NCBI GenBank assembly: GCA_910890315.1
Contig: CAJVGD010000002.1
Coordinates: 992,001-1,056,000, forward strand
Length of the DNA: 64,000 nucleotides
Reading direction: 5' to 3'
Origin: Serendipita indica DSM 11827
Taxonomy: Eukaryota; Basidiomycota; Agaricomycetes; Sebacinales; Serendipitaceae
The translations under genes were made by a program, and so were the position numbers. The notes beneath the pieces are model-generated. The model did no database searches and was not told where the DNA came from. It was given only the letters and a program-made list of their open reading frames with translations. Positions 1-64,000 of this stretch are shown here, one piece after another. Position 1 is the first letter of the stretch, and every line of letters starts with the position of its first letter.

Positions 1-1120
1 ATTCGTAGTACGCACGCCTCCTCCGAGTTGGAAGCACCAAGGCTGTTGACTGGCTGAACTTGGGGAGCTGGAAGAGCATTCAATGCAAGAAGTGATGCAG
101 GCGACGACAGTTCTTTGGCAGTGGTAGCAACAGACGCCGCGAGTGTTTGTGGAACAGGCAGGACCGAGCCCGAGGCAGACACAACGACGCTCGTCAACCG
201 AAAGGTAGAGATTGGCATCTTGCACGCCATGCATGCCATACCCTTTTCTCCAGCGGCATTGAGGCAACCCGTGAGGCACGAGCTGCAAACGAGATGGCTG
301 CAAGGGGACAGAAGTGCAGCGCTGTTGAGAGGACGGTTGCAGGCTGCACAAGTAGCGGCATTATTCGGCGTATCGACACGAGGTCGGCTGAAAATGGACT
401 TGAGGGGAGAAACGGGTGAGGGAGGCCCAACGTCGATTGAGTCCATTAGTTTGGGAGGCGTCGTAAGGTTGAGACGCGGAACCTTGGTGGCCAACGCGTG
501 CAGAGGTGAGTCTTCTGGCGTCAATGGCTCAAACTTCTTTGCTCGAAGTGGTGTTTTCACTGGGGTCTAGATTGTGTGAGAAGAGGGAACCCACCGAATG
601 AGGGGTGGCTTACAGTCGAGGGAATAGAATTAGTGCTGTAATTGTTTTGATTGATCTTGTTACGGCGTTGTGTAGAATGAAAAGGAGAAGGGAGCAGTTC
701 TGTGTGGACTGATGAGCGACGAGCGTGTTCTCAACATGGACAATGACACTGACCGTTGCCCTTGCTGGCGCGCCCGGGCGTCTCTGGTGCAGTTTGCTTG
801 CGTTGCGTACGCCAGTTGCTATCACTCGCTTTGGTAGCGTCGAAGTTTTGGCTCTTCGTCTTGAGAGGGGCACGCGAGCGAGTTGCTGCCTCTTGTGGAC
901 GCGCAGACTGCTCAGACGGCGATAAAAGAACCTTGAAACGATTTTTATCACGTGAGTTCACCGGCGTTGCCTCTGGGGTGAGCGGCATCGTCGCAGCTAC
1001 GCTAGACGACCTGGGCGCAACAGGCGTGTTGCTCGACGATTTGCGCGTCGACGAGGCGCGAACTGGAGTAAACGGTGGGCTCTGAGCTGGGAAACGGGGA
1101 GACAAAGTTGGAGAGCTCAT
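1..1120 (-). CDS. RING-finger protein, partial (3' part lies beyond the left edge)
   Basis: Read on the minus strand from an ATG at 1120. Exon 1 (1120-754) codes for a Ser/Pro/Thr-rich, probably disordered N-terminus. A GT donor at 753 and an AG acceptor ending at 564 restore the frame into exon 2, which runs off the window at base 1. Exon 2 holds a cysteine module of the form C-x2-C, C-x-H-x2-C-x2-C, C-x2-C, spelled CAAC, CSHLVCSSC and CMAC. That is the C3HC4 order of a RING finger, so zinc binding and perhaps ubiquitin ligase activity are expected. The repeated TP and SP dipeptides before it could be kinase sites. The rest of the protein is not visible, so the wider family cannot be named. 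The frame choice is firm because the other frames lack the cysteine spacing. Confidence 0.65.
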
Positions 1121-1271
1121 GGCAGACGAGAAGTGGGGAGAGACAAGAGGTGAGTGGCTGTACAGCGATCAGACACGGTTTCAAAGTCCGCGGAGCACGC
1201 GTCAAAATAAGGCCGTTAATCGAGATTTGGCTACTATTTATATTATAAACATAGTATAGATAAATATACAC

Positions 1272-2201
1272 TCAGGGAACGGGCACCATGGGAGGAAGCG
1301 GCCTCCCATCCCACCAAAGGACAGGTTGGGCCCCGGCATCTGTCACTTCCCATCTCACTTCAAGTCTACCACGCAGTAGACCGTTCTCTGACCCTAATGC
1401 AGAGTTCCACAGCAGCGAAGGTGCTCGCTCGCCTTCTGCGGCTTGTTCGGCTGATGGATCAGGCTCCTTGGGTAGATGCAGCAGAAGAAATGGTATTGGT
1501 GACGACATTGCTCGAGATATTGCTTTACTGGTGAATGGTGAAAGCGAAACGAGCATTGCCAATATTGGGAGTGACTTCGGATGATACGTCTGCGCCACTT
1601 GCTCCTCGGATGGAGCCAATGGTGACATGACAGCGCGAGGAAAGAAATGTCGATGAAGGACTCCTTCCATCTCGCGCACGTAGCTTGGACCAAAGGGCTT
1701 TTTCTCGGCCTTGCACTGCGCCAAAACACGTATCCTCCATCGGTTTGCAGTACCGTCCTCATCAAAAGTCTCTGGATTTCCTGTACTGCTTGGTGCTGTG
1801 TCGCAAGGAAGCCACCACCACCCAACCAGATCCAAACCACCGTCACCAGGTCCGGCAGTTCTCTCCAAACTCATTGAGAACCGCTCTCTCAGAAGACTCT
1901 GAGCACGCAGCTCAAATTGTGTACCGACAGATACTGTGCTCTTTGGCGGCATTTCGACGTCGACCGGCTCGAGGGATAAATCCTTAGCCATTTCGGTCAT
2001 CCCCTTTTCCCCTTTGACGGTCTTCGCTTTCTTCTTTCCCTTAGTTTCTGATTTGATGGTCTTTGTACGCTTTTTTGGTTTCTTGTGGTCTCCAGTTGCA
2101 TACAAACGGCAAATAGAGTATCCAGGTTGAAAACAGGCTCCTCCCGGAGGTTTGAGAAATGTACTGGGTGTTCTGGGTGTTGATTGAAGGAGCCGCAGCA
2201 T
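1272..2201 (-). CDS. RRG7: RRG7-like mitochondrial protein (DUF2034, PD-(D/E)XK nuclease fold)
   Basis: An intronless 309-residue reading frame. I place the start at 2201, because the longer frame begins at a TTG. Residues 1-35 are rich in Leu, Arg and Ser without acidic residues, as in a mitochondrial presequence. A long Lys-rich stretch follows. The core carries GTQFE, then GDGGLDLVG, then VLAQCK. These match the E, GD and (E/Q)xK motifs of the restriction-endonuclease-like fold found in the DUF2034/RRG7 family, which yeast needs for respiratory growth. Whether it cuts DNA is unknown. The C-terminus ends soon after the motif block, as in the family. The gene lies tail to head with the RING gene and divergent from GPI12. 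Confidence 0.8.
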   Translation of the reverse strand: MLRLLQSTPRTPSTFLKPPGGACFQPGYSICRLYATGDHKKPKKRTKTIKSETKGKKKAKTVKGEKGMTEMAKDLSLEPVDVEMPPKSTVSVGTQFELRAQSLLRERFSMSLERTAGPGDGGLDLVGWWWLPCDTAPSSTGNPETFDEDGTANRWRIRVLAQCKAEKKPFGPSYVREMEGVLHRHFFPRAVMSPLAPSEEQVAQTYHPKSLPILAMLVSLSPFTSKAISRAMSSPIPFLLLHLPKEPDPSAEQAAEGERAPSLLWNSALGSENGLLRGRLEVRWEVTDAGAQPVLWWDGRPLPPMVPVP

Positions 2202-2737
2202 GGCCAGATGCGCGGTGGGAGATGGCAAAGCTCAACCTTCGCTGCTCGCCTTTTGACCCCTGCCTCGACCTGGTGTAACCAAATCAGACTCTTCAAAATG
2301 CCGTTTCGCTGTCAGTTCTGTCTCCTTTTGCTTGTTACGCGTTTAGTTAACTCTACGGGATTGCTGACTTGCTCCTGTAGACCATAAGACAATTCCATTA
2401 TCCCGCGGTTTCTCTATCTGCACATCAATGGTCGTAGAATTTCTTTTTCTGCGCGCTTGGGGGACCATTTGACCTACCATCGCTGAGAGTTGCAAGTCGT
2501 CTCCCTCTGGACGCAACGACTGCGGCTAACAAGCGCATGTATAGCTTAAACTGTGCATACCTTGTACTTTTTGATGGTTCACGAACAGTTCTAGCGAGCT
2601 TGTTGGACATGACGTCGAGACATTGTACTCTGCTGTTACCCTTACAACTCTTGAAATCTTACCATGTTCTGATATCTACTGCATTGCTGCATACTTGTCG
2701 TCTACTCAGCTACCGCAGGTGGAACACAAACTTGGGC
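2202..2737. promoter_or_regulatory. Divergent intergenic region between the RRG7-like gene and GPI12
   Basis: About 536 bp separate the two start codons. I see no protein-coding signal that fits neighbouring families and no RNA gene. It presumably holds both promoters. No clear TATA element stands out. Confidence 0.4.
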
Positions 2738-3694
2738 ATGCATCGTTTCCGCCCGAAACGCTGGCTACTCGCGGCTGCCCCTATCCTCGCGCTGCTGATA
2801 CTTGGAGATGAAAAGCCGGCAACTATAAACCCAAACGAACGTGTCCTTCTCGTCACTGCCCACCCGGATGATGAATGTTTCTTTTTCGGACCGACTCTGC
2901 TCGGACTGAGCTCGCAAACCGATTCGCTTTTCTCGCTCACGGTATCAAATGGTATGTTCTTCTTTCTTGGTGATAGAGGGTGTCCATGACGTCCCTCGTC
3001 CGAAGGCAACAACGACGGCTTAGGACTTAGTCGGGAACCAGAACTGCGCTCGAGCCTTGCCATCCTGGGCGTACCTCCCGAACGAAGCTTTCTTCTCAGT
3101 CATCCGCAAGTATGGGCGCCCAGGAGATGAACCCTGACTGACTTGCCGTCTGACAGCCTTTTGCAAGATAACTTTACGCAGGTGTGGGACTCAAATGTCA
3201 TCATCGAGGCTATATTACCTTACGTGCTGGATCACCGTATCACGACCGTATGTCATCGTCCCCCTCCGCCTCTGCCTCAGTCCTCTTGACCGTCCCCAAC
3301 TGCACAGATCTTGACTTTCGATCGCCTTGGGATCTCATCTCACCCAAATCACTATTCTTTATTCTATGGAGTCCAGCATCTGCTGGTGTCAGCACCGTTT
3401 AGGCGGCATCAGCTTCGCGCATACGCTCTGGTTACGGAGCCACTCCTCATCAAGTATAGTGGGTGGCTTGGATTGCTTTCCAGGTGGATATTCTACCGTC
3501 ATACTTCCAAGGGAGATGCGACCTCGTTGGGGCTCCCGGCGCGACGGTACACGTCCGGGCTTCCATCGTATCTTATCACGTTTTATGCAATGACCCAACA
3601 CCGGTCTCAGATGGTCTGGTTTCGGTGGCTCTACCTATTTTTCTCTAGGTATCTTTGGGTCAATGACTGGGTCGAGATCGAGGCTGCCTCGTAG
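2738..3694 (+). CDS. GPI12: N-acetylglucosaminyl-phosphatidylinositol de-N-acetylase
   Basis: Homolog of PIG-L/GPI12, which removes the acetyl group from GlcNAc-PI in the second step of GPI-anchor synthesis at the endoplasmic reticulum. The start at 2738 gives a hydrophobic N-terminal segment (WLLAAAPILALLIL), the usual ER anchor. The metal-binding motif AHPDDE follows at about residue 43. Later exons carry NNDGLGLSREPEL, LQDNFTQVWD, LTFDRLGISSHPNHYS and, near the end, HRSQMVWFRWLY, all in family order. Exon 1 ends at 2951 and exon 2 is 3006-3109. The last exon starts near 3309 and runs to the stop at 3694. At the exon 2/3 junction (near 3157) the obvious acceptor puts the conserved LQDN block one base out of frame, so a consensus indel or unusual splice site is likely there. 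Confidence 0.85.
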
Positions 3695-4568
3695 CCGTGC
3701 AGCTGGATGCCGAACCAGATTCCCCAACGCGCGCTATTCGGTTAATCAATGTCGAATGAATGATAAGACGTGCCTCTTCAACGTCCACAAGCATGTGTAT
3801 TTACAGATCGTCAGAATTCCTATCACATGCAGCGTCAGCGGCATTAGAAGTGGCGGACCGCTCAAAGTGACGCCGCACGTTCAAGTCACGTAGTTGCGTA
3901 CCCCAAGATCTCGAATCAAGGGAGTTACCGAGCCGCCTTCCCGAGATGCGTTGGCCTCGCACCAATAGGGGTTCAAGATATGGGTCGCGTACACTGATGG
4001 TGAATCTGCGGGCGCCTGACGACCTCTCAAACGCCCGGATCAGCATTCAAAGCAATTTCTCTTAGCCTTTTTAACTGCATCTCGATCTCACTCGGGACCC
4101 GACGGTAAGGGACACAATTACGCGGGAAACTTCCGACCTGTGAGCAGCTGGTACGCTGTCGATGTCGATAGATCCCCGACTTCATCAGACAATATGTCTC
4201 ACGGAGTAGCCGGATTACCCTCGACGGAACAAGGCCACGGAACGACATGGACATTCGGCTCCAAATGGCAAGCAGGGTCCGAAGTCGACGAGAACACAGA
4301 GGTTTTTACCGAGATCCCGTCCAATTGCTCGACCCAATCTCCACCGATCGTTGTTCCCTTGTTTGCTTCTATACCACTATTGCTACCTTCTGTGGTGGGA
4401 AGCGTCACGTCTCGTAGTGGCAACAAAAGAGGACAGCACGGCACGAAACTGCCGGTGAGTTCCGCAGATCCAGCTACTTAGCTGGTGGGTGTTCGTCCTG
4501 GCCAGCTTGCTCTCTTCCTCACCCCTGCTCAGCTCCTAGGGTCTGCCATCTCGTCACCAAAAAAAATC
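3695..4568. promoter_or_regulatory. Long region upstream of the WOPR regulator gene
   Basis: About 870 bp with no gene I can support. An open frame at 4140-4481 (+) has no recognisable motif and cannot be spliced in frame into the WOPR exon by the donor I tested (4455). Long upstream regions are common for developmental regulators, so this is most simply the promoter and 5' leader of the next gene. Confidence 0.35.
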
Positions 4569-5848
4569 ATGCAACTCCCCACCCTCGTCAACACACGTCT
4601 TCGTTCCACCGCGGACGCACACATCATCATGTCCGTACAATTCCAGCCCCAAAATTGTCTCGGAGGTGGATCGCTCACACCTCCTCCGCTAGCCACGCCG
4701 CCCGAATGGGACTATTGAGAATGGTCGAGCGCCGTCTCGACGCACAAGAACGAGCAGAAATTCAAGTAGGAAATATCTACGTCTGGGAAGAGAGAGGTGC
4801 CCTCGACTTGAGTGGGATGGGCATCGAGCGATGGTGAGGGGAATCGCCCTTTGTGCTTTCCGAAGACGTCGCGACTAAGCCTCGTGCTAGGACCGATGGC
4901 CTACGCTGGGGCCCAAGTCGTCTGCGAAATGTGCGGAGTTTTTCCATGCGCGCCTGCCTATAGCTCACTAGACGCCACACCCCTTCAGGACTTTTTGTTC
5001 TATCAGCAGCGAGAGGATAACCCGAGAGACAAACAAGTGAATCCGACCATTAAACGGTGAGACTCCCCAGAGGCTGGCTGCTCGCCTCGGTCGAGGATTG
5101 ATTGACCGACTGACTGATTGATCTACACAATAGGCGTGAGACGGAGCCGCACGACCCTCATTCAGGTCCCTCCGCCGCTGTAGACGAAATGGATCGCTTG
5201 GTAAGTACCGAGCCGCGGCGTGTTGGCGACAGCCTAAATGTCTTGTTACAGATCAAGCAAACGTACTCAGTTCATGTCTATGAAAATGGACAGCCGGCTA
5301 ATCGCCGCATCAAGCTGCACATCACCGCCTACTTCAATCGCCGGTCGGTGGAGAGTCTGAGCACGATTGAACACAATCCTACCCTGCGATCAATTGTCCT
5401 CCCACCAGGGTTGTATCGCAGCGCGCGAGTCGGAAAACCCAAGACGAGCGAAACAAACGCAAGCTCGGATGGAAGCTATTCACCAACGGAACGGTCCCCC
5501 GTTCTGTCCTCGGAACGAGACGGGTTCGAACGCTTACCTCCTATCGTGACCAATCTTCATTCGCCTACTCTTTCGGACGATTTTATGGACCAGCAGAGCC
5601 GGAAGACCGGGGCTGGTTATCACGCAGGACCGTACCCAAAGGCACGCGATGGATCGTACTCTCCCACGATTGCAGATAAGCGTGCATACTGGATGAGCGA
5701 GAATCGTCGGGATACTGATGCCAATCCGTACCCTGTCCTGCCCTCACTCAGGACAGCGCTGGCATCCGTCCCCTGGGGTCCAACCCAACGAAATGCCGAG
5801 GACGACCTTCAACTGTCTCGGTTGGACATTGCCCGTGCACTGGTGTGA
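4569..5848 (+). CDS. WOPR-domain transcription regulator (Gti1/Pac2 family)
   Basis: Six exons fit perfectly: 4569-4630, 4693-4833, 4891-4930, 4989-5056, 5134-5200 and 5252-5848, giving 324 residues. The WOPR box fills the first half. Its first part runs through RLRSTADAHII, AARMGLLRMVERRLD, VGNIYVWEERG, GIERWTDGLRWGPSR and DFLFYQQRE. The second part, after a short linker, is IKQTYSVHV and KLHITAYF. WOPR proteins (Wor1, Ryp1, Sge1, Pac2) are sequence-specific DNA-binding master regulators of morphology, conidiation, mating or virulence in fungi. The wording of the box matches the Pac2-like branch better than Wor1. The C-terminal 150 residues are Ser/Pro-rich and probably disordered. The start at 4569 is chosen because it begins just ahead of the conserved STADAH block. 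Confidence 0.9.
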
Positions 5849-6040
5849 GAAGGATATATACCCGACAAGGTACCGTCGTAATAATATTGTGTTGCCTACG
5901 GATGGCTTTGTGCTTGTTGTTCTGGGTTATTATATGTACAGACCAAAAATACTGCAGTGTCTTTGTCTTGAAATACACGCCAGCGTTGTATTCTCCTGAG
6001 CGAATGTGGTACCTGTTGATCCTCTTCTCCGCTACAACCG

Positions 6041-8106
6041 ATGTCATCCGCGGGTCAGGCTGTCCTCCCAACCGTAAATCCCAAATCTGCAGATGTCGCG
6101 ACGTCAACATCAACAACGGCTCGTGCAGCAAAGAGGACAACCAAAGCAGCACAAAAGGTCGCAACAACTCTACGTAAAGGACGTCTGAGCTGACCTATGA
6201 CAGCTCCAAGTGCTCCCGGATACGCCAGAGCCCCTTACACAATCACAACTCCTAGATGAAACCCGTCGTCAGCTTGTAGACGAAGGCCTGGATGTCGAAC
6301 AGCCGCAAACGTCGGAGACGTCGCCCGCGGAAGACGAGCTCGAGGTGGCTCCATGCAGTAATCACGAGACCTTTTACTCACGCTCGCGTAGGTCTACCAA
6401 CAAATTGCGCAAATTCCAGAAGGCACGGCACGCGCCGATGCGCTCAGGCTCACAAAGAATGCAATAAAGAAGCTCCCGCGAGTTACAGCTTATTGTACCG
6501 CGAGGTGAGTGTCCACTCTGAGACGACTCAATATGGCACTAATGCCGCTGTTAGCTCCTACAACTTTGACGAAATCGTCAAATTTCTCAAGGCGCGAAAA
6601 TCCACCTACGAAACCGATCCACGAATTCTTGACGATGCCATTTACACTCCTTATACATACCGTAATGCGCCTCAGCGACCGAAAAGGCCGGGCTCCATTT
6701 CCAGGGGCTCGCGTTCTCGCCCATCTTCTCCAGCGATGGGAGACCTTCTAAGGCTCGACGAAGACCCTCGTTCAGACGAAGCGGAATGGAATAGGTCCAA
6801 CTCTTATGGCAAAGGTCGAATCCGCGAACTACTGACAGACATTGACGATATGAGCGATGTTTTCATCTTCAAGTATGGGACTGTTGTGATTTGGGGTATG
6901 ACAGAAGATGATGAACAACGCTTCATCTCCTCGATGTGAGCTCGGCTATGTCCCTTTGAGTCACGCGCAGGCTGACTCTTGGCCCCTTAGAAAGCGGTTC
7001 GCCGAGGAAAACCTGTGTACGTTGGATTGAGGCAGACACACTCACATGCTCATATACTTGATACAGCATCGGCAGAAATGCAAATGGAGGACTTAAGGTG
7101 GTATACGGCGAGTTACAGCCGAATCTATAACGACGTTATTACTCTGCGTAAGGTATGCCGTTCTCAATCTCACGATAATCTTCCCTCATCACTTTCGTCG
7201 TCATAGGGCTCCAGTTACATGTACGTCTCGCCCACCATGCGCCCGCTGGCTCGCGCGACTCATTCGGCTGCTCAGGACCAAATTGTCGCTATCGCACGCA
7301 TTGGCACAGTCTGCAAAGATATCTTTGGTATGTGTTGCATTGTCGGAAGCGGGAGCGCGGTTGCAACACTGCATGTGAGCGAGGCAAGGCACAGACCACA
7401 AGCGCTCCCGCACTACGCCGAGCGACTCCGAGATTTGTCTGATTGGGTGCCAGTTTGAGGACCGGATTGCGGCGACCATTGCAGAGACAAAGAACATACC
7501 TGACATGATTGCTGAGACAGGTGCCATAACGGTCAGAGAAGCTGCCTTTAGGTTTGGACCCCTCGTATTGACCCGAATACGATCAGATGCCCCACGACGA
7601 CATCATGAAGCAAATTGGTAAAGTGTTCCTGCTCCGCATGAATGTGAATCACGTTGGTTCCATTCTGGACGCTCCCGTGGGTCCTCCATCAACCGCTTGA
7701 CGTACACATTCTGATGGATTCGACTTCTAGGAGATCTTTTGGGTTAGTAATTATGCAATAATGGACAGGAACTATTCGGTCGCTGACTTGAGGGCACGGT
7801 ACCCTACTCCCCACAACGCATGGAACCCCTGACGTCTCTTCTGTCCGCCAATAGAAATTCCCGGACCTCCAGCCCTTGTATGAAGCCGCCAGGGAGTACC
7901 TCGAGCTTCCTCAGCGACTCGAGGTCCTCAACAGCCGCGTCGATGTCCTACAAGACATGCTCAAACTGCTCAAGGAATCAGTGACCTCGCGCCATTCGGA
8001 GAGGCTGGAACAGATAGTGATTGCCCTCATTGCAGTCGAGATCATACTAGGCCTCATGACCATTGCCGTCGACCTCTTCTCGCCCGCATACGAGCTTCCA
8101 TCATGA
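6041..8106 (+). CDS. RMD1: RMD1-like protein (DUF155 family), membrane-anchored
   Basis: Multi-exon gene of the DUF155 family (yeast RMD1/RMD8, fission yeast Sif2, human RMND1 kin). Exon 1 (6041-6157) codes for a Thr/Ala/Lys-rich leader. Later exons give KLPRVTAYCTA, SSYNFDEIVKFL, then VFIFKYGTVVIWGM, the family signature. After that come LRWYTASYSRIYNDVITLR, LSHALAQSAKISLFEDRIA, AETKNIPDMIAETG, DIMKQIGKVFLLRMNVN, then a coiled-coil-like stretch ending in an apparent membrane helix (IVIALIAVEIILGLMTIAVD). All join in frame across GT-AG introns, for example 6158-6203, and GSSYM continues across an intron to LSHALAQS. RMND1 is linked to mitochondrial translation. The role of the fungal paralogs is less clear, and I cannot tell which branch this is. 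Confidence 0.85.
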
Positions 8107-8574
8107 GATCGGTACGCGCTTGGGGTGGTCTGGCTAGAGACGTATCAGCATACACACCGGGACCAAGGGCGCCGTTGCTCATTCGTTGCACGATATCGCT
8201 CCTTCCATTTGTAGGATACCTGGGGCTTTCAGCCTGGCTTCTGTAATCTATGCATACGATTGATCGGGTGGACTGGATACATAAACTGTTGATTGTCAAA
8301 CGATGTGGAGCCAAATCGGGCTCAGTACCATCAGTCAAGCGTAGTTCTCGCGTGTCTAATGCAGTTTAACGTGGACTGCGAAGGCGACGTAACAGCCTAG
8401 CGGACATGGGTCCGGATCCATGCTCAACAGTGGTCACGACCAAAGGCGGGGTTTGTAAAGTGAGCTCGGATACAGCAATCGTATAGATCTACATATAATG
8501 TGAATTGTGTGACCAGGGAGGCAATTACGGCGGAGTCGGGGGGATTCCATGGCAATGTTCGTCCTGTGTGTATA
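8107..8574. other. Gap between the RMD1-like gene and the small spliced gene
   Basis: About 470 bp between two convergent 3' ends. No motif, RNA gene or repeat is seen. Probably 3' untranslated sequence of both genes. Confidence 0.35.
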
Positions 8575-9093
8575 TTACACGTCGCCTTCGCCTAGCCACT
8601 GGCCTCCGGAATTTATAATGAGCTTTCTCGCCCACTCCTCCCGGGGGAGAATGTTCCCGTGAGAGGGTGAAGAATTGCACACCGCCGAGTTCTGACCGAC
8701 ATGGTAGTTAACGGAATACCAGTGTCGCGGACTGGGTTCTCCGTTTGAACTAATCTATCAAGGGTCGTCAGTGATCAGAGATCACGCGTGTGGGCCAGCA
8801 CCCAATGAGTCGTAGCTCCAGAGCGCGATGAGCGGTAAACTCGACGTCGAGCGCTGTAGGCGGGTGGAGAATGAGTCAGGAGCGGTTACTCACTGTATTC
8901 TTCCACACTTCCTCTGATACGATGTGGCCCTCTGTCCAGGCCGCGCGTTGCTGCTCTGGGAGCGTGATGAGCACGTAAACGCGCTCTCCAACCTGGTTTC
9001 CAGAGCGTCGTGAGTGATTGGAAGACCTCTAAGTCGAGAACTGACCTGGTATCTCGCACTATGGTTAACGAAGATTGAGGTCATGCTGGTCAT
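8575..9093 (-). CDS. Small spliced gene, 108 residues, unknown function (possible tudor/SH3-like fold)
   Basis: Three minus-strand exons join exactly in frame: 9093-9046, 8992-8894 and 8754-8575. The product contains YQVGERVYVLI, then AAWTEGHIVSEEVWKNT, then HWYSVNYHVGQNSAVC, and ends REEWARKLIINSGGQW plus a short tail. A KYQVG-R-V-V start, a W-x-G-x-I core and a closing W-R-V-Y pattern recalls small beta-barrel domains of the tudor/SH3 kind, but this is only a resemblance. No domain can be named. Support comes from three coding blocks that share phase, consensus splice sites and non-random composition. The second intron (139 bp) is longer than the usual 45-60 bp here, so a further tiny exon is possible. 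Confidence 0.5.
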
Positions 9094-9469
9094 GGTTGTG
9101 GAGCGTCCAACGAGAGAGCGAGGAGATTAAGTATGGCGGGGTCAGAAGCTGTTGTTATTAGTGCTGTGTGGAACAGAATGAAAGTAGGCCAGATGACAGG
9201 TTCGATGTGGGCGGGAGGGGATGGCGATAACGCTCATTCTGTGCTAACAGGGCCACAGGACCGAAATGCAGAACTGGGGTGATCGTGGAGGAGACACAGG
9301 CGAGCCTTCTTTGATGATGATGGTCATTAGAGGAAAGTGCAAGCCACCCAGATTGTGGAGATGGCGGCGCCAAAGGACCGATGTGTGACAAGACCCAGAA
9401 ATGTGGTTGCGCAGACTTGCTTCTTTTCGAGACCTTGTCAAGAGCCGACATGTCACAGGACAGCACGTG
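9094..9469. other. Gap between RPC37 and the small gene
   Basis: About 375 bp between the 3' end of RPC37 and the start of the small gene, both on the minus strand. It should contain the small gene's promoter. Nothing else is recognised. Confidence 0.3.
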
Positions 9470-10395
9470 TTAGAGAATTGAAGCCATTGTAGATGTACAT
9501 CGAAGTACGGTATCTGTTGGCGTCACCAGCTGGTCGAGCAGCTTCGTGGAAGCCTCCTGACAGGAGTGAGATTGATAAAAGCCGGCGGGCCAGCAGGGTC
9601 GAAAGTTACAGTACCTCGTCAGAGTACCTGATAGGAACCCAAGCCTCCGCCTCCTCTGCGGCCAGGGTCCTGAGCATCTCCCTGCGCATGTCGCTGATTC
9701 CACTCGCGGAAAGGGTGCCATCCGTTTTTCGGGCGATTAGGTGCACCTCCCTCGCCTCCTTCTTGCTCTTCTTCTCTTCCCTTTCTTCTCCTTCATGCTC
9801 AGCGTCGTTCTCATCGTCATCCTCCTCGCCAGCAGGCCTGCGACGGGCCTTCTGAGACAGCACGTCGATGTAGCCAAGATGTGGGCGCAGTTTGTGGGTG
9901 GCCGCGACGGGATGGAGGTATAGACGATCTAAACAGTGAGAATAGAGCGGGAAATTCGGCATTGTACCGTCCCGACTGTGGTCACACGGCGAGCGGGAGC
10001 CAAGGAGGAAATCGCGACTTACTGCCGCGCAACAGCCCGACCATGTACGTCCCTCTGTGGGGAACCTGTTCGCTTCGGAGCCTCAGTTCGTCCAGACGAT
10101 GTTCTTCGCGTCCTGCATGCGGTTTTCTTCCATCCTCTTCGTACCTGGCATCGCCGTATTCCAGCCCGCGACGCTGATTCCAGACCTCTTCGCGTGTATC
10201 AAAAGGCACGTGTACTTCCAATCTGTCACTCAGGGGCTTGATCCGGGCCGTGATCGCCTTGCCTGCCCGTTTGGCTGATGGCGGCGGGGCGAGTGGTCGG
10301 GACGAAAGTGGATACTGATGAAGCTGAAGCCTTGGATCAAAAGTCGTCGAGAGCTGAATAGGGATCACGGATACGATGGGGTCGTCGTCGTCCAT
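9470..10395 (-). CDS. RPC37: DNA-directed RNA polymerase III subunit RPC5/RPC37
   Basis: Three exons (10395-10023, 9928-9615, 9556-9470) give 257 residues with every junction in phase. The protein opens with an acidic MDDDDPIVSVIPI stretch, then LHQYPLSSRPLAPP. It continues with KPLSDRLEVHVPFDTR and TYMVGLLRGNRLYLHPV, then LRPHLGYIDVL, an acidic low-complexity insert, and the late block EAWVPIRYSDE. This order is that of Rpc37 (Sin-like family), which pairs with Rpc53 in the TFIIF-like module of Pol III and takes part in initiation, termination and reinitiation. The yeast protein is 282 residues, so the length fits. The last exon is short (28 codons plus stop) and easy to miss. Confidence 0.9.
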
Positions 10396-10522
10396 CGCCC
10401 AAGGAGAAGATCGCGGTCAGGTCCAACTTTGTTCAACACGGTTTGAACCGTCTACAAGCATCCTCGCTGCCTCATGTAGCCTCTGCAGACAAGAAGAGAT
10501 GTTGACCCGCATTTATCATGAT

Positions 10523-10936
10523 TTCTGACGCCATTCGCCGTGTACTGTCATACCGGTCGCAAGACGAGGCCGCGGAAAGGTCTTGGAGGACAAGATTGGG
10601 GCTCTGGACGAGCTAGCGTCCTTATACGCTGCTCGAAGAGGCTTACAGAATCTGTTTGAACAAGCGTGCGACGTAATAGGCCAGATCTATTGTTCCGGGG
10701 AAACGACGAAGGGGGACAGCTCCCACCACGTCAAAGTCGAACTCAGGCGTGGAAAGACCCCAAAATCATACAAGTCTGATTATCTCGACTCTAATCACTC
10801 CCATCTGGGAACAACCCGCGACTTTTCCAGCCCCGGCTTGAGTCGACAAGTCACAGCGCTCTCAGCCACCAACCCGATGACTCGAAGAATAAGAGTTAGT
10901 TGTTTAGAACAGTCCGCGGTCTCGACTAGGAGCTAG
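10523..10936 (+). CDS. Possible small gene, unsupported by homology
   Basis: An ATG at about 10521-10523 opens a short frame (starting MISDAIRRVLSYRS). A second frame at 10583-10936 carries a helical-looking segment (ALDELASLYAARRGLQNLF) followed by polar sequence. I could not find a splice pair that joins them convincingly. No family is recognised. It may be a real short gene, part of the 5' leader of the next gene, or chance. Confidence 0.2.
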
Positions 10937-11046
10937 CCGATCAAACAGGTGGTGTATGCGCACACAGTATCCGCAGTCATTGCCTTCTAGAGATATAAAC
11001 CAGAGGGCACCCAGCCTCAGCGATTCAACTCTTGACTTCTACCGCG

Positions 11047-12169
11047 ATGACTATTCTTGAGAAAACAGGACCATCAACTGCCGGGTCTGAATATGAGCCC
11101 AGCAAAGATGAATATCCAGCGGAGGCATGTCATAAAAACTTCGAGGTTTGAACAGATGATCTAACGCGATGACAGAAAGCATCCTATCCGCAAGAGGCTG
11201 CTGAGCTTCCCAGTTATGCCGACTCCACGCAAGCCTTGACGTCTCGCGCTCCCCCACCCGGCTTTCCTGGAGCCAGCAACTATATCTCGATGCAAAACGG
11301 ACACAGGAAGATTGATGGAGAATACACTATCGACAGCTCGCTCGACGTTCCCTCTGCTTTACTCCCGCCGCTCCCGGCTGGAACGACCGAACGACCTAAC
11401 CTGCTGTTGCACACGCGAAATGGAATGATCGAAGCAAATATTGCACTCGTTTCTGGTACCAACCAGCGAGTGAATATCAAACTTGAGACGGCCAACGGTG
11501 AAATTGAATTCAGAATGGTATGTTCGCTGATTAATTCGAACCAAAAGATCACTGAAAAGTTGATAGCCTCATCGACTCAACAGTCAGCCTTTCAAACTCA
11601 ACGCCTCGACGCGCAATGGTGAGATTTGCGTATATCTCCCACGAGACTACGCCGGACCATTGAAATATCAAACAAAGAATGGAAAGATCAAGTTCTCCGA
11701 TGCGCTGCAGCCCATGACTCGGCAGCTAACTAACGAGGTGTCTTTCGTTGGTGATTGGCAAGCAGCAGGCTTTGTTGACTACGAAAGTTGGAAAGGCGAC
11801 GAGGTTGAGGTGTACACATCGAACGGAAAGATTACCTTCAAGTACCAGGACGAATTTGGTAGACATCGAGGTGAGGAGAAAACGTTTGGACGAGGTGGCC
11901 CATTCGGTTTTGGGTGGCAACATCCCGTGCACCCTATTCATCCACATCATCCTCACCCAGGATTCCCTGGCCTTCCGGGTCGAGGTAATCACTGGGTGGT
12001 GGGTCACCCTTCTCGTCCACCATTCCCAATGCTCGGGCGGCCTGGCCTCCCTCCGTTTTCACACATGGACCCTTACCATCAACCTCAAGCAGGCCCTGCG
12101 ACCGATAACACCAATGATGACTCAACTAATGGCCAAAGCTCGCCAAAGAGAAAGTGGTTTGGGTTCTAA
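11047..12169 (+). CDS. DUF7330-type protein, copy 1 of a tandem triplet, with His/Pro-rich tail
   Basis: Exons 11047-11124, 11176-11517 and 11567-12169 give 340 residues. The first intron (51 bp) has a GC donor (GAG followed by GCATGT). The next GT option would leave only 30 bp. The core repeats what is seen in the two following genes: YTIDSSLDVPSALLPP, LHTRNGMIEANIALVSG, VYLPRDYAGPLKYQT, then GDWQAAGFVDYESWKGDEVEV and GKITFKY. I recognise this as the fungal DUF7330 domain. No biochemical role is known to me. Unlike its neighbours, this copy has a roughly 90-residue C-terminal extension rich in His, Pro and Gly. No signal peptide or membrane segment is seen. The same intron positions and phase in all three genes show they arose by tandem duplication. 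Confidence 0.8.
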
Positions 12170-12439
12170 TTTCAGCAACCCATAATGCGATTTCACACTG
12201 GGAAACCACTTGTGTAATAATGTACCTTGTACTGAAACCTGATTTGTTGTGCAATACGATAAAGGTGAACTACGTCCGTAGTTTCGCTGCGTGCCCAGCT
12301 TTACTGAATTGTTTGACCGCAGCCAGGGATAAGATGATGCCGGCTGCGTACATAAGCGCTAGCACCCTCGGCAGATAGATATATTGACCCTCTGGCCGCC
12401 CACTACAAGCTCTTGGCCTCGACCACATCCAGACCTATC

Positions 12440-13425
12440 ATGACCATTACCGCCAAAGACGGTCCATCGACCTCGGATTCAAAGGCACCGTTCAACTCGT
12501 CTGCAGAGGTTTGTTCTTCTTCAACTCGAATGTCGTGAGAATCCATAGGCAACGTGTCCTGACGGTTGGGCTTGCAGATTGAACAAACAGACGGTTCACC
12601 CGCTCAAGCACCCCCAAGCTACGCTGAAACGCTCGGGAATTCGACTTCAGGTCCTGGTACGGGTGCTCCTCCTGCGGGTTTGGCCATACCGGAAGTGCCA
12701 TTGCCAACACCTCTACCCCGTGCAACGAATTATCATGCAGAGAAGACAAACCGGGAGATCAAGGGTGTATACGTACTCGATACGGCAATGCAGATCCCCC
12801 CCGCCATTTTGGCTAACATGTCCTCGGGGTTCTTTGGACTGGGAAAAAAGGAACCAGAGAATTTGAATCTCTACACGAGTTATGGACCCATCGAAGCCGA
12901 TCTCATCCTCGTCAGTGGCGAGCAGCAGAAAAGAGTTACTGTTTTACTCGAAACTGGAGGCGGAAGGTCGATTTCAAGCTGGTCAGCTTCTTCTCCAATC
13001 CAGTTATATATGTTTTGCTAATCATTAGTCGTTGGTAGCTGTCGAGAATCAACGCACAACCCGTCAAAGTGAAAGCAAAGTCTGGCTATGGCAATATGAC
13101 CGTCTACCTCCCACGCGACTTCAATGGTCCACTAAAATACAAAACTGGGTGGGGCACCGTCACGTTTAGCGAGGGCATGAGACCGTTTGTGCACCAGTTC
13201 TCCGGCAATATGGGATATCTTGGCGATTGGAACGTAGCTGGATTCTCGGATTACAAGACCTGGAACGGTGATGAGCTTGAAGTGGTTACCCAGGGCGGAA
13301 ACATCACGTTCAAGTGGGCCGATGAATTGATGCAACGTGAGGCGGGAAGTCCAGAGGAGAAGTTTCATGAAGCCATCACGTATGCGATGCAGAGCGTCAT
13401 GAGCTGGTTTGGGGGTCGCAAATAG
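12440..13425 (+). CDS. DUF7330-type protein, copy 2, with a one-base frame slip
   Basis: Exons 12440-12508, 12578-12981 and 13039-13425. The order of blocks matches copies 1 and 3: GVYVLDTAMQIPPAIL, LNLYTSYGPIEADLILVSG, VYLPRDFNGPLKYKTGWG, GDWNVAGFSDYKTWNGDELEV. At about 12957-12966 the frame leaves the family pattern. The paralogs read E-T-x-N-G-E-I-E-F-R-M or the equivalent, and here the same columns are recovered only with one extra base. The three exons sum to 860 bases, one short of a whole number of codons, which agrees. Either this copy is a young pseudogene or the assembly lost a base in a G-rich run (GGAGGCGGAAGG). Confidence 0.75.
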
Positions 13426-13672
13426 ATTACTGGTAATAATCCCTGTCGACGTGGCTATCTATTGGATGTAATTTAGTGTACACTTCGAATATTCGATGCA
13501 AATCTCTCGGAATTGACAGGGTCATGTTGCCTGAGGGCGCAGTCGGCCCTAGATCTGCGGACCGCAGTCTTTACCAGCATACATTCACAAGACGACAAGC
13601 GCGGCTATAGGCGACGTAGCTTGGACTCTTCCATATCCACAGCCCACAAAACATCTGTCGAATAACTACAAC

Positions 13673-14592
13673 ATGACGCTTATGGCCAAGGATGGTGCGT
13701 CTACGTCGGGAGACGACGACTTGAAGTCGCCTCTCTCTTTTCAGCCGGTTGGAGACCCTTTTGCTGCTATAAATTGATATAATAATATATTTTATTACAT
13801 AGGCACCTCAGAGCGATATCTCAGCGCCCCCACCACCAAGTTACGCAGAAACCCTCACGAGCCCGGCGAGTACATCACAAGCCCACGAAGTGCCCGCAAA
13901 TCTTGGACCATTGCCCCCTCCATCAAACTATAATGGCCAAAATGCGACTGGACCTATCAAGGGTACTTGGGTAATCGACTCGTCAATGGAGATTCCTGCG
14001 GCGTTTTTACAGCCGAGTGGATTCTTGAACAAGAAGAAGGATATGGATAACCTAAACCTCTCAACGTCGTACGGCAGCGTCAAGTCTTCTGTCCTTCTCG
14101 TTTCTGGAGAACGAAAGCGCGTGTCGGTTAATCTGTTCTCGCAATTCGGGAACGTCGAATTTAGACTTGTGAGTGAATCTTCTCCATATATACATTACTT
14201 AGCGTCTAATTGTTGGTTGGCAGCTCTCACGCGTGAACGACCAGCCCCTCAAACTTACCGCCAAAACGCAAAACGGCAACGTCGTGGTCGTTTTACCGCG
14301 CACATTCAGTGGCCCATTGCGATTCAAGACGGGATGGGGAAAAGTAACGTTCTCCAGCACCATGACCGCGCACCAATTCAGTGAGAGCACGGCGTATTTG
14401 GGTGATTGGACACGAGCAGGATTCCAAGATTACAAGACATGGGAGGGTGACGAGGTCGATGTATCTACGCAGTACGGGGATATTCGCTTTTTGTGGGTAG
14501 ATGAGGATACAGGCGAGTCGTCGGATGCTGGAATTGGGAGTATGATTACGGGGTTCTTTGGGGGCCTCAAGGGCATGTTTGGAGGTAAATAA
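13673..14592 (+). CDS. DUF7330-type protein, copy 3
   Basis: Exons 13673-13747, 13803-14168 and 14224-14592 give 269 residues, fully in frame. Key blocks: GTWVIDSSMEIPAAFL, LNLSTSYGSVKSSVLLVSG, RVSVNLFSQFGNVEFRL, VVVLPRTFSGPLRFKTGWG and GDWTRAGFQDYKTWEGDEVDV. The C-terminus ends in a short Gly/Phe/Met-rich tail (GFFGGLKGMFGG), unlike the long tail of copy 1. The N-terminal 45 residues (Pro/Ser-rich, containing PPPPSYAETL) resemble the same region of copy 2 (PPSYAETL), so copies 2 and 3 are the closest pair. The first intron is unusually AT-rich. Confidence 0.82.
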
Positions 14593-15023
14593 CGTCTGTC
14601 ATGGCTATACTTGTATGTACTCTAGATCTTGAACCTGACCTCGTCCTTGTGATGGCTGTTTATGACCATCTTGTGGCTTGGAATTATGCGAATAAACCCA
14701 ACTATGGACTGATAAAGGGACACAAGGGACCTGGCTATGCCCCACTGTCCATTTACAGAGGCGGTGTGCACCGGAAATGCGACTTGCTCGGCATCAATGG
14801 TTCATTCATCCAACACCGAGGCTAGTAAAAGCTATGGAATGAACACCGTCTCATACGGACGCCAACACTGGTCTAGGATTTGCCGTTTGCCCTTCCCACG
14901 AGCCACCTTCTCACGGACTATGCGAACCCTTCTCATATATAAAGCCTCGAATTTTCGGCTTCTTGGCCTTCCCAACCTTTCTTTTTACGACTAATCCTAA
15001 GCCTTGCTGGCCAGACGCAGACG
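14593..15023. promoter_or_regulatory. Gap before the DUF6533 gene
   Basis: About 430 bp between two plus-strand genes. A short AT-rich stretch (CATATATAAAGCC near 14934) lies about 85 bp before the next ATG and is a reasonable TATA-like element. No other gene is seen. Confidence 0.4.
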
Positions 15024-16563
15024 ATGAGCGCACAAACCCACGCACAAGCACAGGCAGCAGCACAACTCGCAAGTTTGCTCCAACAGCTCGCCATCGCTGC
15101 CTCCAATATTACGAAGAGCAGATACACATCGGTTGCAGGCCTGACAGTCGTCCTTTACGATATTCTCCTTCTCTCAGCAGATGGTACGCTCCTTAATATT
15201 TTGTACATTATACATGATTGCTGACGAACGAAGAAATCCGATTAGTGTGGCAGAAACCGAAACGCAACGCAAGTCGATACGCATACTTTATCAACCGCTA
15301 TGTACCGCCCGTATTTCTTCTCGTCGCAAATTACCGTAGGTTTCACCACATCCCATGATTTGAGATAAACTTGACACTGTCGGTAGAACTTGGTGGTTTC
15401 AGACCCGCGTTGTCAGACCAAGTGAGTTAATTTTCTCGAGGCGAAATGCACAAACGAAGATTGACCCTGTTCCAACTAGTTGTATGCTTGCATCTCTTCC
15501 TAGGAACTTCACGATATTCACATTCTCTTCGTTGCAATAGTTGCAAAAACTGGATATCAGCGGCTTCAATCACTCAAGTCATCACGGGCATTGCGGCTAC
15601 TTGTCAGTTAAACCACCTGCTCGTCAATTCTGTTGCCATAATGACCATTATAGACATACTTGTGCTTCGTGTTCTAGCTCTCTACGGTTCTGGACGAGTC
15701 TTTACGACCCTTCTCTATGCCCTCTTCGCAATCTCTTATGGGGTTTGCTTTGGAATCACAGTCAATGCGGTGATTGTTATACGAGGTGCGTTTTAGTCTC
15801 ATAGTTGGTGCAAATGCTCATCATGTGTAGCCGGTGCCATGTATGACCATCGACTACGCGTGTGTTCCATAGAATCTACGCCCGAAATATTTCGATTCAT
15901 CTTCATCGCACCTGTGTTCTTTGAAGTTCTCATTGGCGCACTCACGCTTTGGAAGGCCGTCCAACACGCCTATGTCCTCTCCAACGCGTCTTCGGCTCCC
16001 ATGCTCTACATCATGTTCCGTGATGGTATCGCATGGTTCATCGCCGTTTGTGGGTTGCGCATATGGAACGCCTTGATATGGGTATTCCTGCCTCAGAGTA
16101 TGGTCTACCTCGGTGCGCATTATGTTCTCTGAGCATGCAACACTGTGTATACTGACTTGTGAGGCGATTCAGGGATTTATATCCTTTGGGCGCTCGTCTC
16201 GACATTTGTATCGCGCTTCTTCCTCAACATTCTCGACGTCGTCAACTCTTCCCTTATCGATGGGTTCTCGGTCGAGTATGCTACTGTTCGCCAAAAGGAA
16301 CAAAATGCAGCCATCAGGCACCAAAGGACGTTTGGGGGTAATACTCGAAGCGTCTTTGCAGAAGTGTCCATGTCAGCCATGAGCTCTGTGCCTGGAGGCA
16401 CGGCCGCGGAAGGTGCGTTGCGTATCCAGGTCTTAGCGATCTCTGAAGGTGTCAAGTATTCTGACTGCGTTTAGCTAGTGATCCATTAGAAGGCGAGGCG
16501 TGGACTAATGCCAATCATTCGCTCTCGCATTCGGAACCACGGCGGCAGGACACGTTTGTCTAA
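15024..16563 (+). CDS. DUF6533 multi-pass membrane protein
   Basis: A multi-exon gene of the large Agaricomycete DUF6533 family of seven-helix membrane proteins. The start gives a Gln/Ala-rich leader, then SVAGLTVVLYDILLLSADEIRLVWQKP, the family's opening block. Later exons provide PPVFLLVANYQLGGF, CKNWISAASITQVI, YILVLRVLALYG, a run of hydrophobic helices (LLYALFAISYGVCFGI; FIAPVFFEVLIGALTLW; IYILWALVSTFVSRFFLNIL) and a polar tail ending RRQDTFV. Exon 1 is 15024-15183, exon 2 15234-15335, exon 3 15387-15421. The stop is at 16561. The junction between exons 3 and 4 could not be made to keep phase exactly. The family's function is unknown. A receptor-like role has been suggested only from topology. 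Confidence 0.75.
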
Positions 16564-17359
16564 ATCACGCGTGTTCGACCATCTCGACTACATTACTACG
16601 ATTCTACAGATCCATCATACTTATTCCCATTCCTAGCTGCCGGATCGTCGCTGGATCAACGTGGGCCGGTCTAGCCAGTCTCTACGACGTCTTTATGCTG
16701 CGTATTTACGGTGTATTATCGCAAACTCATTGTATAGCATGCATTGCATTTCACATTTCGTCCCTAGGTCTTGCGCCGCCATCTCGATGCTCAGCCCTCC
16801 CTTCAATGAGCCTATATCAATGGTTCGATAGTCGAATGCAGAGCCACAACGCCGGTGCGGACCACGCACATATCGGGCGACGAAAGCTCTTCGGGTGATC
16901 ATGCGCGCCGCATCCATCCTCCCCCTGCTCGCCGCTGTCCATCGTTTGCTCGCCGCTGCTGCCAGCGATTAGATCGTCTCAACGAGCATAGCACCGTGTC
17001 TAAAGAGAGAACAAGATCAACAACGTATATATATACGACTACGTGGACGATGACGAAGACTAAGACTTGCAGCGCGTCGACCGCGTGTTTCGCGTCGACA
17101 ACACACACCGGCCATTTGAGCTTTTATCCATATCCGATCGGCGCTCCACAAACATAACATTCAACGAATCAACAAGGAGAACGTACGAGCGAACCAGAGA
17201 GGGGTATATAATACCAACGACCCCCCTGCACGCACCAGCAGGCAATCTCCCCCCAAGAGACCTCGTTTCTTCTTCTTCGACTCACCGGCTTTCCTTCAGC
17301 TGGATTTTATTCTTCTTCTGCACTTTGTGTTCTATTTGGGATTTTGAGTAAAGCGTATC
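16564..17359. promoter_or_regulatory. Promoter region of the next gene, with TATA-like elements
   Basis: About 800 bp between plus-strand genes. Two TATA-like stretches occur: GTATATATATACG near 17023 and GGGGTATATAATACC near 17201. The second lies about 155 bp before the ATG at 17360 and is followed by a pyrimidine-rich leader (17230-17330), a pattern common in well-expressed basidiomycete genes. Confidence 0.5.
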
Positions 17360-18425
17360 ATGGCCACGAGCTCCGTCGATTCTGTAAGTTCCACGCCCAG
17401 TCTCCTCGAGCGATTTGCGGTGCCGTGAACGTTGGCTGATACGATTTGGTTTGTAGAAGACACTTGTGCTGTCAATGAAGCAACTGTCATCGTCTTCGGA
17501 GCCATGGGAGGCCGAGTTGCGGGTATGTCGTTTCCTTTCCTCCCACCAAGCTCCGTATATTGTTGCTGACTCGTGGGATTATAGCATTATATGCGCTCCA
17601 TCTGCTCGTCGCCATGCGCAGTGACGATGGAGGCTGCAGTCTGTTTCCAAGTGGAGAAGCACAAAGTTGCCATGATCGGACGAGCGCTCAAAGTCATCAA
17701 CCAACCCATCTCTTCTTCTTCTGCCCTCTCCTCCTCCAGCTCCTCTGCTTCATCGTACCTCGCGGAATCCTCCTTCGACACTCCCCTCCTCTGCGCCTCT
17801 GAGGAGGGAGTGATGAACCTCTCACGAAACCAGAGGCGATACCTCCTCCGTAGTGCCGAGCAGTCTATGCGTAAAGCAGAGTCAGCGCTTGCGTATGTTC
17901 GCAAGGCGTCCAAGGAGCAAGTAACTCCTGCTGGTCCCTCGCGCGTCGATACTTCAAAACGCGCAAGAGGGGGAGTGAGACACGATCCACACTTCTACGG
18001 GTTACTTGAGCGGTGGTATCTCCAGACAGCTGAGGCGGGTGCAGACGTATGTCTTCTATGGTGTAATGTTTGATGATTGCTGATTGTTCGACCCAGTTCG
18101 CCATTGCAAAGTGGACCGACCCAGTCGTGCACGCGCTGCTCGAGCCGTCTGAAACTGAGTCTCTTCAATCTCCAATCACACCAACAACAATCACCGCAAC
18201 CACACCCATCGTATTCCATCGAAAAGAACCTGACCCACAAACGATTCACGAATATGAGGTATGTCCACCTTATCAAGTAGGAAGGAGTAAACTGACCAGA
18301 GAATCTAGCTCGCTCGTTCGACCATGCGCTCGCCTCCCATCTTCAGCGACGAGGAGAGTGGGTCTGACAAGGCCGCAAGTGGCGACGAGTTCGCCACCGA
18401 TGACGAGCATGACATCTCGTTCTAA
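17360..18425 (+). CDS. Protein of unknown function, 276 residues
   Basis: Five exons fit exactly: 17360-17383, 17457-17522, 17585-18046, 18097-18258 and 18309-18425. The N-terminus is short and Ser-rich. The middle has a Ser run, then an Arg/Ala-rich helical section (NQRRYLLRSAEQSMRKAESA), then HFYGLLERWYLQTAE and FAIAKWTDPVVHALLE. The C-terminus is Ser/Asp/Glu-rich (IFSDEESGSDKASGDEF), typical of casein kinase 2 targets. There is no membrane segment, signal peptide or known motif. I do not recognise a family. The TATA-like promoter and clean splice sites argue for a real, expressed gene. Confidence 0.65.
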
Positions 18426-19217
18426 CCGACTCGCGAGACGAGGCAACACATACGGTGACACACGACGTCGTGTGCTTCGCCATTATCTCAAACCCATCGC
18501 TCACTGGGTGATGATCAGGGTTCGCGCGTCGCGCGTCGCTGGTCCAGACGCGACGACGTCGACTACAGCCGGCTTATCTATCGCTTATCCAATAAATTGC
18601 TGTTGTGCTTTGATGCTCATTCGATATATGACCGGTCTTCTATGCCACATGCCGCACATGCTGTATGCCCACTCTTGAATGCGAGCCAAAGATTTATACT
18701 TGACGCGTTGCTCTTGCTCAGCCTCGAGTGATTTAGAAGCAATCTGAATTGTGTGAAAGGCCAAGAACCTGCCACAGCTTGAAGGACAAAATACAGGAAA
18801 GATAAATCAAAACAAGGGGTTAGTAAGGCGCCGTCTAGCAACAATAAGGCATGAAAGATGGAGTAACTGACGGCAGTCTTCCGGACAATACCAAATGGTC
18901 AAGATTTGGAATGGTAGGCATGCCCCCTCATTCATCTAAACTACTCGCATTGCCACCGGGCAGAGGATCTGATTCCCCGCTCTGTGCAGTCACCGACTCG
19001 GTCGATTTCCGGGTCATTCTTATAATTTATTCATCGAACAGCACTGACCTCTAGTGCAGAGTAAGTAGCGTAATCATCGTACCAGTAGACATGGATTCGA
19101 TATACGGGGTCACTAGAATTACAATCAAGATCTACTCATGGTTTTCTCAAGATATTCGATGTCGCGGCAACTGTCAACATGTAAGCATCTAGAACAGAAC
19201 GGAGAAACTGTGCGCAC
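18426..19217. other. Convergent 3' gap
   Basis: About 790 bp between the ends of two convergent genes. It contains only short chance open frames. Probably untranslated ends and spacer. Confidence 0.35.
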
Positions 19218-22200
19218 CTAGAAAGCCTCCCAGTTGACGTCTGCGTAGTCGTAGTCCCAGTCTGCAACGCCAAAGTCGTCATTCTCGTCTTCCGAAAACT
19301 CTTCTTTGTCGTTGTAGTGGTTTCGATGTGGTCTTGTCTGATAATTCGGTCCTTGTTTGCCTTTACGACGTCGAGACTAGCCTTGTTGCTCGAAGATGCT
19401 TGATCTTGGTTTGCCGAGGCCTGCTGTCCATTTTTTCGACGAGAAGTTGATACAATGGGCCTTCCTGCCGAGGATCCAGACCCAGACAGGGTGAGAATTT
19501 GGTAGCTCCTCCACTTGCTCTCCGCCTCCCCAGCCAACCTCGACTCCATGAGCATGACGAAGGTCACGACGACCGATTCCGTTCTGATCGTGCGCGTCGT
19601 TCATCATGATCGCAAGCTGCCAGCCATCGTCATCTTCCGCTTCGCCCCAGTTAATGAGCCCAATACTTCCATGTACCCGCGTCATGTGCTCATACACACT
19701 CTCCTTATCCACTTCCTCAAACGTCTTGCCGCATGTCCAACAGATATGAACACCACAGCGCGAACACCGAACATGTGCGCACCCGCCATCTTTGAGGAGC
19801 CCCATGCGGCATTTAGGACACGTTCTTCCACCAAAGCTCTGCACGAGCTTTTCCGCCTGCTGCGCTTCCTCCTCGAGCACACGCTGCTGCTGCTTTTTAT
19901 ATTGAGCACACGATTGTCCATCATGTCCACCTTGAGCAAAGCAAATTGGACAAAGTTTGACTAGGCAGCTAGGACAATGCTGGGCGAGTGTCGACGTCCA
20001 CGCGCTGTTGGGATGAACAGCATTGGCAGCAGGGGCCTTGGCGGGATCGGCGAGTATGCGAAAGATTTCAGGACAGTCGCTAGTAGGACAGTGTCGAAAT
20101 TCGTCGGGTCTGGAGTTGGTGTATGACTCAAAGCTGCGGTTCATCGCCATTTCGAATTGCTCAGGGGTGAGCAAGCGTCGGACAACCTCCAGTGGAATCG
20201 ACTTGTCACAAGACTTTTTCAAGGACTGGGTGTCTTGCGTTGGAGCGGTGCTGACGGGAGCGACCTCATTGCGCACTCCTGGCTGCCGACGACCGTGGCG
20301 ACCTTTCCGTTTGCCCTGCGGCATAACCTGTGGGTGTTGAGGCACTCGATTCGACTCTTCTCGGCTCAACCACGACTGCGCCAAAGCACCGTAAGGGGAA
20401 CGACACACCAGAACCAGGCTGCGTCGTGCATACGAGGTACCGTTTAAGACACGATTCGCAATAAGTGTGCTCACATTCTAGTCCTTCTACCGGGCACATT
20501 GCACGCTCCAAACAAACCGGACATCTAATCGTCTCCTCCGCTTCGTTGCGTGCACCATCATCACCACGGAGAAACAGGTCCAGCAACGCGTTTGGCCTTG
20601 GAGCACGTTTTTGCACCTCTTTGAGCGCGATCACAGCCCCGGTACCAGCAACGGAGATCTTACACGCCGCCGCATCCAACCAGACATTCGATTGCCCAAA
20701 TGCCGGCGCGAGTTGATTGTCTGCAGCGTGTGCATAGTACTTTAGGAGAGAACGATCAAATTCGATCGTCATCAACCGCCGCTTCACTTCACCAAGCCGT
20801 TTGACAATGCGTTCAATGGCCGTCTTACGTCGAGCAGCCGATGGTCCAAAGACGCGCAGTCGTTTGCGGCTCGACTCAACGAGGACTTGAGTTTGTGGCG
20901 GAAGAAGCGCAGTGTCCACGATCTTGTCAAGATTGTACAAAAAGTCGAGTTCGTCGTCCCACAGTGGCTGGCTTTGGGCAGAGTTGGCACCAGGCAACAT
21001 GATGATCTCTCCCACGAGAATTGCATCAATCATGGGTTTGAATGGTCTGAGATTGGCAACGCCACTTATTCGGACGTAGCGATATGCTTGCTGACCCTGA
21101 GGGATGGTAATCTGCAGTCGGAGATGTGCGGCAGCAAGCCGTGTGCGAAGCTCGTCAATCTGCGGGGCGAGGATGGCGAGTCGCTCGAATGTCATGACAT
21201 ACAATAGATCCTGCGATAGAACAGAGAAGAGTTTTGTGGAGCTGCGCCATGGCAGGTCGGCGATTGCCCTTTGAAACTGGGTATAAAAGTTGGAAGCAGC
21301 GACAGAGAATGGAAATACGCGATTATGGCCACACTCCCGCCTCGAACCTCTAGAGGCGCCTCTGGTGTGCTTGCGGCACTACGTTCCCGACTTTGCATCG
21401 TCGTACATGGGAGTGTCTCGCGTATATCGTGATATCTTAAACCACATTTGTGAGTTGGGCCTCCGACATTGGATGCCGACCCGGCGAGTGCACGGCTTTG
21501 TTCTTCTTCCGCCCTCGCTCGTTCCTGCTCCTCGCGAAAGAGCTGGCGTATAAACTCCATCGCCTGACCGTGGTCATAATGATCATCGAACAGTGTAACC
21601 TCGCCGTCTGGTTGATGCCGTTTCTCCAGTTCCTTTAACTCTTCTTCAAAGATCCTGCGCTCATCGTGGGATCCTGGATCGGACAAAGTCCCCTGTTCGT
21701 CGGTTTGCGACCGTTTGGTGCCTTTGAGAACATGGCAATGTCTAACACCCTCGACGAGGACAATATTCTTCGAGCGACCAAGAAAGCGTGCAAACAGACG
21801 TCTGCCAAAGAATGGGCGGTTGTTGATAATCTCCACCTCTCGACGTGCGACTCGGGGATCCCGATAGTAGAGTCGAAGCTTGGGCACCGGGATATCCACT
21901 TAATGCGCACCGTATCCGAGACCATATTCGACGACGGCTGGTCTGGAACAAGGGGGGTCGAAAATGTTGCAGAAAATGTAGACGGCAATACTATACTTCG
22001 CAGAGTTGCGTCGATGGCTCTCTCAGGGAGTGTGAGCCGTCCACCGGCGTTGAGAGTTCGAAGCGCGCAGAGAGCTTCAGCATGATGCGCGTATTGCACA
22101 TTTGCCACCAGCTCAGCTTTGCAGTTTGCATCGACCTTTTTGGGTGTCGTGGGGTCGATCTCGGTAGCCACTGTGCAAGAGACGATATTGACCTCTGAAG

Positions 22201-24455
22201 ATCGAACACTGCTAACTTTTTCCTCTCGCGTACCATTAGCTATTATGTACTGCTCGTCGGTTCCCTCTACAGAGTGAGGAAGATTTGTAGGACGCGCGGA
22301 ACCGGTGGCTGTCGACGATCGCTGCGTTAATCTAGTCACTGTCCGACGATCTTCATTGACCATCTTGACACTATTGCCGACGCCGACACCTCGGCTGGGG
22401 CCGACCGCGTCATGGGTCTGTGCCTTGCCCTGGCGAACGTTGCCATTGGTCCGTGTATGGGTGCGCATCTCGCTGGCCTCATCTCGCCCGTTTACGCGCT
22501 CGGCGGAGGCGTTGGACGCATTTGAAGGCATTAATAGAGGTGGAACGACAGTAAACACAGACTGCCGTCCGCTGTACCTAGCGTTGGCGCCACCGGCCTC
22601 TCGCAATAAGGGCTTTGGAGTTCCATCAGCACGAGGAGCTTTGCCTATCGATGAGATATTGTCATCAGAGCTCCGACGGGACTCGCCCACGCGGCGAAAC
22701 TCGAGATTCGTCACGATTCCAAAAGACTCGAAAATTTCTCGCATCATTCGCTTCGTGCGTGCAGCATAATCCACCTGGATACCAGGTTGCTGATAGGGCT
22801 GCGGTGTTGGACGTGCTTCTCCCAGACCTCGTCTCTTCGAATGAAAACGCAACTCCTGAAAACTTTGAGATTAGCTCATTATAAACATGAAGTCGTCGAC
22901 TCACGTCTCTTTCCTGGGTTTTCACCGTTTGATTGATGTTGTTTCCAGAAGTCATGACGAGGTCTATAGGAATGCCGGTGACTGTGAGATATGCTGGCTC
23001 AAATGGTGTCGTGATCAACTGTACTTCGAGTCCGCTGCAGAAACGAGCACGTATATTGCGATTCGGGATGGATTGGTCGACGAAGTCATCTGGCTTGAGA
23101 GCAGCGGTTGGCTGACTCACTTCAGAGGATGAAGCTGTATCGTGCTGTACTTGCGAGGGCGCTTTACGGTGCGCCGAGGATGATGGCTGAATGTCCCGAG
23201 TGCCGGGTTCTTGATTGCGTTGAACTTGACAAGATGCACTCGAGACGCCGGATGAAGAAGATACTGCAGAGGAACCAGGGTGCACGTTTCCGTGGTGAGA
23301 ACCCGTGGCAGGGACAGGTGTACAAGAAAGATTACGGGAGGGATGGCGCTGCTCTCTTCGACGGAGGACATCCACCTCACGGGCGAGTTGTTCAATCTTT
23401 TGAGCAATTGAAACATCTTTAGATTGAGATTGCACGCTCGAGTTGGATGTTGTCCGCGAAAATGACAGGACAGGGGACGTTTGAGCAGTGGAGCCGCTTT
23501 CAGTTGTCAAGTCATCAGAGAGAGGGGGAGAAGGTGTCTCCACGGGATTGCCCAAGGATAAGGCGCCAACGCTGATGTCTATACGCGCTGGAGTCACGCG
23601 CTTGTCGGTCAAGCCGCTATGGAGAGGCGGCAGATGGCGGCGCGTAGCATCTTCAGACCCTGTTCTACCCGCCGCTTCTTGAGAATTTGTTGGAACCGAC
23701 GCCTTGGACAGTAGGGCAGAGGGTCTCCTTGAAGTAGACGTCGACGGGATGACGCCCAGGTGTCGCAAGATGTTTCTTTTTGGAACGGTCAGAGTTGCAG
23801 CAGGCTATCGATATCAAAAAGAGTTGAAAAGCTTTCCCGCTCTGGGAAGAAAGGGTACGTACGAGTGACATGGGAGGTCCAGTCAGCCGCGAGTCTGAAC
23901 AGACGACGGGACTGAGCGAATGTACTTTGGAGGAGGGCAGATTCGCCTACGACACAACATTGATCAGGATCAGTCAAAGTCGTGGCCAAAATCGGGAGAC
24001 GTACGTGTCCATGCGGTGGACTGGCCATGGTAGATGGAGTCAAAACGTCTGATAGGAGTGGTTGGGTCTGAGATGCACCCAGTCAGACTCTGTCAGGGTA
24101 CTGGCTGACGAGCGAGGAGGATGCGCGACTGACCTGGACACTCTGAAGAATATGTGGGATGAGATTATCTCCTTCAAACTTTTGGAGCATCTGTACACCA
24201 ATCAGATGACATGATAAACAACCCGTCAGTCTCCCGTCGTGCTTCAGCGCGAAATGAAGGCCCTCTTGCAATTTCACTCACCGCGTCGTTTGTGATACCG
24301 AAATTCGATTCTACATGTAGTCTGTCATCGACAGCATGTTCTTTCAACGTCGAGGGTGCGCTCTTTGGCACAGCCTGGGGTGCCAGACCCGCAGACGAGC
24401 TCGATGACCTTGGGGGTCGTCGATAGCGTCGTTGAGCAGTCCCCGTTGAAGCCAT
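19218..24455 (-). CDS. RBR-type E3 ubiquitin ligase with long N-terminal region and RRM-like segment
   Basis: A long multi-exon gene read from an ATG at 24455. RING1 is CPVCLERAMCPVEGLECEH followed by CESC and, after a stretch, FPLRCFGA. The IBR is HCPTSDC, HCPSC, LCPICF and HDGQSC. RING2 is TCPKCRMGLLKDGGC followed by HVRCSRCGVHICWTC, with the expected catalytic Cys in KDGGC. Together these form the RING1-IBR-RING2 order of Ariadne/HHARI-type ligases, which pass ubiquitin through a thioester. A 49 bp intron between RING1 and IBR keeps phase. The last exon ends in an acidic, Tyr-rich tail (DDFGVADWDYDYADVNWEAF, stop at 19218). The N-terminal 600 residues are mostly Ser/Thr-rich. An RRM-like piece (VRIKW, then RLYYRDPRVARREVEII and FFGRRLFARF) is split by a frame slip near 21900, or by a very short intron. 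Confidence 0.75.
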
Positions 24456-25017
24456 TGCCCCGTATCGCAAGATTCTGGGTCGTCCTCGTCGCTGTCACTG
24501 TCGTCGGTCGTGTTCAAGTCCAATATCGGGTAGATGCCCACCTAGCATCCCAAACTAATCAGTCTCATTTCCCACGCGATTAGAATCTCATTCTACGCTA
24601 CTTCATACTACCTACAGCGAAGACGAGAACGATGGAGCTGCCAGGAACCCAATGCATTAGACACGAACGAAACCATTGCGAGACAGACACGACGGTGGGT
24701 ACAAGAAGGAACAAGAGGCCAAGGGACGAGATTGCAGAGGTACTGGCAGCGAGAGGGAGATATAAAAATGGAATTTGAGGGGTTTGAGCCTCCGAACGCC
24801 GGGGAGGGGAGGATGCTAATGCCAGTGGCGATGATGCAAGGATGCTGGTGATTGTGGGTAAAGATGGAGGTCTACGATCTAGAGGTTGAGTAATGATGAT
24901 ACAACTAGTGGATGGAGTGAGGCTGAAATATAATGATAAAAAATGGATGCGGGGAGCAAGCACTCCGTCAATATTACCTCCAGACGTCGTTGCTTGCAGA
25001 GGTAGAGACCATACAGT
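24456..25017. promoter_or_regulatory. Gap upstream of the RBR ligase gene
   Basis: About 560 bp between two minus-strand genes. It would hold the promoter of the RBR gene and the 3' end of the HD1-like gene. An in-frame upstream ATG near 24541 could add an acidic N-terminus (TTDDSDSDEDDPESC), but its frame differs from the chosen start. No other signal is seen. Confidence 0.35.
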
Positions 25018-27452
25018 TCAGCGATTGAGAAAGCTCCAATCAGTGGGATCGTATGTGGCTAGATATTGCTTCAGTGGATCCGCGTCAGGTCGGTTATCAT
25101 CATACTCCGAGACCGAAGCTGGAGTCAACGCGCTCGACGCAGGTGATGGCCCAGAGTTATCGTAGCTCAGTGCTGGAGTAGGAGCATCCGAGACAGAGGC
25201 AAACGGCGAAGCAGCTTGATAAGTCGGGTCGTATAAAGCCCATCGCGACATTTCATCTCTACCGGACCCAGCGGCAGTGATCGACACCGGCTGCTGAAGA
25301 ATATGTTCAACCAGGGATCGGAAATCATCCGTCGACTGTGTATGCACGTCCGGAACCGCCATCTCTGCCATCGTCCGCTCATCAGGAAATGCGTCAATGG
25401 TTGCGTAGGCAAAGGGTGCTTTCGTTTCGTGCAGCGAGGTAGCTGGTGTAACACTAGCTGGTGGCTGCAACTCGATTTCCGATAAGCGACTACCCTTTTG
25501 GCCTTGACCAACTGCGGAGTGCGGCTCCAAGGGAAGGACGGGATCTCGCGAACCACTTCGTCGTGCCTTTTTAAGCGGTGCTGGAGCATCTTCCATGCGA
25601 CGAGACTGGGGTTTGACTGGCATTTCCATGTGCCTTTTGTACGTATTGCGACTTTGATGCCTGAAGTCTTGATCTTGGCGGGTGGTGGGCGGATTGATTT
25701 GATTGATGAGATGGAGTTGAGGGGTCGAATGTTGCAATCTATCTTGCTCTACATGCTGCGAGTCTCGCTTGCGCTTACGAGTGGCAGCATAAGTTAGATT
25801 TGAACGAATGAATGGATCCTTGGTATTATGAACACCAGGAAGACGATTTGCACTTGAAAAGTCTTGAAGTGTCTTGGCAACTTTTGGAGGCTGCAGATCG
25901 CTAGATAATGGAGCATTTGAGGGGAGTGAGCGTTGCTCAAACGAGCGTTCGGAGTTGATGGTGCTGATTATGTAAGATGTTCTTGTAGGGAGGGGCTTGC
26001 TGGTTGGTCCGTCCTGAGATGTCGCAGCCGAATGGAAAAGTTGAGCCATAGACGGCAAGACGATGTCTTGAGTAGGTGGCGAATCGGAAAGCGCAGTTGG
26101 AGGCTTTGAGATGCGCGATGGAGGGACATCGGTTGGCGGCGAAGACACGTCGCATCTGCGGCGCTTTGTAGGCGGGTAGGTATCGGGTAATCTTAATGAA
26201 GGGATTAGATTATGTTAGGCAAAACAAGCTAAACGTACTGTTGCGAACAATCATAGGCCTCCGCTGAATCCAAGTCTTTGCGTCGTCGCTTCTTTCGAGG
26301 CCGCTGGATTTCCTGTTTGACGGTAGGATAGTATGGTGACATTGGTAGTACTTCAGCGGGTTGTATATTGCTGCCTTGTCCATCCGTAAAGATGTCGTCT
26401 GCGTCAAAGTCGAGGTCAGAGAGATAGACACTCTCGGTACCTGAATCAATGTCATCATCATCTAGACTGGTAATGTCGACCTCTTTGAACATTCGTTCGA
26501 CATCAGCCCACCAAACCGGGGTAGCCATCATGTCCAGTTCGCGCAGGTACGTTCGCATGGCCACGAAATCGCGCGTCATCTCAGCCGAAAACATTCTTTT
26601 CGAGAATGCGACATTATCATCGACCTCGCGCAGTACATTAAGGCAAAGCTGCTGCATGAAAGCTAGTTTGCCGTGTGCGTACTTGTCGAGGAGTCGGGTC
26701 CAACCGCTGCTATCGCGGATTGACTCTAGCCAGCAGATCAAGTCCTCGGAGGAAATTTTGGCGCCTTGGAGCAGCATTTGGAGCTTTTGGCCGGTCGGAG
26801 GAAAAGGAGCAGAAACGTGGTCCAAAAGCCACTGACCAAGGAGGTCCCAATCTGGCTCTACATCGCTCTCATTGTCCGTGTCGTCGGTTCCGATATCCTG
26901 TTCTGGCCCTTCATCGCCGGACGAGTCGTCTTGATCGTTTGCTGGGAGCTGACGCCATGTAGCAACAGAGCGTGGTCGAGAGTCATGAGACGAAAGGTAT
27001 TTGAGCGTGTCTAACGATGGATTGTCGTCGACTATAGTTTCGTCGCTAGACGGCGTCGAGTCTGTCAGCTCTGACTTTGCTCGGATTCCTTGAGACGACG
27101 AGGGCTGAGTGAGCGTTGAGGATGGTTGATTTTTGACGTGGTTGGACTGGTGTGCTGCTGCTGCGAGGACAGAGGCCGACGCTTGTTCCAACCTGTGAAA
27201 ACCTTTGGCCATGACGGAGATATGGTGGGCGACCTGGGCAGCCAGCTGCTTCGTCTCGTGCGATACGAGGTCATTGGAGACGGCCGTGACAATCTTGTGC
27301 TTGAGCTGGTTCCATTCGACGACAAACTGGCCGACACGCTCTGCCCGCTTTCCTCCGTCGTCGTCGCCGTCGTTGTAGGCGAGTGCATCGAGCAGACGGC
27401 GCTCGACGCTGGCCAGCTCTGATTTTAGCGCATTATCGTCTGGCGAGCCCAT
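25018..27452 (-). CDS. HD1: HD1-type mating homeodomain protein with degenerate TALE homeodomain
   Basis: Two exons (27452-26239 and 26191-25018) join in phase and give 795 residues. Residues 1-100 form a helical N-terminus, as expected for the dimerisation region. At about residues 200-265 a segment reads WLLDHVSAPFPPTGQKLQML, then ISSEDLICWLESIRDSSGW and TRLLDKYAHG. This lines up with the TALE homeodomain of basidiomycete HD1 proteins (W-x-x-x-N-x-x-x-P-Y-P, W-F-x-N-x-R, R-x-G-W). The recognition helix is changed: WF-x-N-x-R is WLESIR, so the DNA-contacting Asn is replaced by Ser. The C-terminal half is Ser/Pro-rich with basic clusters (RPRKKRRRKD, KRRRCD) that could be nuclear signals. It is divergent from HD2, 86 bp start to start. 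The identification rests on the alignment plus that arrangement. Confidence 0.72.
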
Positions 27453-27538
27453 CAAGGGGTCTCGCTGTCGCCGCCAGAGGCCAACCGAGCTCAGGACAAA
27501 GACATGGGCACTGGGCGCAAACGACTGTGTCTCTGACC
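27453..27538. promoter_or_regulatory. 86 bp shared divergent promoter of the HD pair
   Basis: Only 86 bp separate the HD1-like and HD2 start codons. This is shorter than many HD-pair intergenic regions, so promoter elements may extend into the coding exons. GC-rich, with no TATA box. Confidence 0.55.
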
Positions 27539-30500
27539 ATGAAGGCGCCTGCCCGCCTCGAGTCGCTCTCGGCCATTTTGACGGCCGCAAACGACTTTTT
27601 ATCCACGCTTGAATTCTTCAACACCGAAGACGCACCACCCTCTGTCGCCATCCCCGACGAGGAGCAGCCATTGCGGCCCTTTGACCTCGAGCTGCCCCCA
27701 GCGCCCGACCCAGCGGCCAGTTTTCGCGAATTCGGTCTTGAGGAGGACACGATCGCACAAATATGCGAGCAATATCACCATCGCGCCGCCGAAATTGCCC
27801 AAAACGTCCGCGTCGAGTTCCGGGTTGCAGAGACCATCGCACGGACACCAGCCATCCAAGCTAGACTTGCAGATGTCTACCTGGGCTCCTACTTTCGTCT
27901 CGTAGGCGACTTTTATGAACAACTCATCGACGCAACTTTGGATACCCTCGCACTCCGCAAATGGGAAAAGGCATGTTGCCTCGCGCCTGCCTTTTTACTC
28001 CCGCTCAATATTAATACTTTATACAGAAACTAGAACGTAAGCTACGCAAACGAAGACAAGCGGCCAACGCGCCGCCCAGTCCGCCCTCCCCCAGCCCGCC
28101 CTCCCCCAGCCGACGCGAGCCACTCCCTGCCGCCACGACTTTACCGTCGGCTTCATCATCTCAACGATCATCCTCTTCCTCTTCACGAGCCGAGTCGTCT
28201 GGTGCCGCATCAGCCTCAACGCGGCGAAATTCCTCAGAAGCGACCAGCAACGATGAGAGTGAAGGCTCTTCGAACCGAAGCTCCTTTGACAAAGTATGAC
28301 CACATGAGTCCTCAACTGTTATCTAACCCTTCCCTCAGACCGTCATCGCGTTGCTTGAATACGTCTTCAACCGCCAGAACGGTTATCCATCCGTTGGAGA
28401 GAAGAAGCGCATTCAGCAAGAAACGGGCCTTACCTATCGACAAGTCGCCGTTTGGGTCAGTGTCTCCATTCCAATCCTTGGGCAATCGTACTCATCTGCT
28501 CTAGTTTCAAAACCGACGTGCACGAGAAAAGAAGAAAAAAGCGGAAGGCCGAGTACCTGTTCCGGTCGACGCTGAAGCCGCCATTGCGCAGATTGAGGAT
28601 GAACAGGCTCACGAGGCTGTCGTCAGCGCACCAGACCCTACCCCTGTCAAGCGGCAACGCATCCACTTCGTGCAGACTGTCTACCGGACCGAGGAATGGG
28701 AAGTCGAGGATATCCTCACCGACGAGGATTGGGCCCCATGTTTACGTGAAGTTGAGGAGGAACAGATACGGGAAATGATCAGGAATGTGAGTTGTTTCCA
28801 ACACGCTATCGCTTTCAGAAGACTCATTTGCAAAGAACGAGCTCCCTGGCCTGGATTCGGCAGAGCCTCCAGCTAGCAGCTGGCCCGCTCCGTTTGTCAC
28901 GCCGCGGTACGAGTGGCCTACCTTTCCACCCCCAGAGTGGCCCCGGACACCTAAAGAGGCACTATCTGAACCAGAGCTCCCAGCGGTGACGTCGGAAGAT
29001 GTCGACGAACTGACTGATATGTTTGCCAAATTCTCTCCAGACATCATTAAGACGTTCAAGTACAAGCGGCGACACCACATCGTGATCACGCTTCCGGATG
29101 ACCCAGAAATGGCAAGAAAGGTGAAGCGGAAAATAGCGAGCATAGCGACCCCAGTGCAGAGCGACGGCCCGATACCCATGTGGGTTGCCAAACGGTCGGT
29201 CAGCCTGCTTGCCGAGCTCGAAGCCGACCTGCAAGTGTCCAAGATTCACGCAGAGACGCCTCCAGCGGTCTCAGAGGCTCCTCAAGAGCCCGCGCCTCTT
29301 GTCATTCCAACATGGGGCGATTTGCAAGCACAAATCTCAGCTACGCAACAAGAGCGTCAGGTACCGGCCATTGTGGTTACACCTCCAACATCGCGAGCAC
29401 CTCAAGCACAAGTCTTTTCCGACGAGCCCTCATCGGACGAACAGTCCTCTTCTCCCAATACGCCTCGGGATGAGGATGCAGACTTGCCTGATCATCCTGC
29501 CCTCCAAGACTCGGAGTCTATGCCAGCCTCGGACACCATTGAAGATCCTATGAAAATCCTTCCCTTTATCGGCGACATCACGGCGATCCTATGGCCCAAG
29601 AGCGGACAACATCCTGCAGCCAGCTATCATCCGCATATCCTCACCAAGGAGACTAGACAGGTGCCGATTGAACTGGACGACAATCTGATGAATGAAGCAC
29701 TACAGCGAACGCTACGAGAATGTGGTATAGAGCCGGTGACAGATCCAGTTATGGAGGATGAGAGGCCCTTGGTTTACACCAGGGGATTGAGTCTCGTTCC
29801 CAAAGTGGCCGCCCCGGTGCTCGCAGAGATTGACAGGCTCGCGGGTGATAACAATGAACCCTTGATTCCCTTGGAAGCGCATATGGCACAAGAAGGCTAC
29901 AATGATCTCGTGGATCCCTATCGCATCCTGGTGGATGACGGCCCCGAGCCACTTCCGCCCGCCGCATATGAGCCGACTCGGCGTCGTCGTAAACCCCGAA
30001 AGGAGAAGCCCACGGAGATTGCTGACATTGGTGGCATACCCATCTCGGATCTATTTGACCCACAGGGTATGCCACTACCTCTCGCGCTCCTGGAGGCTGC
30101 TCCCTATACGACTCCGATGGCCCAGGCGATTTACGATTATTGCATCCCACGAGTCCCAGAGCCACCTCGCAAGATTTTCAACCCTGTCGTCTTTTGCAAC
30201 CCGCACTTCCCAGTCCACGAGCCCTCTTACCACTATCCTTTCCACCCAATGGATCCTCCCGCTTTTCCTGAACCTCTTGAGGCGCCGCGAATGGAGCCAG
30301 CAATACTTGTCGAGCCTATACCGATTGTGCCAGCAATTCCTGTCGAGTCAGCCGAACCAGCAATACCAGCTATACTCGCCGACCCACCACTGGTAGAACC
30401 AGCACCCGCCGAACCAGAGCCATTAGTACCACCTGCAGAAGTAACGCCAGAACCAGAACCAGCACCCTTGCCAGAGCCTGAACCAGAATTGGACCTAGAA

Positions 30501-30623
30501 CCCGTCGACGATTGGACCTTTTTACAGCGTGTCATCTCGTGGGCCTGCAAGCGAATTGTTGCAACGACCACTTGGGACGTTTCCAGTACCGACCCACTCT
30601 CGATGCTCCAATATCTTGCCTGA
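27539..30623 (+). CDS. HD2: HD2-type mating homeodomain transcription factor
   Basis: Five exons: 27539-27970, 28027-28293, 28339-28455, 28505-28786 and 28836-30623, in total 961 residues. The first intron has a GC donor. Residues 1-144 form the N-terminal interaction region. A basic, Ser-rich section follows. The homeodomain spans about residues 230-285: LLEYVFNRQNGYPS, EKKRIQQETGL, RQVAVWFQNRRAREKKKK. The intact WFQNRR motif, split by an intron between W and F, is the classical DNA-recognition helix. Downstream is a long tail with acidic and Pro-rich parts, including EPEPAPLPEPEPELDLEP near the C-terminus, likely an activation or stability region. In basidiomycetes HD1 and HD2 from different alleles dimerise to switch on the dikaryon programme. 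The gene is expected to be highly polymorphic in populations. Confidence 0.87.
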
Positions 30624-31121
30624 TTTCCTTTTGATCTTTTCTCTTATCGCATTTGAGCCATCATCGAAGCAGTGACTTGATTGTCATAGGCTTCGATACC
30701 TCGCTCGTGCGATGCCCTTTTATCATCCTCCATCCTCGTGACGGTTCGTAGCCCAAACGGTTTACATTTTGGTTCAGCTCCTTCTTGCCTCTTGCTCAGA
30801 CTGCCTTCTCGTCTCTGGTTTCTTTCTAGGCCTGACTAACCTCGTTGTCTTTTAGTGTATCTCTACCATCCCTTCCTCTTATTGATATCTAACCCTTGTA
30901 TAGCAGTAGACGGAACACAATGTAATCGTAGTAGAATCAATGATCACGATCATCTTGGCACATTGAAATGAGATGCGATTCTGAACATGTTTTGGTGGTA
31001 TACGCAGCTTAGCTCTTTTCCTCTCCGCTCGGGATACAAAAAATCAGCAGCGGCGTCTCCTGAAGCAACTCTTATAGAGTGGAGACCACGAAACTCTATA
31101 CACGTGCAGTCGAGTTTAAAA
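30624..31121. other. Gap between HD2 and the TMEM115-like gene
   Basis: About 500 bp, pyrimidine-rich around 30620-30880. No gene is recognised. It probably carries the HD2 3' end and the next promoter. Confidence 0.35.
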
Positions 31122-32486
31122 TGTACGCCCACCTGCGGACACGCGCGAGTCAAACGAGTGAATATGACAGCTAACCACGTCTCACTCGTGTAAACAGGGC
31201 TCTATTATCTTCTCCACTGCAAATAATAACAAGTACTCCTCCGACGACCAAGGCGTTTGTCGGTCTGACGCTCGGGTTTTCGCTCGCGAATACGTATCTT
31301 CGGTACAGCTCTGATGCACATAGCGGCCCGATATCGTACATGACCCTCCTTCCTGGGGAGAGCTTTCTCTTCCCGTGGACGTTTCTTACTGCCGGATTCG
31401 TCGAGCCATACTTTCTAGGGGTGAGCGTCCATCTAACCCTTGCGAGGATGCGGATATTGACGATCGATGATAGCTATTAATAGCTCTATTGACGCTTGCA
31501 CCTTCCTTTCGGTACCTAGAACGTCTGTGGGGGTCATTCGAGACTGCGAAATTCATTGGAATCGTGATTACGGTCTCCAATTTTGTCGCGTTTATCCTGA
31601 GTTGGATAGAGTACCTGGTACTCGGATCAGAAAACTTTTTGTCAGTCATTCTCCCTTTGCGGTGACTAGGGGCTTATTTGGGACACAGATACAAAATGGA
31701 CTACTACGGCCTGACAGCGCTGCAGACTGGCGTCCTGGTCGCCTTTACCCAGCTTATACCAGAGCATCAAGTCCAGTTCTTTGGCTCGCTGCGTATCCGC
31801 GTCAAGCGACTACCAATGATCTACGTGACGATTTCCAACGTCCTCTGCATCATCGGCTACCAATCCCCCTGGATATTGATCCAATTCGGTTGGTTATCTT
31901 CTTGGGCCTATTTACGCTTTTATAAGCGTACGACCGACGCACTCTCGGGCATTGATACTTATGGTGATCGTTCGGAGACGTTTGCATTTATCCACTGGTT
32001 CCCGCCATTTGTTCAGTATGTAGAGATTCTCTTATATTGCAGCATCTTCTGACTCCTGTTCAGTAAACCACTTTCGATAGCGTCGACGTTTACCCACAAT
32101 CTTGCCGTCAAATTCAAAATCATCCGGCCTTTTGCTCCATCAGCAGACGATTTGGAAACTGGAGTATATTCGTCTCTCTCCAACGCACAACCTGGAGGCG
32201 CTCGAGCCGAAGCGGAGCGACGGAGGTGTGTTTTACTTTGGTATTCTTTGACGATATCTTATGGGTTTGCAGGGCCCTCGCATTAAAGGCTCTCGATTCT
32301 CGACTAGCAAACGCGACCAACAATCGACCCGGCACACCGTCAAAGGGGTTGCCTGCCGCGTCTGCGTCTGCGACAACCGGGCCAACGGCCTCTTCGTCTG
32401 CACCTGCGGCAAACGGTGCGGCCTCGACTCGAAAATCTGTCGATCAGGGTAAAGGGAAGAACAAAGTATCTCAAGATCCATCTTAA
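31122..32486 (+). CDS. TMEM115-like rhomboid-related membrane protein (DUF1751)
   Basis: Member of the TMEM115/DUF1751 family of Golgi multi-pass membrane proteins related to rhomboids, thought to act in retrograde Golgi-ER traffic. Blocks in order: TTKAFVGLTLGFSLANTYLR, YMTLLPGESFLFPWTFLTAG, FVEPYFLG, then LLIALLTLAPSFRYLERLWG. Next come FETAKFIGIVITVSNFVAFI, MDYYGLTALQTGVLVAFTQL, PMIYVTISNVLCIIG and WLSSWAYLRFYK, and a C-terminal Ala/Ser/Thr-rich tail. The rhomboid Ser-His pair is not evident, as in the family. The exact first exon is unresolved. An ATG at 31122 or one nearby must splice in ahead of the frame that is open from about 31199. The stop is at 32484. Confidence 0.8.
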
Positions 32487-32603
32487 TTGATGGCTTTCGA
32501 ACTGGATGGTCGATTGCTATATATTTATCTCCCCTCTTCGGTGGTAGATGCCTGCTAAGGCCTCTCATCGTGTAATTTAGGCTCAATCTGATTGGATTCT
32601 TCG

Positions 32604-33837
32604 CTACAATGCATTCTCGGCTTTGGCTAGTTCGAGGATGGACCGTCCAGCATCTAATCGCGGTCAGTCACAACCTTGTAACTGACAATGACATACCTGT
32701 AGCACAGGTCTCAAACGAACGATAGGTGATTCCGAGTATCTCCTTTGAGCGCGAGTTGTTGTGCGTATAAATCTCCTCGGGCTTGAGATGGAAACCTCGG
32801 CCAGGAGTTCCTTCTGGGACTTTATCTCTCACTTCAGGAAAGTGCTAGACCGAATCAACAAGAGAGTACGCAAGGGAGACAAAGGGACCAACCTTTCGGA
32901 AGATGTCTGCAATGTCCTGGTTTGAGTACCATTCGTCAGCTACGATGAAGAACCTCTTGCCACCGGCAGCTGGCTTTTCATATGCTGCCAAATGTGCAGC
33001 GGCGACATCTCTTACATCCACCCACAAGGGCGAGCTCGACGTCGGAATCTCCTTCATCTGGCCGCTGAGAAACTTCCAGAACCGCTGGCTAGACTCGTTT
33101 AGTGCAGACAACCTTTGGGTGTTGATAATGGGACCGTAGACCATGGGAGGGTTGAGAGTGACGAGATCAAACGAGGGCTTTTTATCGGCAACAAAATTCC
33201 AGGCGGCTCGTTCAGCGAATGTCTTTGATGCTCTATAGGTAACGATACCGCCAGAGAGAGCTTGCTGATCCGTTATAGGATTCCAATCTGTTGGACAAGA
33301 TTCGGCTATTAGGGGAAAGGTAACAGGCATCTAGAACGCACCGTCCTCGTTGTATTCATGGCCTGGCCAGTTTCCTTTCGACTCGTTGATCATGGCAGCA
33401 AAGCTGCTGGTGATGATGACCCGTTTGACCCGCGGGGCAAACTTTGCCACTGCATGCAGCAGATTGAGTGTTCCTTCGACGGCGGGGCGCAAAAGGAGCT
33501 GGGGGTCTGTCACGTCTGTGAAGAAAGGGCTGGCTGTGTGAACAACGGCATCCAGAGAGTCATCCCGGAGTGCTTCGTCATATGCACCCTTTGCGGCAAT
33601 GTCTGGCCAAATCGAGCAATGTGAGATGATTGTAGACGGGTACCTTTATCGGGTAGAACTCACCAGGGACGATTGCAGCTTCGAGCAGCGACGTGAACTC
33701 GGGGTTGTTGGCCACGATCTGCTGCGCCTTGTCGTCGGAGCGCACAGTAAAGCGACAGTGTGACCGGCTTTGAGGTACGCGCGTAGGACAGTTGCTGCAA
33801 TGAATCCTGAGGCACCCGTCAACAGAACTTTACCCAT
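32604..33837 (-). CDS. Extended SDR reductase (GRE2/dihydroflavonol reductase-like), with a frame slip
   Basis: NAD(P)-dependent epimerase/reductase family. The start at 33837 gives the Rossmann motif TGASGFIA. Later exons give DAVVHTASPFF, then RVIITSSFAAM, the catalytic YRASK, VTLNPPMVYGP, WVDVRDVAAAHLAAYE and RFFIVADEWYSNQDIADIF. Ser, Tyr and Lys of the catalytic set are present. The family reduces ketones and aldehydes in the cytosol, and the substrate is unknown. The last exon ends at 32604 (SILELAKAENAL). In exon 1, near 33753, the frame shifts. The downstream frame (FTVRSDDKAQQIVANNPEF, then LLEAAIVPG) is clearly right but needs one extra base after HTV. The gene may thus be recently damaged, or the assembly may have dropped one base. 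Confidence 0.8.
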
Positions 33838-34658
33838 GTGGTATCAGTCCAAACGACGTCAATTCAGTCTCTACCTGCACCCGGCTTCGTCTGAATTCCC
33901 ATACGACTCGAAGATTCGGAGGATTATTGTCAGCAAACTATCAAGTTGCATCATCGGGCCATCTCGGGCGGCGAAGATCGGCGAAGAGAGGGCAAGATAG
34001 CCCCTTATCCTCTGCTTTCACACACTAAATACCGCAATTCTCCATCTTGTAGTCCCTCAAGGGTCTTACCCCGCAAATATCGGGGCATCTCACGTGGTTT
34101 TGCCCCTTTACAGCAAATGAGCGTCCTTTATACACAGTACCAGGCTAATGTGGCCGCCATTAGAAGAGGTATTGTCGATCCGGTCGACCAGCTTTTACAG
34201 ATAACAGTCACAGTGTCTATCCGTACGAGCTTGGAAGATTTGAACAACTGTCCGGAATAGGTAACTAGTTCTACCGAGCCCACTTCGAACCATGCCGCTC
34301 GACCAATCGTCATTAGTAAAGCTGCATCAAAGCACACGCCTTAGCCAGAAATCGTCTCCTAGACTTTGATTGAGCCACTCACGGGGCTCCGCCGCTTCTC
34401 CATGCGGGGAGGGGTCCTCGCCCGACGCTCTAGATCCGTTATGCTTCTCCATCCAAATTTTCATCACCGGTTTTGTCCGTACAACCATCATCAACCACAG
34501 AGTTCTGTCGTGGTTCTTCCGGTCACAGATGGACGACTTTCTGCGCATTTTGCGGCTAGAGGACATCCTTTGTTCATTCCTAGCATAAAAGCTGCTACTT
34601 TTTTTTACCAGAAATCCCCAGGCAATCACCACTGCCCCCACACTCCTTAGTATCCATC
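33838..34658. promoter_or_regulatory. Divergent promoter region, SDR gene and GH55 gene
   Basis: About 820 bp between divergent start codons. A TATA-like CATAAAAG lies near 34584, about 75 bp before the GH55 ATG. No gene is supported within. Confidence 0.4.
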
Positions 34659-37600
34659 ATGCGCTCCTTTGGAAGCTCTCTCATTTTACTCCTCGCATTG
34701 CGCATCTCGAGCTCTATTGCTACCGATACAATTTGCCCGACCTCTTCGTCGACGTCTGTCTCTACTGTGACCTCGACTATCACAGTCACATCGACCAGCA
34801 TATCGAGTGTATCAACTGTATCAACGTGTACGTTGTCCCTTTGCTTTCGTTCCAAGGGGTTTGACATGACCATTATCAGCTACCTCCTCCTCCACGACAG
34901 CTACCTCTAGTGCAAGCTGTAGCACACCACTTGGAAATGGTATTGCCGGAGCTAGCGACCCATGGTGGCTACAGAACATGCCACACGTCGGCACATCAGC
35001 TTTCAACCCTTCTCCTTTGTCTTACAAAGTATTCCGCAATGTCAAGGACTATGGAGCCGTAGGAGATGGTGTTACAGATGATACTGCCGTGAGTTCTCGT
35101 CCTTGATCCGAGTCGAATGGCTCCTGATTTGTCAAAAGGCCATCAATGCTGCCATTGCAGATCAGTCAAGGTGCGGACAAGGTTGTACAAGTAGTACAAC
35201 AACACCAGCTTTGGTCTACTTCCCTGCTGGAAACTATCTCGTCTCAGCTCCGATCATTCGTACGTCGCACCTCCGTATTGCATGTCCGGTACTTAGGGAA
35301 CTCAGCCTTCTACTATACCGCATTGGTCGGAGATGCTAAAAACCGACCGACACTCATCGCTGCGGCTTCCTTTGTCGGTATGGCGGTGATCGGTCAGTGT
35401 TTATCGTTGCCCATCTTCTGTTTTCTAATTCGCTGTAGATGCCGATCCTTATATTCCTGGAGGTGGCGGAGCCCAGTATTGGGTGAACCAGAACGTAACC
35501 AGCTTCCCCTCGTTTGTCACCATGGTCGCTAATCATGCCCAACAGAATTTTTTCCGTGCAGTCCGAAACTTTAATATCGACCTCACGCGCATGCCTGTGG
35601 CGAGCACTGCGACCGGCTTGCATTGGCAAGTCTCTCAAGCGACTTCCCTCTCGTTTGTCAAGGTTATCATGTCCCAAGATCCAGCCACACAGCACCAGGG
35701 TATCTTTATGGAGAATGGTTCCGGAGGTGTTTTGAGCGACCTCGAATTTGTCGGCGGAAATCTTGGCGTGTTTGTTGGGAACCAGCAGTATGTACGCCAA
35801 CCTTGCCTTACTCCATTAACCTTGCATAGGTTCACGGTACGCAATGTCAAGTTTAGCAATAACAAGATTGCTATTCAGGCTATTTGGAATTGGTACGCTT
35901 CTTCTTTGAAAGATTTAACCCACTCATCGTTTCATCAGGGGCTGGACGTGGCAGAATGTGCAGATTGAAAACTGTGGGATTGGTATTCAAATGAAGACTG
36001 GTGGTACTAGCATCGAAACTCAGGTTCGTATCTCTACTGGTCTATAAACGATATATTTACATCCTCAAAGACTGTCGGATCCGAGGTGCTTCTGGACTTT
36101 ACAGTCACCAATACCCCCATCTTTGTGCAAACCACCACCGCGCAACCGAGTAGTCTAGCTGGCTCCATCGTCATCGAGAATGCCAAACTCACAAATGTCC
36201 CGATTGCAGTTGGTGTTCAATCTGGAGCAACGGTCCTCGCGGGCTCCACCGGCACAATGACCATCGCAGCCTGGGCACAAGGCAACATTTATTCTGGCGC
36301 TCAGCCAGTTCCAAACTATGTTCAATCAAATATCACCCCTCCAGCGAAGCCCGCCTCTCTCCTCGACTCGTCGGGCAAGATCTTTGGAGTGGGTAGGCCA
36401 CAGTATGAAAACTACGCGGCTAGTCAATGTTTGTGTCAATTTTGCTCCTTGGAGTGTCCTGATGTCTCTATTTTAGTCGTCAGCGTCAAAGCTCATGGTG
36501 CCAAGGGTGATGGTGTCACGGATGATACTGCGGCACTCCAGAGCATCTTCGATACCTATGCCGGATGCAAAATCATTTTCTTCGACGCTGGTAAGAAATG
36601 TATTGAATCCATGTTGGCAGTACTGACTGGAACAAGGAACCTACCTCGTCAGCGATACGATTAATATCCCCGTCGGTACCGACATTGTTGGAGAAATGTG
36701 GTCGCAAATCCTTGCAAAGGGAACCAATTTCAATGACCAGAATAACCCACGTGTCGTTCTCAAGTTTGGCAAGTCTGGCGACGTTGGTTCACTCAGGGTG
36801 TCGGATATCGTTATCAGCACCTACGCTGGTTCTGCGGGTGCAATTGTTATGGAGGTCAATATCAAGCAGGCATCTCAAGGCTCGGTTGGTTTCTGGGATA
36901 CAGTAGGCTGTTTTCTTGCTCTGGTATCCTTGTGGCTGACTGTAAACTAGCATGTTCGACTTGGTGGATCAGCTGGAACAGGACTCACGCAGACGACATG
37001 CCTCAAGCTCCAAGGTCATGGGGTCGAGTGCTCTGCTGCGTTCTTGAGTGCGCATATTACCCGTGGTGCATCTGCTTACATGGAGGTCTGCTCTCATATC
37101 CGGCGCTCGAGTCATTCCTGATACCTATTTTACAGAACGTCTGGCTCTGGACTGCTGACCATCAGCTTGATGATGATCCTGCCGAGTCTCAAATCGATGT
37201 CTTTTCTGGCAGGGGAATCCTCATCGAGGGCGAAAATGTCTGGCTCGTCGGTACAGGGTCAGAACATCACGCTATATACCAGTACAGAGTCAACGGCGCC
37301 ACCAACGTCTACATGGGGCTCATTCAAACGGAGACACCCTACTATCAGCCTAACCCTGGTACGCAGTTCGAAACCGGCCATACCGTACCTGACACTTCAT
37401 ATCAGCTGCGCCGAACCCATTCGTTACAAACTCTGCATACTCGGACCCAGACGTCTCCTCTCTGAAATCCGCGCTTGCGCTCTCAGTCACCAACTCCGAT
37501 CACGTTCTCATCTACGGCGCCGGATTGTACAGCTTTTTCGTTTCATATGCACAAACCTGCCTCCAGACGTGGAATTGTCAGGACCAGATTGCCTCTGTTG

Positions 37601-37830
37601 GCTCTTCAAATCAAGTGCGCATCTATGGACTCTCAACAGTGGCCACGACTTGGCAGATGACGTTCAACGGCACTCCAGCGATCAATCAGAATCTCAATAG
37701 GAATGGCTTTGCGTCGACGGTCACCGCATGGTCCAGCAACGAGCTTACCCGTGTCACAAAGCGGTGGGTTCCAGTTAAAGCTAGGATGCATAAACGAATG
37801 GTGCCTGCGAGGCTCCCCGACTCGTACTGA
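34659..37830 (+). CDS. Secreted glucan 1,3-beta-glucosidase, glycoside hydrolase family 55
   Basis: Multi-exon gene for a secreted enzyme. The N-terminus is a signal peptide (SLILLLALRISSSIA) followed by a Ser/Thr/Val-rich linker, a likely O-glycosylation site. The catalytic region has two parallel beta-helix halves, each opening with the same signature: VKDYGAVGDGVTDDTAA near 35045 and VKAHGAKGDGVTDDTAAL near 36485. Between and after them come YFPAGNYLVSAPI, IFMENGSGGVLSDLEFVGGN, SDTINIPVGTDIVGE and QIDVFSGRGILIEG. This paired-helix form is that of GH55 exo-beta-1,3-glucanases, which trim laminarin-type glucan. In a fungus such an enzyme may remodel its own wall or attack other fungi. At least ten introns of about 50 bp interrupt it. 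The exact exon limits were not all fixed. Confidence 0.85.
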
Positions 37831-37991
37831 TTGATGATATCTTGTATTTATCCATCACGCCCAGTCACATTGATATAAAGGGTGTTCTTGCGTGATTTCT
37901 ACAACTTGGTATCCGTTTCCAAGTGAGCTCGTTTGCTTCATAGCCGCCAAACACACACCATTCGAACCTGGCTCCTGCGTCTGCAGCCACC

Positions 37992-40733
37992 ATGCCCAAA
38001 AGTCAGAAAAAGCAAGCCGAAAAGCAAAACGACTTTAAAGTGCGAAACTGAAAGCCCTCAGAAGAAGATTTGACTTACAATGCTTGTCCAGAAATCTCGC
38101 CTTAAGCTGGGCAAGGGTAAAAAGCCTGCGAGCAACGCAGTCGACACATCGTTCAAGGCGCATTGTGCGAAAATTCGACGTATACGGGGGTCTGTCTTAC
38201 TCTCAGGTAGCAATCGCACTCCCAACTCAGAGTATCACCGTCGACAAGTCTCAAGCCGGCCCTAGCACGAAGAGGCGACATACGATTCAAGATCTTCTAT
38301 CCTTAGTGAAGCACTATTCTCCGAGCTCCCGCAAAGGCGAGTAGCCTGAGATTGGTATGATTTTCAGGCTGAATCGAAGACATAGATGCCATAGCTGGTC
38401 TTCGAGAGCTTTTACAAGCGCATAGCGATCTTATGCTCTCCACGACCTCTTCTGTCATTCCAGAGTGCTGCAGACTTGTGGCAGATGAGGTGCGAGATAA
38501 ATACTAGCAAGCCATTGCTAATTTTATCAAAAGGATGCCTCTGTGAGAAAAGCCTCCATCGAGTTCCTCGACTGGTACTTGAGCCGCCTTCCTAATGTGA
38601 GATTTTACCAACGACGGTTCCATGACAAGCCTTAGTCTTTCCCCCCAGGCCTCGATTATCCCGCATGCGGCGACCATCATGCTCTTTGCAACTTCGGCAC
38701 AAACCCACATCTTTCCGGAGATTCGAATCGACGCAATCAAATTCATGACCGTGCTCCTAAGTGTATGTCCAGAAATGGTAATCTCACGTGGGCCTAGTGG
38801 CCATAGCCAACGGGTATTGCACGGATATCTGTCTCTTTTGGTAGGAAATGTGGGCGCAAAGGATTCCAGTGCCAGTACAACCGTCTCTATATCTCGAAGG
38901 TTGGGTCTGACGAGGCTTTTAGCTCCTACATCGACGACCATACTCTCTGCACAATCCAAACTTATAGTCATCACCTCTCTCGCGCTGTTTCTCGAAAAGT
39001 CCCGAGCTGTGCAATACGAAGCAGGTAGCTTATGGTTTCTGCGTAACTCGTTTCGGACACGGCAATCCTATAATGCATTTACAAGCCTGTTCTATCCACT
39101 GCATCACGATTCTCGACAAATTTCAGGTACACAACCAGAAGTCATTCGCCGAGAAACAGAACCGTGGCTCACATCGACAAGCTGGGATTTGCAAGAAATT
39201 CAAGACTCGATTGGGGGGGTTGTACCAACTCAGTCGGATCCGTCCATTGAGATGGATCTGGAAGTTATGATTGAAGCAGAGCGATCACTCCACCACGTCC
39301 TTATCGAACTTTTCCTCGAGTACTCACCTGCTGCCTTCACCTCTTTTGACAAACCCGCCGCAAGTCTCGAACTCAGACTCATACACTCCACTATAAAGCT
39401 CGCTCACGCTCTATATGCGTCTCCAGCCTTGCTAGAGGTGTGCATAGCGCTCAACTTTTATGCCTTCTTATTTACAGACCGCCAGAATACAACCTCTCCT
39501 CTAGCAGCTCATCTTCAGGACATACTTATTCGTCTCTCGTTATACCTTCCAATTGCGAGAGATGTCCCGATACGGCATTCCGAAGTCAGTCTTCAAACAG
39601 TCCCTCATGTACATGCTCAAACTATAGCAGATCTCTGGAATGCTTCTAGAGATGAACATCATATTCTCGAAGCTATCAACCATGTTAATCCTGGCCTCAC
39701 CCGCAACAGAGCTGCAGAGCAGCATGACCCGACGATCCCTCCACGACAAATTCTTACCGCGACTATTGTCTTGGGTACTACAGACCCTCAAAGGAGACGT
39801 AAGAATGGATCATTAGCCCTTTCCTGCAGTAACGTTGAGCTAGGTGACAGTGGACATGCCCATGGGATCTGCCATACCAGAAAGCACACTCCATGCTCTG
39901 CTGCCTACGCTATGGATCTCACTACAACCTAGCGAAAACCGCGAGGTTCCCAGTCCCGAGAGTGTACTTCGGATATTAGTGGACCAGGGCGCAAAGAGAA
40001 GGTTTATCAAACGCCACACGAGCTTCAATCATCCGCATTTTTATCATAATTGCCATGGTACGTAGTCTTTTGCGTTTGAGCGATTCCTTTCATTGCCATT
40101 GCAGCTTCAGAAAGAACCAGAGTACCAAGGTGGCTTCAGAATAGCACATAACAACAATAGTCGTGGCTTAATCGAGCCCTCGGGGGTGAAACCGGCAAAA
40201 GCGCTCGACGTAGAGGAAGCCATCCTGCATATTCCAAGGCTTCTGTGGAGTTGCGGCGCTGGATCCCCACAGACTTCGCAGGCAAGTCAAGTGAACATGT
40301 ACTTGATCTCTTTTCATCGATGAAACAGGCGCTACTCTCCGGATTATTGATCTGTGCACAACGCAGAGCTCTTGATTGGTCTCCTTCCGTACGTCTTTCG
40401 TCATCTCTCAGGCAGTTACCTAGTACTCAAATCTTGTAGACTGTCTCCCAGCTATCACAGAGACTGATCCCGTACTTCATGGTCAATCATCCAACCAAGG
40501 GCCCGATCATGGGCCCATTCGCCAAGCTCAATGGAAATGCGGACTGTCTTCAAATCCAGAAATTGGCATTGGACCTTGTGTTTGCTCTCGGACACTATGG
40601 GTCGAACCACAGGAGGGTGGATACCCCATTAACGCAGCGAGACCCCAACCTAGAGCATCTTTATCGCAGCGTATCCGAAGCGGTCAAAAATACAGTGCAC
40701 AAGACATACTGGGATAGTCTCCAAGTATTCTAG
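37992..40733 (+). CDS. IPI1: Pre-rRNA processing protein IPI1 (TEX10 homolog)
   Basis: Homolog of Ipi1/TEX10 in the Rix1 complex, which acts in the nucleolus on 60S pre-ribosomes and ITS2 processing. The start at 37992 gives MPKSQKKQAEKQNDFKKS, then RLKLGKGKKPASNAVDTSFK, SIALPTQSI, the signature block HTIQDLLSLVKHYSPSSRKD, and AIAGLRELLQAHSD. After that follow armadillo-like helices (RKASIEFLDWYLSRLP, IIPHAATIMLFATSAQTHIF, RIDAIKFMTVLLSVCPE). The second intron uses the acceptor that leaves SIALP in phase. The third has a GC donor (AAAGGCGAGT). The C-terminal 400 residues are poorly conserved in this family and I cannot add motifs there. Convergent with the START gene across 51 bp. Confidence 0.85.
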
Positions 40734-40784
40734 CAGTATGGGTTCGATTGTAGAGCTAACATTATGAAGATTTAGGTAGTAGTA

Positions 40785-43700
40785 CTATGCATGAGCTATG
40801 CCAATAATTAGATCATTTCCTCGCCAGATCCATTTGAATTCGACGAGGCGTGAGAAGCGTCTCCATTGACGCTCATCAAAGTCGACCAACTCTTCCGGAC
40901 CTTTGATGATAATGAAATCGGTAGGCGACAATATGGACCGCACAAGCGATCCAAGCAAAAAGCAAATAACTGCTACGACGAATACGATGTGCAGCGGGAG
41001 ACCTCGCGGTCTTTTGCCTGTCATCGTGATTGCGCTACCGTTGGTTGACTCAAGAACGCTCGATACTTGCAACTTGGTCTTGCCTTCGGGGTCTGAGTCA
41101 ACTAGAGAACCAGAAGCAGGTGGAGTGGGTATCGTCGAGACTTTCTTCGGCCACCATGAGGCATAGGTATTGAAGATGGACCCGAGTCCTGGTCGAGGCG
41201 TCGGAGGAACTTCACGGGGTATCTGTTTCCATTAGCGAGATGAAACAGCCTGCAAATAGGCTCACACTCACCTCCGTTGGGACAGATTCCGACTTCTGAT
41301 TTGCCTCTACGATAGATTCCGGTTCTGTTTGCCCAGGTGGCTCCGGAACGGGTTCGACCAAATATTGCTTCGCAACTGCGATTGGTGTCATCAACTCTTT
41401 TGGAAAGGTCGCATCGTCGGATCTGGAGTGCGAGTGAATTTGAGTCATTCAGCTGCAACGACGCATACCTTAGAACCCATGGCATCGTCAGGGAGAGGTC
41501 ACTTCCGTCCTTTCCTAGCATTGTTAGAGCCTTCCTCTCGCTGATAATATCGACGGGTTGCCCGTTGTGGGTCACTTTGAAACCATTGGCCTGAGAGGTT
41601 GGAGAACTTGCCGTTACATCTGATGGTAGAAGGGAGATATCCATAGTTGCACCCTTTTCCATAATCTCCAGTAACCATGATGGACGTGGTGGTGGACTGC
41701 GTATTTGGCCAGTCAAAGGATCTTCGAGTGGTGCGCCTTCAAATCTTGCCGTCGGAAGAGACAACCGAACCAGGTATCGAGACCCAGAGCGTTCGGAATA
41801 CGAGCTACGATACAAACTATTTGAGAGAGCGTAAACAATAATGTTGAGAGGGAATGGGCCTTCTCCTGAAGAATAAGTATGAGCGAGATCTGCGTATTCT
41901 TCTGGCACTCTCGAGCCAGGCGATACTAGGATGTCAAATCCTTGCGGGTACAATTTTGAGTCCACGACAAGGTCAGCGACAAGGTAGTCCTTTGGAGCCA
42001 GGGATGAGGAAGCGGAAAAGCTGGGCGCCGGCCTTCTTCGTTCCATGGATGAAGATATGAACTGGTTCCTTCTCCCGATGGAGATATCTCTAAATGATGC
42101 CCGATCTGGCGACTTCGGTCGTCCCAGATCGTGTATTGGCGCATACGCTCCAGGAGGTGAGACTGAAAAGCTTTCCCCTGGTGTTGGGCTCGGAGGCGAT
42201 GCCGGCGGAATAAGGCGACTGGGTGTCGGTGTGATGTCTGTTCCCTGATTACTAGACTGCACAGAGGTCGGATCGATGACTACTGTCGCTTGATACTCCT
42301 TCTTTTCGTGACCATAGCGCCGGGCAACCACAATAGATCCTGCGTCTCGTCGCTGGAAGCTCCAACCTTCTTGCGGACCCTCCGTCGGCTCAACAGCAAT
42401 GCCTATGATGGGAGTATGAAAGACGGGGAGGTTGACGCTGCTCTTTAGATAGCTTTCCAGTCGCAAAATAGCTCTTGGGAGCGATGCGTTAAGCATTGCG
42501 TTGTATGCGACAGGCACTGCACCCGCAAAGTCCACCGCTGACACAAACGTACATCTGGTGGAAGGAATGGCGTAGTTCTCCGAGGTGTACGGGTCCAGGG
42601 TTTCGCAGATCCAACCCCTCACCAGTACGCGCCCTATTGCATAGTTCGATGGGTTGTACTTTCTCGACGAGAAGTCTTTGATGGATTCGGGGTTGAAAGA
42701 AGTAGTCGCGTGGTAGTAGACGGCATGTTCATTGCTACTTGAGCTTGAAGATAGGTTACTGGCCTTGTCTCCAGCTGAAATCGATGAGCTTGAGCGTGCA
42801 AGCGTCGATGCGGTGTAAAACCCCCGTGGCTGGAACGGAAAAGCCCCCTTGACAACAGTAAATGATGTTAGGCAGCCGTATCCATAGTCCTGTAGGACTA
42901 CAGCGGAGTCAAAACGATCATCCCACTGCTTCCGGCAATCGTATAATGACAAGGCGTGAATCACCTCCTCAGCCGTGACTCCCTCGATGACCTTTGATGC
43001 TTTATGAACGGGGATCGTCCGTGACACTTCGGTCTCGAGCTTTCGAAGAACAGCTAGCCCGCCGTTGTCAGCGACCTGTACCCAACCTTCCTGTGGAGGT
43101 CGGGTATACAGTGAGCGTAGATAGGCCATTGCGTCGAGGGCATGCTGCATGGGCGATTTGGTTGCCGTCGGTACTGTTTGCTCTGTCAGCGCAAAAGGCT
43201 TAGCGACAGCAGACATGGCCGTGGACGTGCTAGAGGTGGCCTGCGAGAATGCCATGGACATGAGTCGGCCGAATGTATTTCCAGTCAACGTAGACGTGGT
43301 TTGGATCGGAAGTCCCGTGTTGATTGACGAGCTATCATCCCCATTTTCTCCGCCTTCGTTATCCACAGCCCATTCCGCGCGTCGCCTGCGGATGGCGCTG
43401 ACAACCGGTGGTTGATCCAGAGGTATACGAACCGGCTTGACGCGTTTGCGTTTTGAAAGTTGCTTGATCTCGGCTTCTGGCAATTCCTCAACCTCGACCT
43501 TGGTTTTAGCACCGTTGATGAGCACGGTGTTCTTCTCTTTTGCCGTTGAAGATGTACCCTTTCTAACGACGACTTTAAGTCGTTCCCCAGCAACAAAGTC
43601 TGCATCGTGCTCGATAGTGATCCAGAGGCCACCTCCGTTTTCCGACAGTCGGTGTCGTCGAAGGCAGGACACCGTTTGTGGAGGAGGGTCAACAACCACG

Positions 43701-46104
43701 TCGATGGGACCACCCCATGTTTCAATGTCGCATCGCAGTTCACACTCGACGAATGGTCGTGATGGAGGGGTACTGGAAATGGTATCCGTCAAATCAATAC
43801 TGGATTGAGCAGGAGTCGATTGCTCAGGATCGGCAGCTCTTCTCGAAGCGTCAACCTCGTAATCAAGACGAAAGTTGGCCTTTTCGAAATCGTATCTGTT
43901 AATCAACGCGCGGGCACCACCGAGCCGGCTAAGGACTGGTGGTCCTCCTGACTTGATCACAAACTCGCCTACTCCTGAAACGGCCGCGATGATTTGCTGA
44001 GGCAACGACGACTTGTTGGACCACCCTTTGGGGTCAGACTGTTCTATGAGCGTGACCTGCGTCGTGGTGGGTGACAATGCCTCGATGGCCCATCCTCTCA
44101 GATCGACTTGTGTACGGATAACACTGGGGTCACTCGGTGGGATACTGGGGAAGAGATGTATGTCGTCGGTTGAAAAAGAAAAGATGTGGACCGATGTGGG
44201 AGACTTATACGTGCTTCTGAGTAGAACGGATTCTCGAGCACTAAAAAACAGGTGAGAACCACTTTATGTCCCCTAACCTAGCATACATACTTGACTGGCC
44301 ATGCTGCTTTTGTCTTGTGATGCCACAATTGGCTTAGCTCGCTGACGTCTTCTAGCAGGTTTGCACCGTCGAAACTCTTGTCCCAGTACATGGTCGCTCC
44401 GGGTGTGGAGATGACGCTAATCAGATCCCACATACCCACACCAACAAAGACGGCCTCGGCTTTGTAGACAACCAATGTAGGGTCAATGGAATCGAGTTGC
44501 GTGACAGAGACACCTCTCGCCTCCACAAGTGGTTTCCATCTAAATATGAATCAGGAAGTATGAACGAGGAAGATTTAAAGGACCTTACTTCATCTCTGGC
44601 TCTTGTATCAAAGAGGAAAAGTAAACATAGTTCCGTTTGACGAGCTTGAGAATGGACTTTTGGCTTCCTTCCGTACGTCCATTGGCTCGAACCGAGATAG
44701 TACGAGATGCGACATCAGAGAATTGGCTCTGTGCCCCGCTTGGTGATTGAAAAGAAATATCTCCAACGTTGCTTGCATCCTGTAGCAGTGGTTCCGGAAT
44801 GGTGAGAGGCGTAGGATCTCTAAGTTCAAGATCTTCCACGACTAGGGGTACGCCATTTAACCGAAGGTTTCCTGCAGTCCCGCCAGCTGCCTCAATGACC
44901 AGTTTGACCTTGATTACAGCATGCATAGATGAAGGAAGAGAATGCCGTGCGCGCAAAAGGAGCTGATCCGGGTCCAGAAAGCCGTCCTTGTCGCTATAGG
45001 CTTTAACTGCCCAAGGTGACGAGGCAGCCATAGCAGACGACGCTCGTATCAGAAGTTGTATGTCCCAGCCCGTTTGCTTTGGAAGGACAAACTCCAAGCT
45101 TTTCTCCAATCGTCTCTTTTCCTTCCTGGCTAGGACTTCGTCCATGCCACGGGGAGCTCCTTGCAGCAGATCATCCCCTTCCTCTTCGTGGAGAATCGAG
45201 TATTCCACAGTGAGAGATTGTCTTGCCAACGTCGAAAGCCATTCTTTCCATTCCAACGCCAAGTCCATAACCTTGTAGCAAGGGAATTCGAGTACCGTAT
45301 CTTTTCACGGCTTTGACCGCTCCAATCATGAGTGAGGAAAGATGCTGAACCCTCGAGGGCATTCCCAAACCCCAAACGGCTTTCAGATCGTGTTGCCAAA
45401 AGCAAGTGAGGCGAATGTTGGCGCCTGCTGGTGAAGGAACCTGTTGGATGACCCAGGCAAATACTTTTCATAGTTGTCAGCTCGCACTCGCATCACAGTA
45501 TGAGGACAACTGACAATGCACATGGGATCGAACGTATGGGGGTGTTGGCCGTAAATAGGGCGGCTCGTCTGGGGACCTTGGCAGCGAGGTTGTTACATCG
45601 AGTAATGTAGATCCGTCGCTTAGTGTTCGAGAAATCGTGACGGCGTCACGAGGAGCTGCTGGCCAGCCCAATGTAAAGTCTGTCTTGACGACTCGTACAT
45701 CTACCTCGAGCAGTTCGAGCAACTGAGAGCTCTCAGCTGCTGGATCCCATTCATGTCTCATTTCGGGTGTAGCCAGGACTGCTTTCCAGGCGGCGATTGA
45801 GAAGCCATCGACTGGAATGTCCAGGATAAGTCGGAATATCTCGCCTTGCTTGCTCGGTCGTTTGTGAATAATAACATGAGATTCTTCTTGAGCTGTTGAA
45901 GACCCGTCTTGCGCCGTCTCTGGCGCGGCTGAAGGGACCCTCCGCCATAAAGGCGAAGTCGCCGAGGTCAACAGTGACTGGAGCTGGGTCTGCGCATTGT
46001 CAAGAGCAGCGTTCCACGTTTGTCTGAGTCTGTTTTGGATTTAAATCAGCAAGCTGGCTGTTCTTCTGCAAGCCCACGTACTGAACACCGTCAACGCTGG
46101 TCAT
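40785..46104 (-). CDS. Giant protein with three START-like lipid-binding domains and a C-terminal membrane anchor
   Basis: Start ATG at 46104 (MTSVDGVQLRQ across the first intron), end at 40785, roughly 1,600-1,700 residues. START-like unit 1 (about residues 50-240) runs from VIIHKRPSKQGEIFRLIL through VLATPEMRHEWDP, DFTLGWPAAPRDAVTIS and LKAVWGLGMPSRVQHL. Unit 2 (about 470-640) has MWDLISVISTPGATMYWDKS, LSQLWHHKTKAAWPVKARES and VDLRGWAIEALSP. Unit 3 (about 930-1130) has GWVQVADNGGLAVLRKLE, LSLYDCRKQWDDRF, GAFPFQPRGFYTAST and STRCTFVSAVDFAGAVPVAY. Near the C-terminus is one hydrophobic helix (LPLHIVFVVAVICFLLGSLV). START domains carry sterols or other lipids, so a membrane-tethered lipid transfer or sensing role is inferred. 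One intron near 45490 looks to use a GC donor. Confidence 0.75.
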
Positions 46105-46346
46105 ATGGCGCGCTTCAAGCCTTGAACTTGGAATTCACAAACTGGGCCGACACCAGACTGGGGTCATTGCCATATAACGGCCAATATTCTCGGATAAAAA
46201 TTCAGTTCTCGAAATGAATCTAATGTATCGGAACCTGATGTCATATCGCCGATCTCGGTGAGGAAGAGATCTCAAGGTCAATCTCAAATCGCAGCGACGA
46301 TGACCAACAACGCAACTTGAACCTCTACCACGACTACAATCTGCTG
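46105..46346. promoter_or_regulatory. Divergent promoter between START protein and FAD oxidoreductase
   Basis: About 240 bp between two divergent start codons. No other signal was recognised. Confidence 0.4.
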
Positions 46347-48398
46347 ATGAGGAGAATTGTAATCATTGGTGCCGGTGCTTCGGGCATGGCTTGTGCAGAG
46401 GCGTTGAAGGACGATCCTCAGAACACTGTGACCATCATCGAACGAACAAAGTGCTGTGGAGGTATGGCAACGTCTGAGGAGATTGACCCAAAGCGCTTTG
46501 GTGCAAGCTTCATCAACGACGGAGTCCAGGTATGGCCGTCGAATTACGAGAATAACACACTCAGGCGGAATAGGGCGCGAGTCCTCAGTTTAGCAATACA
46601 TATGCAGTCTTTGATCTCCTTGGGTTTAAACCATCTGAGGTAAAGATGCAAGTCAGCTTTGGGAGGGACCCAGAAGAGGACTTTTGGAGCAACGTCTTTC
46701 CATCCGCCGTGATCGACAAGTAGGAGGATTCAACGTGATTTATCGGATCTAAATACTCTCCTAGATATGCCAAGGATATCAAAAAGTTTGGCTGGGTCCT
46801 CAAGGTGATCAAGTCGGCAGAACCACTCTTTGGGCTCATTCCAGTGGTGAGCAGAAGAAGCGAATATCTCTCTCCAATAATCAAATCCGATTTAGGACGT
46901 CATGCTCAAGATGTTTGGATTCTCACAAGGCTTTGGCGATGTCATCGTGTATCCACTCGTCGCCCTCTTTATGGTATGCAGCACCTACCACGACGGTCCA
47001 GCTTATGTCTTGCAGGGAACTGGTCAACAAACTCCATACGTCTCCTCGGTCATTCTCGAGCGATTATTCCTCGACCCCTCGATGAAGCTTGTGAGCATAC
47101 TTCGCCGGTAACCGACGAATACTGACAACAATCTAGTTTGATTACTCACCAGATTCATTTCTAGATTCTATTCCTCCAATGCGTGCCTTTCCAAGACTCT
47201 CAGAAGTGTACTCCACATGGCAAACGAGGTTGACCGATGCAGGAGTGTCAATCATGCTTGAGACCCAAGCCACGGCAGTGAAACGAGCAAAAGACAAGGT
47301 CACTGTGACAATTCAGAGTGTCAAGAATGCCAACACTCTCCGAGAAGGGGAAATCCTCGGCCCTGAGACTGAGATGGAATTCGACGAGATTGTCTTTGCG
47401 TGTGATGCCGATACGGCGCTTACTATTCTCGGAACAAACGCCACAGTGATGGAGAAAAAGGTTCTGGGGAATGTCAAGGCGAGTTTCTCGTGCACTGACA
47501 AAGACGCATCTCACCCTCAACAGTACCTATATGACGTTTCAGTCACACATTGTGACAGAGAGTATATGGAGAAGGTGGGGTCCCAACTCCCTAGTGGAAC
47601 TCATCAGTCTGCTTGACGCTATAACAGTATTATCGACTTCAGTTTGATGAAAAGCTCTTCTCCGAGCAGCGAAAAGACGATCCAAAAGAGAGAGGAAAGG
47701 CAGAGTTTGCCAAAGAGAACTTTAAACCCCTCTATTTTATCCGGAGCTACCCATCAGACAAGAAGAAGATTGAGATGAGCTTTGACCTGTACGTCTTCTC
47801 TCTATCCTCGTTTCATCTATTAAAGTCGTAACCAGGACACACTATCAACCTCAATTCGATTCACAAGACAATAACCCAAATCCTGAACACGTCTACCAGA
47901 CTATTTTCCTTGACAAGGATGACAGTAGTCACCTGTGGACAGAGGATGAGATCAATCCGAACAATATCATCTTGAAGAAATGGTGGAAGCAGCAGAGTCA
48001 TCGTTGGCAGCATTATGGCTTCACCGTCCCATGGGTAAGATTCAAAATCAACTACATCAGCCCATTGAACGGTTCACAGATGATGTGGATCAACAGCAAG
48101 AATCGCACGCACTATTGTGGCGCATGGACTGTGCTCAGTGAGCTCTTATCTCCTTCCACCTTGCTATATCTCACAACCGAACAGATATGCACGAAATCGC
48201 GATTGCTTCCGGATTTGCGGTTGCATATCGACTTGGTGCAAAGTAAGTCGATCCATCTACCTGAAACGAGAAGGTTTGACACGCCAAAGGTACCCTTTCA
48301 AAGACGACGACCAAGCGCGAAGGATGTTTGCGCTTGTGCTTGGTGCAAGTCACGGTGTACGAATGCGCAAGGAGGATCGAAAGGGTTTCTTCTACTAA
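46347..48398 (+). CDS. FAD-dependent oxidoreductase (amine-oxidase-like Rossmann fold)
   Basis: The start at 46347 gives the dinucleotide-binding motif IVIIGAGASGMACAEAL, followed by the Glu that contacts ribose (VTIIE). Later exons add GGMATSEEIDPKRFGASFIN, FGFSQGFGDVIVYPLVALFM, GQQTPYVSSVILERLFLDP, DEIVFACDADTALTIL, QSHRWQHYGFTVPW and HYCGAWTVLNMHEIAI, ending in RKGFFY. The GAW-x-x-x-N-x-H-E-x-A near the end is the second FAD-contact region of flavin amine oxidase/desaturase-like enzymes. Substrate unknown. Proteins of this type in fungi are often annotated only as NAD(P)-binding or FAD-dependent. No signal peptide. Introns of about 50 bp were followed but not all were fixed. Confidence 0.78.
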
Positions 48399-48857
48399 AC
48401 ACGATAATCAATTACTGGAACTCAATTCGCTTGTAAACTTATAGGATAACTGAAGTGCAATTACACGATGCACATCTGCTACAACAAACATTGTAGTTCT
48501 AAAGGAGAGCGGGCTGTCGTCGAGGAGATTTGCGTACGAAACACGTCGAGACGCATGAGTATAAACAGATGGGATTTTCAGAAGGCACAATCTCCAGACG
48601 GGTAAAGGATGGAACAATGCACAGATGGGACGCAATGAATGGCGCTAGTTGGGCGTAGAGTGAATACACCGATCCAGAGGCCGGTCTATCCGTAGGAGAT
48701 AGAGAGGATGAGAGGCTTGGAGTGCATAAAAGAGATACTGGAAGACACTGAAAAGGAGAGTCCGTTGATCATGGCACAGAAAATCAAGGGCCTATTACGA
48801 TGTCGTCAGTGTGCAGCTCGGAAGACGAAATATATCCCCACATGACGGCCCATAAAT
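48399..48857. other. Convergent 3' gap
   Basis: About 460 bp between the ends of the FAD oxidoreductase and glycogenin genes, which face each other. No gene or repeat seen. Confidence 0.3.
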
Positions 48858-51800
48858 CTAGTGAATAGCAGATGGAGTAGGGGGCCCAGGATCAGCTTGA
48901 CGAGCAGTATCCCAACCAGGCGGTTGCTGCATCAAGAAGCGCGCAAGTACCTCCTCAGAACCACGCTTGAAAATTTCGACGCCGGTAGTAGGGGAGAAGA
49001 CTCTCATGGCACGCCGAGGTCCAACTGAACTTCCACTCGGAAGTCGTCCGACAACAGCTTCGGAGCCGTGGATGCTCACACGAGGCGTTCCAACCTCTTC
49101 GACCTCCTTGGTCGGTGAAGAGATGATGCTAGAGTCTGCCGCGGTCGTCTCACTGTCCTCTGAAGAATCGCGCTTGCGTAGTATGGGCGTCACAGGAGAG
49201 CCGATATCAGCCTCTTCCTTGACAAACGCCGCACGAGCATTAAACGCCTCCGAAGGGCGATATGCAGACTCGTCCCCTATTTCCTGCGACTTTGACTCGT
49301 GAGTGGGTTCCGGTGGGGGAACCGAGGGCGAGCCATAGATGATCCCAACCGGTGGCGTGAAAGTTCTCTTGGCTTTGATGAGGAGTGGGTTTGCTGTTGA
49401 GGGACTCGTTCCAGTAGACGAGTGGCGTCGTGGCGTGGTATCCAAACCAGGACGCTTCGTATACATATCAACTTGCACACCTCGAGATTCGGTTACTTTC
49501 GTGTCCGTCTGAACGCCTTGGTGACAGTAAATTTTACCTTTCGCTTTTGCGGCTCGTCGACGGGCTGCAGACCTGGGACTCAGAACGGGCGATTCTCCTT
49601 CATCATCCTCATCGTCGCCATCTCGGCTGCTCGCCTCTGCCCGTTCAATCCAATTAGTGTAATCGTCCTCTTCCTCCTCGTCCTCTTCCTTTCTCCTTTC
49701 TTTGCCTTTTCGATCCTTAGAAGCCTGGGCCTCTTGGCCGGGATGGGTAGGCCACGGTTGAGGGAGAATGTGACTAGACCGTCCCTGTAGCACAGACGCA
49801 TAACGTTGAATGGTGGTGTCCGTATCCCATGCATTGATATAGATGGATCCGTGTCGTTTTGGTGGAGAAGGAGGCGGGTTAAATTTGCGCTTGACATGAG
49901 GGGGAGGGGGAGGAGATGGGGAACGACCGTGAGGGATTTCCTGCACAGATTTGGGAGCACCAGGGGGCGTCTCCATAGTGGTTTGAGCTGGTGGCTGGGA
50001 AGGCTTTGGGGCCGCGGGGTACGCAGGAGGTGCTGTTGGTGGGGGGCGCCAGTCAGGAAACACTCTGCGTGGTGGAGGGCGCGAGCGTTGCTCCCAAGGG
50101 AAGATTGGTTCGACCTTTTTGATATCAGGTTTGGGTTCGTCCGTTGTCACGGCCGTGTAGTGACCTTCGCGAACGAGGTTATGCGGAATGCTCGGCGGAG
50201 CGGGTGCCTGGAAGAAATCCTCTGGCCGTGGTTCACGGCGAGGTGGATGTTGATGGTGATAATGACTGCCAAAGTGGTCGTGGCCTTCATGCTGACCTTG
50301 GCGGCTGTCCTGTCTGTGATGCGGGTGGGGATATGGTTCGTGGTGATCAGCGACATGATAGCGTTGATAATAAGTAGTTGCCTGAGATCCATGACCGAAA
50401 CTATGATACGCTGGGCTCGTTCGAAAGGCTGAGTCACCTCCAGGCGGAGATGTAGGATGATTCTGACCAAACCCAGAGTCGTCGCCATGATGTTGGTGAT
50501 AATGTTGATGACCATGCGAGTCGTGTGAATGATGAGGCGAAACATGATAAGATGGAGAATGAAATTCCTGTTGCGGATAGAATGGGGAACTGCTTCTTTC
50601 ATTGACATAAGCTGGCGCCCATGGGTCCTGGTAGGTGGTATGCTGGGAGTGCAATGGCTGGTGAGGTGGGAGATCCCATACGTTTTGATACTGGTGATCA
50701 GTAAATGACAATGCAATTATTGGTGGTGGATTGCTTGGTGGTGGCTCGCGAGATGGGTCCCACGTGAGCTTCGGAGGGGAAGGGGGTCGAAAATCAGGGA
50801 CATGTTCTTCTCCATGCATATACTGCGGCTGTTGTTGCCACCAGGGTACAGGCTCTGCATGATGCGGCGCAGGAGACGCGACTTGAGCAGTATCAGCAGG
50901 AGACTGCTGAGGCTCGGTGCTCGGCGCAATTTGACGTGGTGGCGTTGGTGGCCTGTACAAGTAACTCGGCAAGCCTTCCCTGCCAGGAGGCCGATAGTCC
51001 TCTGCTGGGGGTTCGTTGTGAGCCTGGAAAGTAGTAACGCCCTGTGTGTCTTGTTCTACGCCTTCGGAATAGGCAGACGGCAATGGGTCAGGTTTCCGGG
51101 GCCGCATGAGGTCGACCCGCCCTTCAAGAGGTAGACTTCTGTATTCTCCTTCTCCAGAGGCAGGTGCTGTCGAAAGGACGCCTTGGACAGCCATCTTCTT
51201 CAGGTCCTCCAGACCGAGTCCGTATGAGGTTGCCTCAAACGCAGCTGTTTCCCAAGAAGCCGGGTAATGTTGCATTTGGTATTCCTCTTCGGTCGCAATT
51301 TGCGGTGGTCTGTAATGTCTGTCATAGACGGCAAACCAACGGTCGACCAAATTGCTGTAGCCATAAGACCGCATCGACTCCGCCGATGGGTGTTCGATTG
51401 GCGCTCTCCAGGGGATCGAGGCCCATGGTTTGTGCTGTCCAATGAAGTGAATGGCACGAACAGCAGGTCCAAACCTCTCGTAGGCAGGCGCGTATCTAGC
51501 AAGGTTGTTAGTTGGGTGCCAGAGTGCCTAGAAATTCAGACTGACGTATACGCAGACGAAGGGGTCGTGTTATACGTAAAGCTCAGACGGTTCCAATCGC
51601 CTCCTCGCCATTCGTTGAGAAGTCCTTGGTCAGCACCATCCCAGCTGCCCTTGGACTTGACAAGCTCAGTGAGCTCGTTGAACTTGTCCTCCCCGGCTCG
51701 AGAACCATAAGGCCCGAGTTGAAGATGTCAGGCCATCCAATGTCTGGACAGGCGGAGAATTCATGCGGGGTAAGGAACAGGTGGGAAATGGGCTTGAGAG

Positions 51801-52419
51801 GGAGAATGTCTGCGTCGAGGAAGATTATTTTCGAAAACTCGGTCAAACGAAAAACGTGGAGCTTCGTCAGAACTGTGTTGAGATCAGGTCGGCCTGCGAG
51901 GGGGTGTCAGCTGAGCTCGGGATTTGTGCGTCACATGCGACAACGTGAGATGAGAAGGCGAAATATAGAGATATGTAGAATAATGAAGAGGGAAAGGATG
52001 GTAGCTGTGTTGGGGACCATAGACGCGCTTGACGATACGACTAGGGTCCGTTCTCAGAGGTGCTCGGGCCCTTGGATCAGCAAGCTCCACACCTGAGATT
52101 TTTGCGGTCCGTAGGATGCAAAAGGAGTGTTCTAGGGGTTGCGAACATGAGGATATGACTTACCCAAGAGTTTGAGGCCAGTGGCATTCTCCGCTTCGAG
52201 GATTTCGACGCCAATGACGATATCAAAGGCCTTTCTGAGTGCCTTGATAGAGGCAACATCGACTGTTTCTGGCGTGACAAGGCAGACAGTTTTGAAGTCG
52301 ACTTCGGGTGCAACCGCAGGGCTCGGATGCACATCTTTGAGACTTGCAGCAAGTACAAGAGCCCCTGGAAGATAGGAGTCTGACGAAATGAGTGTAACAA
52401 AGGCGAATGGGCCAGACAT
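48858..52419 (-). CDS. Glycogenin (GT8) with very long disordered C-terminal tail
   Basis: Self-glucosylating starter of glycogen synthesis. The start at 52419 gives MSGPFAFVTLISSDSYLPGA. The GT8 core follows: KLHVFRLTEFSKIIFLDADI with the DAD metal-binding motif, FSACPDIGWPDIFNSGLMVL, WDGADQGLLNEWRG, LSFTYN and RAIHFIGQHKPW. All are in family order and spacing. After residue 300 the protein becomes a roughly 750-residue Pro/His/Ser-rich tail with a dense His cluster (HYHQHHGDD and similar), then acidic and Lys-rich parts. It closes with VEIFKRGSEEVLARFL, a C-terminal block common in fungal glycogenins and likely the glycogen-synthase contact. Animal glycogenins are only 330-500 residues, so the tail is a clear expansion. 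Confidence 0.88.
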
Positions 52420-53348
52420 TGAGCTCGTCAACGCTGCCGAGAGTAATTAACGACTCCGGTCGCTGTCCGCGACGACAAGAACGATAAAAACGAGCACCAA
52501 GGGTGATTAGAAGTGTAGAGTGACCTGCTTTTTCTGGCCCGAGCGACCCCGACGAGCGTGGTCAGGGTTCAAGAGTTGCTTGGGGACAAGAGTTGAGCCT
52601 GAGAATCTGGGCCAGAAGAAATAAAAAGTTCCCCAAGAAGCCGTAAGAAAATGATTGTAAAACGTCATTTCCCGTCGCCAAACGGACTCGAAACCCAGCC
52701 CTGAACGGCGCCGATAAGCGTCGAAATGCTAGTCTTTACGGGATTTTCCTTGATCTTATTCAAACACGGAGTAGCATCTTCCAAATTTTGGGCTATCCAT
52801 GAGCAGCAATCCGTGCGTTAGTAAACAGCCCCTTTTGGACCTAAAAACATGCAGGTGGATCTGCAAAACCTTAAGAAGTACTTTGAATCGCAAAGTTAGG
52901 CCAGTTTAGTCGACAATTCATCGTCAGTTATACTGAATGTCCGTGAACCCTCTGTACAGTATATTCTTTGCTTGAATATCATTTCCGTATCGTAGCAATC
53001 AATTACAGGTATCCTAACACGCGGGGTTGTCAGCTTCAAAGAGGGCGAGCAAACATCGATGGAGGGACAAGAAGAAGGTGTGAGTAGAGAAAGATGTTCT
53101 GTAAATGTCTGCATACTGCTATTCTGAAGACTTTGGTAGGGTCTCGGGACTTTCTCTTACTTCGCCCGCAAATTCTAGCACAAATACGCTCGAGACGGGT
53201 GCAACTCTGATCATGTCAGAACAGGTCCATTTTATTGTATCATCTCAGAGGATGAAACAATTTTCGACGAGTCCCTTAGCCCCTATGTGACCAGATCCCC
53301 GCATTCCATCTCCGCCAGATAAAGGAGCTCAACACCTTGCCACCCGCC
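52420..53348. promoter_or_regulatory. Divergent promoter region, glycogenin and WHIM gene
   Basis: About 930 bp with only short chance frames. No RNA gene or repeat was found. Probably the two promoters plus spacer. Confidence 0.35.
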
Positions 53349-55366
53349 ATGTCCGTTCCTAGGCCCACAGATTCCACAGAGCCCGCTATAAATGACGCAG
53401 AGCTCAGACTCAAAGCTCTCCAAAAACAAAAGAAAGTAGAGCAAGGCCACTTGTTGCCGCCTTCCAACGCGACACATCCCTGCGACCGCTGGGAGACGTT
53501 TTACGTCTACAAATTCATCCAAAAGTTTACAAATCTATGCGAAGAAATTCCACAATTTCTCCACATTACAGAGTGAGCACCCTCCAGCCGTTTTGTAAAG
53601 GTTGATGCACCAACATGTCTTGGTCTCCTTCCACATCCCATACAGTCTCGAAAATGCGCTCCTCGACGAACCAGGAGTAGTCAATACGTTGCTAGAACAA
53701 GTCGTTCTGCGCTTCATCCTCAATCTACGACCAAATACACGGAATACGAGGTCGGTCGATGGTCGTTGCACCCTTCATGGCCCGCAGCGCTGACCAACCA
53801 CGACAGTTCGGAGCTTCTTCCAGCAACACTGCAGAGCGTGCTACATGAGCTGTTGAAGGACAAGGATAGACTGCGAGAACGAACAGTCTTTTGGGACTAC
53901 GATGCAGATACAAACGTGATGCCCCTGAAAGACCTCGAAGGCGGGTTCTGGTTCGCCTCGTGGGACCTCAAGGTGAATAATCTTTTGCAGTATTCCAATC
54001 TTCGCTCACGTCGCCTCCTTTAGCTTCGTATCCTTCGCCAGCTTGTCGATTGGCAGCTCCATTACTCTAGTGCGATTCGGGATGTGATTGACACCGCTTG
54101 GCAATTCAGACAAAAGCCGCACAAGAAGAAAGCAGAAGCACCAAAGCCGCCTCCGTCGCCCGGAGCACCAAACAGTCGAGAGGGTCTAAGAGTTGCACCG
54201 ATCGGTCAAGATAAAGACAGGACACGATTTTGGATAGCAGACAGTCAGTGTGATTAAAACTACAGGTACATGCGACTCATTGAATCCCCCCAGATTCTCC
54301 ACGGCTCTACGCATCCAATAATCCATGGAAAGTGGCGCAAACTTTCCGTTGTGTTGCACAGACACGCGAGGACTATATTGAATGGATCGAAAAATTACGA
54401 GCCAGCGCTCCGCCGGAGCAGGAAGAAGGCAACTACGAAGACCATAGGCACCATTTACACTGGGAACTTATATATGCGCTGGAGATGAGAGTGGATGAGG
54501 TGCAAAGGGCGCTAGAGGTATCTTATTTCCCGTTTCTTGACATCTGGCGGCTTACGGAGCACAGGACGAGGACAACATTCGCAAACAAAGAGAAGCAGTT
54601 GCCAACGCGGCGCCGACGCACCGCGTCTCTCGCTCATATGCGTCGCTCCTTTCGGAGACCGAGGTGGCTGTCAGAGAGGAAATCCAAGCAGCTGAGGACT
54701 GGCTGATTAACCGCACGGACGTCCAGTCTGGAGATGAAGTCCCAGATACGCGGGAGACTACACCTGTAAGTCTCGATATCTCCACATTTGCGTCGTCTCA
54801 TGTTCGTCAAGGGGGGGCACGAGGAAGACGGTGCAGAAGTTACCAAACCAACCACCAACAAGCAGTACGAGCAATATGACGCAGAGTACGACGAATTACA
54901 GGACGACCCGTCACTCATCATAGAGTCGGACGCCGAACGTAAACCAGCTGGCAAGAAGAGGAGAAGACGCCTCACTCCAGTCTCGCAAAAGCCAACCAGA
55001 GTATCAGCACGGAAAAGGGCGCGTCATGGAGAAGCGGAAGGATCGGCACCGACTGAAATTGCCCCTGCCCTCGCCATGAATGGGCATGGTCCTCAGTCGG
55101 AGCCCAACGATGACGTCGCACCCCTGGAGCCCAAGCAACCAGAAAAGAGTGCAAAAGGTAGAAACGCAAAGTTTTGGTATTTCGATCAAGTCGAGGGGCC
55201 CCCGGCCAAGCGTCCAGACATGGTGGATAACCCAGACGCAATTCTCAAACGTAAGCGAACGAGGAAGACCACCTTGCCTATAGAATTGGATCCTCAAATC
55301 AATGGGAATCCAGCCCCTACGATTGCGGTCCCAATGGAATCAACGTTGCAAACGACAGAGGGCTAG
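53349..55366 (+). CDS. WHIM/DDT-like chromatin-remodelling subunit
   Basis: Multi-exon gene. Exon 1 is 53349-53572. A following intron near 53751-53806 removes a piece that otherwise reads as an attractive but wrong frame. Blocks: CDRWETFYVYKFIQKFTNLC, LLEQVVLRFILNLRPNTRNT, RERTVFWDYD, LEGGFWFASWDLKLRILRQL and IRDVIDTAW, then RTRFWIADNSPRLYASNNPW and REDYIEWIEKLRA. The LR-IL-QL helix resembles WHIM1 and the DRTRFWI-x-D-S-P-R-LY block resembles WHIM2/3 regions of ISWI-partner proteins, so a role beside a chromatin remodeller in the nucleus is inferred. The C-terminal 200 residues are highly charged with basic clusters (KKRRRR, SARKRAR). Gene symbol withheld, as the exact ortholog is unclear. 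Confidence 0.6.
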
Positions 55367-55402
55367 ATAAATGTATACGTTGGATCGTGCTCGATAATGT
55401 TT

Positions 55403-58400
55403 CTAGTCGTCGTCCCCGAACATTATACGTAGGTTCTCTATGCCTTCGGAGGTCGAACTGTCGGTTTTACCGAGGGCAAAGGATACTATGGCTGTTTTCC
55501 TCTTCTGTATCTGCAGTATCCGATTCTCGACGCTGTGTGCAATGATATAGTGTTTGACGAACACTTCTTTCTCCTGACCAAGGCGGTGAACGCGATCGAT
55601 GGCTTGCCTGTCAACGCTCAATAGTCAGTCACAGATGGTGCATGCACCTACTGTTCTATAGCGGAATTCCACCAACAGTCTATCTAGTAAATTTAGCTGG
55701 AGTCACTTTGAGATGTTTCACGCACCATGAAGACGTGATTTGCAGAAGTCAGATTGAGGCCTTCACATTCCATGAGAATGAAAAACGAAAAGTCCATAAC
55801 TAGCGTGCTCACCAACACCGCCTGCTCTGAGAGATATGATAAAGACCTTGGGCTTGTCGCTGGGTTCACTGAATTGCTTAAGAGCCTTGACTCTTGCCTT
55901 GGGGTCCATGGAGCCGTCTAATCTGTACCATGGGAATCTGTCTCTCTCCAACGCAATCTCAATAAGGTCCAGGAATCCTGTAAACTGGGAGAAAACAATG
56001 GCACGGAACGTCGAGTCCTGTTCCCGTAGTCGTCCTAGCAAATCAATAAGAAGGGGTTCGATTCCAGCAAATGACCAACTTACGAAGATCTCGCAATAAA
56101 GCGTCAAGCTTTGTCGACGACTGAAAGTTGTTCTTTCGGAAAATGACCTCGACCGACGTTTCTCGCATGGGCTCATCTGGATCACCATCTGACTCGATCA
56201 TTTCCTGCTCTAACATGGTCGCGTCCTCGTCTGTATGGGAGGGAGACCGACGGCGCGTAACCTCGGGTTCAGGAGAGGAGTCGGAGGCCGCTGAGCCCTT
56301 TGCCTTTTTCGTCCTGAGTACCTCCACAAGGTCTTGAACCTGTAGATCCTGTGAGTATTTACCACTACAGATCAGTAACTCACATGTAGAGGACCCTTGC
56401 GGCAAATGGGACACGAGCCCTCTTCTTTCTTGGCCAGACACTTCGAGAGATGATCCGTAATGCAGCCCATACACATTGAGTGCATGCAGAGAGGCGAGAG
56501 GACTGGTGGATCACAGATTTCCATGCAAATAGGGCATTCTTGCTCCGTCTCTTTTTGAAGTGCCACTGACAGTTGGGCATATGAAGTTGTGCCATCGCTG
56601 CCATTTGCACGACTACCGTTCATATACTCTGCGATCAGATCGTTGACATCCACTTCACCGTCTCTGTCGGCATCCAGGTCAATGCCACTATTCCCGGCAG
56701 CAATCAGAGAAGGGTGCAAGACAGCACGTCTTAGCCTAAATGAAAGTGTCATACAATCTATTCGATCATTATGTGTCCCGTACCGCATCAGAAGAGCAAA
56801 GAGCGAGTGCCAATTCTTTCCAACAACGCCCCTTTCGTCCAAAGAGGTGAACGTCGATTTAACCCTGTGATAGATTTGGTCGTAAATTTTCCTTTCGAGA
56901 GGAGAGAATTCCAAAGTCTCTACAGTTACCTGTTGGCGTCAGACACCAGCAGCGGACCTTGGGAACGATATACCGTCTTTGCAGGTAGAGATACGATGGG
57001 GTTGCCTTCCTTATCTTTCATACTCTTCTCACGTCGCAGTAAGATGCTTTCCAAGATCACTTGAACAATGTCGAGCGCTTTAGAGTCTCGCGAAAGAAAC
57101 GGTATGGCTTTGGCCGCATTAAGAAGAATCTTTTACGATGCCAAGACTCACTGATAAATCTAAATCTTGTTAGTTTACATAAAACGGACTCTATTTGAAG
57201 ACTTACGATCGGAAAAAGGGATATTCGGACCAGGGCTTGAATTGCAGGAAATGAAGCAAACTTTGAAGGTCTTCTAGACGGTTCACAATCGGTGTTCCTA
57301 GAAGTGAGGTGAGCCGCCAAAGGTCTTTCAGCAAATAGTTATCAACCAGTTAGCACCCAGCGCCGTTGTCCATCCAAAGCATATGCTGCCTTTGCTGTTT
57401 TGCTGATACGGGACTTGATATGGTGAGCCTCATCGAGTACTGATGCTATTCTCAGGTGTGGGACATTCGAGGGAAACCAAGGACAAACCTATACGGAACC
57501 ATCGAGCTAAAGAACTAAGTATATAGGGAGCGCGGTCAACTCGAGACACTCACTCTCAAAAAGAGACGAGGTGACGCTCTTTTGTTGCTTCGCATGCTCT
57601 GATGCAAGAACTCCATAAGATGTGATGACCACATCGACATCCTGGAGGTCGCTTGATAGTGGTGCTCTATTCGATCCGTGCCAAATTAGAGTAGAAAGCG
57701 TGTGCCGCTTGCTTGCGCGTTGAAGCTCGCCAGCCCACTGTGATAGTAGAGATGTAGGTACGATGACCAGAGTAGCACGACTCTGAGTATTGCTCTGTCT
57801 CGAGACAACTTTTGCTCTGAATGCACGATCGATGGATAGTTGCTTGATTTGTGGTTTGCTAGACTCGGTCGAGGCCTTCTCACCTCGCCTTGCAAGGTCT
57901 TGAGCACTGGCCTTGACAGTGTGAATCAATGCAGCTATCTGTATCGTCTTTCCTAATCCCACTTCCTAACAGTCAGAGTATGTCTACATGTATAAACGGG
58001 CTTACTCTCTGCAAGAAATTGACGTGCCATGATCTTTGAGCGACGGGTCCGCAGCCTACGACGACTCACCATCACTAAAGATATGAGCTTTCCGCGGTCA
58101 CACACAGATTATACTCACGCTAAAATACCACCCTTACTGTGTGTAGTCGATTTAGGAAACTCCAAAGACAGTTCTCCAGAATACGGATTAAAGTAGAATG
58201 GTCGCTCATCTCCAGAGAGATCAATTACGCCGTCATCAGAAGGCTCGAATGGAAACGCATATCTGTGGCTTGATGAGTTCACGGCCATGCTAGCATGACA
58301 CACGCACTCTTGCCACAATGGATGCATAGATCTAGAGCTTCGAGCTTCATAAAGACCTTCCTCCATTGATTTCATCCATCTGCAACTTATGAGACAAGTA

Positions 58401-59709
58401 GGCACCGGTGTGCTATATTCCGCACGTACTGGAGTGCCTGTAGAGATTGATGTGGTTGAATGGATGCGCCCCATGCACAGCTTGAGAAGCATAAGGATAC
58501 AGGGACGTACCTGTTTCTGATATGGTCGCAAAGTCATACGAAAACTATCCACAGGTTCCATCTCTGGTAGATTGAGGTCGTTCTTCTGTGCTCTAAGCTG
58601 ATGAGCAACTGAACACCGGAAAATAATACTCACCTCTTGTAAATCAAGTCCAAGTCGTTCTCATCTAGAGTTTCTTCATCATCTTCGTCTATCTCAACCT
58701 CTTCCATGTCTTCTCCCTCTCCTATTATTTCAATTCTCTTCTTTTGGTTCGCTCTAGGTGCAGAACGAGGCTTCACTTTCTCCAAGGAGCGTTCTGATTT
58801 CAATTGGGACGTCGAACGGGGCCGAAGGCCAACCATATCCATCAACTTGACAAGTGATTCCTTTCTTTCCCGCAACATCTTCTCTGTCGCCGTTTCTGTT
58901 CCTTCATTGAAGATCTTGTCCGACTCGTTGTCATGAAGTTCTGATGGCTTTTGAAACGCAGAGGGGGAGAAATAAGCCTTGACGGAGAGTATGATTGAGT
59001 CTCCTATCCTGATCTTCTCTGGCGCATCGACGATGACCCCAGAAAAGACGGAGAGCTTGAGGTCCAAGCAGATACCAATGAATTCTGCTACCGAAACGGG
59101 AAGCCGACCTAGCTGACTTCCGTGCTCCGATATGAAACGAACGATGTTGTCGGGCTTCTTCGAGACTCGGGACTCTTTGGACGACTTTGCCACAAACCCT
59201 GTGAGGGTCGTTTGTTTCCCTTTGGCCTTTGTATCACCCTTCTTGATAGTAGTATTGCTCTTGGATGTCTCCAGCGAAGGGCTACGTGAAATGAATACGC
59301 GTTGGCCAGCTGACATAACTTTATGACCAGAAGTCAGACTGTAGGCGTCAACGATGAATTCTCCTATATATATCCCTTCTTCCAAAGATAATTCTTCATC
59401 TGACTTCTTCGACTTGAATGGTGGCTTCGCTACTGCCGGTGGAGACACTCGTCGTTTTTTGGTCGGTGGTTCTAGGTCGGGAGATCGAGATGGACGTTTC
59501 ATTGGCGTGTTATCCTGCTTCTTTGACGTCGTAGGTTGCATTATCTCGACAATTTCCTGCTCCTCGTCTGACTCTGCGAGGAACAACGGTGGCTCAGATG
59601 GTGGCGAAGAAGTTGCAGGTTCGCTTGCCACGAAACCAGACTCGATTCCGACGAGTTCATCCTCGTTTAATGGCTCGTCGACGCGTGTGGTGTCGTCCAG
59701 AAAGTCCAT
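55403..59709 (-). CDS. RAD5: RAD5-type SNF2 helicase/RING ubiquitin ligase
   Basis: The order of domains is that of Rad5/HLTF: a HIRAN-like domain ([20 protein letters not shown]), SNF2 helicase motifs [12 protein letters not shown] (Walker A) and [12 protein letters not shown] (DEAH box), an inserted C3HC4 RING ([23 protein letters not shown]), and the C-terminal helicase half ([40 protein letters not shown]). Rad5 adds K63-linked ubiquitin to PCNA and reverses stalled forks in error-free damage tolerance. The N-terminus from 59709 is acidic and Lys-rich. Introns of about 50 bp fall through the helicase part. The 3' end is 36 bp from that of the WHIM gene. Divergent from SWI5. Confidence 0.9.
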
Positions 59710-59816
59710 CGCAGAGTCGCTGGGACCAAGCCGCACGCGTTGTTTGGCCACGACACAAACGACGACGCACTCGCACCGGCGATTGAGTAATCCTTCTGAA
59801 CCCGAATCAGTATACA
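59710..59816. promoter_or_regulatory. 107 bp shared divergent promoter of RAD5 and SWI5
   Basis: Only 107 bp separate the RAD5 and SWI5 start codons. The region is GC-mixed with no TATA box. Any element for DNA-damage or cell-cycle control of both genes should lie here. Confidence 0.5.
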
Positions 59817-60137
59817 ATGTCTGTTCAAATGTCCAAAGAAGCCATGTTGGCAGAGATTCATACACTCGAACAAGCATTGCAGTGAGTGGCCGCAGTCCAA
59901 ACACAGCAGACTAACGCGATATCAGGGGGGAAGACCCTTCAGTAATCGTTTCCCGCCATATAAAGCTCCTCCATGACTACAACGAGTCCAAAGATGCTGC
60001 ACAGGTGCGCTCATAATACCAGGGTTTTGTAGCGACCTCTTAGCTGCTTAAAGGCGTTGATGGGAAAGCTAGCCATTGCTAAAGGAACAACTGTGACGCG
60101 GCTTCACGAGAAATACCAACTGAGTTTACGTGATTAA
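59817..60137 (+). CDS. SWI5: Recombination mediator SWI5 homolog, 75 residues
   Basis: Three short exons: 59817-59881, 59926-60004 and 60054-60137, total 228 bases (75 residues). Sequence blocks: MLAEIHTLEQALQGEDPS, then RHIKLLHDYNESKDAAQALM, GKLAIAKGTTVTRLHEKY, ending SLRD. The HIKLLHDYNE-x-KD-x-x-Q-x-L-x-G pattern is the signature of Swi5/Sae3, the small partner of Sfr1/Mei5 that loads and stabilises Rad51 or Dmc1 filaments. The fission yeast protein is 85 residues, so the size fits. The exons are too short to show as open frames and the gene is easily missed. Confidence 0.85.
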
Positions 60138-60195
60138 CCCAGCCTCGACGGTATACAGTACGCGAGTCTACATGATAATAGTATATAAAAGGTAT

Positions 60196-63100
60196 TCAAC
60201 GCACTAGAGGCTTTCCTGTGCTCCCAATAAGAAGTAAACCAAACCGAGGGCATGGCTTTGCGACTTCAATTGGCGACGTAGTGGCGACTTCTGCCACTGG
60301 AACCCCTCTGATCAGGAGAGATGAAGTATTGGCACCATCCGAGACATCTCCTGATAATAAAAGAGGTAAGAGAACCTGGAGACGCGGAATACTTTGCGAT
60401 ACGGCGGTTTGAGTGCCTGTAAGAAACGTCTGCGCGTGCTTCGCAGTGGAAAGCTCATTTAGCTATGAAGAGTAAGCAATACATTTGTATATATTATGAC
60501 ATGCTTACCCGTTTCGTGACTTGGTCTAGAGCAGTGGTGATACCGCTCTGTATTCGAAGATGATTGCAGAGATGCTGGAGGAAATGTAGATCCCAAATCA
60601 ATCGGGAAAATGCTGTGTCCAATGTCAAACTTTCTGGTTCTACTTTTGGCAAACCGACTGCGAGCCAGGATTCTAGGATTGGGTTCAAAATCGCCATATC
60701 TCTTATCCGATTGTGGTCAAGCCCAAGTAATTGAGATGCGGACTGAAGCATGTATAGCGAGTCAAGTAGTGCGCCGGACGGTCTCGTATAGACAGGTAAT
60801 TGATCAGGTTCGACACTTTGGACAGGTCGAGCCTGGAAAATTGAACCCGTTTGTGCCGTTATTTGGCTTATTAGATGACCCTGCCATGCTGATAGACTCT
60901 TTTCATGAACAGTAGAAAGAAGAGTTTTGAGATCTGCCAAGCTCGTCAGATCATGTGGCGCTCATAAGGATGAGGTGCGGACCAGTGATGGTTGCATCCG
61001 ATGATGTTTCCATCTTGAATATGCTCGAGTGCCGCAAGGAGTCTGCTATTCGTCCAATGAGTACCGAACAGTCCACTTCTGATTTTCCAGAGGATTCGAG
61101 CCCCTTTTGCAGCAGGGTTGCGATATCTTTGTAAAGTTGATCCTCAAGCTCGCGAAATTGCGAACCCAGAGAGCCAACCGGAAGGTTATCCGAGGTAGAC
61201 ATCTTCGCAAGCTCATTCTCTAGAGCCGAAATGCCGTTCTCCATGACAGAAACTACCGACTGGAGTAATGGAGTACGACCGTTTTTGCGCTGTTCAACAG
61301 CGGTCTCGAATCTTGAGAAAGCATTTTCAATATAGCTTTGGGACTGTGTACCTCTTGCGAAGGGGGGAAAAGGTAAAGATGACGAGAAGAGTGCCGAGGC
61401 CGGGTTCAGATCTAGACACAGATTAGATTGGTGCGTCATACAAGGGATTACTCGCCATTCTTTGCCGATGGATCACTGGCACGCACAAGTTTGGATGCGT
61501 TTAACAGGCCGGACTCGAAATCATCTCTGAGCGATGTGAAGGCCTCCTTCCATATGCTGATCATGCGCCCCTCACATACTTCTCCGACATGCCGTGCGAG
61601 AGAGTTCCGTTCTGTTTCTGTCAGGTGCTGGACAATCGCAGAAGAGATAACGACTCTCCGCACTTCCGCAACATCTGCGACATGATGCAGTAGCCCGACC
61701 CATTCGTGCAATTTCCCCACGAGTAGATCCAATGCCTTATTGAACCATTGATCCAGCTTCAAATTCAAACTTGCGTCTGATAATTTGAAGGACGGTCCAC
61801 TGGCGTCAATGGAAGGGGTATATGATTTGATGAATGTCGGCAGATAGAGATCCAATAAGGAGGCGGATGGGAGAGCTCCGAGGATTTTTGAGGTTGAGAA
61901 GGGTGAGAGGCCTGCCTCGGCGTGCATATCGTTCAAGAAGGCCTCTATAGACGAAGCGGCCCCAGAATTACCATGGGAGTAGATATATCGAGCCTTGTGC
62001 ACTGTCTCTGAGACGATATTGACGGCTCGACTGAGCATAGCTCGCACTTCGCGCACTTTTCGTCGCCTGCCCTTTCTCGGCGGGATCTCCGTCGTGTCTT
62101 GGTCGATAATGTCTTGCTTGAACTTGTTCATCCCATTTGATAGGAATGTATTGATGGCTTTGCTTCTTTGGGAAAGCAACTCGTCCAAGGTGCTATTCAA
62201 CGATCTTGAGTCTAGTAGTACGAGGCAGAGTATCGCATCCATAGTTTCCTTGACGAGATTTAGCACGAGCTTTATGTCAAGAATTCCCACGAACCTGGTT
62301 TGTCAGGTCCTCCCTCAAAGACTGGGTCGCTTTATGGGTGATCTGAGCCTTAAAGCTGTGGATGGCATCCCATTGCCTCTGAACTAGCGGGAACTGTTCA
62401 GATACGGCAATGCCTTGAGCAGCCCAACCATCGTCCTCGTCTTCCTCGACAAGAGACTGATGCACGACACTCGCAACGAGGAATAGCCAAGCAGCGTCAA
62501 GGTACTGTCTTCGTTCGATTAGCTTCCAGAATTGCTCTGGGCAATCTAGTAGTAGCTTCATATGAGCTGCAAGCGATTGGAGAGTCTTCAATTGCGAGTC
62601 TGGTGATGTGAGTACGAACATCACAGGAACTAGCCGGTATTTACCTGAATCTGAGCTCGAGGGAGCTGCCACGCGAGTCCGATGAATGTCCTTTTCTGAA
62701 CAACTAGTTCGCATGTCGTTGATGCCATCTAGGACAGCTCGAGAAGCGGAAGCCATGTCAATGATAGAAGTCGACGCCTCTAACAAGTCACGGTATCTCT
62801 CTCTGCACTTGCATTATATTTGTAAGCCGGCTTGTAGACGCATTTACGGACGCATACGTACCCGACCATCAGCCTGAGCTCTTCTTGTTTTGCATCAGCG
62901 TCTGCGCTTTCCAACAAAGCGTCAGTATACGTCGCGAAGGGGTTTTATATACGCTACCTGAGCTTGGCAGCTAAGGATTTGACTTGCGCGACCGAGTACC
63001 GGACGAACAATTCGTCAGGATCGATATGCGCAAGGTCCTCGTCGACGCCAGCAGCGGCACTGGGGTCCATTCTCGGTATTCCAAAAAATGAAGTAGCAGC

Positions 63101-63235
63101 AGACTTGACTGGCGCGCTAGATGCTTTGGGCGAGAAGACGACTTCGGCTGCTGCACTAGTCCGCACAAACGAGCTCGTCGCAGGCGTAGTTGCAGTATTC
63201 TGGTTTATAGGAGATGTAACAAGTTTAAGATCCAT
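60196..63235 (-). CDS. COG1: Conserved oligomeric Golgi complex subunit 1
   Basis: Multi-exon homolog of COG1, a tethering-complex subunit for retrograde vesicle transport within the Golgi. I place the start at 63235 (MDLKLVTSP), although the ATG in MDPSAAAGVDEDLAHIDPDE near 63073 is an alternative. Family blocks: DELFVRYSVAQVKSLAAKLR, ERYRDLLEASTSIIDMA, VMFVLTSPDSQLKTLQSLAA, LLLDCPEQFWKLIERRQYLD, AAWLFLVASVVHQSL and REDLTNQV. The middle is helical and Leu-rich, as usual. The last exon reads LNELSTAKHAQTFLTG through VLLPLLLSGDV and ends CPRFGLLLIGSTGKPLVR at 60196. It converges on SWI5 with a 58 bp gap. Confidence 0.87.
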
Positions 63236-63316
63236 CTTTGTGCGGCCAACAGCTGTCGGCGACAATCGACTAGCGTGGTGGATGTGGTCAAAAGTAGCTT
63301 GGAGTCGGCCAACATT

Positions 63317-63837
63317 ATGTCGGACCTCCAGTACAGGCCAGGCGGCTCACTCAAGCTCAAAGGAGGAGATGATGGCGGGAAAAAGAAGAAGTATGCAAAA
63401 GAATACAGCCTCTGCGCATGGACTTATGGATAACAGGAGCAAGAAGAAGAATCCGTCCAAGCTGGCACTGACAGGAGATGAGCCGGTCAAATCCGACGCA
63501 TTGCTCAAAGCCCGTGAAAGCGATGATAAGCGTGGCTCACCGTCTGCTGGAGGGAGCGGTTCAGCCACCCCTGTAAAGACAGAAGCCGAGTTGAGATTTG
63601 AGAAGATTCAGCGAAGAAGGGTATGTATATTGGGATTGTAAGACCAAAACATTGACCGATATCGGTAGCTCTTAGACAAGGTATCCAAGATGGCTAGCAA
63701 GACTCATAAGGACCGCGTCCAGGAGTTTAACACCAAGCTCGAGCAGGCTTCTGACCATCACGACATCCCAAAGGTATGTCTCCCTCGGTGTTCAGAGTTT
63801 CTGCATGCTGATGTCTTTACAGGTCGGACCTGGATAA
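63317..63837 (+). CDS. FAM32A-like nuclear protein (DUF1754)
   Basis: Four exons: 63317-63390, 63437-63620, 63669-63773 and 63823-63837, all in phase. Blocks: MSDLQYRPGGSLKLKG, KKKNPSKLALTGDE, TEAELRFEKIQRRRLLDKV, SKMASKTHKDRVQEFNTKLE and HHDIPKVGPG at the very end. This is the FAM32A/DUF1754 pattern, with a Lys-rich N-terminus and a near-invariant C-terminus. The human protein binds the C-complex spliceosome and favours a subset of 3' splice sites. The last exon codes for only the closing residues before the stop (VGPG). Divergent from COG1. Confidence 0.88.
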
Positions 63838-64000
63838 TGCCCACTGCAATGTAATAACTCTTGATACAAATGTCAATCTTGCTTCACCAACTGAGCTCTC
63901 TGTGAATATAACACTTGTTGATATAATGACCATAAAATCTACAAAACTTTTGCTGACAGGTGGCTACGCTATCCAATGCTTCTTCGTCGCCCCTTCCGCT
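63838..64000. other. Right-edge flank
   Basis: 163 bp following the FAM32A-like stop. It is probably 3' untranslated sequence and spacer. No coding signal is visible. Confidence 0.3.

Follow-up and report, generated by a model that had tools for sequence, protein, structure and literature searches.

A divergent HD1-like/HD2 gene pair as the likely MAT-A mating-type locus of Serendipita indica

A divergent pair of homeodomain genes in the genome of Serendipita indica is very likely the MAT-A (HD) mating-type locus of this fungus, whose proteins from different alleles would pair as a non-self HD1-HD2 heterodimer. The pair lies within the window, the whole stretch of 64,000 nucleotides analysed here (C2:992001-1056000; 48-53% GC), which comes from an assembly of 24.7 Mb in 55 contigs. 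A sequence-only reading of this DNA had proposed a classical basidiomycete HD locus, and the proposal is supported by the architecture of the pair, the homeodomain of HD2, the probable TALE remnant in its partner, the single copy of the locus and its linkage to the gene for mitochondrial intermediate peptidase (MIP). Among Agaricomycetes such a locus is nothing unusual, and for this species it has already been published. Two small additions to the known picture are the 33 kb link between the HD pair and MIP and the state of HD1 helix III at the DNA-contact residue, as read from the predicted protein.

The HD1-like gene on the minus strand and HD2 on the plus strand stand head to head, with 86 bp separating the two ATGs and stop codons at 25018 (HD1) and 30623 (HD2), so the earlier description of head-to-head genes 86 bp apart proves exact at both stops and across the ATG gap (Table 1). 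The A mating-type HD1 and HD2 genes of Coprinopsis cinerea likewise form a divergent pair. Both models are predictions, their junctions placed by hand from reading frame and splice signals, and neither open frame holds a further in-frame ATG upstream. HD2 intron 1 (27971-28026, plus strand) is best read as a likely GC-AG intron, because the GT donors at 27903 and 27975, weighed by hand, run into stops. A coding-frame (codon) statistic, for which three long window ORFs served as the training set, peaks in the proposed frame for six of the seven HD1 and HD2 exons, and the two HD1 exons score 0.134 and 0.137 in frame against at most 0.042 in the other frames. The exception is HD2 exon 2, which is short, rich in proline, serine and repeats, and scores 0.096 in frame versus 0.147 in another frame; it holds the sole tandem repeat reported for the window.

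Table 1. Positions of the HD gene pair, its protein features and the start of MIP, in window coordinates
Feature	Position	Strand	Basis
Gap between the HD1 and HD2 start codons, common 5' region	27453-27538	.	Joined gene models
HD1-like mating-type gene, 795 aa	25018-27452	-	Open frames, splice candidates, coding statistic
HD1 exons	27452-26239, 26191-25018	-	
HD1 intron (47 nt, GT-AG)	26238-26192	-	
Remnant TALE homeodomain of HD1, residues 199-258, EPDWDLLGQWLLDHVSAPFPPT...DLICWLESIRDSSGWTRLL	26679-26858	-	Pfam, BLASTP
HD1 basic cluster RPRKKRRRK, residues 384-392, candidate nuclear localisation signal	26277-26303	-	Function inferred
HD2 mating-type gene, 961 aa	27539-30623	+	Open frames, splice candidates, coding statistic
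HD2 exons	27539-27970, 28027-28293, 28339-28455, 28505-28786, 28836-30623	+	
HD2 N-terminal helical region, residues 1-144; candidate dimerisation/allele-discrimination region	27539-27970	+	AlphaFold2 model
HD2 homeodomain, residues 227-282	28273-28534	+	Pfam PF00046; PDB homeodomain matches
MIP, first codons	63976-64000	+	Peptidase_M3; first in-frame ATG of open frame

The homeodomain of HD2 had been called intact, and it fits the typical 60-residue kind, matching Pfam PF00046 at E 2.9e-15 (56.3 bits; cut-off 22.9) as well as homeodomains in the PDB, where 106 sequences reach E <= 0.001 with the HD2 segment and homeodomains are found among the best 60 of these 106. Helix III reads WFQNRRAR, and two introns interrupt the domain, the second falling between the W and the F of this motif. 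For the N-terminus modelled alone with single-sequence AlphaFold2, the best of five models has a mean pLDDT of 73.8, the other four ranging from 45.9 to 54.7, and contains long helices at residues 69-100 and 104-143. These predicted helices are as expected for a dimerisation region, a role that known HD proteins would suggest for them. In genome_contigs, a non-fungal collection, a search for relatives of the last HD2 exon gave 29 pattern matches, none of them confirmed.

The partner of HD2 had been described as carrying a recognisable but altered TALE domain, and the sequence agrees with this: HD1 has a probable remnant that matches Pfam Homeobox_KN below the cut-off and in which Asn51, by eye, is replaced by Ser. 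The full-length protein gives E 0.03 and 14.6 bits (cut-off 24) over residues 208-242, and a 130-residue segment gives E 0.0033 and 17.7 bits. BLASTP aligns the remnant with the ordinary TALE protein of the same genome at E 3e-5 (a single comparison; 9 of 25 residues identical), in an alignment that spans helix I to the PYP loop without helix III. Helix III of HD1, aligned by eye, is WLESIRDS within WLESIRDSSGWT; Trp48 (W241) and Arg53 are kept, Phe49 has become Leu and Asn51 has become Ser (S244), and the basic residues (arginines) beyond Arg53 are gone. This alignment uses homeodomain numbering and the HD1 consensus (WFxNxR then GWT). Asn51 is a DNA-contacting residue of homeodomains.

So modest a match might mean that the minus-strand gene is not HD1 at all and is an unrelated neighbour of HD2 that resembles a TALE protein by chance. 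The full-length E is only 0.03, a PDB sequence search with the HD1 segment returned a single match (E 0.061) and no homeodomain, and NCBIfam gave no match to residues 1-270. A single-sequence structure model of residues 197-327 has a mean pLDDT of 55.5, too weak for use, and of the 127 matches that a PDB fold search with it gave, none reaches E <= 0.001 and the best 50 include no homeodomain; the helices of this weak model, at model residues 6-16, 25-32 and 39-50, correspond in position to the three helices of a homeodomain. We nevertheless consider a chance match highly improbable, since an E of 0.03 across 24,736 models corresponds to about 1e-6 for one family named beforehand, as Homeobox_KN was for HD1, and composition shuffles of an overlapping HD1 segment matched Homeobox_KN in none of nine cases (other chance matches arose in two of the nine, at E 0.15-0.16). 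Furthermore, the matched stretch goes from helix I past the PYP loop as far as the beginning of helix III. The minus-strand gene also diverges from HD2 at close range, with no other HD1 candidate beside an HD2 match in the genome. We therefore read the gene as a probable HD1. A search for HD1 relatives among viral_contigs, a non-fungal collection, gave one pattern match and 0 confirmed, and so yielded no alignment that would back this reading.

The HD1 homeodomain scores too low for the Pfam cut-off and, as far as helix III can be aligned by eye, no longer has Asn51. HD1 could accordingly be a decaying relic, with either the locus out of mating control or HD2 acting alone, and clamp connections and sexual reproduction are described as undetected in the species (PMC3192844). 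Set against this are the two HD1 exons, which run through 795 codons without a stop and have frame statistics resembling those of coding sequence, and a report that defective HD1 homeodomains are compatible with function (PMC4101180), which together make decay very unlikely. The same report describes a degenerate HD1 in Pycnoporus cinnabarinus a1-1 and an HD1 motif that was not found in Postia placenta (PMC4101180). Like P. cinnabarinus a1-1, S. indica has a probable HD1 homeodomain visible only by alignment, a degenerate helix III motif and a complete HD2 homeodomain, but in the P. cinnabarinus protein part of helix II is deleted as well (PMC4101180), whereas the spacing of S. indica HD1 is, by eye, within about one residue of that in the ordinary TALE protein of its own genome. 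In C. cinerea, the HD1 homeodomain is reported as dispensable and the HD2 homeodomain as required, and Heterobasidion provides the mirror case of an HD2 without a bona fide homeodomain (PMC4915694). The C. cinerea HD2 is further described as having no nuclear localisation signal (PMC4915694), whereas S. indica HD2 has basic clusters, for example at residues 144-156 and 745-758. Because HD2 as well as HD1 has such clusters, the textbook split, with the nuclear localisation signal on HD1 only, is not evident here.

MIP is the classic flank of the HD locus in Agaricomycetes. In S. indica, its gene begins at the edge of the window and runs on past it from C2:1055976 onward, on the HD2 side of the pair, with 33.35 kb from the HD2 stop to the MIP ATG; the two are linked, not adjacent. 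The genome has two M3 peptidase loci, on C1 and C2. A 163-aa piece of the C1 peptidase matches neurolysin at 4.9e-38 and is neurolysin-like, and the best matches of two pieces of the C2 peptidase to solved members reach only 3.3e-14 and 1.4e-8. The C2 frames contain HELGHAMH and GRTEYGNVAGTRCATDFVE, motifs that we take to be of MIP and not of thimet type. Linkage of the HD pair to MIP is common to S. indica, Agaricus bisporus, where mip1 and beta-fg flank the HD locus and mip1 adjoins HD1 (PMC8305134), and Flammulina velutipes, where MIP of matA lies 201 bp from an HD2 gene (PMC3140503). MIP is thus on the HD2 side in S. indica and F. velutipes and on the HD1 side in A. bisporus, and its distance of 33 kb in S. 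indica contrasts with the 201 bp of F. velutipes.

Of 27 open-frame pieces selected from the window and compared with Pfam, 15 gave a family at E <= 0.01. Among the scanned pieces between HD2 and MIP are an exon with a DUF1751 match under the family's cut-off (E 0.0034), presumably of the TMEM115 family, an epimerase, an Ipi1 gene, pectate-lyase-like exons, START-domain pieces, a NAD/FAD-binding piece, and HIRAN and SNF2 exons. The pectate-lyase-like exons (Pect-lyase_RHGA_epim, 35429-36661, plus strand) probably encode a secreted wall-degrading enzyme, and the SNF2 and HIRAN matches, in adjoining open frames at 57510-59910 (minus strand) about 4 kb before MIP, probably belong to a RAD5/HLTF-like helicase. 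On the other side of the pair, a RING match at 20269-21378 fits the RBR neighbour named in the sequence-only reading, and DUF7330 occurs in three adjoining open frames at 11567-14589 (plus strand; E 1.2e-26, 6.4e-22 and 5.4e-22) that are probably tandem duplicates. Elsewhere in the genome, an exon of a phosphate transporter is identical at 246 of 247 positions to PDB 7sp5, with the sole difference at the exon end; we take 7sp5 to be PiPT. PiPT is the Piriformospora indica phosphate transporter (PDB 4J05), for which phosphate-site residues have been named (PMC6761603), and all eight of those tested in the exon are correctly spaced at one of three offsets tried; other named residues lie outside this exon. 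The transporter comparison points to S. indica (P. indica) or a very close sibling as the source of the DNA.

The HD pair occurs once in the assembly: searches with three queries (HD1 residues 1-405, HD2 residues 1-366 and the last HD2 exon) each turned up no further copy. This single allele is compatible with a homokaryon and with a collapsed assembly. PF00046 matches seven places in the genome and Homeobox_KN two, in searches run exon by exon, which may overlook a homeodomain that introns interrupt. A second, better conserved HD1/HD2 pair, which the sequence-only reading had named as one finding that would speak against its proposal, was sought genome-wide with these exon-by-exon profiles and not found. 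The stronger Homeobox_KN match, at C40:91688, is better conserved than HD1; we rejected this gene as the true HD1, as it is PKNOX/MEIS-like and none of the seven PF00046 matches lies nearby. That it is such an ordinary TALE gene also bears on whether the HD pair could be a non-mating developmental regulator, with the true MAT-A elsewhere in the genome. The distance to MIP would suit such a regulator, but the only other Homeobox_KN gene has no HD2 candidate beside it and MAT-A as published for S. indica is likewise a pair of homeodomain genes (PMC3192844), and we find this scarcely credible. STE3 receptor matches occur at seven places on C1, C13, C36, C40 and C43 and at none on C2, and because these five contigs are all other than that of the HD pair, the pattern is as in a two-locus mating system. 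Two STE3 receptor genes lie within about 7 kb of each other at C13:903985-911071, a candidate pheromone/receptor locus.

The identification of the pair as MAT-A agrees with what has been published for the species under the name Piriformospora indica. Zuccaro et al. 2011 (PMC3192844) describe two allelic mating-type loci, each with two homeodomain genes, and the locus was therefore already known. The allelic loci are on highly syntenic contigs that were too different for joint assembly, in a genome of 24.98 Mb with 50.68% GC (PMC3192844). According to the legend of Figure S5, the best match of PIIN_09915 is P. chrysosporium A1 (1e-3) and that of PIIN_09916 is A2 (1e-6), which we take as HD1 and HD2, and the legend also names ESTs for 'the putative HD1.1 and HD1.2' (PMC3192844). 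The published locus and ours, likened by their description, are of the same species by the transporter comparison and of the same two-gene make-up, and differ in the number of alleles, which is two, each on its own contig, in the paper and one in the present assembly. MAT-A loci typically have many alleles that diverge mostly at the N-termini. The sequence-only reading had predicted strong allele diversity between strains, and this already has support in the two divergent alleles of PMC3192844. The excerpted passages of that paper make no mention of an altered HD1 homeodomain or of linkage to MIP, and in the literature searched (species or order with mating, and degenerate HD1), as far as its excerpts go, the state of S. 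indica HD1 helix III and the 33 kb MIP link are unreported.

Taken with what is known of HD proteins, we infer the following for dimerisation, allele discrimination and the division of labour between the two proteins. Each nucleus would contribute one HD1/HD2 pair, and after strain fusion the HD1 of one nucleus would pair with the HD2 of the other through their N-terminal helices, while HD1 and HD2 of the same allele would not pair. The resulting heterodimer would switch on the dikaryon programme. DNA would most likely be bound by HD2 alone, because the recognition helix of HD1 is without Asn51 and the basic residues beyond Arg53. The share of HD1 would then be a partner surface, nuclear import by way of RPRKKRRRK and possibly activation.

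It is conceivable, although we lean somewhat against it, that HD1 has permanently given up DNA binding in Sebacinales and that the mating heterodimer of this order reads DNA through HD2 alone. Sebacinales is among the orders reported to contain species with only one HD class (PMC8686365). If HD1 has indeed degenerated in this way, surveys that score a single HD class, in Sebacinales and in other orders (PMC8686365), may partly miss degenerate HD1 genes, and part of such single-class counts would be overlooked degenerate HD1 genes and not true losses. For S. indica itself, a beneficial endophyte of roots that has been much studied but whose sexual reproduction had gone undetected, the analysis confirms the mating-type locus. 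It leaves the known picture of mating control unchanged and can be of use in S. indica genetics and in checking surveys of HD genes.
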